Part shown: positions 1-41,894 of the stretch, piece after piece
Layout of the letters: each line of letters starts with the position of its first letter
Position numbering within the stretch: the first letter of the stretch is position 1
Origin: Magnetococcales bacterium
Lineage (GTDB): Bacteria; Pseudomonadota; Magnetococcia; Magnetococcales; UBA8363
NCBI GenBank assembly: GCA_002753515.1
Contig: PEAK01000037.1
Location: 1-41,894 of the forward strand
Length of the DNA stretch: 41,894 nt
Direction: 5' to 3'
Translations under genes and position numbers: made by a program
The notes under the pieces: generated by a model
Told to the model about the DNA's origin: nothing
Seen by the model: only the letters and a program-made list of their open reading frames with translations
Databases searched by the model: none

Positions 1-54
1 GCTGATAACGAACAATCTGTGTTGGATGAATTAGCCGTGAAACGCAATGGTTAA
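1..54 (+). CDS. C-terminal end of an upstream gene (partial)
   Basis: Frame 1 is open from the window edge and ends in TAA at 52-54, giving the tail ADNEQSVLDELAVKRNG. The composition is plausible for a soluble protein C-terminus, but 17 residues are too few to assign a family. The gene would start outside the window. Confidence 0.35.
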   Translation, partial: ADNEQSVLDELAVKRNG

Positions 55-120
55 TTGATTTGTACGTGAAAACAATTACCTGCATGAACTTCGCCGGCCT
101 GAGAAATGTGACAAAGTAGA

Positions 121-202
121 ACTACTTTCCCTAACTTTCTGGATTCCCGCTTTCGCGGGAATGACGCGGGAAAACTACGTATCCCGCGTTGGTTGCGGTT
201 TA
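121..202 (+). repeat. Partial copy of the REP/MITE-like palindromic element (copy 1)
   Basis: This holds the right half of an element found complete three more times in the window (2221, 8161, 9177). It has the palindrome ATTCCCGCTTTCGCGGGAAT, then a GGAAAACTACGT block and the terminal GGTTGCGGTTT. The left half with the second palindrome is missing. It lies just upstream of the Sel1-repeat gene and could form a hairpin in its leader. Confidence 0.75.
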
Positions 203-249
203 ATATTTTATTTTGGCTGTGGGGCGGCGAGTTCGCCGGGAGGTTGTTC

Positions 250-873
250 ATGAGTGGCGTAACGGCTCAGGCACGAAGATGGTTTTGGGTTTTGTTGCTT
301 GTGTTGTTGGGGATGAGCCCCCGGAGTTCCCATAGCGGTGATGCAGGGGTTCTCTCCCTGTTACGTCGGGAAGGGCAGGTGGATGAACGGGTCAGCATGA
401 TCCTGGGGCAGGCCATGGTGGCGGTGGAGGGGTGGGGGCCGGAGCAGGAAGCATTCGATGGCTTGGTGCGTGCGGCGAACCAGGGTGATGGCTTGGCGGC
501 GCTGAATCTGGTCGTGCTGTATCAGACAGGGGGGAAATTTGCCAAAGATCCCGGAAAGGCTTTTTATTGGTTGCAGAAAATGACCTCGGGAACAACCGTA
601 GCGGGTCTATCCCGCGAATTGGCTGCATGGGCCAGGCTCAAGATGGGTATGGCCTATCTCAACGGGGAGGGGGTGGCTGTTGACCCGGAAAAAGCGCGGT
701 ATTGGCTGTTGGAGGCGGCCAATATGGATGCGGCTTATGCTGAATACGTGTTGGGTCAGTTAGATGCTCCAGAGGGGGGGGCGGCCAAAGGGAATTCCGC
801 TCAGAATTGGACCCGACGTGCGGCATCGCGAGGTTTTACCCCAGCCCGGGCTACCCTGAAACCGTTGCCATGA
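250..873 (+). CDS. Secreted Sel1/TPR-like repeat protein
   Basis: Protein of 207 residues. I chose ATG 250 because GGGAGG sits about 7 bases upstream; the reading frame is open further upstream, but into the repeat element. The N-terminus has basic residues followed by a hydrophobic stretch (about residues 11-23), so it is probably a signal peptide or anchor. Two Sel1-like units follow: one with DPGKAFYWLQKM and one with GEGVAVDPEKARYWLLEAA, the usual spacing of alanine-rich helical pairs. Sel1-like proteins are scaffolds for protein-protein contacts, often in the periplasm. It is not a recognised mam gene. It is convergent with the PEGA gene, with only about 45 bases between the stops. Confidence 0.75.
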   Translation: MSGVTAQARRWFWVLLLVLLGMSPRSSHSGDAGVLSLLRREGQVDERVSMILGQAMVAVEGWGPEQEAFDGLVRAANQGDGLAALNLVVLYQTGGKFAKDPGKAFYWLQKMTSGTTVAGLSRELAAWARLKMGMAYLNGEGVAVDPEKARYWLLEAANMDAAYAEYVLGQLDAPEGGAAKGNSAQNWTRRAASRGFTPARATLKPLP

Positions 874-918
874 GGAATCCGTGCAGGTTGCCAAAGGGAT
901 GGTGCTCTGGGGTGGGGA

Positions 919-1656
919 TCATTCCCCGGAGGCGCTTTTTTGTAATGTAACCCAACTATGGAAGTCTTTGTCACCCATCTCAACCGCGATATCCGTTGTT
1001 ACATATCCGGGCAGGGAGGCGCGGAGAAGATACCGTCCTTTGGGGAGTGGCATACCTGGTTGATAGGTTTTGGGATAGTTGAGAAAGTGGACTTTGGCTT
1101 CTTTGGGGGTCATATCCAATAGGAAGCTTTTAGGCTTGGGTTCGTTCCACAAAACGGTAGCCGTGACAGATTCACCACCGATGACCTGTACGGTCAGTTT
1201 TTTTTCCCCTAAACCCGGGAATTGCACGGTGAGCTGGTGTTCTCCCTCCGGGGTGCTTTCGTTACGCATGGGGGATTTGCCCAGGGTTTGCCCATCGAGT
1301 AACAAGTTGGCACCCTGGGGGTCGGTTTCGATGATGAGAGTGCCGGGAACCTTGTCGGTATCGTTCGACCGGCTGGCGAGTATGAGAACCGCGATATTGT
1401 TCTGGTTGGCGAGGACGTCAAAATTGCGGGTCAGAGAGCGAAATCCCATGGATCTGGCATGAATGTTGACTTGGCCAGGTGGTGGATTTTTGATGAGGAA
1501 AGGGGCTTTTCCCATGAAGGTGCCATTGACCAATACCTCGGCTCCCCGGGGAATGACCTTGATGAGGAGGGTGGTTTCAGTGGTTTTGGCTTCTTCCGCG
1601 CTTGCCGGGAAAATGGCAAACAGGATGCATGCGGCCAAGAGCAGTGGGATGGGCAC
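919..1656 (-). CDS. PEGA-domain envelope protein
   Basis: Protein of 245 residues. The N-terminus (MPIPLLLAACILFAIFPASA) is a typical signal peptide and ends in an ASA/EE cleavage site. Two clear PEGA units follow: one with IPRGAEVLVNGTFMGKAPF near residues 35-55 and one with DPQGANLLLDGQTLGKSP near 112-130. A third, more divergent one lies near residues 180-235 (KGRYLLRASLPGY). PEGA domains are short beta-strand modules found in surface and periplasmic proteins. The cargo or partner cannot be told from sequence. The link to magnetosomes is only by position. Confidence 0.8.
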   Translation of the reverse strand: MPIPLLLAACILFAIFPASAEEAKTTETTLLIKVIPRGAEVLVNGTFMGKAPFLIKNPPPGQVNIHARSMGFRSLTRNFDVLANQNNIAVLILASRSNDTDKVPGTLIIETDPQGANLLLDGQTLGKSPMRNESTPEGEHQLTVQFPGLGEKKLTVQVIGGESVTATVLWNEPKPKSFLLDMTPKEAKVHFLNYPKTYQPGMPLPKGRYLLRASLPGYVTTDIAVEMGDKDFHSWVTLQKSASGE

Positions 1657-1912
1657 GGGAAAACTCCAAGTGTTGGTGGTTCATCGGCCTGGAATAGAGC
1701 TTCAAAGATAGATCAGGGCGTGGTTTAATTCAAATTTGCTCGAGACATTTTCCAGGAAGACTGTTATTCTGCCCCTTTCGTTGTTGAACTTGGGCTGCTG
1801 GTATGCTGTGGCGGCAAAACTGTCGCAGAAGGCATTCCCGGGGGTGGGTGCACATGATGCAAAAATCTTAATTTATAGATGCGTGTTTAAACATCCTTGA
1901 AGAAGTGGTGCT

Positions 1913-2221
1913 ATGGCCAAGGTTCATCTGACTGTTGACAGGGATCGGGATGTGCATATCACTATCGTCGGTCCCCTCAATCACACAACGTGGTCGTCAA
2001 TCCGGCGGGAATGCTATGAACTGGAGGACATCAGGTCAGTACTCATCAATTTGTCCGGGGTGCAATCCATTGATTCGGCTGGTATTGGCGTGCTTCTTAT
2101 GATTCGAGAATGCGCGGAAAAGAAAAATGGTAAGGTGATGATTACCGGTGCCATGAAGAACCCCAACGTGAACCAAATCGTCAAGTTGGCTCATCTGGAT
2201 AAAATTTTTACGATCGAATGA
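1913..2221 (+). CDS. STAS-domain protein (anti-sigma factor antagonist type)
   Basis: This is a 102-residue stand-alone STAS domain, the usual length of SpoIIAA/RsbV-like antagonists. The motif SIDSAGIGVLLMI around residues 46-58 contains the serine that partner kinases phosphorylate in this family. The family controls an anti-sigma factor or switch kinase by phosphorylation-dependent binding. No anti-sigma kinase or PP2C phosphatase gene lies nearby, so the partner is unknown. The A of its TGA stop is the first base of a palindromic repeat, so the element abuts or has reshaped the 3' end of the gene. Confidence 0.85.
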   Translation: MAKVHLTVDRDRDVHITIVGPLNHTTWSSIRRECYELEDIRSVLINLSGVQSIDSAGIGVLLMIRECAEKKNGKVMITGAMKNPNVNQIVKLAHLDKIFTIE

Positions 2222-2368
2222 AACCGCAACCAACGCAGGATACGTAGTTTTCCCGCGTCATTCCCGCGAAAGCGGGAATCCAGAAAGTCAGGGAAAGTAG
2301 GAAGGTTCTCTGGATCCCCGCTTTCGCGGGGATGACAATAACTGCACATTCCAAGATAGCTGCGGTTG
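2221..2368 (-). repeat. REP/MITE-like palindromic element, complete (copy 2, inverted)
   Basis: This complete copy is inverted relative to the others. It starts AAACCGCAACCAACGC and ends AGATAGCTGCGGTT, so the ends form an inverted repeat (AACCGCA/TGCGGTT). It holds two palindromes, ATTCCCGCGAAAGCGGGAAT and CCCCGCTTTCGCGGGG. It resembles widespread dRS3-like or REP-type intergenic elements. It encodes no protein. Confidence 0.8.
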
Positions 2369-2552
2369 AATTTGCTTCGTGATTGAAAGGGGCGAACAAA
2401 TCTGGCGGGGATACGCATCGTTGGCGGGTAGCGAAATCTGGAAACGGGGCGTACTCGCTTGCCGGCATGTGCGAATGCTTTTGGGCAAGCGAGCTTTTCG
2501 TCCGATGTTCGGGGTGGACGTCGCCTGAGTTCCGTTGCAAGGCCGGGCTGTT
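2369..2552. other. Intergenic remainder with nothing recognised
   Basis: Between the end of the palindromic element and the end of the small minus-strand gene I see no convincing gene, RNA or terminator. Open frames here on both strands lack ribosome binding sites and have no family signature. Confidence 0.4.
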
Positions 2553-2813
2553 TCAGGAAAGATGCCGGCGGGCCAGGAATTTGTCGAGGGCGCTTGCCAT
2601 GCGACGTTCCCGGGCCAACAGACGGACGATATCCTGGTCAAAACCATCGGCCTCAGCCTCGGTCAGTATGCGGTCAATGTGGTTGCGCGCTGCATCCTGG
2701 GCTGCTTGACGGGCGCGCTCAATGCGGTCCACGTAGCGGTCCAGTTTTTTGGTCGCCGGTGGGGGTGTATTGGGGACGGTAATGCCATGATTGCTGACAG
2801 TGTGCAGGGCCAT
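2553..2813 (-). CDS. Small charged helical protein of unknown function
   Basis: Protein of 86 residues. An AAGGAG ribosome binding site lies about 11 bases upstream of the ATG, which supports it as a real gene. The N-terminal 20 residues are Pro/Thr-rich and end in PPPATKKLDRYVDR; the rest is a highly charged Arg/Ala/Glu helix with coiled-coil character. No membrane segment or signal peptide is present. I do not recognise the family. Confidence 0.6.
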   Translation of the reverse strand: MALHTVSNHGITVPNTPPPATKKLDRYVDRIERARQAAQDAARNHIDRILTEAEADGFDQDIVRLLARERRMASALDKFLARRHLS

Positions 2814-3153
2814 GGTATGAGATTCTCCTTGGATTGCGTTGTGCTTCCTTAGGCCAGCGTTTGTTTGACTGGCTTGTGTTAGGCGAGATAATGCAAATCA
2901 GGTGCCATTTCTTGATGTCTTGGTATAAATGACGGATTGATATCGAAATATTTTATTTTGCTGTGTCGTTGCTCTGGAAAAAAACGTATTTGGAATCGTC
3001 CCGGTGTGGGGAATTTGACGATTTTTTGTGTCGATGATCGGGCATGGATTGGCATTGGGGTGGGGTCGTGAGGGTCCAGCATGGCCTGCAATGTTTGGCT
3101 GCTGGGTTGGGTTTCCGAGTACCACTTGAATGGCTCGGCTAGGGGATGAATCT
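2814..3153. other. 340-base intergenic region between divergent genes
   Basis: This region separates the minus-strand small gene from the plus-strand magnetosome accessory genes. Apart from the sigma-70-like promoter at 2865-2892 I see no gene or repeat. The middle part is A/T-rich, as expected of a divergent promoter region. Confidence 0.5.
2865..2892 (+). promoter_or_regulatory. Probable sigma-70 promoter for the accessory magnetosome genes
   Basis: TTGACT (2865-2870) and GATAAT (2887-2892) are separated by 16 bases, close to consensus. Transcription would start near 2899 and give a leader of about 250 bases before the gene at 3154. No operator was recognised. Confidence 0.45.
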
Positions 3154-3492
3154 ATGGAAAACATGGCCAGCAAATTGCTGACGGAACTTGGACCCGGGGA
3201 AGTACTGACGTTGACGGGGCCGGGTGTTGTGCAGGTGAGTGCCGGCAAAACGGTGATGATTGCCAAATCTTCCATGCTGGGATCGGGCAGCATGATTGGT
3301 CATTCCGCCGCAAAATTTGCCCTGCCGGCCATGTCGGCTCATTTTCCGGCCATGGCCATGGGACCGGTATTTGGCGTTGGGCTGTTGGTGCTGGGGGCCA
3401 TGTGGTTGGTCAAAACCTGGACAGAGGGTGACAAACAGTTTGCCGGAGAAGGTGACCCTTCCGTGTCAGGCGGTCTTCATTATGTCGAGTGA
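3154..3492 (+). CDS. Small magnetosome-type membrane protein sharing the Mms6 N-terminal motif
   Basis: Protein of 112 residues from ATG 3154, which has AGGGGAT upstream; ATG 3130 would add eight residues but has no such site. The N-terminus LGPGEVLTLTGPGVVQV closely matches LLPGETLTLIGPGKVEF of the Mms6 homolog at 8731, so the two share a module. A glycine/alanine/methionine-rich stretch follows, then one membrane segment (about residues 68-90, VFGVGLLVLGAMWLV). The tail is acidic. It lacks the LGLGLG block of Mms6. By location and motif it is likely a magnetosome membrane protein; its exact role is unknown. Confidence 0.65.
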   Translation: MENMASKLLTELGPGEVLTLTGPGVVQVSAGKTVMIAKSSMLGSGSMIGHSAAKFALPAMSAHFPAMAMGPVFGVGLLVLGAMWLVKTWTEGDKQFAGEGDPSVSGGLHYVE

Positions 3493-3612
3493 TTCCTTTA
3501 CTACGGTTCAGGTGTCTGATATCTATTTCCGGTAGTACTCTATGATCGTAGCCCGGAATGCGCTACTTTATAAAACAATGGCTGGTATTACTATCAATAA
3601 TGGAGAAGTCTC

Positions 3613-4629
3613 ATGGCTGGTACCGAACCGATGCTGTTTGCAGTGGAGGGGGCGCGGCAGGCGGCGCAGTTGAGTACCCTGTCCGGTAAATCCTTTGTTG
3701 TTGGTCAAGTTGCTTCGCCGGGTACCGGACTCACGGGTAACTGGTTATTTCTGCAACCGGCTGGCGAAGTTGGTGCCGCTGCTGCCAAAAAGACGGTTGC
3801 CATTAAACTGGAGGGGGCCAGACAAATGGCGAGCCTCAGCTCACTTACCGGTAAGACCGTGGTGGTGGGCAAGGCACCCGTAACAGTGGGTGGGGCCTGC
3901 CACTGGTTGGCGTTGAATCCGGTGACCGGAAGTGCGGTTGCGGGTGGTGTGGCAACTCCCGGCACTGCGGCGGGATTGACCATGGTCAAGCTGGAAGGGG
4001 GGCGGCAGGCTGTGCAAATGAGTGGTATGGCTGGGAAAACGTTTACGGTTATCCCGTCGCCCTTGATGGGGGCCAAAGGTGCTGATTGGGTCTTCATGCA
4101 ACCGGCAAATGGCGGAAAAATTGTTGCTCTCAAGGTTCAGGCCAATGCCGGCAGCGTGACCTCCTCCTCTTTGGTCGGTAAAAGTTTTATGGTCGGAAAG
4201 GCACCGGTCGTGGCGGGCAAGGGTGGGGCATCGTGGCTCATGCTCAAACCGGCTACTGCGGGTATGACCCTGGTCAAGGGGGGCGGCGGGGCCTGTGTGG
4301 CGGCTGTCGGAGGTGGTGCGGTGGTCGGGTGTCCCGTGGCCACGGCTCAGACGGTTGCTATGACGACACCGGCGGCCTCAGTGGCTCCGGCTGCGGTCGC
4401 GGGCAAAACCGGTACCGTGGTTGGCAAGGCCGCTTTGGCCAAGACCGCTGGTGGCGGCGTGATCTGGAAGGGGACGGGAATGGGGTTGGGAGTTGGTCTC
4501 GGTCTCGGTGCCTGGGGTCCGGCAATACTGTTGGGCGCTGCCGTGACGGGTGTCGGGGTCTACAGTTATTTAAAGCGGCGTAAAGAGGCCGAGGTTGACG
4601 GCGATGCGGTGGAGGCGGCAACAGCGTGA
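3613..4629 (+). CDS. mamD: MamD (Mms7-like) magnetosome protein with four repeats and LG-rich tail
   Basis: Protein of 338 residues; ATG 3613 has GGAG 7 bases upstream. Four internal repeats of about 39 residues occupy roughly 11-49, 67-104, 127-165 and 176-213. Each has an (E)GARQ-like start, an LxGKxFxVG core and a W-L-x-L/M-x-P end. Residues 282-323 carry the hallmark GVGLGLGAWGP block and a membrane segment, then a basic KRRK stop-transfer and an acidic tail (EAEVDGDAVEA). MamD of Magnetospirillum has comparable length and repeats and is bound tightly to magnetite, affecting crystal size. A rho-independent terminator follows, so it ends its transcript. Confidence 0.85.
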   Translation: MAGTEPMLFAVEGARQAAQLSTLSGKSFVVGQVASPGTGLTGNWLFLQPAGEVGAAAAKKTVAIKLEGARQMASLSSLTGKTVVVGKAPVTVGGACHWLALNPVTGSAVAGGVATPGTAAGLTMVKLEGGRQAVQMSGMAGKTFTVIPSPLMGAKGADWVFMQPANGGKIVALKVQANAGSVTSSSLVGKSFMVGKAPVVAGKGGASWLMLKPATAGMTLVKGGGGACVAAVGGGAVVGCPVATAQTVAMTTPAASVAPAAVAGKTGTVVGKAALAKTAGGGVIWKGTGMGLGVGLGLGAWGPAILLGAAVTGVGVYSYLKRRKEAEVDGDAVEAATA

Positions 4630-4697
4630 CGTTTTGGTACGTGATGGCTGTGAAGCCTGACGTGTAAGGGTTATGCGGCGTCTTCAAGGAAAATCAA

Positions 4698-4728
4698 CCC
4701 GGCCAGGTCGTTGCCTGACCGGGTTTTT
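4698..4728 (+). terminator. Rho-independent terminator after mamD
   Basis: The stem CCCGGCCAGG / CCTGACCGGG (one mismatch, six-base loop) is followed by TTTTT. It lies 69 bases after the mamD stop. It also argues against the TTG at 4711 as start of the next gene, which would sit inside the hairpin. Confidence 0.8.
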
Positions 4729-4746
4729 CCATTTGTGAGGGTGACG

Positions 4747-5637
4747 GTGGGGCGAAAGTTGACCTGTGGGGATTGTGTGATGAAATCGGTGCGGCTGGAT
4801 TTGGCCGTAGCCGCTGGTCAAGCTGTGTTCAATGGTGCCCTCGGTTTTTTGGCAGGGAGCGTGGCCCTGCATGCCTTTGCGTTGCAATTTTTGGGTGATT
4901 TGTTGGGCAAAAGTGTGAATTATCTGGGCATTCGCGCATCCATCCGACCTGCGGATGCCGACTTTCCCTATGGTTATGGCAAGATACAATTTTTGACGGC
5001 CCTTTTTGTCGGATTGGTGTTGCTGGTCGGGTCGATCTCTTTCATGTATTACAATATCATTCATCTGCATGAAGGGAAGGTTGCAGCCCCTTCGGGGTTG
5101 GCAATTGTCGGGGCGCTTTTGACCGGGGCGGTTTGTGAGGTGATGCACCGGTATATGTCCTGTGTGGGGCGTGAAAACAATAACTTGGTCATTACAGCGG
5201 CGGCCTGGGACAATCGTAACGATGCCTTGTCGGCGTTGGCAATCCTGTTGGGGGTGATTGCGGCCTGGTTGGGAATGACCTGGGCCGATCATCTGGTGGC
5301 ATTGGTTGTCTCTTTGTTGGTGATGCGGGCTGGTCTCATGATTGTGACCGATGCGGTCAAAGGATTGTTGGATGCCCGCGCCCCGGAACATATCCTGAAG
5401 GAGGTCGAAGAAATTGTTGATTTTCTCCCGGAGGTTCGATGCAAGAAAAGTTTACGCGGGAGGAGGTTGGGGGACACCTGGGAACTGGATATTGTTTTGG
5501 GTGTTGATCAGGGGCTTTCCGTCACCCAATTGCACCATTTGGAATCCAATTTGATTAAACAAATTTATCAGCAAATATCTCATATTGGACATGTTCATGT
5601 CAGTTTTATCCCAAATTCAGAGGGTGATGCGGTTTGA
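4747..5637 (+). CDS. Third CDF metal transporter of the MamB/MamV type
   Basis: Protein of 296 residues from GTG 4747, which has GAGG six bases upstream; this start keeps an N-terminal CGDC that matches CPEC of MamB and CIVC of MamM. The body aligns well to MamB of this window: RYMSCVGRENNN and AWDNRNDALS correspond to RYQSCVGRENNS and AWDNRSDAIS. Six membrane segments and a C-terminal cytoplasmic domain are expected. In TM2 MamB has DALHSSAD, but here the aligned stretch is FALQFLGD, so His and the first Asp of the metal site are lost while the last Asp stays. It may be a MamV equivalent. It could act as a partner subunit of MamB/MamM rather than an autonomous iron carrier (inference). Confidence 0.85.
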   Translation: MGRKLTCGDCVMKSVRLDLAVAAGQAVFNGALGFLAGSVALHAFALQFLGDLLGKSVNYLGIRASIRPADADFPYGYGKIQFLTALFVGLVLLVGSISFMYYNIIHLHEGKVAAPSGLAIVGALLTGAVCEVMHRYMSCVGRENNNLVITAAAWDNRNDALSALAILLGVIAAWLGMTWADHLVALVVSLLVMRAGLMIVTDAVKGLLDARAPEHILKEVEEIVDFLPEVRCKKSLRGRRLGDTWELDIVLGVDQGLSVTQLHHLESNLIKQIYQQISHIGHVHVSFIPNSEGDAV

Positions 5638-5689
5638 TGTTTGGCGTTGGGAATAGTGTTCCCCGCATCGGGGGTGATTTGAAACGGTG

Positions 5690-5806
5690 ATGGTTATGGC
5701 GAAGCACGTTTGGGTCCTGATGAAGGCTTTGCTGATTGCCCTGTTGGTTGGATTGGCGGCACGGTTTGTATTGGCGCATTTGTTGGCCTGGACGCGGATG
5801 CGTTAG
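5690..5806 (+). CDS. Possible 38-residue single-span membrane peptide
   Basis: ATG 5690 opens a frame beginning MVMAKHVWVLMKALLIALLV, then a hydrophobic helix and an arginine-containing end (WTRMR). Composition is that of a small inner-membrane protein with positively charged ends. The ribosome binding site is weak, and there is no family to compare with. It lies in the 244-base gap after the CDF gene. Confidence 0.35.
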   Translation: MVMAKHVWVLMKALLIALLVGLAARFVLAHLLAWTRMR

Positions 5807-5881
5807 ATGTGGCTTGGAATGAGCTGGCTTGGAATGTGCTAATTCTGTGGTGTCAGCCAACTGAATGCAGGGAGTGTGCAT

Positions 5882-6070
5882 ATGATGGAAAAATTGCTAT
5901 CGGAGCCGTCTACCAACGATGGTCGTGTTGTCGAAGGGGATCCTCTCAACTTGAGGGGCAGTTATGATGCACCGGCTTTCCAGCGTCTGGGTCGCAAATT
6001 GGGTAGTGAAATTCCGTTTGAACCGCCAGGACGGGGTACGGGATCTGGTGTGATGGAGCGCCGTTCCTGA
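5882..6070 (+). CDS. Small hydrophilic protein of unknown function
   Basis: Protein of 62 residues. GGGAG lies seven bases before ATG 5882. The sequence is polar and Gly/Pro/Arg-rich with no membrane segment; it contains NLRGSYDAPAFQRLGRKLG and ends in MERRS. I do not recognise the family. It follows the CDF gene and the possible membrane peptide on the same strand and may be co-transcribed with them. Confidence 0.5.
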   Translation: MMEKLLSEPSTNDGRVVEGDPLNLRGSYDAPAFQRLGRKLGSEIPFEPPGRGTGSGVMERRS

Positions 6071-6149
6071 CATTGCGGCATTATCCCGTGTTTTATCTGG
6101 GGATTGGCATCTTTAGTTTATATTTAGCAGGTTGTATGGTTTGCCCTTT

Positions 6150-6257
6150 CTATACTGCACGCGGCCATAATTGACGAAGTTGAGATGGTCCATAAGCCTT
6201 GCCCACCTTGCTTTGAGGTACGTTGGAAAATGTCATTTGTGGCTGTGCGCAGTATAG
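6150..6257. repeat. 108-base element bounded by imperfect inverted repeats
   Basis: The left end CTATACTGCACGCGGCC (6150-6166) and the right end GGCTGTGCGCAGTATAG (6241-6257) are complementary at 14 of 17 positions, and weaker complementarity continues inward. The interior shows no gene. It ends 38 bases before the nuclease-like gene at 6296. It could be a miniature transposable element or a regulatory structure; only one copy is seen in the window. Confidence 0.45.
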
Positions 6258-6295
6258 CGGCATTACAAGTAACGCCATAAACAGGGGATACCATC

Positions 6296-6919
6296 ATGTC
6301 GCAGGCCGTAACCTTTGATGATGTTTGGAAAATGTTTCAGGAAACCGCCGCTCAGATGAAAGAGACTGACCGTAAATTCCAAGAAATGGTCCAGGAAGAC
6401 CGTGAGCGAAGAGCAGAACTGGATCGCAAGTTTCAGGAGACCGACCGGCAGATGCAGGAGACCGACCGCTTGGTCAAGGAGGTCAGCCGGCAGGTGGGCA
6501 ACCTGGGGAGTCGCTGGGGTGAATTTGTCGAGGGAATTGTATCTCCCGCCTGTGAGGCCTTGTTTGCGGCTCGTGGCATACTGGTGCGTGAGGTTCATCA
6601 ACGGGTCAAGGCCAAATTGCCCGGCAATCGTCACCTGGAAATTGATCTGCTGGCGGTCGATGGTGACGCGATCGTCCCCATCGAGGTCAAGAGCCGCCTG
6701 CGTGCAGAGGATGTGCGAGATTTCATTCAACGCCTGGGCGAGCTGAAAGAGTTCATGCCCCGTTATGCAGATGCCCGGGTGTTGGGGGCGGTGGCTGGTA
6801 TCGTGGTCGAGGAAGGGGTGGACCGTTACGCCATGAATGAAGGGCTGTTCGTCATCGTTCAGTCTGGTGACAGCGTCAAGTTGGCCAATGATGGAAAATT
6901 TGTACCACGTACTTGGTAG
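6296..6919 (+). CDS. Coiled-coil PD-(D/E)XK-type protein (DUF3782-like)
   Basis: Protein of 207 residues. Residues about 15-75 are heptad-like, with repeated ETDR(K/Q)(F/M)QE units. The C-terminal half has a restriction-endonuclease-like core: EIDLLAVDGDAIVPIEVKSR near 120-139 holds the ExD...ExK pattern of PD-(D/E)XK folds. Such proteins are common as stand-alone genes in cyanobacteria and proteobacteria; their role is unknown and many are thought to be mobile. It has no visible link to magnetosome formation and may have been inserted, as it is flanked by an inverted-repeat element and a microsatellite. Confidence 0.75.
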   Translation: MSQAVTFDDVWKMFQETAAQMKETDRKFQEMVQEDRERRAELDRKFQETDRQMQETDRLVKEVSRQVGNLGSRWGEFVEGIVSPACEALFAARGILVREVHQRVKAKLPGNRHLEIDLLAVDGDAIVPIEVKSRLRAEDVRDFIQRLGELKEFMPRYADARVLGAVAGIVVEEGVDRYAMNEGLFVIVQSGDSVKLANDGKFVPRTW

Positions 6920-7351
6920 CGGATGAGTTTTTGCAAGGTTTCCTTCGGACTTGGGTTCTTCGATTTTCTTTCGATATTCCTACTTTTGGTGTTGACATGG
7001 TACTTGAGACACCATCTAAGGTTCTATTCTATTCTATTCTATTCTATTCTATTCTATTCTATTCTATTCTATTCTATTCTATTCTATATTTTATTGATAA
7101 ATGTGAACACTTATTCATATATTGATATTGAACACAGTTACAAGTGCTAATTTAACAATACATTTAATCGTCAAAAGTTCTTGCGATTCCAACTTTTCAT
7201 TGCTAACATATCCGCCGCTTGACTGGTGTTTGGCAGGTGGTTAAAACAGAGATTAAAGTGGCGCGTACCCTGAACCGATCAACGGAAATGTGACAGATTG
7301 CGGGTTACGTACTGTGGGGCGTGATAGATTTCATGAGAACGGGGGTTGAAT
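6920..7351. other. 432-base A/T-rich intergenic region with a microsatellite
   Basis: This gene-poor stretch is much more A/T-rich than its surroundings. It contains the TTCTA tandem array at 7022-7086. I see no other gene, and the sequence between the array and the LG-rich gene at 7352 probably carries that gene's promoter, though no consensus boxes stand out. Confidence 0.5.
7022..7086 (+). repeat. Pentanucleotide microsatellite (TTCTA)13
   Basis: Thirteen perfect tandem copies of TTCTA fill 65 bases. A perfect five-base repeat of this length is prone to slippage. It lies 265 bases upstream of the LG-rich magnetosome gene at 7352, so copy-number change could alter promoter spacing or leader length. 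Frames running through it encode FYSIL repeats but have no supporting start signals. Confidence 0.95.
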
Positions 7352-8098
7352 ATGCCAGTAGCTCAAAATACCGTGGTCGTGGCTAACGGAGAACTTGCCA
7401 AACTGACAGGCAAAACGTTCGTCGTTGAAGGTGTCGGGACCAAGAATGCCGTCATCGTGCCGCTTACCGGGGCGGATGGCAAGGCGATCACCACCGGGCA
7501 AAAAATCATGCTGTCGAAGAATGCCACCATTGAGGGCTTGGCCAAAACGGGAGCCGGTAAAGCGGCGGCCGGAACCAAAACCGCCCAGATGGGTAACATC
7601 GCCGTGGTGGGCAACAAAGCGGCGGCAGCCAAGGCCGGAATCGTCCTCCCGAAACTGGTTGAGATTGAAGGGGCCGGCAAATTGGTCGGTACCGGACAGA
7701 CCGTGGGCTTGAATGGCCTGGAAATTCGCGGGGTTCTGCAACCAGGTCCAAACGGAACGGAAGTGATGTTCCAGGGAGGCGAGGCCAAGTTAACGATTAA
7801 AACGGCTGCCGCCAAAGCCAAGGCAGCCGGGGCTACCGCTCTGACCAAGGGGGCGGCTGCGGGCAAAGGGACGGGCGTGTTGGTCAACCAGGCACCAACG
7901 GTGGCGGCAGGTTCTATGACAGGCTCCGCTGCCGGTACAACAGCCGCGAAAGCTGCTGCGGCAGGGACCATCTGGAAGGGTACCGGACTGAGTTTGGGTT
8001 TGGGGCTCGGCCTGGGGGCCTGGGGTCCGGTCCTGTTGGTGGGTGCCGTTGCAGCAGCCGGGGTGGGTGTCTACAGCTACATGAAGCGTAAGGCCTGA
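7352..8098 (+). CDS. LG-rich magnetosome protein (MamD/Mms6-like)
   Basis: Protein of 248 residues from ATG 7352 (GGGGG upstream; an in-frame TTG two codons earlier is less likely). The N-terminal part has one MamD-like unit (ELAKLTGKTFVVEGVG), then a long Ala/Gly/Lys/Thr-rich region. Residues 205-248 match Mms6 closely: GTIWKGTGLSLGLGLGLGAWGP, interrupted here as GTIWKGTG and LSLGLGLGLGAWGP, then a membrane segment and a short basic end (MKRKA). The Leu-Gly repeat drives self-assembly in Mms6. There is no acidic tail. It likely sits in the magnetosome membrane and affects crystal growth. It may be a MamD paralog or a hybrid of MamD and Mms6. Confidence 0.8.
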   Translation: MPVAQNTVVVANGELAKLTGKTFVVEGVGTKNAVIVPLTGADGKAITTGQKIMLSKNATIEGLAKTGAGKAAAGTKTAQMGNIAVVGNKAAAAKAGIVLPKLVEIEGAGKLVGTGQTVGLNGLEIRGVLQPGPNGTEVMFQGGEAKLTIKTAAAKAKAAGATALTKGAAAGKGTGVLVNQAPTVAAGSMTGSAAGTTAAKAAAAGTIWKGTGLSLGLGLGLGAWGPVLLVGAVAAAGVGVYSYMKRKA

Positions 8099-8160
8099 TC
8101 GTTTTGTCTTTTCCCGGGACATGATGGTGGGGCAAGGGAGGGGTGGCCATGGTTAATTAT

Positions 8161-8307
8161 ACCGCAGCTATCTTGGGATGTATAGTTATTGTCATCCCCG
8201 CGAAAGCGGGGATCCAGAGGACTTTCCTACCTCCCCTGACTTTCTGGATTCCCGCTTTCGCGGGAATGACACTGGAAAACTACGTTTCCCGTGTTGGTTG
8301 CGGTTTA
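8161..8307 (+). repeat. REP/MITE-like palindromic element, complete (copy 3)
   Basis: It starts ACCGCAGCTATCTTGG and ends GTTGGTTGCGGTTTA. It contains the two palindromes CCCCGCGAAAGCGGGG and ATTCCCGCTTTCGCGGGAAT. It separates the LG-rich gene at 7352 from the mmsF-like gene at 8367 and is the only thing in that gap. Confidence 0.85.
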
Positions 8308-8366
8308 GATTGTTTTTGGAGTGTTTCTTGATATACAGGCTTTAATGCGCAAAAATAAGGATATAC

Positions 8367-8687
8367 ATGATGGATAAAATAAAAAGAAAAGTGGGCCGCA
8401 GAAGCCGCGTTATGGCCATCATGAGTTATCTGGGTATTCTTTGTCTGGTGCCGCTGGTCTTCAGTCGTGACGATGAGTACGTCAGCTTTCATGCCCGTCA
8501 GGGTGTTGCCTTGTGGATCTGGGGTGTCTTGGCCATTCTGGGACTGTACCTGCCAGGGATCGGGCAGATGTTTTTTAATTTTTCCATCCTGGCGATCACT
8601 TTTCTTTCGTTGGTCGGGATGGTGGCCGTGATTTTTGACCGGGCTTGGCGCTTGCCGTTCGTGTACAATTTGGCTATGAAGTTGTGA
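8367..8687 (+). CDS. mmsF: MmsF-like magnetosome membrane protein
   Basis: Protein of 106 residues with about three membrane segments. It shares MSYLGILCLVPLVF, the FHARQG loop, LWIWGVLA and the terminal WRLPF motif with the proteins at 14061 and 20551, which defines the MamF/MmsF (DUF4870/Tic20-like) family. The usual length is about 100-125 residues. In Magnetospirillum MmsF is a main regulator of crystal size and shape. AAGGAT precedes the ATG. It is followed 43 bases later by mms6, so mmsF-mms6 is probably one operon. MamF is the alternative name; the close link to mms6 favours MmsF. Confidence 0.8.
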   Translation: MMDKIKRKVGRRSRVMAIMSYLGILCLVPLVFSRDDEYVSFHARQGVALWIWGVLAILGLYLPGIGQMFFNFSILAITFLSLVGMVAVIFDRAWRLPFVYNLAMKL

Positions 8688-8730
8688 TTCTTGTCGCCAG
8701 AGTACCCTTTCAACATCGGAGTGATTGATT

Positions 8731-9102
8731 ATGCCAGCCACAACAATGAATGCGGATCTCCTTCCTGGCGAGACCTTGACTTTGATCGGCCCCGGGAAGG
8801 TCGAGTTTCAGGCCGCCAAAGCGGCGCAAGCTGCCAAGGTGGCCAAAGGAGCCACTGTGGCGGGGAAGGGGGTCGTCGGTACCAATGTACAGACGGCTAT
8901 CGGTGGAATTACCAAGACCGGGACAGCGGCGGCTACCTCCACAGCGGTAAAAGCTGGGACGATTTGGACCGGTAAAGGTTTGAGCCTGGGTTTGGGACTT
9001 GGCCTCGGGGCTTGGGGACCGGGGATCTTGGCCGCAGCAGCTATTGGCAGCTACGTCTATTACCGCAAAAAGAAGGCGATGCGTCTTTGGCCCTTTGCCT
9101 GA
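8731..9102 (+). CDS. mms6: Mms6-type magnetite-binding protein with a basic tail
   Basis: Protein of 123 residues; GGAG lies nine bases before ATG 8731. The N-terminal module LLPGETLTLIGPGKVEF also occurs in the protein at 3154. An Ala/Lys-rich segment (about 25-45) leads to GTIWTGKGLSLGLGLG and GAWGPGIL, the signature of Mms6, at residues 76-102, followed by a membrane-spanning stretch. Known Mms6 proteins end in an acidic iron-binding tail; this one ends in YRKKKAMRLWPFA, which is basic and hydrophobic. Size control of magnetite is the expected role, but iron binding by the tail looks unlikely here. A terminator follows directly. Confidence 0.85.
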   Translation: MPATTMNADLLPGETLTLIGPGKVEFQAAKAAQAAKVAKGATVAGKGVVGTNVQTAIGGITKTGTAAATSTAVKAGTIWTGKGLSLGLGLGLGAWGPGILAAAAIGSYVYYRKKKAMRLWPFA

Positions 9103-9123
9103 AGCAAGTGTGACGTTCATCAA

Positions 9124-9163
9124 ACGCCGCAATCTCGCGAAGGCTGGGATTGCGGCGTTTTTT
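9124..9163 (+). terminator. Rho-independent terminator after mms6
   Basis: The perfect stem ACGCCGCAATC / GATTGCGGCGT (about 13-base loop) is followed by a run of T. It lies 22 bases after the mms6 stop and ends the mmsF-mms6 transcript. Confidence 0.9.
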
Positions 9164-9173
9164 ATTGGTTGCG

Positions 9174-9355
9174 GTTTAAACCGCAGCTATCTTGGAATGT
9201 GTCGTTATTGTCATCCCCGCGAAAGCGGGGATCCAGAGCCTACCCCCGAATGCCTGAATCGGAGGGGATCTACACACCTTTCCCTGACTTTCTGGATTCC
9301 CGCTTTCGCGGGAATGACGCTGGAAAACTACACATCCCGCGATGGTTGTGGTTTA
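9174..9355 (+). repeat. REP/MITE-like palindromic element, longest copy (copy 4)
   Basis: It begins in the palindrome GCGGTTTAAACCGC and ends in GATGGTTGTGGTTTA. It has both internal palindromes and about 35 extra bases between them compared with copy 3. The last three bases (TTA) form, on the minus strand, the TAA stop of the TPR gene at 9353. Confidence 0.85.
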
Positions 9356-10150
9356 GGTATAACACACGATACGTTCGCCGATGGTCAGCCAACGTTTGAT
9401 CTCTTTGTCGTGGGGTCGTATGGCGGCTGCTTTGCGCCAAGCATCCATGGCTTTGTTTGTCTGATCCAGTTTGGCGTGGGCAATGCCAAGGTAATAGTGC
9501 AAGTGGAACCGGTCCGGATGGGTCAGGGAGGCAGGTGCGAGGACATTGATAGCTTCCTTACGTTTGCCCGACAACAGCAGTGCTTTGCCCAGGAGTGTGG
9601 CAACGCCAGCATCGAAGGGATGACTGGTTTGCAAGGTCCGTAACAGTTCAATGGCTTCATCAAGGCGTCCAAGGCGGGTATAGGCCAAACCCAGATTCAT
9701 ATCGCAGGCATAGTCATCTTGCCCCAGTTCCCGGGCGCGTTGCAGGAATTTGACCGCCTTGGCGTAGCGTTTTTGATTGACGTGCTGGATGCCAACCCTT
9801 TTTTCCAGCGCCCCGGGCATTGTATCGCTCTCCTCCTGGGACTGTGGGGTGACAAAATGGATCCCCTTGATGGTGATGGGATTGGCTTGGGCATCGAGAG
9901 CCGCCAGCAGGCGTTGGGCTGTTGCCGTCTGCCCCATGAACGTGGGATGGGGAGGGGAGGACTCACTTGGCTCCGCAGGTTCATGGTTGGTGTCGGGTGA
10001 GGTAACCGGGGTATGCTTGTAACATCCTTCAGAACTGGCAATGGGTGCTGCCGTGCCAATGGTGGTGGGATATTCAAAAGCCTGATCGGGTTCGGTAGCC
10101 GGGATAGTGGTAAAGGTGAGGGTTTGGTTGGATGTTGAAAGCTTGTTCAT
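9353..10150 (-). CDS. TPR protein, possibly MamA-related
   Basis: Protein of 265 residues. The first 120 residues are Pro/Thr/Ser-rich and probably disordered. TPR-type helices run from about residue 128 to 255: RYAKAVKFLQRARELG, DEAIELLRTLQTSHP, RKEAINVLAPASLTHP and TNKAMDAWRKAAAIRP. There is no signal peptide, so it should be cytoplasmic. MamA is also a cytoplasmic TPR protein that coats magnetosomes, and the location suggests a related scaffold role, but the match is only at domain level. The stop codon lies in the end of a palindromic repeat. Its leader can form a long hairpin (10156-10226). Confidence 0.7.
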   Translation of the reverse strand: MNKLSTSNQTLTFTTIPATEPDQAFEYPTTIGTAAPIASSEGCYKHTPVTSPDTNHEPAEPSESSPPHPTFMGQTATAQRLLAALDAQANPITIKGIHFVTPQSQEESDTMPGALEKRVGIQHVNQKRYAKAVKFLQRARELGQDDYACDMNLGLAYTRLGRLDEAIELLRTLQTSHPFDAGVATLLGKALLLSGKRKEAINVLAPASLTHPDRFHLHYYLGIAHAKLDQTNKAMDAWRKAAAIRPHDKEIKRWLTIGERIVCYT

Positions 10151-10155
10151 GAGTA

Positions 10156-10226
10156 CGGCCTCTTTTTTTTCAAGTAGGTGCTTTTTGAAGGAGTGACCCT
10201 GAAGCCCTACTGCAAAAAAGAGGCCG
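10156..10226 (-). promoter_or_regulatory. Long leader hairpin overlapping the TPR gene's ribosome binding site
   Basis: CGGCCTCTTTTTT (10156-10168) pairs with AAAAAAGAGGCCG (10214-10226). Inside it AGTAGG (10173-10178) pairs with CCTACT (10206-10211). In the minus-strand transcript the GAGG that would serve as ribosome binding site is in the outer stem, five bases before ATG 10150. No T run follows the stem on either strand, so it does not look like a terminator. Confidence 0.55.
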
Positions 10227-10362
10227 ATTGACGAAAGCCAAGTGATTTCAATAAGTTTCGCTAATGTGTCCGGGATTGCGGATCACCATGAGTTCTCGGT
10301 TGTTGCCAATTTTCCGCCGCGGCGGTAACCTTCGTTCGCGGGTGATCTTTTTTTGTGGGGGT

Positions 10363-10560
10363 TCAGAAAAAAGTAAAACGCTTCTTGCGGCTGTAATAAT
10401 AGCCACCGATGGCCCCGATGCCGAGAAGGATCCAGGGGTTGACAGCGGCCAAGCTCAACCCCAGGATTTGACCGGAGAGGAGTTTGGCTGGAAACGATTT
10501 TGCAGCAACGATCCCTGAGGCTTTGACCAGGGTGACGGTCGCGGGTTGGTTGGGCACCAT
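10363..10560 (-). CDS. Small magnetosome-type membrane protein (MamG/Mms6-like tail)
   Basis: Protein of 65 residues from the ATG at 10560, which has GGGAGAAA seven bases upstream; the longer frame to 10620 lacks such a site. After a polar N-terminus (ATVTLVKASG) comes QILGLSLAAVNPWILLGIG, a weakened version of the LGLGLGAWGP-IL block, then a membrane span and a Tyr/Arg/Lys end (GGYYYSRKKRF). This layout matches MamG and the C-terminus of Mms6. It is probably a magnetosome membrane protein, but it is short and the match is by pattern only. The TPR gene follows on the same strand. Confidence 0.6.
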   Translation of the reverse strand: MVPNQPATVTLVKASGIVAAKSFPAKLLSGQILGLSLAAVNPWILLGIGAIGGYYYSRKKRFTFF

Positions 10561-10759
10561 GGGTTTCTCCCAGAGTTCATGTGTGATGTTCAGGTGATTG
10601 GTTTCGTATACTGGAGGCACACTGTATCGCCAAAATGAGGGGAGGCCAAGAGGAAAAGAACGTGGGAGGGGTGCTGATAGTCATGTTTTGCCAGGCTGGG
10701 TTGTGATAGCGTGGCGGGATGGGTCATGGTGATGTTTCTTTGAGGATTGAGGTGATTGT

Positions 10760-11410
10760 ATGCTCCCTTTTTTGCTTCCGATAGGCGTGTTTTCGGCAGT
10801 GGGCTATGTGCTTGGGCAGCGGGCGGCCAAAAAGGTGGCCGATGGTGAGGAGTCGGTTGGCTCCAAGGAACTGCGGGTGGAAATTGTTCGGGACCATGTG
10901 TTCAGCGATGAATCCTTGATTTTGGCTACCGAAGAGGTCCCTCTGGACAACCGTTATGGTGATCGGGTGTTGACCAGTGACAACGAATTCAGCCGTACGG
11001 CCACGGTGGCTTTGGACATCGATCGCAGCACGGAGGTCAGCAGTTCCTGGCGCAGTGGTTTTGGCAAAGTGTTTTCCAGTGAAATTTCCGGGGAGTTGTC
11101 TCGTTCTTTGGGTGTCAAAATTGGCAGTCAGATCCACCGTAAGATTCGGCTCAATTTTTCGGTTTCCCCCCACAAACAGGTGATTTATCGTGTGGTTTGG
11201 CGGCAGGAATCGCGGCGCGGTGAATTTGAGATCATGGTTAACGGCAAACGACGTTTTCGTGTCCCTTACCTGATTACCTATGGATTGTCGCATTCGGTGG
11301 AAAGCATTGAAGATATGAGTACGCTCCACCCTTCCACCGTTCACGCCCGGGATGTGGTTTCCTCAGGGGATGAGGGAGGAAAACCGGCGGATGGCGGCGT
11401 CACCCAATAG
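10760..11410 (+). CDS. Membrane-anchored protein of unknown function
   Basis: Protein of 216 residues; GAGG lies eight bases before ATG 10760. Residues 1-20 (MLPFLLPIGVFSAVGYVLGQ) form one membrane anchor followed by a basic RAAKK. The remaining soluble part is mixed alpha/beta, with many charged strands and a segment rich in SRSLGVKIGSQIHRKIRLNF. The last 35 residues look disordered. I do not recognise a family. Its 3' end overlaps the convergent CZB gene by 48 bases. It lies between magnetosome-type genes and may belong to the same function. Confidence 0.7.
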   Translation: MLPFLLPIGVFSAVGYVLGQRAAKKVADGEESVGSKELRVEIVRDHVFSDESLILATEEVPLDNRYGDRVLTSDNEFSRTATVALDIDRSTEVSSSWRSGFGKVFSSEISGELSRSLGVKIGSQIHRKIRLNFSVSPHKQVIYRVVWRQESRRGEFEIMVNGKRRFRVPYLITYGLSHSVESIEDMSTLHPSTVHARDVVSSGDEGGKPADGGVTQ

Positions 11411-12217
11411 GCGGTATTCGATGACGCTCAAGAGGTAGATGATCTCCTGGCTGAGCTTGAGAACATCGGCGTAGGCCCGGTCGGCGTGTTGATCCCGGCG
11501 CATGCGAAGGTTGCTCAAAATCTCTTCAGCGCGTGCATGAAAGGCCTTGTGGGCCTGGTCACATCGGATCAGCTCGGGCATTTGCCCAAAGCGTTTCAGT
11601 CCGGTACCATGGATCCAGACGCTTAAAGGGCACAACTCCACCGATTCCAGGGAGATACGGCGGCCCCGGTTGCGAAAGGTTTCCGGTAAATGGTTGGCCC
11701 AGCGCAAATGGAGGAGTCGGGCTTGGTTGACTTCCAGGATGCCGGCTTTTTCCGAGGCTGCCAAGCGTGGTCCATGGAACAGAAAGCCCAATAAGCGACT
11801 CCAAGGGTGGGTGGGAAGCTCTGAGATCGGACTGTTGCCGTAATGGTCCAGTTCCGCCTGGGTCAGCATGCTGATAATGTGGTGGCTGGCGTGTCGCAGT
11901 TCTTTGAGTTGTTCTTCCACGGTACTGGGCAGGGGTGCCGCCGGATTCTGTTTGGGCAGCGCCTGTGAACAGATGGACTCCCCCGCCTGATGAAATCGGC
12001 GGTGCCATTCAATCAATTCGGCCAGCAGGGTGCGGTTGCCAATTTGCCGCTGGCCGCGGCTGTGCAGCCAGATTCCCAATTCACAATCCTGGTACTGGGG
12101 CATGTGGATGGTGTTTCTTGCACCCAGTACCGCTGCTTCCAGATCCAATTCCCAACGAAGGTGGCTGATTCGGGCGATTGTGACGTCCAGCCGGGTATTC
12201 GTTGTGGTTTGCGTCAT
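11363..12217 (-). CDS. Protein with two CZB (chemoreceptor zinc-binding) domains
   Basis: Protein of 284 residues. It has two copies of the CZB pattern H-xx-W ... C-x-L-x-x-W ... H-xxx-H. The first uses H19, C45 (in CELGIW), H72 and H76. The second uses H170, C196 (in CPLSVW), H223 and H227. CZB domains bind zinc with three His and one Cys and normally sit at the end of chemoreceptors or diguanylate cyclases. Here there is no receptor or enzyme domain and no membrane segment, so it is a soluble tandem sensor or metal-binding protein. GGAGG precedes the ATG. The link to magnetosomes is by position; metal or redox sensing is inference. Confidence 0.85.
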   Translation of the reverse strand: MTQTTTNTRLDVTIARISHLRWELDLEAAVLGARNTIHMPQYQDCELGIWLHSRGQRQIGNRTLLAELIEWHRRFHQAGESICSQALPKQNPAAPLPSTVEEQLKELRHASHHIISMLTQAELDHYGNSPISELPTHPWSRLLGFLFHGPRLAASEKAGILEVNQARLLHLRWANHLPETFRNRGRRISLESVELCPLSVWIHGTGLKRFGQMPELIRCDQAHKAFHARAEEILSNLRMRRDQHADRAYADVLKLSQEIIYLLSVIEYRLLGDAAIRRFSSLIP

Positions 12218-12574
12218 GGTTACGTCTTTCCTCCTGGTTGACCATTCATGGTTCTTATTATGCTATCCGAAGAGCCTTGTTTATAATCTATTTTACAATG
12301 ATCGTCCATAGTATTTAATCCTGCGGCATGGGGAGCAGGGCTAGTACGGTTGTTTGCACGCGCCTGGGATTGTCGATGCCGCCCTCCTGGATAGCTTTGA
12401 AAAAAAATAAACATTTGGCATGTTGCATGCTTAGGACATGCTTAGGATACGAAGAAAATACGTTTCAGGTTGCATTTGTCTGCCTTGTTCCATGGGGGTG
12501 TTGGATCGAGCGAGGTACTGACTGCCGCTGTCGCACGACACTTAAACTGGCAAGCGGGAAGGATACATCCAAAA
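12218..12574. other. 357-base intergenic region between divergent genes
   Basis: This divergent region lies between the CZB gene and the SPOR-like gene and should hold both promoters. I could not identify clear -35/-10 pairs, operators or repeats. The frame open from 12470 lacks a ribosome binding site before ATG 12575. Confidence 0.4.
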
Positions 12575-13561
12575 ATGGCTAACTCAGCGGGGCCTCAAAG
12601 CGGCCAGGGTCTGTTCGTCATCACCGTATTGGAATCTTTCATAGGCTTTTTGTTCGTAAGCTTTATCGTCCTATCGGCTGTTGTCCTGATGGATCCCAAA
12701 AAAGTGGGTGGGGGGATGCAGGATGAGCCGGGTTCGGTTCCGGAAAAAAAGGCCAAAATTGCAGCCGATCAGGAATGGGTTGCTGAGAAAACGATAGACA
12801 GCTTGGCGGAGCATTTGTCATCCAGGTTGGATCGCACCATGAAAGAGCGGGATGATCGGTTGGGTCGCTTGATTATCGGCCTGGGACATAAAATGGATGT
12901 GGCCAATGAGATTCGGGAATCCCAATGGTCGCGTTTGCGCAATGAAATCGATGGCAAGTTGGAGGGCATACTCCAGGAAGCGGCCTTGCAGACAACCCGA
13001 GCCGAAGGGATCAAGGGGTCGAGCAAAGGGGAAGCGGATTCGGTACGGGTGGCTGAGGCCCCTTCGCCAGTGGTGAGTGATGCCCCATTGACTCCCGTTG
13101 CTGCCCCGGTTGACGATAAATTGGCGGAGGGATTGGCTACGCTTACGGCACCTGCGGTGGCGTCAGAAACAGCTCCGACAGCGGCGCTCCAGGGTGCATC
13201 CGCTCAGGAGACACCCATCCAGACGTTCGCATCTCTTGCGCCCAGGGGGGATGTGGCTGAGGCGAATCAACCTGCTGCAATGCCTGAGCTGGTGGATGGC
13301 GTCACCAACCCGGCCCCCGAGGGTGCGCAAAAGAAGGGGTATTTCATTGCCTTGGGCTGTTTTTCTCGGGCCGACAATGCCCTGGATCGTGGTCGCTTGA
13401 TACGTCCTCATGTTCCCCTGGTCTATAAAAAAACCATCCAGGACGGCGCCATGACATGTTTGTTTTCCGGTCCGTTGGCCAGCAAAAGCGAAGCTGAAAG
13501 TTTGCTACAGCGCGTCCAGTCCAGCACCCACATTTCCGGTTTTACCATCGGATCTTATTGA
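12575..13561 (+). CDS. Membrane-anchored protein with a SPOR-like C-terminal domain
   Basis: Protein of 328 residues from ATG 12575. A membrane segment (about 13-37, LFVITVLESFIGFLF onward) is followed by a charged, coiled-coil-like stretch (about 55-145) and an Ala/Pro/Thr-rich linker (about 155-255). The last 70 residues begin KKGYFIALGCFSRADNAL and end with a LFSGPLASKSEAESLL motif, the typical SPOR pattern (start strand with aromatic, then GP...A). SPOR domains bind denuded peptidoglycan at division sites. The domain is assigned by pattern; the rest is unknown. Confidence 0.7.
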   Translation: MANSAGPQSGQGLFVITVLESFIGFLFVSFIVLSAVVLMDPKKVGGGMQDEPGSVPEKKAKIAADQEWVAEKTIDSLAEHLSSRLDRTMKERDDRLGRLIIGLGHKMDVANEIRESQWSRLRNEIDGKLEGILQEAALQTTRAEGIKGSSKGEADSVRVAEAPSPVVSDAPLTPVAAPVDDKLAEGLATLTAPAVASETAPTAALQGASAQETPIQTFASLAPRGDVAEANQPAAMPELVDGVTNPAPEGAQKKGYFIALGCFSRADNALDRGRLIRPHVPLVYKKTIQDGAMTCLFSGPLASKSEAESLLQRVQSSTHISGFTIGSY

Positions 13562-13567
13562 ATAGCC

Positions 13568-13705
13568 ATGAGCGGACGCTCTCCAATAGAAGAAATTCTG
13601 AATTTGCAGACTTTTGGGGACAAGGCCAAGCCCTACCAAGTGAAGCAGGTTCGTAACCTGCTGCTCAAATACAAATTGGGGACAAACGATGACATCTCGT
13701 TATGA
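13568..13705 (+). CDS. Possible 45-residue protein overlapping hicB
   Basis: ATG 13568 opens seven bases after the SPOR-like gene's stop. The product begins MSGRSPIEEILNLQTFGDKA and is basic in its second half. It overlaps the hicB start by 17 bases, a layout typical of toxin-antitoxin pairs. It does not look like HicA (no HicA GSHxxF motif). It may be a short unrelated gene or a remnant. Confidence 0.4.
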   Translation: MSGRSPIEEILNLQTFGDKAKPYQVKQVRNLLLKYKLGTNDDISL

Positions 13706-13901
13706 AATCATTATGTATTGGAGTGAGGAAGATGCGGCATTTATCGCTGAGGTGCCGGAGTTGCCGGGCTGCATGGCCGATGGACCCACTCGTCAGGAGT
13801 CCCTGGCCAATATCGAACGGGTAATTGACGAGTGGATCGAAACCGCCAGATCGCTTGGGCGTACAATTCCCGAACCCAAAGGCCGACTGATGTACGCTTG
13901 A
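13689..13901 (+). CDS. HicB-like antitoxin, apparently without HicA
   Basis: Protein of 70 residues with the classic HicB half-RNase-H start: YEIIMYWSEEDAAFIAEVPE then LPGCMADGPTRQESLANI. It lacks the C-terminal DNA-binding extension of full HicB antitoxins, as do many short type II HicB proteins. HicA, its mRNA-cleaving toxin partner, is not found on either side. It is probably an orphan or a remnant of a toxin-antitoxin locus. Confidence 0.85.
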   Translation: MTSRYEIIMYWSEEDAAFIAEVPELPGCMADGPTRQESLANIERVIDEWIETARSLGRTIPEPKGRLMYA

Positions 13902-14060
13902 ATCGCGCACTTATCACTGGTGAGAATACGCTGTGAATGATTTAATAATGGTGTGGTCACTCTTCACAAAAACACGCTGTATACAGAAAACACTAAAAGT
14001 GTTTGGTTTCTTGAAAGGCCCAGGGGTGACGGAACTTCCCGAGCGGACTTGATTATTCTG

Positions 14061-14393
14061 TTACAGCAGGCTCGCGAGCTGGTGGATAAACGGCAGTCGC
14101 CACGCCCGGGAGAACAGGACGGAGACGACCCCGGCGATTGCGAACAGGGTAATCATCAACACCGAGAAGCTGAAAATAAACCCACCCAAAACGGGGACGT
14201 ACAGGCTGAAGATGGCCAGAATGCCCCAAATCCACAGAACCAGACCCTGTTTGGCATGAAACCGGACGTAGTCATCGCCATGATCGTTGAACATCAGGGA
14301 AATCAGGCACAGCACCCCCAAATAGCTGAACATGGCAAGGATTTGCGATTTGGGGGATCGGTGTTTGCTGACTGTTAACGCACGAAACGCCAT
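14061..14393 (-). CDS. MmsF/MamF-like magnetosome membrane protein (second copy)
   Basis: Protein of 110 residues with about three membrane segments. The motifs match the copy at 8367: AMFSYLGVLCLISLMF, VRFHAKQGLVLWIWGILAIF and SRAWRLPFIHQLA. Family members influence magnetite crystal growth. GGAG precedes the ATG. It lies 20 bases after the LG-rich gene at 14414-15025 on the same strand, so the pair forms an operon that mirrors the mmsF-mms6 pair on the plus strand with the order reversed. Confidence 0.8.
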   Translation of the reverse strand: MAFRALTVSKHRSPKSQILAMFSYLGVLCLISLMFNDHGDDYVRFHAKQGLVLWIWGILAIFSLYVPVLGGFIFSFSVLMITLFAIAGVVSVLFSRAWRLPFIHQLASLL

Positions 14394-14413
14394 AAGAAAA
14401 GTCTCCGATCCAT

Positions 14414-15025
14414 TTAGCTGATGGCATCATCCAATTCGTTGGCAATGCCTTTTTTATTTTTTATATAACTGTAAATACCGATACCCAGTGCGGCGGTTGC
14501 ACCTGCGACGAGGAGGGGTGCCATGCCGCCGAGGCTGAAACCGAGGCCGGGCAGGGTGCTGGACAAAAAAGAGCTGCCGGTGGTGATTCCCTTGATGGCA
14601 ACGCCACTGGGAGAAGCGAGGACGCCCTTGGAGGTGACGAGGCCGCCGGCTGCCAATGTTTTTCCGGTAGTGGCCTTGGTGGTGGCAGCAATGGTTGCTG
14701 GTGTGGCCTTGGCCGTGGTTCCTTTGATTGCAGCGGCTTTGGTTGTGGCGGTTTGGGTTGCAGCACCTTTGACAGCGGTTGTTTTGGCCGTTGTGATTTT
14801 TGCAGCTTTTACCCCTTCGGGTGCTTCCCATTCGGCACCCGGGGGCAGGTTGGCAGGGGGGGTGACTGCGGTTGCTTTGGCGGGCAATGTGGCGGCTTTG
14901 CCTGCCTTGGTTTTGGCGGCAACGGCCTTGGCACCTTCAGGCGCTTCCACCTCCACCCCGGGTGGTGGTGGGCTCACGGTCCCCTGGTTGAGTCCTCCAG
15001 CTTGGGTCTTCGCGGCGATGGCCAT
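14414..15025 (-). CDS. LG-related magnetosome protein with an Ala/Thr/Lys-rich region
   Basis: Protein of 203 residues. Two related blocks, PPPGVEVEAPEGAKA and LPPGAEWEAPEGVKA (near residues 20-35 and 60-75), are joined by low-complexity Lys/Ala/Thr sequence reaching about residue 130. The end has LPGLGFSLGGMAPLLVAG, a degenerate form of the LGLGLGAWGP block, then a membrane span, the basic IKNKK and an acidic NELDDAIS tail. That order (LG block, span, basic, acidic) is that of Mms6/MamD. It is probably a magnetosome membrane protein of this group. It shares a divergent promoter region with mamH. Confidence 0.75.
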   Translation of the reverse strand: MAIAAKTQAGGLNQGTVSPPPPGVEVEAPEGAKAVAAKTKAGKAATLPAKATAVTPPANLPPGAEWEAPEGVKAAKITTAKTTAVKGAATQTATTKAAAIKGTTAKATPATIAATTKATTGKTLAAGGLVTSKGVLASPSGVAIKGITTGSSFLSSTLPGLGFSLGGMAPLLVAGATAALGIGIYSYIKNKKGIANELDDAIS

Positions 15026-15299
15026 GGTGTTCCCCTTTGCGTCAATTTTTGGTGCTTGTGGACACGGATTGAAAGTAATCTCCGAGGGCGCAGTATAGCT
15101 CGATGAATTTCTTTTTTCACGGTGATTTTGTTGCCGGGTTCAAGGAAAATTTGCTTCAAGACGACTTGATTGTTTGCCCGGGATCATGCCCTAATAATCG
15201 GTTCAAAATTTGCTTTCATGAGTTTTTTGCCGGAGTTCGGGATTTGTGCCGGGGTTGGGATGCCCTGTATTGTTGTTGACCCTTTATTAAAAGAAGTGC

Positions 15300-16619
15300 A
15301 TGAAAACAGATCCGTCACAGGACATTTCCGCCAGCCTGCGCAACAGCCTCTATTTGGTTGTGGCGTTGTCGATGATATTCATGACCCTGGTATTGGCAAC
15401 CCAGCCTCTGTTTTTGAAAGGTTTGGGTTTGGGGCGTGACAATGCCGGATTCGTCAACGCCAACATCCAGGTGATCACCGAACTGGTGGATCTCCTGTTC
15501 GTTGGCTATTTGGGCTACCTTTCGGATCGTTTTGGACGCATACCCATCATGTATTATGGCTTTGTGCTGTCGGCGATCACGGCGGCAATTACGCCATTTT
15601 GTCTGGAAATCGGTTTGTTCTTGGGAATAAGCGGGGTGGCGGTTTTTTATGCTGCCCGTATTGTCATGTCCATTGGTTCCACCGCCGTCTGGCCCCAACT
15701 GGGTACCCTGACCGGCGACTATACCACGCAAAAAAATCGCCCCATGTTGCTGGCCAAGGTTGGTTTCATGACCGCCTTTGGCGCAACTCTGGTCTATGCA
15801 GTCCTCATGCAATTGCCCAAATACATCGGCTTGACCATGGTGATGATGATTTCCGTGGCAACGGCTGTTGCTGGTGCCTGGTTGAGCCGGCATTTTTTGA
15901 CGGAGAGGGCTATTCCCATCAAACAGGAAAAATTTCCATTCGCCAAGGTGATGGCATTGTTACGCCAGGATAGGGATTTGCGCTTGAGCTTTTTGGCCGC
16001 TTTTTCCTCACGTAACGACATGGTCATCATCGGCCTGTTCCTGATGACCTGGTTCATCTATTTTGCCGACCTCTTACCGCATGTCAGTCATGCCCAGGCT
16101 GCGGGGCAGGCGGGTATCATCATCGGTTTTATCGGTTTCATTATTTTGGTCAGTTTGCCGTTTTGGGGATGGTTGATCCAAAATGTCGGGCGTGTCGAAT
16201 CGTTAACGTTGGGCATGGTGCTATCGGGAGCCGGTTTCACCGGCATGGGGTTGATCATCAACCCTTTCAGTTGGTGGACTTTCCTCCCGGCCTTGTTTGT
16301 CGGTTTGGGACAGGCGGGATGCCTTTTGGCCCCGCAAACCCTCGCCTTGGATATCTCGCCACCGGACATGCGCGGTTCCGTGATGGGGGCGTTCAACACG
16401 GTGGGTTGCATCGGCATCGTCTTTTTCATCCAGATTGGCGGGTTTTTGTTTGACCTTTTGAGTCCGACGTCTCCCTTTATATTCACCGGGCTTGCAAATT
16501 TTGTCATTATGGCGTACGGTCTGTGGGTTTTACGTGCCGGATCCCGGGATGGTCTGAAGGAGGAGGCGTTGGCCCGTATCGGGTCGAGGTCCGCTCGTGA
16601 TACGGACCTTGAACTCTAA
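15300..16619 (+). CDS. mamH: MamH, magnetosome MFS transporter
   Basis: Protein of 439 residues with about 12 membrane segments, close to the length of MamH in Magnetospirillum (about 430). The MFS signature between TM2 and TM3 is GYLSDRFGRIP near residues 73-83. MamH is thought to bring iron to the magnetosome with MamZ; no mamZ is in this window. It is the first gene of the plus-strand operon, as in other mamAB clusters, and mamI follows 35 bases later. AGAAG is the likely ribosome binding site. Confidence 0.9.
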   Translation: MKTDPSQDISASLRNSLYLVVALSMIFMTLVLATQPLFLKGLGLGRDNAGFVNANIQVITELVDLLFVGYLGYLSDRFGRIPIMYYGFVLSAITAAITPFCLEIGLFLGISGVAVFYAARIVMSIGSTAVWPQLGTLTGDYTTQKNRPMLLAKVGFMTAFGATLVYAVLMQLPKYIGLTMVMMISVATAVAGAWLSRHFLTERAIPIKQEKFPFAKVMALLRQDRDLRLSFLAAFSSRNDMVIIGLFLMTWFIYFADLLPHVSHAQAAGQAGIIIGFIGFIILVSLPFWGWLIQNVGRVESLTLGMVLSGAGFTGMGLIINPFSWWTFLPALFVGLGQAGCLLAPQTLALDISPPDMRGSVMGAFNTVGCIGIVFFIQIGGFLFDLLSPTSPFIFTGLANFVIMAYGLWVLRAGSRDGLKEEALARIGSRSARDTDLEL

Positions 16620-16654
16620 ATCGAAACGCGAGCGTTTGGGGGTGAACAGGTTGT

Positions 16655-16885
16655 ATGGCCAACATAATCTTTGGGCTTGTTGCCCTCGCTCTGGGTCTAT
16701 GGGGGTTATCGGTATGGTGGTGGTCGGTGGTGGAAATGCTGCGGGGTATCGTCCCGTTGCTGCTGATCATGTTGGGCTTTGTCGCCCTGGGTGCCGGTAT
16801 TACCCGGGTTCGTGAAGAAGGGAATACGGGCAGTACCGGGTTGGCCGAGGAGTTGGGCCGGGACGCCGTTTCCAGGGACGAATAA
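16655..16885 (+). CDS. mamI: MamI, magnetosome vesicle formation protein
   Basis: Protein of 76 residues with two membrane helices: FGLVALALGLWGLSVWWW and VPLLLIMLGFVALGAGI, joined by SVVEMLRG. Length, topology and the WWWSVxExLRGxVPL core fit MamI, which is required for invagination of the magnetosome membrane. A polar, acidic tail follows. It sits between mamH and mamE as in known clusters. Confidence 0.9.
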   Translation: MANIIFGLVALALGLWGLSVWWWSVVEMLRGIVPLLLIMLGFVALGAGITRVREEGNTGSTGLAEELGRDAVSRDE

Positions 16886-16891
16886 AACCTC

Positions 16892-19267
16892 ATGGCCTTC
16901 ATGTCAAACGGATCGGATAAGTTTTGTGGCAGAGAGTATCACAAATACCTCTATCTCATCGCTGCGGTCGCTGTTGCCATCCTGATCGGTGGTTATTGGT
17001 ACAACGAATTCCAGGGCAAGCCGACTGCGGTACGCCAGGGCGGGCCTGTCGTTACTGGTGTCCCTGCGGCGCAGCCGCGTAACGTGGCCGCAGCTTTCCC
17101 GGTGCAACCCGCCGGTGATCCCAACGTTTTCAATAGGCCACAGGGTTTTGCCGCAGTGGTCAAAGCCTTGATGCCCAGTGTGGTCAACATCAGCGCCCAC
17201 AATGATTCACCGCCCATGGCCCAGTCCGCCGGCCCCAAGGTTGGTCCCGAGTTGCCCCAGACGGTCAAAGCGCCAGCCCCGGATGGCCTGCAGTTTGCCA
17301 ACCCTTACAGTGGCGTTTCCCAGGAAAGCATCGGTTCGGGTATTATCGTAACCGAGGAGGGACACGTCCTGACGAATTTTCATGTGGTGGAAAATTCCAA
17401 AAATATCGTCGTCATGGTGTATAATGAAGCGGGCGACAAAAGCTTCTTTGCCGATGTCGTGGCCCGTGACAACAACCGCGATTTGGCGCTGCTGCTGATC
17501 GAGCCGAACAACAAACTCAAGCCGGCTCCCCTGGGTAACAGTGAAAATGCCCAGATCGGCGATTCGGTGATCACCATTGGTTCACCGTTTGGCTTGAATC
17601 ATTCGGTGAGCAAGGGCATCGTGTCGGGTAAACGCAAGGTGGTCAACATTGGTGGCGTCCTGCACAAGGGACTGCTCCAGACCGATGCGGCCATCAATCG
17701 TGGCAATTCGGGGGGCCCCCTGGTGGACGGGCAGGGGTGGGTGATCGGGGTCAATACGGCCATTTATACCACCACCAGTGCTTTTGCCGGAGTGGGTTTT
17801 GCGGTGCCCATCAACACCGCCCGCGAATTTTTGGATGAATGGATTACGTTGCCACCGGTCCGGCCCGCGATGCCTTCGCCTCCCATGGTCGGGCAGGCTG
17901 CCGGGGCTCACATTGCCGTGCGCCCGCCACCGCCGATTCAAGCCAATGCCACGCCACCCCATGGGGATCGGGGACCGTGCGCCAATTGTCACGATATTCT
18001 CCCTGGTCCGCAGGCGGTTGCGTTCACCAATGTCGCAGGTACCCAGCCACGCAAGGGGCCCCCCATTCTGGCCAATGCCCCGCTGGCCCATGCCGATTGG
18101 GGACCCTGCTCCAACTGTCATCAAATCATCTCTTCTGCGCAACCGATCGCTTTCGGAGTGGGGCCGGGGCCTGGCTTGCATCGACAACCCCCGGGTCAAG
18201 GGCCGGGCCAGGGAGCGGGCGTTGGACCCGGTGGGCCGGATGAGCGTAATTTTGATGCCATGCAACAGTTTTCTTTCAATCCCGGAGGGGCCATCGGGGT
18301 CACTGTTGCCGGAGTGACTGAACCGGCTCCAGTGGCGTCTGGTCCCACTGCAGGTTCTACCAATGGCCCTGCCAATGGCTCCGGCCTCGCCTGGACGGTG
18401 TTGGATGGTGCCCGGGCGGAAAAATTGCGGGTACCGGTGCCGTTTGGAGCGATCATAACGACGGTGGACCCGGGGCTGTCGGGACAGGCCTTGGGTTTGC
18501 GTGTGGATGATGTTGTTTTAAAGGCGGATGGGCGTTGGCTCAAAACTCCTGATCAAGTTCAGGGGGTGATGGATCGTTTGCAGCGTGGCGAAGCGGTACG
18601 CTTGTTGGTGTATCGTTCCGGGACGCGGTTGGAATTGGATACGGGACGAATGAACGTTGGGGGGCAACCGCCTCCGGCTACTTGGTTGCCTGTTGCAGGG
18701 CAGGGGAATCAGACGCCCATGCTGATGAACCCGCAGTTTCCCACGGCACTACAGCCCGAAGCCGTGATGATGCAACAGCCGCAGCAATTTGCAGCGCAAC
18801 TCCCTCAGGGAGGCACGAATCCTGCCGAGATTCCCGCCAACCAGGGGGCGATGCAATTTGCCGGGGCGGGACAATTCTCCCAGCAAAATCAGCAAATGGT
18901 GGCCAATCCGACCGGGAACGCTCCTCCCGGGCAGCTCAACCAGCCCCCGGGTCAGGGCAAAGCGGCACCTCCGCCACCCACCGAGTTCGAGTGGATGGGG
19001 ATGGAGATGATGCCTGTGGACCAAGCGGCGTGGCGGCGCAATCCTGATATGAAGGGTAAGCTGGGTGGATTGGTTGCGGATATTGATGCGGGAGGTTTGG
19101 CGGATCGGGCGGGGATTCAGCGGGGTGACTTGGTTGTGGCCATTAATGGCTTGCCGGTTCCCTCGGCGCAGGCCCTGGATAATGCCATCAAGTCGGTTAA
19201 AGCACAGACGGGTGTGCTGGTGGAAATTGAACGCAGGAATCAACGTATGTTTGCCACCCTGCAATAA
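16892..19267 (+). CDS. mamE: MamE, HtrA-type protease with magnetochrome motifs
   Basis: Protein of 791 residues. A single membrane anchor lies near residues 19-34. The trypsin-like domain keeps the full catalytic triad: H164 (TNFHVVEN), D197 (NNRDLALL) and S273 (GNSGGPL). Two CxxCH heme c motifs follow at 363-367 (CANCH) and 406-410 (CSNCH), then two PDZ domains at about 500-580 and 698-790. A Gln/Pro/Gly-rich linker of about 100 residues joins the PDZ domains. MamE recruits magnetosome proteins and its proteolysis triggers crystal maturation. It begins six bases after the mamI stop. It is somewhat longer than the Magnetospirillum form, because of the linkers. Confidence 0.95.
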   Translation: MAFMSNGSDKFCGREYHKYLYLIAAVAVAILIGGYWYNEFQGKPTAVRQGGPVVTGVPAAQPRNVAAAFPVQPAGDPNVFNRPQGFAAVVKALMPSVVNISAHNDSPPMAQSAGPKVGPELPQTVKAPAPDGLQFANPYSGVSQESIGSGIIVTEEGHVLTNFHVVENSKNIVVMVYNEAGDKSFFADVVARDNNRDLALLLIEPNNKLKPAPLGNSENAQIGDSVITIGSPFGLNHSVSKGIVSGKRKVVNIGGVLHKGLLQTDAAINRGNSGGPLVDGQGWVIGVNTAIYTTTSAFAGVGFAVPINTAREFLDEWITLPPVRPAMPSPPMVGQAAGAHIAVRPPPPIQANATPPHGDRGPCANCHDILPGPQAVAFTNVAGTQPRKGPPILANAPLAHADWGPCSNCHQIISSAQPIAFGVGPGPGLHRQPPGQGPGQGAGVGPGGPDERNFDAMQQFSFNPGGAIGVTVAGVTEPAPVASGPTAGSTNGPANGSGLAWTVLDGARAEKLRVPVPFGAIITTVDPGLSGQALGLRVDDVVLKADGRWLKTPDQVQGVMDRLQRGEAVRLLVYRSGTRLELDTGRMNVGGQPPPATWLPVAGQGNQTPMLMNPQFPTALQPEAVMMQQPQQFAAQLPQGGTNPAEIPANQGAMQFAGAGQFSQQNQQMVANPTGNAPPGQLNQPPGQGKAAPPPPTEFEWMGMEMMPVDQAAWRRNPDMKGKLGGLVADIDAGGLADRAGIQRGDLVVAINGLPVPSAQALDNAIKSVKAQTGVLVEIERRNQRMFATLQ

Positions 19268-19398
19268 GGGGTGTCCTGGCAGAGATGAAACGTGAGGAAT
19301 CAATGTATGTCTGCCGCTCGGCAAGGATTGGGTTTGATACGCATTGGCATGTCGGGATATGTGGTTTTGTGGTGCGACTTATAGGGGAGTCACTCTAA

Positions 19399-20436
19399 AT
19401 GATGCAAGAAATGGATAAAACCTTGTTTCTGGGGATTGATCTGGGTACTTCGCGCACCACCATCATGTCCAGCCGTGGTGGCAAGGGGTTGGTGCGTTCG
19501 GTGGTTGGCTATCCGAAGGATATCCTGGGGGTCAAACTGCTGAATCGCACGTTTGCGGTGGGGGAAGAGGCCCTGGCGAAAAAATCCTATATGGATCTGC
19601 ATTTTCCTTTGGAGGATGGTGTCCTCAAAGAGACCGGGGAGCAGAACACCCAGGCGGCCCGTGAACTCCTCAAACATGCCATCAGTTTGGTTTCGCCGGC
19701 ACCTGGGGACCGCTTGTGTGGTATTCTGGGCGTGCCCGCCCGGGCGTCGGTGACCAACAAGGGACAGTTGCTCAAGATTGCCGACGAGGTGATGGATTTG
19801 TCCATGGTGGTATCGGAACCGTTCATGGTTGCCTATGGTCTCAATCGATTGACCAATGCCATCATTGTCGATATCGGTGCCGGGACCACCGACTTGTGCG
19901 CTATGAAGGGGACCATTCCTTTGCCTGAGGAACAGGTGACTCTCCTGAAAGCGGGGAGTTATGTGGATGATATTTTGGCAGCCGCTATCACCGAGGCCCA
20001 TCCCGAGGTGCAGATGACCAATCTGCTGGCTAAAAAGCTCAAGGAGCGTTTCAGCCATGTGGGGCCGGGTCCGCAGGAAGTGGCTATGGTGGAACTGCGC
20101 TCTGGAGGTCGACCCAAGAATTATGACATTGGTCGCGAGGTACGCTTCGCTTGTGAAACCATTGTCCCCGATATCCTGGAAAACCTGGAACAATTAATCA
20201 GTGTGTTTGACCCGGAAGATCAGGCGGAAGCGGTGAAAAACATCATCCTGGCTGGGGGTGGATCCTGCATCAGGGGATTGGATCAAATGATCAAGGAAGG
20301 ATTGAAATCCTTTGGTGAGGTCCATGTGTTCAAGGTGGATGAACCCGATTATGCGGGTGCGGCCGGGGCTCTCAAGTTGGCGACCGAATTGCCGCCCGAT
20401 TATTGGACGCAGGTCGGTGATGTGGTCGGGGAATGA
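19399..20436 (+). CDS. mamK: MamK, actin-like magnetosome filament protein
   Basis: Protein of 345 residues, the usual MamK size. The actin-family nucleotide motifs are present: phosphate 1 GIDLGTSRTTIMSS near residues 13-26, phosphate 2 VDIGAGTTDLCAM near 157-169 and the adenosine motif ILAGGGSCIRGLDQMI near 284-299. MamK polymers align and position magnetosome chains. The gene follows mamE by 131 bases, so it may have its own promoter. A mamF-like gene follows, a placement I associate with Magnetococcus clusters. Confidence 0.95.
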   Translation: MMQEMDKTLFLGIDLGTSRTTIMSSRGGKGLVRSVVGYPKDILGVKLLNRTFAVGEEALAKKSYMDLHFPLEDGVLKETGEQNTQAARELLKHAISLVSPAPGDRLCGILGVPARASVTNKGQLLKIADEVMDLSMVVSEPFMVAYGLNRLTNAIIVDIGAGTTDLCAMKGTIPLPEEQVTLLKAGSYVDDILAAAITEAHPEVQMTNLLAKKLKERFSHVGPGPQEVAMVELRSGGRPKNYDIGREVRFACETIVPDILENLEQLISVFDPEDQAEAVKNIILAGGGSCIRGLDQMIKEGLKSFGEVHVFKVDEPDYAGAAGALKLATELPPDYWTQVGDVVGE

Positions 20437-20550
20437 TGGTACCCGGGTTGTGTGTTGATGACTGCGGGAAGGTTGAATGGATACATGGGGCGGGGAGGTT
20501 GGGTTACCCGTCTGGGGTTTAGGGATTTGTCGCAATAATGAGGCTGGGAC

Positions 20551-20865
20551 ATGACTATGGAAAAACCTGTGACAATCGGGACACAGATTATTGCCGCCAT
20601 GAGTTATCTGGGTATATTGGCCCTGGTGCCTCTGGTGTTGGGTACGATTACCCCTTTCGCACGTTTTCATGCCCGTCAGGGGGTCATTTTGTGGATTTGG
20701 GAGGTTTTGGCAGTATTCGCTTTGGTAGTGCCCGTCATTGGCAGGGTGTTCTTTCAAGTATCCAGCGTTTTATGTTTTACGTTGTCGGTTGTGGGGCTGA
20801 TTGCCGTCTTTTTGGGGCGGACTTGGCGTTTCCCGATCATTGCGCAGTTGGCCGATAAATTGTAA
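20551..20865 (+). CDS. mamF: MamF-like magnetosome membrane protein (third MmsF/MamF copy)
   Basis: Protein of 104 residues with three membrane segments. It shares AAMSYLGILALVPLVL, the FHARQGVILWIW loop and WRFPIIAQLADKL with the copies at 8367 and 14061. The family forms multimers in the magnetosome membrane and affects crystal size. Its place between mamK and mamL is as in Magnetococcus-type clusters, which is why I use mamF; sequence alone cannot separate MamF from MmsF. Confidence 0.85.
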   Translation: MTMEKPVTIGTQIIAAMSYLGILALVPLVLGTITPFARFHARQGVILWIWEVLAVFALVVPVIGRVFFQVSSVLCFTLSVVGLIAVFLGRTWRFPIIAQLADKL

Positions 20866-20940
20866 AGCCGGCCGAACGCCGGGGGGGTCAAGGATTTTCA
20901 CCGGGCTTGGCACAGCCTCTCGATTGCAGGGATATGTTGT

Positions 20941-21162
20941 GTGGTCAGACTTGTCATATCACTGATTTTTGCTATCTTTCTATTGATTTTTGCCTCGCAA
21001 AACATGCATGGGACGGCAGTGCGCTTCGTGTTTGGTGAGGCTGTGGAAATGCCACTTATCCTGGCTTTGGCGGGGGCGTTCATCGCCGGTTTCGCGCTGG
21101 CGATATTTTATTTTATCATTCGTACAGGGAGCAAAAAACCGGATCGGGATATCGATTATTAA
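20941..21162 (+). CDS. mamL: MamL, magnetosome membrane-bending protein
   Basis: Protein of 73 residues starting with GTG at 20941. It has two membrane helices (VISLIFAIFLLIFASQN and LILALAGAFIAGFALAIF) and a basic C-terminus (IRTGSKKPDR), the hallmarks of MamL, which resembles LapA-domain proteins. MamL is needed for membrane invagination, and its basic tail is thought to insert in the lipid. It lies between mamF and mamM, as expected. Confidence 0.88.
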   Translation: MVRLVISLIFAIFLLIFASQNMHGTAVRFVFGEAVEMPLILALAGAFIAGFALAIFYFIIRTGSKKPDRDIDY

Positions 21163-21224
21163 GTAATCCTTGGACGGTTCTTTCCCTTGATTCCATCCCC
21201 ATTGACTGCGGTTCTGACTGATCC

Positions 21225-22178
21225 ATGAAATATTCCAAGTGCATCGTGTGTTACGAAGGGGTCGGATGGATCGGTCTGGCTGTCAACCTTGCCTTGTCAA
21301 TACTGAAACTGTTCATCGGTGCCCTGTCCGGATCCCACGCCCTGGTGGCCGATGGTTTGTATTCCGCCAAAGATGTGGTGACTTCGTCGGTCATCATCGT
21401 TGGCTTGAAGGTTTCACAAAAACCTTTGGATCAAGAACATCCCTTCGGTCACGGCAAGGTGGAATTTTTGTTGGCCCTGGTGATCAGCCTGCTGCTGTTG
21501 CTGGCAACAGGTTTTTTGTTCTACTTTTCAGCAGGGAATCTGCTGGAAGGACGGCACAACGTGCCACACTTGATCGCTTTGTGGACGGCGGTACTCTCCA
21601 TCGTGATCAACTGGTTCATGCATCGTTATACCTACTGCGTGAGTGCCGAAATCAATTCACCCTCCGTGGAACTGTTGTCGAATTACCATGGGGTGAGCAG
21701 TTATGCCTCCCTGGCCGTGGCACTGGGTATCATTGGGGCGCATTATCTGGTGGTGCCGTGGTTGGATACGGTCGTGTCCCTGCTGGTCAGCGTGCATTTG
21801 ATTTACCTGACCGGGGAAATGTTTTGGAATGCGTTCCGGGGATTGATGGATACGGCAGCTCCGAGAAAGGTGATCGAACGGATTCGCAAGGTGGCTTTGC
21901 GTGTTTCGGGTGTACTGGGTGTCGGGGAGGTTCGTACCCGGCAAGTGGGACAGGAATTGTGGATCACCCTGGTGATCGGTGTGGACCCAACGCTGACGTT
22001 GACCAAGGCCAAGGCATTGGCGGCACAAGTTGAAAATGCCTTGGTGGAATCGATTCCCCATGTGGGCGATGTCGGGGTGCAGTTCCGCTCGCACAGGGAG
22101 AGTCGGGAGGCCTACGAACAGGTGCGTCAGGAGGGTTTGGAATCGTTGGGACTTCCCCGGGATAAGGGGGGTGCGTGA
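21225..22178 (+). CDS. mamM: MamM, CDF iron transporter
   Basis: Protein of 317 residues, the usual MamM length. It has an N-terminal CIVC, six membrane segments, HPFGHGKVEF after TM2 and a C-terminal domain. In TM2 Y46 and D50 of the known metal site are at the same positions. In TM5 the region around Y154-H155 and S158 aligns, without gaps, to H155 and D159 of the recalled M. gryphiswaldense sequence, so two ligands appear changed. In the C-terminal domain W stays (LWITL) but the positions equal to D249, H264 and H285 are Thr, Lys and Gly. MamM partners with MamB and stabilises it. The gene sits between mamL and mamO. Confidence 0.93.
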   Translation: MKYSKCIVCYEGVGWIGLAVNLALSILKLFIGALSGSHALVADGLYSAKDVVTSSVIIVGLKVSQKPLDQEHPFGHGKVEFLLALVISLLLLLATGFLFYFSAGNLLEGRHNVPHLIALWTAVLSIVINWFMHRYTYCVSAEINSPSVELLSNYHGVSSYASLAVALGIIGAHYLVVPWLDTVVSLLVSVHLIYLTGEMFWNAFRGLMDTAAPRKVIERIRKVALRVSGVLGVGEVRTRQVGQELWITLVIGVDPTLTLTKAKALAAQVENALVESIPHVGDVGVQFRSHRESREAYEQVRQEGLESLGLPRDKGGA

Positions 22179-22265
22179 CGGTACGTGGGCAGGTGACGTG
22201 GCCCCGGTTTTTTGGTTTTTCTATTTGTTATCATCAACTTTTTGACCTTCGGATCTAATACTGAC

Positions 22266-24179
22266 ATGGCCAAACCGGGAATGAAGGCTGGTCGCCATCC
22301 CCCTTTTTGCCGACAACCCTGGTATGCACCAGCCATTGTCCTGAGCCTGCTGGTTCTGGGGACGTTTGCCTGGGGGATTCACCTCGTTAAAGACCATCGG
22401 GATGAATTGCGTGCCCTGGCTGATCTGGCGCAAACAAATCCATCATTGCAGGTCGCGGCATTGCCGGTGGCGGCGGGTTATGACCCGATGAGTACCTTGG
22501 TGCGGGCCGCCTTGGTCAATGTGGCCGGGGTGATGAGCGTCAAGGGGGAGCCCGATAAATTTGTTTCTGTGGGTTCGGGGGTCTTGGTGGCCTCCAATGG
22601 CCATGTGATCACGGCCAATCATCTGTTGTCGGGGTTGAAGGAGATTTTCGTTCGGGTACAGACCCCGGCTGGCCCCAGGCAATATTCCGGACGATTGGTC
22701 AAGGCGGTGGTGGCACATGATCTGGCCCTGGTCAAAATTGTTTCCAAGGATGTCTTCCCATTCTTGATCCCCGGGGATTCCCGACAATTGGCCCTTGGAA
22801 CGCCAGTCGTGGCGTGGGGTGATCCGGATGGTTCGGCGACCTTGCGCAACATTGGGGCGATTGATGCGGGCCTTTCCAGGGAACCGGTGCGTGTGGGTAC
22901 CGCGGAATTGACCCACTTGCTTCCAACTTCCGCAGTCAATCATTGGGCGATGGTGGGTGGGCCACTGGTGGATGAAAAAGGTCGGCTGTTGGGGATTAAC
23001 CTGTTGATCCAGGCACCGGGCAATCGTTTTCTGGGTTATTCCATCCCCGCCCACGTCATCGTGACCCATTTTCAGGATGTTGTTGATTTTCCAATGAATG
23101 GTATGGTCAATCAACCCCCTGGTGCGGCGGCTCTGCCCCAGGCATTACCCGCTGCCATGGCGGTACAACAACAATCCCCCCCCGTGTTGGAACGACCACC
23201 GCGACAAGCGGACCATTGGTGGAGTCGGGCCAAGGCCATGGTGGAATCGCAGTTGGGTTACCAACTGCCAGCGAATCAGGGGGGGACGGACATTACAGCC
23301 GGCGGGGTCCAGAGTCACGGTGAGACACAACGTATTCTTGGCTATCCCATCCCCACATTCTTAGGTTTATTGTTATTGGGATTTTTTTCAGGCTTGTGTG
23401 GTGGCATGATGACCATGGGTGGGGGGATCATCAAGGTGATCGGCCTGATGTCGGTATTCGGTTATGGCTTGCTGTTGGTGCGCCCGGTGGCCTACTTGAC
23501 CAATATATTTATGTATGGTGCGGCCTCTCTGCGCTATCGGCGTGATAATCTATACCGTTGGGCCGATATTCAACCCATGATCCCCTGGGCTATGGTGGGG
23601 GTGGTGATGGGCTACTTTATCGGCAACGTCCTGAACTCGGGTGTTATTCGCGTCCTTCTGGGACTGTTCGCCTTTTTTCTCGCCGTTAAAATGTTGGTGG
23701 AGATATCGGAATCGCAAAAACGGGAGGGGATTCTCGGTGACTTGCAGCGGGCAATCGGAGCCAAAGAACCAACCGGGTCCTATCCCTCTTCCCTGGTGGG
23801 GCATTCGACATTGGCGCACGGCTTGCTCGGTTTGCCGATGGGGATGATCAGCGGCATCCTGGGCATTACCGGCGGTGTCATCGAAGTGCCGCTGCAACGC
23901 TATATTTTACAGGCTCCCTTGCGTCGTGCCATTGCCAACTCGGCAGTGCTGGTTTTCTTTGCGTCGGTGGTGGGTTCTCTGGTGGCGGTGACCCATGGCG
24001 TGCAGACGGGGGCATTCAACTTTTTGACCCCGGTGGTGCTGGCGCTCATTTTGACCCCGGGGGCCTATGTGGGTGGTTTTGTCGGGGCCTGGCTGACAAC
24101 GGTGGCACCGCTGAATGCGCTGCGTTGGATGTATGCCGTCCTGATGTTTCTGATATCTTTGCGAATGATCCTGTCATGA
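22266..24179 (+). CDS. mamO: MamO, degenerate protease fused to a TauE-like transporter domain
   Basis: Protein of 637 residues from ATG 22266; the frame extends to a TTG at 22212 but that adds an unlikely start. A membrane anchor lies near 19-38. The trypsin-like domain keeps H119 (TANHLL) and D152 (AHDLALVKI), but the nucleophile position of GNSGGP reads AMVGGP with V230, so it cannot act as a serine protease. The second half (about 360-637) has about eight membrane segments of the TauE/SafE family, starting GLCGGMMTMGGGIIKVIG. MamO is needed for magnetite nucleation and for activating MamE. Its stop overlaps the mamP start (ATGA). Confidence 0.95.
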   Translation: MAKPGMKAGRHPPFCRQPWYAPAIVLSLLVLGTFAWGIHLVKDHRDELRALADLAQTNPSLQVAALPVAAGYDPMSTLVRAALVNVAGVMSVKGEPDKFVSVGSGVLVASNGHVITANHLLSGLKEIFVRVQTPAGPRQYSGRLVKAVVAHDLALVKIVSKDVFPFLIPGDSRQLALGTPVVAWGDPDGSATLRNIGAIDAGLSREPVRVGTAELTHLLPTSAVNHWAMVGGPLVDEKGRLLGINLLIQAPGNRFLGYSIPAHVIVTHFQDVVDFPMNGMVNQPPGAAALPQALPAAMAVQQQSPPVLERPPRQADHWWSRAKAMVESQLGYQLPANQGGTDITAGGVQSHGETQRILGYPIPTFLGLLLLGFFSGLCGGMMTMGGGIIKVIGLMSVFGYGLLLVRPVAYLTNIFMYGAASLRYRRDNLYRWADIQPMIPWAMVGVVMGYFIGNVLNSGVIRVLLGLFAFFLAVKMLVEISESQKREGILGDLQRAIGAKEPTGSYPSSLVGHSTLAHGLLGLPMGMISGILGITGGVIEVPLQRYILQAPLRRAIANSAVLVFFASVVGSLVAVTHGVQTGAFNFLTPVVLALILTPGAYVGGFVGAWLTTVAPLNALRWMYAVLMFLISLRMILS

Positions 24180-24952
24180 AAAACGTGGGCCAGGGGGTGG
24201 TAGCCGGAGGTATCTTGGTCGTTCTGGCTATTTTGCTCTATGGGTTGTTCGCCAGTCCCAATTATTCCAGCCTGAAAGGCAGTGGGCCGGGGAAAGGGGG
24301 GGCCCCCGTGGATCCCGGTCAGCCTGTCGCCATGAATGTCGGCCTGATGGCACCCGATGGCATCAGTAATCCCGCACCACCGCAGTCGGTAGCCCCAGTT
24401 TCGGAGTTTATTCCTGCCAAGCCTCTGCTGGCAGAGGCCCATTGGCAGGGGATGGAGGTGATTCCGCTCACCTCGGAGCTTAAGAAAAAGCTGAATCTTC
24501 CGATGAATACCCAAGGTGTACTCATCGACGAAGTCACGTTACAATCGATTCAGGCAGGTTTGTTGGCTGGAGATATCCTGGTGGCGGTCAACAGCCGTCA
24601 GGTGTTGAGTTTGGAAGATGTTTACCGGGAAAGTCGCGGGGTGCAAAATCAGGAGAGCGTGGTGCTGACGGTAACCCGTAGTGGGCAGTGGAAAAATTTC
24701 CAGCTCCTGGCTGCTCCGGGTGAAAATCTTGGTTTTGCGCAGGTGGAAACGGCACCCATGATTTTGCCGGGAGATATCAAGCCCCATCGTTACCGGGGGC
24801 CATGTACCATGTGTCATGCGATTGGGCAGACGGGGCATCTGGTTCCCGATCCGGATGGCATCATTTTGCCCCCCCCTGCCATCAAGGCTGGGGTGCCCAG
24901 GCCACATATGGACCGTGGGCCTTGTTTGGCTTGCCATCGGATCATCCCTTAG
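24176..24952 (+). CDS. mamP: MamP, PDZ and magnetochrome heme protein
   Basis: Protein of 258 residues; ATG 24176 overlaps the mamO stop and implies translational coupling. A membrane anchor lies near 8-24. A PDZ domain (about 85-180) contains GVLIDEVTLQSIQAGLLAGD. Two CxxCH heme motifs lie at 210-214 (CTMCH) and 250-254 (CLACH). MamP is an iron oxidase whose PDZ dimer forms a crucible for Fe(II)/Fe(III) control. It is a standard mamAB gene. Confidence 0.95.
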   Translation: MKNVGQGVVAGGILVVLAILLYGLFASPNYSSLKGSGPGKGGAPVDPGQPVAMNVGLMAPDGISNPAPPQSVAPVSEFIPAKPLLAEAHWQGMEVIPLTSELKKKLNLPMNTQGVLIDEVTLQSIQAGLLAGDILVAVNSRQVLSLEDVYRESRGVQNQESVVLTVTRSGQWKNFQLLAAPGENLGFAQVETAPMILPGDIKPHRYRGPCTMCHAIGQTGHLVPDPDGIILPPPAIKAGVPRPHMDRGPCLACHRIIP

Positions 24953-25061
24953 GGGTGGACACGAAGGTAACGTGGGGCCAGGATGAGAATCGGGTGCGAT
25001 GGGAATGCGACGGCATCGTCAATGGGCGGCAGAGTCGTGCAACGGGAAAAGGATGTGAACT

Positions 25062-25715
25062 ATGAGACGCGATGAGCAGGGCGTGAATCCCATCTCGGAG
25101 GTTGGCTTTTTTTTGCATGCCGCACTCCATGTGGTGAAACGGGCTTTTGTTGCGGCTACCGAAAGTTTTAACAATTTTTTTTCAGTCGATCCAGAATTTC
25201 GGGTGCGCTACTATTTGGAACGGGGCACGGAGTATACCCGGCGTGGACGTTATGATGCGGCGGCTACCATGCTGGAAAAGGTGCTTGAGGAGTGGCCCGG
25301 AGATGAGGATACCTTGTTTCATTTGGGGTTTTGTTATCTGAAAATGAATCGGACCCAGGAAGGCATCGAACTGTTGGAACGGGCGGATGCGTTGGGTCGT
25401 GGTGGTACCCGGGTGCGCTCCATCCTGGGGATGGCCTTCCTGCAAACCAAGGAGTATGCCAAGGCGGTGATCGTGTTGGAAAAAGCCTTGGAAGAGGATG
25501 CCCATAACTTCCATCTGAACTATCGAATGGCCCTGGCATTGGATAACCTGGAAAAATATGAGCGCGCTGTGGAATTTTTCACAAAGGCGGCGGCGATACG
25601 TCCGGATGAGCCCAAGGTTTATCGTTCTTTGGGATTTACCCTGGAACAGTTGGGCCGCCATGAGGAATCGGTAGCGCAATTCAAGAAGGCGGCGAACCTG
25701 GAAGAAGGACGCTAA
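25062..25715 (+). CDS. mamA: MamA, TPR magnetosome scaffold
   Basis: Protein of 217 residues, matching MamA (about 217). About five TPR units run from residue 45 to 215: YYLERGTEYTRRGRYDAAAT, LFHLGFCYLKMNRTQEGIEL, RSILGMAFLQTKEYAKAV, NYRMALALDNLEKYERAVEF and YRSLGFTLEQLGRHEESV. It has no signal peptide and acts on the cytosolic face of the magnetosome. MamA forms a coat and is needed for activation of the vesicles. A MamA-like gene follows directly. Confidence 0.95.
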   Translation: MRRDEQGVNPISEVGFFLHAALHVVKRAFVAATESFNNFFSVDPEFRVRYYLERGTEYTRRGRYDAAATMLEKVLEEWPGDEDTLFHLGFCYLKMNRTQEGIELLERADALGRGGTRVRSILGMAFLQTKEYAKAVIVLEKALEEDAHNFHLNYRMALALDNLEKYERAVEFFTKAAAIRPDEPKVYRSLGFTLEQLGRHEESVAQFKKAANLEEGR

Positions 25716-25749
25716 GCCTTATTAAAGGTGCTGTTTCAATTTTCCCTCC

Positions 25750-28656
25750 TTGACCTGCTTGCATAACGCCGTGTCCGACACTATTGATCCCGTGGATGCG
25801 ACTGACACTTCCAAGTTGGAAGAAAATCTTTGGGCTGCCCGCATGGATCGGATGGATGCCATGATTCAGGGGGCCATGATGAAGCGCCAAGCCATGCTTG
25901 CCCTGGAAACGGCTATCCCTGATGTAAGCCGTGAAAGGATGGGGGAGGCCACCGATAGCGTTTATCGTGCGCTCATGGAAAAGCAGGTGAGTCAGGCTGC
26001 GGGGGATAGGGAGGAGGAGCAGCTTGAAGGGGAGGGTGGAGCGGACGAAGCGGGTGGGTCGAACGAATCGGATTGGGCGGACGCGGAGGGTACGGGGGAA
26101 GAGGATAAGGCGGACAGGGAGGATAGAACGGTTGAAGAGGGTGGAGCGGACGAGGTCATTCTGCAAAACCTAGCAGTTTCACGGACTCCTGATGGTTCTG
26201 GCGCGGTATCGACGAAGAGTGCGAATCGATTGGCGTACACCGCAACGATGCGTGTTCAGGAAAGGTCGGAACCGGCGAACTTGTTGGAGAATGGGGAGGG
26301 GGACAACGAAGAATTGGAGCTGCGATTGCTTCCACGCTCGCATTTGCAATCGGGTGGCAAGGATGAAGATAGCGCACCATCTGTGTTACGGGGTCCGGAT
26401 AGGGGGAGGGGCGAGGCGCTTGAAACACAGAACAGACTGAGTTCGGATGGTGAGGGGGGGGATCAGGAATTCGGGTATGGGGGTGAGGTGGCATTGCCCC
26501 TCAGGAGTCGGGATATTCATGCCGAACCCACGCCTATGGAACTGTTCCAGATCATGTCGCATAAACGGCAGGTGGGCGTAACGCAATCGTTGCAGTCAAG
26601 TCTTGAAATGGGGAACACTTCCGTACGCTGGAACGAGGGTGCGGCACAACGTTTTACTGGTGATGACCCTGTGTTGGAAATGGTGGAAGATATTGTGCCT
26701 GCATCTGCAGGTGGCTTCCCTGGTCTTCCCCATTCGGGGTCCATCGAACAACCGCTCGCGGTCAGGACAATGCCACCTGACCAAAATACCATGGGTCGTT
26801 TGCTCTCCTTGTTCGGGCAATCGCGTCAGCAGGAGACCCGAGTGGCATCTCAAGATGTTCATAATCGAGGGGTGCGGCAGCCGGAAGTTGGACCGGTCGC
26901 GTCTCCAATCCTTGCGGATGACAATATGAGCAGGGCAGTCCCAGTGAGTGAAGGGGGGGCACCTGCCCCTCTGGGGACGGCTGACGAGCCTGCGGATGTA
27001 GAAAAAAACAGATTATCACGCACATTGCATGATTTTCGGAGTCATAGACAGGCGATGATGGTTGCGAGTGCGGTAAAGGCTCCGGGATTGATCCCCGGGT
27101 CGGTGAGTTCCGGGCATACGTTATCCAGGCTTTTGGTTGAGGAGGAAACACTGAATGTTCCGTTTGTTGCAACAGAGGGTGAGGATGCGACAAACGCTGG
27201 TGACTGGAATGATTCACAGGAATTGACGGAAATGCCACCTGGTAGCGCATTGGAGGCAGGAAAGGCCGTTGGCGTTTCTGAATATGCCGTTGCGGTTGGT
27301 TCTCCAGAGGAAATGGCCGGGATTGAAGGATTGGAAGATGCCAAAGCGTTTGGCACTCTGGATGACAATGAGTCCGTCGGCGATTTTGAAGATACCGATA
27401 CAGTTGATTCTCCAGAGGAAATGGCCGGGATTGAAGGATTGGAAGATGCCGAAGCGTTTGGCACTCTGGATGACAATGAGTCCGTCGGCGATTTTGAAGA
27501 AACCGTTGCAGTTGATTCTCTGGAGGAAATGGCTGGGATTGATGTATTGGGTGATGCCGAAGCGTTTGGTACTCTGGAGAGTGGCGCGGCAGATGGCGCT
27601 TTGGAAGAAGTCATTGAGATTGGCGCACGGGATGATGGTGAGGAAAGTGGTGTTTTGGCGGAAATGGAAGGGGTTGGTGTTTGGGAGGATACCGAACTGA
27701 CGGTTGGTATGGAGACCAAGGTTACGCCATCGGTCCCGGACGCCTACCTTCGGCACCATGAAGAAACGGTGTCCGAGCTTATGGCGAACATGACCCTGGA
27801 GGAAGAAAAAGAGTGCGTCCGTGGCGAGGAACCCGACTTGCCCATCCCCGCTGTGACGCGTGGCAGGAGGAGGTTCAGGCAGAAAAAGTTGCCAGAGGGT
27901 TTCTTTACTCAGGATTTTCGGGATTCCCAAGGTGCTGAAGGGGGTGGCCTAGTTGCCGGGGGGTATGGTGTCAAACCGTTGGTTCGGGTTCATAGGTTGG
28001 ATGAATTGCATTTTGCTTGGCGCTCCATGGTGCGTATGTTCGGGAGCTTCTCCGAATCCTTGGTCCGGAAATATTTGGCGTGGACATCCCTGGATGGCAA
28101 AGCTTGGACTGAGTATTACCTGACCCGGGGTCGTAGATCCCTGGCTTTGGGAAGGGTCCATGATGCGGTGTTGTACTTTGGCAGAGCCTTGGAAAAAAAT
28201 GAAGACAATGTGGCCATTTTGGCAGCGTTGGGGCGCTGTCATATCTCTTTGGGATCCTTCGAACAGGCTTTGAATTATTTGGAAAAGGCCAAGGAACGGG
28301 ATCAAGCGGGTGGGGCGTGGCTGGACGCTGACCTGATCGTGGCCTATAGTGGATGCCAGATCTTTGATCAGGCGGAAAGATTGCTGCGACATGGCCTGGA
28401 TGCAGATCGAAGTGCTTCAAATGATCGCTCTGCCTTATGGTTTCAGCTCGCGGAACTCCTGGCGCGTCAGGAGCGCCACGCCGATGCCGTCGAGGCCTAT
28501 CGTGAGGCTGTGGCCCTCAAACCGACACGTCGGGATTATCAGCGGGCGTTGGGGTTCGCTCTGCAAATGGTGGGGCAAAGCAAAGAGGCGGTTGCCCATT
28601 TGAAAATGGCTGAATCTGTGGATGATAGGGAGTTGACCCCTGGAAATTTGGGGTAG
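25750..28656 (+). CDS. Large MamA-like protein with a long acidic N-terminal region
   Basis: Protein of up to 968 residues; the TTG at 25750 is the furthest start, and GTG 25771 or ATG 25843 are possible because no clear ribosome binding site decides. Residues 1 to about 740 are low-complexity, Glu/Asp/Gly-rich and likely disordered, with three 36-residue repeats at about 518-620. Residues 750-965 resemble MamA: a lead-in FAWRSMVRMFGSFSESLV parallels VVKRAFVAATESFNNF of MamA, then EYYLTRGRRSLALGR and further TPR units (AEAYREAVALKP-like). It lies 34 bases after mamA, so it arose probably by duplication with a new extension. An acidic region might bind iron or MamK; this is inference. I know no named mam gene like it. 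Confidence 0.8.
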   Translation: MTCLHNAVSDTIDPVDATDTSKLEENLWAARMDRMDAMIQGAMMKRQAMLALETAIPDVSRERMGEATDSVYRALMEKQVSQAAGDREEEQLEGEGGADEAGGSNESDWADAEGTGEEDKADREDRTVEEGGADEVILQNLAVSRTPDGSGAVSTKSANRLAYTATMRVQERSEPANLLENGEGDNEELELRLLPRSHLQSGGKDEDSAPSVLRGPDRGRGEALETQNRLSSDGEGGDQEFGYGGEVALPLRSRDIHAEPTPMELFQIMSHKRQVGVTQSLQSSLEMGNTSVRWNEGAAQRFTGDDPVLEMVEDIVPASAGGFPGLPHSGSIEQPLAVRTMPPDQNTMGRLLSLFGQSRQQETRVASQDVHNRGVRQPEVGPVASPILADDNMSRAVPVSEGGAPAPLGTADEPADVEKNRLSRTLHDFRSHRQAMMVASAVKAPGLIPGSVSSGHTLSRLLVEEETLNVPFVATEGEDATNAGDWNDSQELTEMPPGSALEAGKAVGVSEYAVAVGSPEEMAGIEGLEDAKAFGTLDDNESVGDFEDTDTVDSPEEMAGIEGLEDAEAFGTLDDNESVGDFEETVAVDSLEEMAGIDVLGDAEAFGTLESGAADGALEEVIEIGARDDGEESGVLAEMEGVGVWEDTELTVGMETKVTPSVPDAYLRHHEETVSELMANMTLEEEKECVRGEEPDLPIPAVTRGRRRFRQKKLPEGFFTQDFRDSQGAEGGGLVAGGYGVKPLVRVHRLDELHFAWRSMVRMFGSFSESLVRKYLAWTSLDGKAWTEYYLTRGRRSLALGRVHDAVLYFGRALEKNEDNVAILAALGRCHISLGSFEQALNYLEKAKERDQAGGAWLDADLIVAYSGCQIFDQAERLLRHGLDADRSASNDRSALWFQLAELLARQERHADAVEAYREAVALKPTRRDYQRALGFALQMVGQSKEAVAHLKMAESVDDRELTPGNLG
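27301..27582 (+). repeat. 108-base tandem coding repeat (about 2.6 copies)
   Basis: The unit starting TCTCCAGAGGAAATGGCC recurs at 27301 and 27409, and as TCTCTGGAGGAAATGGCT at 27517. Copies 1 and 2 are nearly identical and copy 3 is more diverged and incomplete. The unit encodes 36 residues beginning SPEEMAGIEGLEDA and ending near DNESVGDFE. Confidence 0.9.
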
Positions 28657-28695
28657 TCAACGTTTGCTGAGTCCTTTAACGAAGATGATGCGCCA

Positions 28696-29622
28696 GTGGC
28701 CGAACATTCAGACGATCATTTTGAACAGTTGGGCGGGTTAGGTCCAGAGACGAGCAATTCGGAACGTGTGCGCCGGATGAAACGTTTGCTGCGCCAATTG
28801 TACAAGGATGAGTTTTCGGGCAGTCGCCTGCGTTTGCCTCCGTTCAAGGTAAAAGGTTTGGTTGTATTTTTGTCGCTTCTGTCAATAGTTATTTTTGGCG
28901 TGACGACTCTTTATAATTTTAATATATTTATTACATTTGAAGAAAAAATTTTATCGGCCAAGGGGCATATCCAAGACGCTTTGCAGCGGCGGGCCAACCT
29001 GTTCACCAACTTGATCAATCTGACACTGAATCAGGCCGCCTTGGAGCAGGAGGTGTTTCGGCACGTTGCCGATGTGCGGGCGGCCATGGCGGGGCAGGAA
29101 CGGGTGAGGAAAGATGGGGGGGGAGCAGGAGACAAACAGCCGGGGGCGGGTGATTCCAAACCGGGTGAGTCGACCGGGGCGGCAACCAGGGCACAGGGAT
29201 TGGCAGCCGCTCTGTCTGGAATGGAAGGGGGCTCTTCCATGGCGAAACTCATGGCGGTGGTGGAGCAATATCCTGAAATCAAATCATCGACCACCTATCA
29301 GCAACTCATGGATAAATTGGTGGAGATTGAAGACCGTATCATTTCACGTCGGGATGGTTATAACGAGGATGTACGCGTGTACAACACCCTGATCACCTCG
29401 TTTCCCTGGTACATCCTGGCCCATATTACCGGATTTAAACGTTACGAATATTTCACCATGGATTCCATGAATCAGAGCGACAAGCAGGTGTTGTCCAACC
29501 TTTCCTCCATGGTGTTTCAGCGCCTGCTTCCACTGGCTCCAGGTCAAAAACAGGATGCCAGCCGGAAAGAGATCCAACAGGGTGATAGCAAAGCGCCTGC
29601 CAATAAAGAAAGCGTGCCGTGA
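28696..29622 (+). CDS. mamQ: MamQ, LemA-family magnetosome membrane protein
   Basis: Protein of 308 residues starting with GTG 28696. After a cytoplasmic, arginine-rich segment (RVRRMKRLLRQLYKDEF) comes one membrane helix near 56-78, then a LemA-type helical domain with QRRANLFTNLINLTLNQAAL near 96-115. MamQ is required for magnetosome membrane formation. A Gly/Lys/Pro-rich insertion near 135-170 makes it longer than the Magnetospirillum form (about 270). The stop overlaps the mamB start (GTGA). Confidence 0.9.
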   Translation: MAEHSDDHFEQLGGLGPETSNSERVRRMKRLLRQLYKDEFSGSRLRLPPFKVKGLVVFLSLLSIVIFGVTTLYNFNIFITFEEKILSAKGHIQDALQRRANLFTNLINLTLNQAALEQEVFRHVADVRAAMAGQERVRKDGGGAGDKQPGAGDSKPGESTGAATRAQGLAAALSGMEGGSSMAKLMAVVEQYPEIKSSTTYQQLMDKLVEIEDRIISRRDGYNEDVRVYNTLITSFPWYILAHITGFKRYEYFTMDSMNQSDKQVLSNLSSMVFQRLLPLAPGQKQDASRKEIQQGDSKAPANKESVP

Positions 29623-30497
29623 AATATCCCCATTGCCCGGAATGTCGTTATCAGGTGGTGTGGTATGCCATGACATCCAATGTATTCATGGTGTTTTTCA
29701 AGGGGACATTGTCGATCTTAAGTGGATGTTCGGCTTTGATGGCGGATGCCTTGCATTCTTCGGCGGACGTGGTTGCTTCGGGTGTGACCATGGCCAGCAT
29801 GCGTATTTCCGGTAAACCCGCGGATGACCGTCACGTTTATGGCCATGGGAAAATCCAGTTCGTCTCGTCTGCCGTGGTTGGTATTCTGTTGATTGTTGGT
29901 GCCATGTTTATTATCTACGGGGCTGTTCGGTCCATCATTAACCATGAGTACAGCGCTCCCGATGCCATCGCCTTGCTGGGGGCCGGTGTTTCCGTGGTGG
30001 CCAACGAGCTGATGTATCGCTATCAAAGTTGTGTGGGACGGGAGAACAACAGCCCAGCCATTATCGCCAATGCCTGGGACAATCGCTCCGATGCTATTTC
30101 CTCTATTGCGGTGATGATTGGCATAGCTTTGGCGATATTCGGTTTTCCAATTGCCGATCCGCTGGCTGCGGCGGGGGTGGCGTTGGTCATCATCCACATC
30201 GGCGTCGAATTGGTCAAAGATGCCATTGCCGGTCTGATGGATACATCGCCTGAAGTGGAGGAATTGCGTAAAATCTATGATGTGATGCGCGGTGTTGGCG
30301 GTATTTTGGGTGTTTCCTACATGCGGGCGCGTACCGTGGGGGATGCGTTGCATGTTGAGGTGAGTGTCGAGGTTGATGCCTCCCTGTTTGTCTACGAAGG
30401 GGATGTGATCGTCGATGTTTTGAAGGAAAAAATTGTCAATGCCGTGGACCACATCGGTGAAGTGTATGTTTTTTTGACGCCTCTGGAGGTGGTGTGA
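29619..30497 (+). CDS. mamB: MamB, CDF iron transporter and membrane-formation protein
   Basis: Protein of 292 residues, GTG start overlapping the mamQ stop by three bases. N-terminal CPEC, six membrane segments, TM2 motif ADALHSSADVVASG and TM5 motif AWDNRSDAISS are all as in Magnetospirillum MamB; so are RYQSCVGRENNSPAIIAN and GFPIADPLAA. Unlike the third CDF at 4747, it keeps His and both Asp in TM2. MamB is needed both for iron transport and for starting vesicle formation, and depends on MamM for stability. mamS follows 40 bases later. Confidence 0.96.
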   Translation: MKYPHCPECRYQVVWYAMTSNVFMVFFKGTLSILSGCSALMADALHSSADVVASGVTMASMRISGKPADDRHVYGHGKIQFVSSAVVGILLIVGAMFIIYGAVRSIINHEYSAPDAIALLGAGVSVVANELMYRYQSCVGRENNSPAIIANAWDNRSDAISSIAVMIGIALAIFGFPIADPLAAAGVALVIIHIGVELVKDAIAGLMDTSPEVEELRKIYDVMRGVGGILGVSYMRARTVGDALHVEVSVEVDASLFVYEGDVIVDVLKEKIVNAVDHIGEVYVFLTPLEVV

Positions 30498-30537
30498 TGG
30501 CAGCATTTCAGCAAGACAGCTTCCGTGGGAGCTTGGT

Positions 30538-31140
30538 ATGAAATTGGAAGAAGGGTTGGGATTGTTGGCGGCTGTGGTGATGTTTGTCATTATTGCTGCG
30601 GCAATTGCCCCAGAATCATTGTGGAAAGCGGATGGTCGGGATCATAGCTCAAATGCTGGTGTGGCCATTCCCGTTGGGATGCCCACTGCTGTGGCACCGG
30701 GAGGCTTCAGTCAGCAAAACTTGTGGGCAGGTTCCAATCCCAGGGCTATTCCGGTCGCTCAAGCCAAAGGGGGGAAAGCTGTAGCAGATCAACCTGTGCC
30801 ACAGCCAGGGGGTGTTTTTAATTTTGAACGGGCACCCCGTGTGCAGTTTTATGGAAAGGTGCAACAAATCTCTGAAATTCTACAGGATGATGGACAAATT
30901 CATGTCTGGATCCACGACCCCGCTGGCGGCGAGATGCAAATTTCTGTTGCGCCCAACTGGTATTTGAAACTGGTCAATTGTCAGTTGGATCACGATGTTG
31001 TTATCACCGGTAGCGGGTTTCGTTTTGACCGTAAAAACAAAGATGCCCTGGTCTACGCCAAAAAAATTCAGGTCAATGGCCATATTTGCCACCTTCGGAA
31101 CGATGAAGGCTTCGCCCTCTGGTCCAACAAGTTGCGCTAA
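30538..31140 (+). CDS. mamS: MamS, magnetosome protein affecting crystal size
   Basis: Protein of 200 residues. An N-terminal membrane segment lies near residues 6-23 (LGLLAAVVMFVIIAAAIA). A Pro/Gly/Ala linker follows, then a C-terminal beta-rich domain from about residue 95 (FYGKVQQISEILQDDGQIHV). The place between mamB and mamT and the length fit MamS (about 180). Loss of MamS alters crystal size and shape in Magnetospirillum; the biochemical role is unknown. mamT starts two bases after its stop. Confidence 0.85.
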   Translation: MKLEEGLGLLAAVVMFVIIAAAIAPESLWKADGRDHSSNAGVAIPVGMPTAVAPGGFSQQNLWAGSNPRAIPVAQAKGGKAVADQPVPQPGGVFNFERAPRVQFYGKVQQISEILQDDGQIHVWIHDPAGGEMQISVAPNWYLKLVNCQLDHDVVITGSGFRFDRKNKDALVYAKKIQVNGHICHLRNDEGFALWSNKLR

Positions 31141-31142
31141 CG

Positions 31143-31661
31143 ATGAAACGGCCTAAGAAAAGTTTTTCCGTTCAAAGTTTTTTTTCTGGGGCGATGGTGG
31201 TGTTGTTGCTGATCGTTGCGGCGTGGGTGGGCAAGGAGCGTTTTGGATCGGGTATTCACGGTTTCATACGGGATTGGATGTCCACGGACAAGGCTTCCCG
31301 GCAACTCAAGGGGGAAGTGTTTGGTTCCATGCCGGCCCCAACCGAACCGCCGATGAACAAACCGGTGCTGGATATCGTCGCCCCGAAGAATACCCGCAAA
31401 ATTGTAGTCAAAATGATTCCACAAATCAAGCGTACCGCCAGAATTCCCCATTCCTACTGGGGGCCCTGCACCAAGTGTCATTTGATTATTGGGGGGGCTC
31501 CGCCCGGTTCCCAGCCCATCACGCCGGTGGGCAAGGCTTGGGAGAAAGCTTCGACGTTCAAAAAAGTGGGACCGCCCATCCTGCCTGATTCGACGCGGCA
31601 TCACCCCCCCTCGGGTCGGTGTATCAAGTGTCATGATATTGTGGTGGAAATCCCTATCTAA
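31143..31661 (+). CDS. mamT: MamT, magnetochrome heme protein
   Basis: Protein of 172 residues. A membrane anchor lies near 13-29. Two CxxCH heme motifs lie at 109-113 (CTKCH) and 160-164 (CIKCH), each in a WGPC or GRC context typical of magnetochrome domains. MamT helps control the redox state of iron during crystal growth. It is the last gene of the operon. Its stop overlaps by two bases the stop of the convergent exporter gene. Confidence 0.93.
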   Translation: MKRPKKSFSVQSFFSGAMVVLLLIVAAWVGKERFGSGIHGFIRDWMSTDKASRQLKGEVFGSMPAPTEPPMNKPVLDIVAPKNTRKIVVKMIPQIKRTARIPHSYWGPCTKCHLIIGGAPPGSQPITPVGKAWEKASTFKKVGPPILPDSTRHHPPSGRCIKCHDIVVEIPI

Positions 31662-33757
31662 AACCCTGTTTGCCGGATCAGGGCGGACCAAAGGGGATGC
31701 CAGAGTGTTTCCACGAGGGTGCGTGATGCCGCAGAAAACTGGACCGTCCCTGGAATGATGTACTTGACCCCCGACCCATTGGCAACAGGGGTCAGCCAAA
31801 CCCGGAAACACCCCCGTTGCGCCACCAGACGCCCATCTTTGTCTTTCCGGGTGGGTAGTGGGCCACCGAATGTCGAAGCCAAGGTTGGATCCTTGAGCCA
31901 TTCCACCGCCTGATAATCGATCTGCTCAATTCTCAGGGGCAGACTTGGCAACCCCAGATCGGCGGGGATGAATTTGGCCCGGGTCTCCCTGTTCAAGCGA
32001 TTGATATCAGCTTCGTCCACCCAGGCTTCTACCCGGAGCGGCTCAGGGTGCATCACCGCCAACAGGGGTTGTTCCCGATCCACCCATACACCATTGTCCA
32101 ATCCTTCGGCGAGTGTACGCACCACCCCGGTAAAGGGTGCCACAACCCGTAACTGTTCCTTTTGTTGCAGCAATCCTTCGCGTTCACCCAAAGCGGATCC
32201 CAATTCGCGCACAATCACCAGTTGATTATCGCCCACGGAAAATTCCTTGGCGCTATGGGCCAACTCCCAGCGTTTTTGCTCTATCTTAAGGCGATTTTGT
32301 TCCAGAGCCAGTTCCAGATCGGGGGCAGCAAAGACCATGAGTTCCTGGCCAGACACCACCTTTTGATCGCGTTGCACCAGCCTTTTTTCCAAAACAGCGG
32401 GGACTGGAACAAACAATTGTTGGTACCGAGCGGCACGAGCCAGAGCAGGGGCCGAAACCGATCCTTCCCACGGCACCAGTGTAACCAGCATCAGAAGGAG
32501 AGCAACCAGGAACAGGGTTCGTATTACCTGTTTGTTCAGACGGAACAATGGCCTGTGATGCCACCATGCCTTGATTTCCATGACGACCGGACGCACCAGA
32601 AACCATCCCACCTCAGCCAGCAACAGGATTATCCCCGCCACCTTGAACAGAAAGAAATACACCAAGAGGGCAAAACCGACAAAAACAATGGCGCGATAAC
32701 ACCAAATGCCATAGGCCAATGCCGTCAAGAAGGTTGCCAGTCGCCTGCTCAACGCGCCAGGTCGGGACACACCCCAGCCAAAAAGCCATTCCCGCAACTG
32801 CCACCGCCCCAACTGGAAGGATTGCTGGTGCAGATTGGCAATGCCCAGGGCATCCGCAAGTAAATAGTAACCATCAAAACGCATGAAGGGATTCAAATTG
32901 ACGACCAAGGTGCCGACCCAAGCCACTCCTGCCAGCAGGACCATGGCGCTTCTGGCGGGGCCATCGGCCAACAGGGGCCACAGACACGAAGCGATTGCAG
33001 CCAATCCGAGTTCGGCCAGCATCCCCCCGGCACCGACTGCCAGTCGATCGCGTCGCGAACACAACAACCAGGCTTCGCTGACATCGGTATAAAAAACTGG
33101 CCAGGAAAATACAAACGCAACGCCCATCACAGGTACCCGGCAGCCCAAACGGTGGGCCGTTGCCGCATGGCCCAGTTCGTGGATCACTTTGGTTGCCAGA
33201 ATGGCCCCGCCGTACCACAACCATCCACCATCTGAAGAAATATGGGGTAGAATGGCGACAAAAGCATCCCAGTGTCTGGCGGTATGGATAGCCCCGAGGA
33301 TTCCCAGCAGGACCAACACCATTTGAAAGGCCGAGTGCGCTAGAATCTGCCACAGCCATGCCAACCGGCGCAAAAAGGGGTCGGGATTCCACAGCGGTAT
33401 TCTAAAAAACAACCACCCGTGCCACAATCGTTGCAACCAGTGATGGGTTTGTTGCTGACGTCGGTGCAGCAAGGTTGTCATGAGTGTCCGCTCGGTACCC
33501 ACAACCAGTTCGTTTTGCACCAGGAATTCATGGACATCCGCCACCTGTGCCGGGGTGATCCCGGGGCCACCCGAGGCCGTGAGGCGTTGTATGAAAGCGT
33601 CCGTGCCCAGGTGCAGATCGTCCAGAACAAGGCGTTCCAGCCAGCCAATGCGAAAAAAACGTTGGCGAACGGGGTCATGAATGGTCCAGCTTGGGGCACC
33701 GCCAGGGAAGGGGGGGCCGGAATGGATTCGCAATTCGGGGCGCAGGTTGATAACCAT
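31658..33757 (-). CDS. M50-type site-2 protease fused to an HlyD-like domain
   Basis: Protein of 699 residues from ATG at 33757; the frame goes further upstream but into the preceding gene's end. Zinc motif HELGH (H193, E194, H197) and the third ligand in NLNPFMRFDGYY (D295) mark an M50 membrane metalloprotease. Many membrane segments follow, and the C-terminal third (about 420-660) has a periplasmic adaptor with a lipoyl/coiled-coil pattern (VVAPFTGVVRTLAEGLDNG). Fusions of this kind occur next to HlyD-like proteins in gene sets thought to export peptides. It is the last of three co-directional genes and ends on top of the mamT stop. No proven link to magnetosomes. Confidence 0.85.
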   Translation of the reverse strand: MVINLRPELRIHSGPPFPGGAPSWTIHDPVRQRFFRIGWLERLVLDDLHLGTDAFIQRLTASGGPGITPAQVADVHEFLVQNELVVGTERTLMTTLLHRRQQQTHHWLQRLWHGWLFFRIPLWNPDPFLRRLAWLWQILAHSAFQMVLVLLGILGAIHTARHWDAFVAILPHISSDGGWLWYGGAILATKVIHELGHAATAHRLGCRVPVMGVAFVFSWPVFYTDVSEAWLLCSRRDRLAVGAGGMLAELGLAAIASCLWPLLADGPARSAMVLLAGVAWVGTLVVNLNPFMRFDGYYLLADALGIANLHQQSFQLGRWQLREWLFGWGVSRPGALSRRLATFLTALAYGIWCYRAIVFVGFALLVYFFLFKVAGIILLLAEVGWFLVRPVVMEIKAWWHHRPLFRLNKQVIRTLFLVALLLMLVTLVPWEGSVSAPALARAARYQQLFVPVPAVLEKRLVQRDQKVVSGQELMVFAAPDLELALEQNRLKIEQKRWELAHSAKEFSVGDNQLVIVRELGSALGEREGLLQQKEQLRVVAPFTGVVRTLAEGLDNGVWVDREQPLLAVMHPEPLRVEAWVDEADINRLNRETRAKFIPADLGLPSLPLRIEQIDYQAVEWLKDPTLASTFGGPLPTRKDKDGRLVAQRGCFRVWLTPVANGSGVKYIIPGTVQFSAASRTLVETLWHPLWSALIRQTGF

Positions 33758-33767
33758 CGTCCTGGTA

Positions 33768-35111
33768 TCAGATTCCGAGAAATTGGCGCAATGCCGACAT
33801 GGGACGACGAAACAACAGAAAAAACAAAGAGGTATCCTCTCCGTACAAGCGGACACTGCCCCGCAGTCCAATGCGGGGTGGTGGTGCCGTATCGGTCAGT
33901 TGTCCCCGCAAGGCAAAGGCCATGACCCCCTCAGGTGTAGGTTGCGCCTCATAACTGGCGTGCAGCACCCGACCAGTCCGAGAATGCAGGGGATCGGTAT
34001 CCAAAAACAATAAAAATTCAGCCCCGGGATGCAATGCGATGGCATCGTGGATGGATAAATCCATGACAATCGCCACCTTGTCTGGATCGGCAATGGCCAT
34101 GATTCTTTGCCCGGTTCGGACCGGTTGTCCAAGCCATTCCTCCGCTGAAGCGAAAACCGCCAGTCCCGCCCCGGGTGCCCTTACGCGACTGCGTTGCAGC
34201 ATTTTTTTGGCATAAAGCAATTCCACACGGCGCTCTTCGACACGACTTTGCAACATGGGCAGATTGGCTTTGGCATCCTCACGGGCAAAAGAGAGCTGTT
34301 CGGCGCGCAACGCTTCGCTTTTGGCGGTTCGCAGTGCCATAACCGCCATGGCATACCGATTGGCCAGCAAGGTGCGCTCCATGGTCACCAGTTCCTGTCC
34401 CTCACGCACCAGGGTGTTGGGTAGCACGTCGATGGAGGCCACCACACCATCCATGGGGGCGGTGACCAGTCGTGGTTCCTCGGGTACCACCCGTGCCGGG
34501 GCCGTGACCGACTGCCGCACCGGCCACAGCAACAATCCGATCAGCACACAAATGCTGGAGACGATCCAGAGTTTTCGGGTCCACATTTGCGCAAGGGATA
34601 GCGAAAAACGTTGCGGATTCAATGTAGTCAATGCGTGTCCGTAACACAACGCCAAACGGTTGGCGAGTTCCATCTCGGTACTTTGCCACTCCTGGCGGCG
34701 GGTCAGCAGCAATAGACCCACCACCCGACCCAATGGGGTCACCAGGGGCAGCATCATTCCTGCGGCCAACATCCACTCTTGCCACTGTTTCCGGTCTTCT
34801 GGACCGATATCGTCACGCACTATGAGAGACGGTTTACCTGGCAATGGGTAATGGCTTACAAAATGATTCAACCACAGGACCATGGGGGATTGGTTGGCCG
34901 GTTCCACAACACCGGAAACCATCGCCAGGGGGCCAGGACGCGAGGAAATCATGGGGAAATAGAAAGATACCTCGGAATACAACACCGTCGTCGTGCGATT
35001 GACCATGATGAAAAGCAGTTCGTCCAGGCTTTGAGAGCGCCGTGCATCCTGTTCCAAGGTTAATAGCGCTGCCGCCCCCTGCAGTTGGCGCTGAGTGATG
35101 GATTCATTCAC
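33768..35111 (-). CDS. GAF-like domain protein with HlyD-type membrane-fusion domain
   Basis: Protein of 447 residues. The first about 165 residues look like a GAF sensor domain (SQSLDELLFIMVNRTTTVLYS, then LVTPLGRVVGLLLLTRR). One membrane helix follows near 182-198 (LWIVSSICVLIGLLLW). The rest is an HlyD/AcrA-like adaptor: lipoyl half ending VTAPMDGVVASIDVLP, coiled coil with SREDAKANLP-like sequence, and the second half APGAGLAVFAS. Such proteins belong to the periplasmic part of export systems. It lies between the adaptor and the M50 gene, with gaps of three and ten bases. Confidence 0.8.
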   Translation of the reverse strand: MNESITQRQLQGAAALLTLEQDARRSQSLDELLFIMVNRTTTVLYSEVSFYFPMISSRPGPLAMVSGVVEPANQSPMVLWLNHFVSHYPLPGKPSLIVRDDIGPEDRKQWQEWMLAAGMMLPLVTPLGRVVGLLLLTRRQEWQSTEMELANRLALCYGHALTTLNPQRFSLSLAQMWTRKLWIVSSICVLIGLLLWPVRQSVTAPARVVPEEPRLVTAPMDGVVASIDVLPNTLVREGQELVTMERTLLANRYAMAVMALRTAKSEALRAEQLSFAREDAKANLPMLQSRVEERRVELLYAKKMLQRSRVRAPGAGLAVFASAEEWLGQPVRTGQRIMAIADPDKVAIVMDLSIHDAIALHPGAEFLLFLDTDPLHSRTGRVLHASYEAQPTPEGVMAFALRGQLTDTAPPPRIGLRGSVRLYGEDTSLFFLLFRRPMSALRQFLGI

Positions 35112-35114
35112 GGT

Positions 35115-35870
35115 TCAAGGACCATTCGGCGGGGAAAAAATCGCTGTGCCACTCATGCCCGCCAGCAGCTTGGCATGCGTACCCTGGATATCTGCGGTCA
35201 CGGCAACCGACTGGCTGGCCGGGTCAATGCGGGCACCGATCATGGTGACCCGGGCTGCATAAGTTTCCCCGGTTTCGTCCAAAGTCAGGGTTAACGGCGT
35301 CGCGATCTCCAGCCAACGCAACCAGCGCGAGGGGACGATCAGTTGAACGGACAGGTCACTGTCATCCAATATTTCCAACATGGGTTGCCCGGGGGTGACG
35401 CTTTGAAATGGTTGGGCCTGGCGCGCCACCACGCGCCCTGAAAATGGGGCCGACAAACTGCACATGCCGATTATGGCCTGGGCACGTTTGACCTCCGCCC
35501 CTGTGCGTGCGACTTCTGCCAGAGCCATGCGTGTTTCCAGCTCGCTGCCCGAGGACAGCTTTTGCAACCGTTGACGCGCTTCCAAGGTATGTCGTGCCGC
35601 TTCCTGTTCCGCAACGGCCTTTTCCAATTCGGCCTGCTGTACGGCACAATTCATCAGGACCAGTTCTTTCCCCTTATCGAATCGGTCGCCATCGTTAACC
35701 GTCATCCGTTCAATGGGACCCGCCAGACGACTTGCAAGCACGGTATGTCTTTTGGCGGCCAATAGTGCCCGTATTTCAGGTGGGCCACCTCCCCAGGCAT
35801 TGGGTGCCCACAGCGTCACGACCAATAACACCCAATACACACTTCTATGTGTGAAGATTGATGATGTCAT
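35115..35870 (-). CDS. Periplasmic adaptor (membrane-fusion) subunit
   Basis: Protein of 251 residues from ATG 35870; the frame is open to 35930 but without a good start. A signal peptide (HRSVYWVLLVVTLWAPNAWG) is followed by a lipoyl half-motif (LAGPIERMTVNDGDRFDKG), a coiled coil (about 75-130) and the second half (LSAPFSGRVVARQAQPFQSV), then beta-barrel sequence. This is the usual order for RND/MFP adaptors. It should work with the GAF-HlyD and M50-HlyD proteins encoded just downstream. No outer-membrane channel or pump gene is present in the window. Confidence 0.85.
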   Translation of the reverse strand: MTSSIFTHRSVYWVLLVVTLWAPNAWGGGPPEIRALLAAKRHTVLASRLAGPIERMTVNDGDRFDKGKELVLMNCAVQQAELEKAVAEQEAARHTLEARQRLQKLSSGSELETRMALAEVARTGAEVKRAQAIIGMCSLSAPFSGRVVARQAQPFQSVTPGQPMLEILDDSDLSVQLIVPSRWLRWLEIATPLTLTLDETGETYAARVTMIGARIDPASQSVAVTADIQGTHAKLLAGMSGTAIFSPPNGP

Positions 35871-35946
35871 GATGCCATTCCACCTTGCAAACCGTTGCGA
35901 CACGGATGCAATCAATGCCCCTGGACGCATGCAACGAGTGGGGGGG

Positions 35947-36240
35947 TCAGTTCAGTGACTTGATCCCCTTTTGCCATCCCTCATAATAATTTGGATTGGG
36001 GGCAACCACCTGGAGGGCATGTCCTTTGACATCATCCCAATCCATCATGTCTTCACTCCACTGCTCGATTGCCATCGGGTTTTTCTGGAACAGTGGCAAC
36101 GTATCCTCATTGAGTGAACGCTCCACGTCACCGCCAAACAACCGCTTGGCAAAATAGGATGCCCGATGACGGGCAATGATTTCTATCGGAACGCTCCACT
36201 GGGAACGGTCCGGCATGATTACGGTAAGCGTTTTTTTCAT
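35947..36240 (-). CDS. Small conserved-looking protein of unknown function
   Basis: Protein of 97 residues from ATG 36240 (MKKTLTVIMPDRSQWSVPIE); a start eight codons upstream is possible. It contains RHRASYFAKRLFGGDVERSL and ends with WQKGIKSLN. It is soluble, with no signal peptide or membrane span. The pattern resembles a widespread small hypothetical family, but I cannot name it. It is followed by the exporter trio and preceded by the PilZ gene on the same strand. Confidence 0.6.
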   Translation of the reverse strand: MKKTLTVIMPDRSQWSVPIEIIARHRASYFAKRLFGGDVERSLNEDTLPLFQKNPMAIEQWSEDMMDWDDVKGHALQVVAPNPNYYEGWQKGIKSLN

Positions 36241-36273
36241 AGGTAGGCATCCATCCATTTCCATTCCGAGTCG

Positions 36274-36723
36274 CTATCGCCCAGACGATTTATTGGTCCC
36301 TCGCGTCGAATCCCAGCGATTCAAAAGGTTGAAGTTATCCCGAATTGATGACAGCTCCATCAGAGAAATCAAAGAGGCGAATTGTGCCCTGTTTTTTTCG
36401 TCCATGGCAACAAACACCTGGGCTCCAGACGCACGAATAATGCGGCATGTGTAGCGGTAAACGCTTCCTTCAAACTGAATTTCTACCTTGGCCTCCTGGC
36501 CCGGATGAATGGTTTCTGGGTCTTTGGTGAGAGTTAACGCGGCACCACCCAGGCTGACATCCTTGCTGACCCCTGACAAACGACGCTTGCCCGCGTCCAC
36601 TACCAGCACCATCGGAATGGCCGCCGATTCCCTGGGCCATTGCCGACGTGATGGTTGCTGGGGCGATTGTTCCCCGACCACCGGTCCGGGAGCTGCCTTG
36701 CCAGGGGAGAACCTGTTTTTCAT
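36274..36723 (-). CDS. PilZ-domain c-di-GMP-binding protein
   Basis: Protein of 149 residues. The PilZ motif RxxxR is present as RQWPR near residue 28-32, and the D/NxSxxG motif as DVSLGG near residue 58-63. The rest follows the PilZ beta-barrel. PilZ proteins bind c-di-GMP and control motility, adhesion or secretion. Its neighbour upstream is a GspC-like gene. There is no effector domain. Confidence 0.85.
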   Translation of the reverse strand: MKNRFSPGKAAPGPVVGEQSPQQPSRRQWPRESAAIPMVLVVDAGKRRLSGVSKDVSLGGAALTLTKDPETIHPGQEAKVEIQFEGSVYRYTCRIIRASGAQVFVAMDEKNRAQFASLISLMELSSIRDNFNLLNRWDSTRGTNKSSGR

Positions 36724-36878
36724 GCGTGACCCTATGACGGCATATTGTCTTATGCAATTCCAGCAGCCATTTTCAGTAAGGGCTTACACTACCTTAGATC
36801 CCATCCGGAATACAAGAAGGGACTCCATGCATCTTCAGGCCAGCCGTACCTCATCATCAGCTCGCCATTTCAAGGGTT

Positions 36879-37754
36879 TTATTTCCATCCCAAGGTGCTG
36901 CCATCGAAAGATTCATCGTTGCTGCGGTTGTAGGTGAAATCCAGACTGTTCTCCCCTCGCAATACCTTGAAATGCATTGATTGCGCCGTACTCAGTTCAC
37001 GCAAGGCCTTCATCCCTTTTTCGTAGGAATCCAAAGTTTCCCCATTCAACCAGGTCACAACATCACCGGGTTGTAATCCAAATCGTCCCAAAAAGCCTTG
37101 ATCCACACCATGATCCAATCGGACCCCGATCAATTTGCCGTCTTTTTCCGCCGGGTTCAATCGCACCAGACGCAAGACCTCCTCCGGTTTTTCCGTAAAA
37201 GTTTGCCAAACCTTGCTGATCTCCTGCTGTTTTTCCACGCGGGCGCGGAACCGCGCCAAAACTTCTCGCTGTCCTTCGTTAGGTAATAATAATTGTTCTC
37301 GCACGCCATTTCTTTTAATGATGACCCGGTCTCGCAGGATCGTGACCAATTGCGCCATTTCCGGCAACAGGTTGCCAATGCGCAACACTCGTTCCTGACC
37401 AAATGGAAACAAAAATACTGCCAGACTCCGCCTGGGATCATCATGATACAGAACACCGATCAGTAATACATTTAACGGGGAAATTGGTAAACTATCCAAT
37501 TGCTTGCGATCCAATAGCAAAAGAGCGTCCTTTTCCGCCTTCGACACACCAAACAGTTGTCCAAGCCATTCAACACCCGGAGAAATGCGCGTAACCAAAG
37601 GATCGCTCCAATGAGATTTCTCCTGATAGGCAACTGCCCCCATTCCCTTGTTCCAACGCCCCACCTCCCAGAGCAACCAGGTCACATTTGCCAACTCCCG
37701 GGCAATGACAACAACCAGAATGGCGATCACTAATTTTTTGCCCAATTTAAGCAT
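36879..37754 (-). CDS. gspC: GspC-like type II secretion inner-membrane protein
   Basis: Protein of 291 residues from ATG 37754 (MLKLGKKLVIAILVVVIA); the longer frame to 37874 overlaps the promoter region of dapF. A membrane anchor near 8-27 is followed by the homology region typical of GspC (LPISPLNVLLIGVLYHDDPRR, then RDRVIIKRNGVREQLLLP) and a C-terminal PDZ domain with HGVDQGFLGRFGLQPGDVV. GspC links the inner-membrane platform to the GspD secretin. No other gsp gene lies nearby, so it may be a stray or lie apart from its operon. Confidence 0.8.
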   Translation of the reverse strand: MLKLGKKLVIAILVVVIARELANVTWLLWEVGRWNKGMGAVAYQEKSHWSDPLVTRISPGVEWLGQLFGVSKAEKDALLLLDRKQLDSLPISPLNVLLIGVLYHDDPRRSLAVFLFPFGQERVLRIGNLLPEMAQLVTILRDRVIIKRNGVREQLLLPNEGQREVLARFRARVEKQQEISKVWQTFTEKPEEVLRLVRLNPAEKDGKLIGVRLDHGVDQGFLGRFGLQPGDVVTWLNGETLDSYEKGMKALRELSTAQSMHFKVLRGENSLDFTYNRSNDESFDGSTLGWK

Positions 37755-37842
37755 CCCCCGGCCAAATTTCCCCGTTCTCCGACCGCCATTTTGGCGTACA
37801 ATCCCGCACGTTGTCCAATGTTCCCTCCCCAATGGAGACGTT

Positions 37843-38892
37843 ATGTCCGAATCCTTTTCGGTCCGTTTTGTCAAATGTCACGGCGCAGGCAATGATTTCA
37901 TCGTCGTCGATGAAACCGAGAACATGCAGGTTTCGGATGCCTGGAAACCCGCCTTCGCTCGCCTGACGGGGGCCCGTGGGGGCGGGATAGGTTCCGATGG
38001 CATCATCTTCGTCTCTGCCCACGATGCCGAACATCCCCGTATGCGATTTTTCAACCCAGACGGCAGCGAAGCAGAGATGAGTGGCAATGGTTTGCGTTGC
38101 GCCTCCCGAGTCGCCTGGGATGGGCATTTCGCCAAACGGGTACCTCTGATCTTCGTCACCAAGGGGGGCTATTATCCAACGTATAATTTCTTCTCCCGGG
38201 AACACGGTTTATCGTTCGTCCGTATCCACGCCGGAAAAGTTGAAACCAATCCCGAACGGGTGTTGGCCAATCACGCGACAACCCCATTTATCGCCCAACC
38301 CGTCCACGTGGACGGAATTACCCTGGTCGGAACCATCCTGTCCATCGGCAATCCGCATATGATCATCACCGTCAAACGATTGCAAGATATCGACCTGAAC
38401 CGTTTGGGACCCGCGTTGGAACACCACCCCATGTTTGCCAATCGTGCCAATATCAGTTTCGTAGAAGTATTGGATAATCAGAAAATCCTGGTGCAAACGC
38501 ACGAACGGGGTGTCGGTTTGACACTCTCCTGCGGTACCGGCATGACAGCCTCGGTTGTAGCACACGTACTCAATGGCGACCTTGCCAATGATACGGCAAT
38601 CGAAGTGCATACCGCAGGTGGCCTGGCCTGGGTCCATCCCCGGGTCACACAAGATTCCATCACCGCAGAATTAACCGGCAACGCTACCTACGTTTATTGT
38701 GCCACGACTCAGGTGCAAACAAAGGGGGATTCCCTGGTTTTCTCTTCCACTTCCCCGATGGTCAAAACAAAATTATTTCCTGAAGAATCCTCTGCCTACG
38801 ATACGTTTGCCCGACAAAGTCTTTTCGATGTTGCCATGCTTTCCAGTACCCCTTTGGAACCTTTGGTGGCCATGCGTGGATCCGTTCCCTGA
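37843..38892 (+). CDS. dapF: Diaminopimelate epimerase with an extended C-terminus
   Basis: Protein of 349 residues from ATG 37843 (GGAG upstream). It converts LL- to meso-diaminopimelate for lysine and peptidoglycan synthesis. Both catalytic cysteines are present: C86 (in NGLRCASR, after SEAEMSGNG) and C230 (in LSCGTGMTAS). The substrate motif HERGVG is present. About 275 residues are usual, so roughly 60 extra residues follow the fold, ending MLSSTPLEPLVAMRGSVP; this extension has no recognised domain. Gene is divergent from gspC with an 88-base gap. Confidence 0.92.
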   Translation: MSESFSVRFVKCHGAGNDFIVVDETENMQVSDAWKPAFARLTGARGGGIGSDGIIFVSAHDAEHPRMRFFNPDGSEAEMSGNGLRCASRVAWDGHFAKRVPLIFVTKGGYYPTYNFFSREHGLSFVRIHAGKVETNPERVLANHATTPFIAQPVHVDGITLVGTILSIGNPHMIITVKRLQDIDLNRLGPALEHHPMFANRANISFVEVLDNQKILVQTHERGVGLTLSCGTGMTASVVAHVLNGDLANDTAIEVHTAGGLAWVHPRVTQDSITAELTGNATYVYCATTQVQTKGDSLVFSSTSPMVKTKLFPEESSAYDTFARQSLFDVAMLSSTPLEPLVAMRGSVP

Positions 38893-39087
38893 CATCCTAA
38901 GATCTTTGTCGCAAGCTTTGAAGTGAAACTCTTTCTGATCAACATCAATGACGTATCTATGCCATTTCCAAGATTTCAACGGGTGTATGTCTGATTTTTT
39001 CTAGATGTTTAACACAAAAAATCGAAGGAGGGGTTGCCAAGACGGTGTTACTTGTTTTAGGATGCCCGCCTCAAAGATGAAAGCAGG

Positions 39088-39163
39088 GGGCCGTTAGCTC
39101 AGTCGGTAGAGCAACAGACTTTTAATCTGTGGGTCGCTGGTTCGACTCCAGCACGGCTCACCA
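39088..39163 (+). tRNA. tRNA-Lys(UUU)
   Basis: This 76-base gene runs from GGGCCGT to ACGGCTCACCA with the CCA encoded. The anticodon stem ACAGA/TCTGT encloses the loop CTTTTAA, with anticodon TTT at 39121-39123. The acceptor stem has one G-U pair. The D-loop GCTCAGTCGGTAGAGC and T-arm GGTTCGACTCC are canonical. Confidence 0.97.
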
Positions 39164-39179
39164 ATAAAAACAAACACTT

Positions 39180-39206
39180 ACGGCCTCTCTCAAGGTGGCC
39201 GTTTTT
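39180..39206 (+). terminator. Terminator after tRNA-Lys
   Basis: ACGGCC and GGCCGT form a six-base stem with an 11-base loop, followed by TTTTT, 17 bases after the tRNA end. Confidence 0.75.
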
Positions 39207-39211
39207 GTTCT

Positions 39212-39231
39212 AGTACCCACATAGTACCCAC
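39212..39231 (+). repeat. Short direct repeat downstream of tRNA-Lys
   Basis: AGTACCCAC occurs twice, at 39212-39220 and 39223-39231, two bases apart. Such a sequence often stands beside integrase genes at tRNA sites; none is present here, so it may be a trace of a lost element. Confidence 0.5.
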
Positions 39232-39403
39232 TTGGAAAAAATTCCAGTCGGCCAAAACTCTGTCATACCCGGTTCCCACGTCGGGGTCCGTCCAGGAGAA
39301 AATCTTCCCTGGCCGTGTGCGTGCCGTCGGTGTGCTGAAAGATTTTGGTTCCGGTGGTGGTGTCAACCGTGCCGGGTTGGGCTGGTGGTTTCAACCAGGG
39401 TGA

Positions 39404-39775
39404 GTTTCACGTCGAGAACACTGGATTGACGCCAACCAGTTGGGTCGGCGGAACCTGTCGCCGGATGCATTCAAGCTGCTGCTGGGGCGGCGGTATAATA
39501 GGGTGAAAAAAGCCGCGAATGATGGTGGTAAAGGGACAAGTAAACAATCGTTAACCGTAGATCAAATTGATCCACGGTTGCCAGAGCCGCCGTTACCCAA
39601 GCCAGCGTCTACCGCACAAACACTGGCCAAAGCGCATGGCGTAGGTGAGGCCACAGTCAAGCGTGCGGCCAAGTTTGCTGCCGAGGTTGCGAGGAACCCG
39701 CGATTGCAGGAGGCAATTGAGAACAACGTGCCTGTTCTCCACGTCAGGCACTGGACTCGTGCCAACCCGCTTTAA
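39404..39775 (+). pseudogene. ParB-like/phage-type fragment, N-terminus lost
   Basis: The frame is bounded upstream by a TGA at 39401-39403 and has no credible start, although the homology continues upstream of the first TTG (REHWIDANQLGRRNLSPDAF). The rest has KLLLGRRYNR and, after a linker, GVGEATVKRAAKFAAEVARN, a helix-turn-helix pattern known from ParB-type regions of phage and plasmid DNA-methylase proteins. The missing start and N-terminus mark it as a remnant. A second fragment of a similar kind lies at 40479. Confidence 0.6.
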
Positions 39776-39963
39776 CGGCACCAGGAACGATTCTGCCTGT
39801 TGTCCCTGCCTTGGTTACCCCGGTGTTCTGTTCACGGCAAGAATGAATCCTGTGCGGGATTATCAATGCGGTTCTGCGTGGGAATTTCACCATTGTTCTG
39901 GACGAACGTGGGTAGGGGGGGAACCTGTGCCAGCTTATTCCCTGGCAGTCCCACCCATCCCTT

Positions 39964-40179
39964 TCACTTTGCCAGGGAACTGGCGTATTTGATCGCGCTT
40001 TCTACGGATTGCAGTGTCGTGAAAAACCCACGGTAAACCCCGTCGGGAATACCTGTCACCCGTCCACCTCCCATTTCCCCCAGGGAGAAACGAGCGCTCT
40101 CAACGGCGTCAGACACGTTCCCCAAAGTCCCCTCAATGGAACCACGTTCGATAAGCGGATTGCCAGTTTCAAAGTCCAT
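39964..40179 (-). CDS. Small protein of unknown function
   Basis: Protein of 71 residues. AAGGAG lies nine bases before ATG 40179, which decides that start against the longer frame from 40248. It begins MDFETGNPLIERGSIEGTLG and has SVESAIKYASSLAK at its end. No membrane segment or known domain. Flanked by broken mobile-type genes, it may be cargo of the same lost element. Confidence 0.6.
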   Translation of the reverse strand: MDFETGNPLIERGSIEGTLGNVSDAVESARFSLGEMGGGRVTGIPDGVYRGFFTTLQSVESAIKYASSLAK

Positions 40180-40474
40180 CTTTGCATTCTCCTTGTTGAA
40201 TTGATAAATACAGTTAAATAATTTTAGCAATTCGAAAAAGAATGTCAATACAAGTTAGCAGACATAAACTTTTCAAACAACAACGACATAATGACACAGT
40301 TTAATGTCCTGAGCGTGCATTTAAAATATTGAATGTAGAAATGTTATCACCTATTGATTCATGAATCCGTTGGATAAATTCGTGAACTTTCGATTCGATA
40401 TTTTCAAACATTGAAACAAAAGCAACAATTCGTTGGAAAAAATATTTTTTCTCTGGCCGGTCGGAACGTGGGGT

Positions 40475-40504
40475 ATGGTTGACGTGTCAACCCGTGTCAA
40501 CCAT
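40475..40504. promoter_or_regulatory. Nested palindrome, possible operator
   Basis: GGTTGACGTGTCAACC (40477-40492) is a near-perfect palindrome, and ATGGTTGAC (40475-40483) also pairs with GTCAACCAT (40496-40504), so two alternative structures exist. It precedes the methylase-like fragment. TTGACA boxes also recur at 41432 and 41442. Confidence 0.4.
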
Positions 40505-40925
40505 CCGGGGGTGGTTGTCTCGGATCGACAAGGACGCCAAGGAATCGCGTAACCGGAAAATTTACGACATGTGGCTCGCGTGCCATTCCCAGGATGAAAT
40601 CGCGGCGGCGGTGGAACTTACGCATCAAGCCGTCGCAAAAATCCAAACAGACTTTGCAACTTTTGGCAACCTTGCCGAAAGTTGCAAAGCTGCTGCCAAC
40701 CACGCCACGGATTTTGAACCACCGATCTACAACGTTTGGAAGCAGCAGGAGAAGACTGCCGGTTCAAAGCACTTTGGCAACAGCGATTCCCGATGGGTGG
40801 GGTGGCACGTCAAGGCCGGTGGCATAGGTTTTGACGGTTTACCAGTCGGTGGGGTAGAATGTCCCCGAGAGTCGGTTGAATTCACCCTGGGAGGAAACCA
40901 CCATGAGTACAGCCATACCGTTTGA
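40479..40925 (+). pseudogene. Truncated ParB/DNA-methylase-type fragment
   Basis: The middle part (about 40520-40800) contains RNRKIYDMWLACHSQDEIAA, a helix-turn-helix, and PPIYNVWKQQEKTAGSKHFG then NSDSRWV. This combination is known from phage-type proteins in which a ParB-like region precedes a DNA methylase with a DPFxGGGST motif. Here homology stops at SRWV and the methylase domain is missing, so the gene is broken. The end overlaps the next gene by 23 bases. Together with the fragment at 39404 it could come from one ancestral gene. Confidence 0.65.
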
Positions 40926-41334
40926 TACCCTGGCCTTTGCGAAAGAACTGGAAGGTGCTGGCGTTCCGTCCGGCCAAGCGGAAGCTCAGGCAAAGGCTCT
41001 TTCTGGCGTCTTGCAAAAGGTGGAAGAATCCAGACTCCATGAATTGGCCACCAAGGGAGATATTCTCCGCTTGGAAAAGGATATTGAATCCGCCAAGGTG
41101 GCTACTATCCAATGGACGGCGGGGATGTTCGCCGCACAAACTGCAATGATCATCGGTGCCGTGTTTGCCATGCTGAAGATGAACCAACCTAGTCTGCAAC
41201 CCACCGGGTATCACACCCCACCTGTCCAGGAAATGCGATTACCGGCACCACCTGTACCCGCACTATCGGCACCCACTACAACGACACCAGTGCAACCTAT
41301 CCCCACGCCACCACCGGCGTCCCTTTCACGTTGA
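40903..41334 (+). CDS. Coiled-coil membrane protein of DUF1640/CCDC90 type
   Basis: Protein of 143 residues from ATG 40903, which has GGGAGG seven bases upstream. The N-terminal FDTLAFAKELEGAGVPSGQA followed by QAKALS and a coiled coil with ATKGDILRLEKDIESA is typical of DUF1640 proteins, and one membrane segment follows near 75-95. The C-terminal third is Pro/Thr-rich. Such genes are common in proteobacterial mobile regions; function is unknown. Confidence 0.75.
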   Translation: MSTAIPFDTLAFAKELEGAGVPSGQAEAQAKALSGVLQKVEESRLHELATKGDILRLEKDIESAKVATIQWTAGMFAAQTAMIIGAVFAMLKMNQPSLQPTGYHTPPVQEMRLPAPPVPALSAPTTTTPVQPIPTPPPASLSR

Positions 41335-41577
41335 CGGCCTGATGGTGGCATCAAAGGTACTCCCTGGGGCTTGATGAGCGGGTACCGTGCGAAGCCCGAT
41401 GAAACGTTAGTGACGCGGGAATTTTACTGGTTGACAATGGTTGACAGATAGTTTGCCACATTGACATATTATTTTACAATTTCCGGCACATGGCTGTGAA
41501 TAGCGAGTTGACAAGTTGGGTGAGCGAAGGGGGTGGGTCTGGTTCCACCCCTTCGTCTGTCCAAGGGGGGGATGGTG
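41335..41577. other. Intergenic stretch with a hairpin
   Basis: I see no gene. GAAGGGGGTGG and CCACCCCTTC near 41528-41555 form a strong hairpin with one bulge; no T run follows on either strand. Two GGTTGACA boxes occur near 41431-41448. Confidence 0.35.
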
Positions 41578-41733
41578 TCAATCGTTGTGCGCCGAAGAAT
41601 CGCGAAACTTTTCCTCTAATTCGCACAACATTGCTCTAAAGTCATGTTCCACATCAGTAATTGTTTTATGGAAGTAATCTTCCAAGTCTGCGATTTTTTT
41701 GTTAATCCTGCTTTCCATAGTGACAACCCGCAT
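41578..41733 (-). CDS. Possible 51-residue coiled-coil protein
   Basis: The frame starts at ATG 41733 with GGAG only three bases upstream, and a second ATG lies at 41718. It contains MESRINKKIADLEDYFHKTI and ends with ELEEKFRDSSAHND, a charged heptad-type pattern that suggests a coiled coil. No family is recognised. The frame is open further upstream as well. Confidence 0.4.
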   Translation of the reverse strand: MRVVTMESRINKKIADLEDYFHKTITDVEHDFRAMLCELEEKFRDSSAHND

Positions 41734-41894
41734 AAACTCCAAAAACATTATCTTAAACGCGACACCGTTTTTTCGGTGGTGCCTTACGTTAACCTAATCG
41801 GTCGGGATGGAAATAAAATCCATTCATGAACCGTCCAAACATGGTCAGCGAGGCCAGCAGCCATGGCCGGTGTTCGGGGTTCCCATTTTCCATT

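Follow-up and report, generated by a model that had tools for sequence, protein, structure and literature searches.

The hallmark of Mms6 is its acidic, iron-binding end, and the question raised by the open reading frame (ORF) at 8731-9102 of the window (the whole stretch of 41,894 nucleotides analyzed here, which is contig G000:C93 of a Magnetococcales source assembly of 4.33 Mb in 134 contigs) is what to make of a protein that carries a Leu-Gly (LG) block of the Mms6 kind and closes on a basic tail. A first-pass annotation of this DNA had called the gene an Mms6 homolog and proposed that the iron-binding job had passed to another member of the family. The LG block alone easily leads to the label Mms6-like for relatives in new genomes, and Mms6-like proteins of these bacteria have already been published, namely as Mms6-L and as "HP similar to Mms6" (excerpts of PMC9840458 and PMC3934378, respectively). 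What we find is that the ORF is genuine and that its product, a putative membrane protein of the magnetosome type, is conserved among magnetotactic cocci and has a basic tail closed by Trp-Pro-Phe (WPF). The gene, its parts and its downstream hairpin are the following:

8731-9102, plus strand: coding sequence of the WPF-tailed LG protein, 123 amino acids, with an ATG start and a TGA stop at 9100-9102, under purifying selection.
8731-8814, plus strand: N-terminal domain, MPATTMNADLLPGETLTLIGPGKVEFQA, delimited by alignment and common to the family with KKKRFSFF ends.
8815-8955, plus strand: linker rich in Ala, Gly and Thr, of variable length in the alignment.
8956-9021, plus strand: LG block, GTIWTGKGLSLGLGLGLGAWGP, from sequence, alignment and profile match.
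9016-9063, plus strand: likely membrane helix, from AlphaFold2 at low confidence.
9064-9099, plus strand: basic-aromatic tail, RKKKAMRLWPFA, from alignment and end classification.
9122-9160, plus strand: hairpin of 16 pairs resembling an intrinsic terminator, about 20 nt past the stop.

Is this end real? Reading the sequence, we locate GGAG 9 nt before the ATG at 8731. The C-terminus of the ORF is YYRKKKAMRLWPFA, and from R112 on it holds no acidic and five basic residues; the intact LG block and the missing acidic tail, both noted at first pass, are in this sense just as they had been described. One could argue that such a tail is the product of a sequencing error or a frameshift, the very finding that the first-pass annotation had named as capable of overturning its reading. 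We found no point in favor of this explanation, and its probability is negligible. Namely, the two other frames, both read from the R112 point, give either 17 residues (2 acidic, 2 basic) or 114 residues (10 acidic, 14 basic), and neither restores an acidic tail. What is more, G046, a congeneric species, shares the gene order around the locus and encodes an identical protein, with 15 of the 372 bases different and all of the differences synonymous. Together with the W[PS][FL] ends conserved in nine genera of the order, these observations rule out a frameshift or an assembly error. Finally, among seven congeneric sequences, pN/pS is lowest in the LG block with the membrane segment (0.10) and the N-terminal domain (0.11), and higher in the tail (0.16) and the linker (0.24); the tail figure comes from just 12 codons, and pS is near saturation.

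Comparison with other cocci, which had been put forward as a check at first pass, brings out what had been overlooked there, namely that the basic tail is a conserved signature. The search of the order covered 48 genomes and gave matches in 41; the DNA around the matches was read and LG-type ORFs were classed by their end, with 115 of the 122 candidates kept and 7 removed (no regular LG core, fewer than 85 residues, or poly-Gly). A W[PS][FL] end after a K/R cluster is present in 28 of the 115, spread over 23 of the 48 genomes, 9 of the 17 genera and 8 of the 14 families of the order. Exactly W[PS][FL] closes 25 of them, while two (the window and G046) add an Ala and one (in G007) ends WPFTRN. 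Among the remaining 87 ORFs, acidic ends are of the ELxxA type in 22 and of other types in 29; a further 18 close on neutral or basic residues, KRKA for example, and the last 18 belong to a sister family. As a control, W[PS][FL] followed by 0-3 residues was found in 26 of 89 LG-type ORFs versus 14 of 4354 other mechanical ORFs from the same stretches, a comparison in which the sequences are related and so are not independent events. The mean net charge of the C-terminal tail is +4.1 in the 28 WPF ORFs; LG ORFs whose end is of the acid-then-Ser kind, 33 in number, average -2.1. In an alignment of 23 of the 28 WPF ORFs (the identical G046 copy, L068, which is cut by a contig end, and the long L069, L071 and L072 were left out), L10, E14, G20-P21-G22, F26, several LG glycines, Y108 and W120 are invariant, and P121 is nearly so. 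The features of this coccus subfamily, that is, the GPG domain, the LG block, the K/R cluster and W[PS][FL], are all found in the 8731-9102 protein, with one Ala in addition.

A further LG gene of the window bears on how closely this end is tied to the rest of the protein:

7346-8098, plus strand: longer LG paralogue ending KRKA, with WPF-ended counterparts in three g7 genomes.

Given these three g7 genomes, the WPF end is not bound to one N-terminal architecture. The three longer WPF proteins (L069, L071 and L072), being related to a protein that ends KRKA, also suggest an exchange of tails between paralogues. In a tree of the LG segment (50 columns), WPF rows stand in several places and five changes are drawn, although the starred branches force only one, so that these few columns would also fit a single origin of the end. 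Altogether, the LG block or its sister form bears at least four kinds of end (acidic ELxxAIS, basic WPF, basic FSFF and short KRKA), and, consequently, annotation from the LG block risks assigning a wrong function in cocci.

To which family does the protein then belong? The WPF profile matches the sister family, with ends such as KKKRFSFF, over nearly its full length (99.5%, E 3.5e-23), the sister-family alignment comprising 10 of the 18 NPW rows. Against Mms6, the match covers 47 columns only, those of the LG block and the membrane segment (99.3%, 57% identity), and it begins only at the LG segment, leaving the Mms6-type N-terminal region unmatched. In the sister family, a K/R cluster followed by a terminal F, L, V or W is found in 17 of the 18 members, and one member lies in the window:

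10363-10620, minus strand: sister-family member ending RKKRFTFF, without the N-terminal GPG domain that is kept in other genera.

Membership of the 8731-9102 protein in Mms6, MamD or MamG was considered and rejected on the NCBIfam cut-offs, all of which it misses: the best score is 53.6 bits for NF040916 (MamD; cut-off 100), followed by 49.8 bits for NF040917 (Mms6; cut-off 200) and 41.5 bits for NF040985 (MamG; cut-off 100). The Mms6 cut-off is a narrow one, passed by none of 398 genomes of the phylum, and for this reason missing it says little by itself. Pfam has no family for the protein.

The same picture emerges when known proteins are taken one at a time. The Mms6 of Magnetospirillum has in common with our protein the LG repeat, GTIWTGKGL.LGLGLGLGAWGP, and the membrane segment that follows, but it carries an acidic DEEVELRDALA tail, whereas the 8731-9102 protein is without an acidic C-terminal region; the N-terminal domains are unlike, and the mms6 gene has its MamF-like gene downstream, whereas here the MamF-like gene lies upstream and a terminator downstream. 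MamD (Mms7) is similar in its LG block and likely in its C-terminal membrane helix, but its long N-terminal part is missing from our protein and the tails differ. MamG is likewise small, carries an LG block and has no strongly acidic tail, but its tails end in mixed K/D/E/A residues with no WPF. As for Mms6-L and "HP similar to Mms6" of published magnetotactic bacteria, the excerpts describe a region in common with Mms6 (PMC9840458, PMC3934378), and the likeness to our protein is, within these excerpts, set by that shared-region label and not by tail sequence; in IT-1, the gene of the "HP similar to Mms6" adjoins MmsF (loci 2798 and 2799) in the same excerpts, which fits an acid-tailed pair of the kind described below. 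Judged by sequence, the 8731-9102 protein forms a branch of its own within the Leu-Gly family and is not an Mms6 bereft of its iron-binding tail. In other words, the label of Mms6 homolog is right about the kinship of the LG block and unsupported as regards the gene, since homology stops at the 47 columns and both the N-terminal domain and the tail belong with another family.

If this gene is not mms6, the acid-tailed LG genes of the window deserve attention:

14414-15025, minus strand: acid-tailed Mms6-type member ending NELDDAIS, with an eroded LG block, LPGLGFSLGGMAP, recognized by tail and gene order.
14061-14393, minus strand: its MamF-like partner, directly downstream, in mms6-mmsF order.
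3613-4629, plus strand: MamD (275.5 bits against a cut-off of 100), with the LG block kept and a mixed, mildly acidic tail.

The Mms6-like gene of the window, as told by its tail and gene order, is the one at 14414-15025 on the minus strand. Its NELDDAIS end compares with EVELRDALA in Mms6, the mms6-mmsF order is present in Magnetospirillum loci, and an acid-tailed LG protein followed by a MamF-like gene recurs in eight genomes from four families (the window, G046, G041, G042, G008, G038, G039 and G004). The acidic tails that the first-pass annotation had pointed to on MamD (...KRRKEAEVDGDAVEAATA) and on the 14414 protein (...KNKKGIANELDDAIS) are real, if weakly acidic, and weaker than that of Mms6. 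Within the genus, the 14414-type protein has an eroded LG block, which reads LPGLGFSLGGMAP in the window and LSGLGISLGGWGP and VPAVGIGLGSWAP in two relatives; in other genera, the block is regular. Consequently, the LG repeat and the Mms6-type end are here mostly on different proteins, with MamD retaining both the LG block and a mixed tail. Acid-type LG proteins co-occur with WPF ORFs in 22 of 23 genomes, a count made up of 19 from the end classification plus G005, G041 and G042 from a comparison of tail charge and motif (the tails of G005 are acid-type by motif, such as DALDEAIS, and not net negative in the end classification). The one exception is a 75%-complete genome.

Could the 8731-9102 gene still be orthologous to mms6, its acidic tail having been replaced in this lineage and iron binding moved to MamD or to the 14414 protein? 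Its LG block is of the same kind, the 57% identity extends across the LG and membrane segments, and acid tails do occur nearby. That said, we consider such an origin decidedly improbable. In particular, the case is weakened by an N-terminal domain and a tail that are not Mms6-like and are common to another family; the 50-column LG tree places Mms6 rows of the Magnetospirillum type apart from the set holding the WPF rows; the WPF end is widespread, occurring in nine genera; and the acid protein with its MamF-like gene, found in the eight genomes listed above, is a different gene. With the likeness to Mms6 limited to 47 columns and the WPF end spread so broadly, the idea that iron binding has moved off the Mms6 gene finds no support as it had been stated; what survives of it is a weaker form, in which the acid-tailed partner is, in this genus, without a regular LG repeat.

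The immediate neighbor of the gene is also of the MamF type:

8367-8687, plus strand: MamF-like protein, directly upstream of 8731-9102.

This order, a MamF-like gene and then the WPF gene, is seen in all seven WPF genomes of the genus. In g7, mamB and mamS flank the short WPF form in 5 of 5 genomes, and in g16 the WPF gene adjoins mamH in 2 of 2; the fetched stretch of four g14 loci, L094 and L098 contained no further magnetosome genes of the window type, which makes a magnetosome role more tentative there. The names MamF for 8367 and MmsF for 14061, taken from pairwise identities, were dropped on the topology of the MamF-like tree, in which all alphaproteobacterial proteins form one clade apart from the coccus copies, so that descent justifies neither name. 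According to an excerpt of PMC11628618, MamG and Mms6 of MSR-1 are independent of MamF-like proteins despite similar motifs, and a dependence of the 8731 protein on gene 8367 is for this reason not implied. An excerpt of PMC6783814 reports UR-1 and related strains to be without mms6; that such genes occur patchily among cocci was hence known already.

Outside the order, named genomes were scanned and yielded 44 loci, in which Magnetospirillum-type Mms6, MamG and MamD, as well as further LG proteins, have acidic or mixed tails. None of 60 distinct LG ORFs gathered outside the order has a W[PS][FLIV] end, and of the 88 matches of the WPF profile in 24 of the named genomes, all of them outside Magnetococcales as judged by record title, one starts at position 1 and none reaches the last four of the 125 model positions. 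In the open-licence literature, we found no description of a WPF end of magnetosome proteins. The match that starts at position 1, a protein in a gammaproteobacterial bin (L192), combines a GPG N-terminal domain and an LG block with a long basic tail without WPF, and the GPG plus LG architecture is therefore not strictly limited to cocci.

As far as sequence goes, the family of the protein, the conservation of its tail and its separateness from Mms6 are established. The function that we favor, with a probability of roughly 55%, is that of a non-iron-binding LG co-assembler of the magnetosome membrane, with its end anchored or docked and with any iron-binding surface carried by its acid-tailed relatives, presumably MamD and the 14414 protein. 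The AlphaFold2 model is poor (mean pLDDT 51), with one low-confidence helix at residues 96-118 (pLDDT about 60-70) that extends into the basic K/R cluster, by which the protein would insert into the magnetosome membrane. There, its LG repeat would pack with other LG proteins; excerpts of PMC4900750 propose that Mms6 rafts form by LG packing, possibly with other LG Mms proteins, and those of PMC11332177 describe the acidic tail of Mms6 as unnecessary for localization in most cells and implicate the GL region. The basic-aromatic end would not bind iron and would instead fix the end of the helix at the membrane surface or dock on a partner. In this manner, the WPF protein would act as a spacer, anchor or cap in mixed LG rafts and might thereby affect crystal size or shape. 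This reading draws on the conserved end, the near full-length match to the sister family against 47 columns for Mms6, the contrast in tail charge, the purely synonymous divergence from G046, the neighboring magnetosome genes and the acid-type relatives in 22 of 23 genomes.

Two other roles of the tail have to be weighed. It may be a generic membrane-interface anchor, consisting of K/R with Trp/Phe and requiring no specific partner, which we regard as unlikely, albeit the most credible of the alternatives. The composition of the tail and the predicted helix running into the K/R cluster agree with it, but a Trp-Pro-Phe order fixed across nine genera is not something that a generic anchor needs. 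PDZ domains, on the other hand, prefer hydrophobic C-termini, and the terminal Trp-Pro-Phe could serve as a docking peptide, bound for instance by the PDZ domains of MamE, MamO or MamP, or else as a sorting mark for MamF-like (Tic20-like) inserters. This we find rather doubtful. An exact W[PS][FL] terminus in 25 of the 28 ORFs and the F, L, V or W ends of the sister family would suit docking, as would the proteolysis of MamD by MamE (excerpt of PMC11332177) and the targeting by MamF-like proteins of some proteins with glycine-rich C-terminal membrane domains (excerpt of PMC11628618). However, the WPFA of the window and G046 and the WPFTRN of G007 disfavor an interpretation that depends strictly on the final residue. 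Moreover, the positive-inside rule states that the positively charged flank of a membrane helix faces the cytoplasm, and, if it holds, the tail would be cytoplasmic, whereas the PDZ domains are luminal. A published MamE PDZ ligand was not found in our literature search. A bolder possibility, which we offer as speculation and consider quite unlikely, is a division of the Mms6 principle among several proteins of the magnetotactic cocci. LG raft-formers would bear a docking code, KKxx-WPF or KKK-RFSFF, for recognition by a receptor of the magnetosome, be it a MamF-like inserter or a PDZ protease such as MamE; their acid-tailed partners would, in this genus, have lost the LG repeat. If this were true, a bacterial organelle would have, in the short basic-aromatic end, a C-terminal tag for addressing or assembly. 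To return to the LG co-assembler that we favor, the conserved WPF end opens a direct test of crystal shaping by LG packing without an acidic end, and of the reader of the tail.

Several other features of the window may be mentioned. A small protein at 3130-3492 (plus strand) shares the N-terminal GPG motif (LGPGEVLTLTGPGVV) but lacks an LG block and differs in its membrane segment, and its relatives occur in several coccus clusters. An intergenic repeat is found at 2190-2420, 8150-8330 and 9170-9350, with a palindromic core (CCCCGCGAAAGCGGGGATCC ... TTCCCGCTTTCGCGGGAAT) and frames that read PAKAGIQ...WIPAFAGMT. Finally, a very large TPR-type ORF of 968 amino acids with internal acidic repeats (25750-28656, plus strand) lies between mamA-like and mamQ-like genes.

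Follow-up and report, generated by a model that had tools for sequence, protein, structure and literature searches.

The gene between mamA and mamQ in this stretch (the window, that is, the whole 41,894 nucleotides analysed) encodes a MamA paralog in which a MamA-type solenoid is joined to a long, acidic and predicted disordered N-terminal arm. The best explanation that we can offer for this MamA-like arm protein, at roughly even odds and judging from sequence and structural models, is a cytosolic MamA-derived scaffold whose arm would link magnetosomes to partners. The frame of up to 968 residues set out in the preliminary description is real and coding: it is open at 25750-28656 on the forward strand (968 aa counted from TTG), and mamM, mamO, mamP, mamB, mamS and mamT flank it, all on the same strand. 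GTG 25771 is the likeliest start (961 aa), since aligned relatives begin with the residues VSD or slightly 5′ of a conserved EE-LW motif. Comparison with the nearest relative (G001) finds third codon positions most changed in the arm gene, with dN/dS of 0.52 for the arm, 0.19 for the C-terminal domain and 0.11 for mamA, and the frame is also kept open in more than 12 other genomes; the frame is thus coding, with a fast-evolving arm.

Table 1. Features of the MamA-like arm gene and its immediate neighbours, in window coordinates
Feature	Position	Strand	Basis
mamA, presumed parent paralog and partner	25062..25715	+	NF040959, 212 bits, above cut-off
MamA-like arm gene (long N-terminal arm)	25771..28656	+	961 aa from GTG 25771; frame open from TTG 25750; coding by dN/dS
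Conserved island I, predicted helix aa 13-47, TSKLEENLWAARMDRMDAMIQGAMMKRQAMLALET	25807..25911	+	alignments; pLDDT ~80
First acidic stretch, aa 61-120, net charge -14 per 60 residues	25951..26130	+	composition
Conserved island II, aa 240-276, LPLRSRDIHAEPTPMELFQIMSHKRQ..., helix 255-276	26488..26598	+	alignment, AlphaFold
Conserved island III, aa 330-365, PLAVRT...GRLLSLFGQSRQ, weak helix 338-365	26758..26865	+	alignment, AlphaFold
Conserved island IV, aa 408-441, NRLSRTLHDFRSHRQAMM...PGLI, helix 408-434	26992..27093	+	alignment, AlphaFold
Second acidic stretch, aa 481-660, net charge -48, contains tandem repeat	27211..27750	+	composition, repeat search
MamA-type lead-in helix, aa 742-772	27994..28086	+	profile alignment, order-wide profile search, AlphaFold
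TPR solenoid, five helix pairs, aa 773-955	28087..28635	+	Pfam TPR; AlphaFold pLDDT mostly 74-92; Foldseek matches to MamA
mamQ, downstream neighbour, same strand	28696..29622	+	NF040966, 248 bits vs cut-off 250

The C-terminal ~220 residues of the arm protein form a MamA-type solenoid. Residues 751-958 (TTG numbering) match positions 1-203 of 204 of the NCBIfam MamA model NF040959 at 69.4 bits, below its equivalog cut-off of 200 bits, while the second-best NCBIfam model reaches 35 bits; within the window genome, mamA is its closest match other than itself (E 1e-13; runner-up E 1e-4). That the TPR end resembles MamA and shares its lead-in, as first described, is borne out by profile comparison at two levels. 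Aligning the arm family with 17 MamA proteins in hhalign placed 208 columns in register, lead-in included (E 1.5e-50), and searching 48 genomes of the order with the arm-family profile separated three tiers: the arm family itself (283-318 bits), MamA (135-177 bits, beginning at column 1-5), and the remaining TPR proteins (at most 94 bits, most from column 30 or later). Because other TPR proteins nearly all start later, MamA alone shares the full lead-in with the arm family. Against the MamA profile, members from family f9 score 182-194 bits and form a bridge to members of the window genus at 57-101 bits; the versions in f5 and f12 are very diverged (12-61 bits), with no matching stretch reported in G025 and G030. 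AlphaFold models of the C-terminal domain from seven sequences are helical solenoids (mean pLDDT 81) whose helices run from H26-36 to H201-213, a lead-in followed by five TPRs. In Foldseek searches of the PDB, designed TPRs come first, and the top-ranking natural proteins are the MamA of AMB-1, MSR-1, M. bavaricum and RS-1 (TM to target reaching 0.86), with an rmsd of 2.1-4.3 Å between model and MamA crystal structures. By hhalign, C-domain model and Foldseek, then, the MamA lead-in and five TPRs are all present.

An unrelated TPR protein that came to lie in the operon by chance is a highly improbable reading. It draws on a thin margin when the MamA profile is run on the window genome alone (65 bits for the arm protein, 62 for a generic TPR protein) and on a topology test that disfavours, but does not reject, a common group of genus members and generic TPR proteins (p-AU 0.09). 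Against it stand the shared lead-in and in-register alignment, the intermediates in f9, and the Foldseek ranking. The tree is consistent with kinship to MamA: f1 and f9 members form one clade (support 97/98), ten generic TPR proteins form a separate one (96/98), and a single origin for the f1, f9 and f12 members is not rejected (p-AU 0.345). The proposed paralogy with MamA is therefore upheld by the aligned profiles, the scores across the order, the fold and the place of the gene, with which the tree agrees, and the TPR part was not found to be closer to unrelated TPR proteins; MamA is its best relative.

The arm protein shares with MamA (NF040959; PDB 3AS4, 3AS8, 3VTX, 4XI0) its lead-in helix and five TPRs, its operon and its neighbours, yet from its sequence it is not a second MamA, because it falls far short of the MamA cut-off and lacks three functional residues of MamA: where AMB-1 MamA has R50, D79 and D159, the window protein has L, N and A, respectively. 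R50 and D79 are lost in nearly all arm family members (some MamA rows also lack R50), whereas D159, which lies on the concave side of MamA and is present in 18/18 MamA rows, is lost in most genus members, where it is variable, and kept in f9. In MamA, which self-assembles and coats the magnetosome vesicle (PMC3905215, PMC4482739), the R50-D79 salt bridge stabilises the N-terminal domain and is tied to complex formation (PMC3905215); the PDB includes entries for R50E and D159K mutants. With 961 aa against ~217-226 aa, the arm protein is also ~4.4 times longer than MamA and carries a large disordered acidic arm. Charge-driven docking of this arm into a positive groove of MamA was considered but set aside, since the MamA of the window has a net charge of -4. 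Another TPR paralog that matches the MamA model lies near feoAB (window 9353-10150, reverse strand; 265 aa, 71.9 bits to NF040959) and is probably the published MamA-like paralog of MC-1 and IT-1. Unlike the arm protein, it lacks the MamA lead-in, forms its own tree clade (100/99) and has a different place in the island. The window also codes for a third CDF transporter (4711-5637, forward strand), of MamB/MamV type, with 289.6 bits to MamB, below the cut-off of 350.

The arm combines acidic, rapidly changing sequence with short conserved helices. Over residues 1-736 it has a net charge of -91, with 20.7% D+E and 8.3% K+R; the early estimate of about 740 Glu/Asp-rich residues thus held for length and overall composition, but the acid is concentrated in the two acidic stretches of Table 1 and does not extend throughout. 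The second of these contains a tandem repeat of a 108-bp unit (27266-27578, 2.9 copies). Across the family, arms range from 460 to 880 aa, repeat units vary between genomes, and arm dN/dS rises to ~1 in repeats; f9 arms are nearly neutral overall. A full-length AlphaFold model predicts disorder (pLDDT ~30) outside five short helices, the first four of which coincide with islands I-IV, conserved across the genus, and the fifth of which (657-674) is weak. Island I, with the consensus EExxWxxRMxRMDxMIxxxMMKR, is also recognisable in f9 as eeqrWldRLaRtDkLm..vM (WLDRLxRTDxLMxxVM); outside island I, arm helices could not be recognised between families. All four islands fit a common pattern, x-Phi-Phi-x-x-Phi-x-x-x-R, which occurs 3-4 times in each genus member (mean in shuffled sequences ~0.1) and is found in no f9 or f12 member. 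Because the pattern was picked after the islands had been seen, its positions are homologous and it is absent from f9 and f12, we treat it as a lead only. We found no hydrophobic stretch in the arm protein that could serve as a membrane helix or signal peptide (highest 19-residue hydropathy 1.14), so it is presumably cytosolic.

Homologues of 610-1106 aa occupy the same slot in 4/14 Magnetococcales families sampled (mamA-mamQ intervals read in 40 loci). They were recognised as large frames with a MamA-type C-terminus that lie between mamA and mamQ or, on contigs that break off and in clusters without mamQ, next to one of the two genes. The large gene is present in 7/8 genomes of f1, 5/5 of f9 and 3/3 of f12, and in three f5 genomes the frame follows mamA with its hook cut or incomplete; the G004 copy of the gene is cut off by the end of its contig. 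It is absent from the genomes read in f2, f4, f7, f8, f10, f11, f13 and f14, where mamQ follows mamA directly or nearly so, and from one member of the window genus (G006), whose cluster has the layout of the gene-lacking families; the assemblies G009 (f3), G012 (f6) and G022 (f5) gave no mamA-level match. Because most other families hold a mamAB cluster without it, we class the gene, on these comparisons, as accessory. Among 398 genomes of the phylum none outside Magnetococcales gave family-level scores, and a scan of 84,980 species, seeded by a genus-only alignment with a reach of close relatives only, returned the Magnetococcales MAGs nWRX3bin12, C5_bin.1, nHA5abin3, nWRX3bin6, DCbin2 and DCbin4 and one generic TPR match. 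Homologues away from magnetosome genes, which the preliminary description had named as speaking against its reading, were not found in the loci and phylum genomes searched.

Several clusters depart from the common layout. In the G006 cluster (L040), mam proteins are only ~39-54% identical to those of the window and the arrangement is f7-type, with a mamM-mamO frame as for mamN, a maq1-like gene and the arm gene absent; this identity and layout suggest that the cluster was replaced by transfer. In G007, three frames of 355, 832 and 242 aa (L041:8860-13232) separate mamA from the arm gene. The main cluster of G002 (DCbin4; L035, L069, L071) lacks mamQ where it is expected, and its arm gene, altered at the C-terminal end, continues into mamB; the genome has additional mamA copies at other loci, one of them together with mamK and mamQ.

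One genome in our sample (G018) we take to be, almost certainly, that of Magnetococcus marinus MC-1, and its 1025-aa frame matches the MamA profile over positions 15-216 at 52 bits. In MC-1 and Magnetofaba australis IT-1 a 'HP' (hypothetical protein) is shown between mamA and mamQ, the slot of the window gene (PMC3934378), and the 1025-aa frame would then be this 'HP'; its C-terminus and arm have diverged strongly from those of the window protein. PMC6783814 reports that UR-1, in which magnetosomes do not form chains, lacks a 'mamA-like gene inside the mamAB cluster', and this gene is probably the arm gene. The statement that no named mam protein has this architecture therefore stands as regards a name, while the slot was already known as 'HP' and probably as 'mamA-like'; the passages searched in PMC3934378 and PMC6783814 describe no arm or domain layout for either. 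The architecture, the four-family spread and the conserved arm helices appear to be undescribed in the open-access literature searched.

Long low-complexity proteins occupy the mamE-mamK interval (the mamJ position) in most Magnetococcales families (L142, L143, L144, L146-L151), and share a conserved Gly-rich hydrophobic C-terminus, VESLGxGIxNxLGDMVG...GGxNIVxGTxGxVTMPVxG; in one family the protein at this position should be maq1. They form a candidate MamJ counterpart. The idea that the window genus had lost this protein was rejected, as a copy was found on another contig (C118, L164:7247-9472, reverse strand) directly before mamK-2 (6100-7137), and a 108-aa protein with the VEDLGTGLFNVLGDVVGG motif of the long mamJ-position proteins lies downstream of mamK-2 (L165:4020-4343, forward strand). 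The model NF040962 was tried as a MamJ model and rejected; it is not MamJ. For the arm protein NCBIfam returned no match to MamJ, a result that depends on that library containing a MamJ model.

In the reading that we favour, MamA was probably duplicated beside mamA within Magnetococcales, and the diverged paralog retained the lead-in helix and five-TPR hook and acquired a cytosolic disordered arm of ~740 residues. MamA-type solenoid contacts would then hold the hook at the cytosolic surface of the magnetosome, either within the MamA coat or beside it, while the acidic arm would point outward as a flexible multivalent linker, with its short conserved helices as putative docking motifs for magnetosome or magnetoskeleton proteins and its hypervariable acidic repeats as spacers. 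Because the R50-D79 bridge and D159 are mostly lost in the genus, it may be that the hook does not become part of this coat. Tentatively, this picture extends to a lineage-specific scaffold in which a MamA copy became a solenoid anchor with a disordered arm and up to four x-Phi-Phi-x-x-Phi-x-x-x-R docking helices, holding the magnetosomes of these cocci together or to the cytoskeleton. Lineage-specificity is shared with Mad20/23/25/26 of deep-branching magnetotactic bacteria (PMC12748827), which organise magnetosomes but are coiled-coil or HEAT proteins of unrelated architecture.

Another reading, which we consider unlikely, is that the arm protein takes the place of MamJ in these cocci and acts as a specific adaptor between magnetosomes and MamK filaments. 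MamJ has an acidic, repetitive, hypervariable middle between conserved ends (PMC10653835), and the arm protein has central acidic repeats and conserved ends in the same layout; like MamJ, and like LimJ and Mg-1g50 of MV-1, it is predicted to be cytosolic. MamJ-like adaptors are predicted outside magnetospirilla (PMC10653835), mamJ and mamY are reported absent in the order, with another chain mechanism postulated, and the lack of the 'mamA-like' gene in UR-1 goes with magnetosomes outside chains (PMC6783814). Yet MamJ has no TPR solenoid and its gene lies between mamE and mamK, not between mamA and mamQ; in most families the mamE-mamK position is held by a different low-complexity protein with a Gly-rich C-terminus. 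Mg-1g50, for its part, lacks acidic repeats. Both proteins occur in f9 and f12, most other families have mamK and no arm gene, and simple replacement is weakened because a protein of the mamJ-position type adjoins the second mamK in the window genome.

That the arm is a weakly selected passenger, or a passive steric spacer without specific partners, on a MamA duplicate is likewise unlikely. The high dN/dS of the arm and repeats and the variation in arm length and repeat units are what such a spacer would display, but the helical islands are conserved in the same order in genus members, island I is common to another family, and the frame is kept open in four families. An iron- or mineral-binding role, in which the arm would influence iron supply or the growth of crystals, would fit the acidic stretches (net -48 over aa 481-660), and the acidic MamJ was also first suspected in biomineralisation (PMC12748827). 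This role is improbable, and direct contact with crystals, one of the functions originally suggested, is unlikely because no hydrophobic signal peptide or membrane helix is available to reach the lumen; the conserved parts, moreover, are Arg-containing helices and not acidic repeats, and the f9 arms are nearly neutral overall.

If the scaffold reading is true, a copy of MamA has been converted from a coat protein into a long linker. The literature has yet to explain how cocci that lack MamJ and MamY arrange their magnetosomes (PMC6783814, PMC10653835), and the arm family offers a concrete candidate. The gene is very probably present in the cultured strain MC-1, with the hook, islands I-IV and the acidic repeats as testable parts, and its presence and absence across the order permit comparison with magnetosome arrangement.
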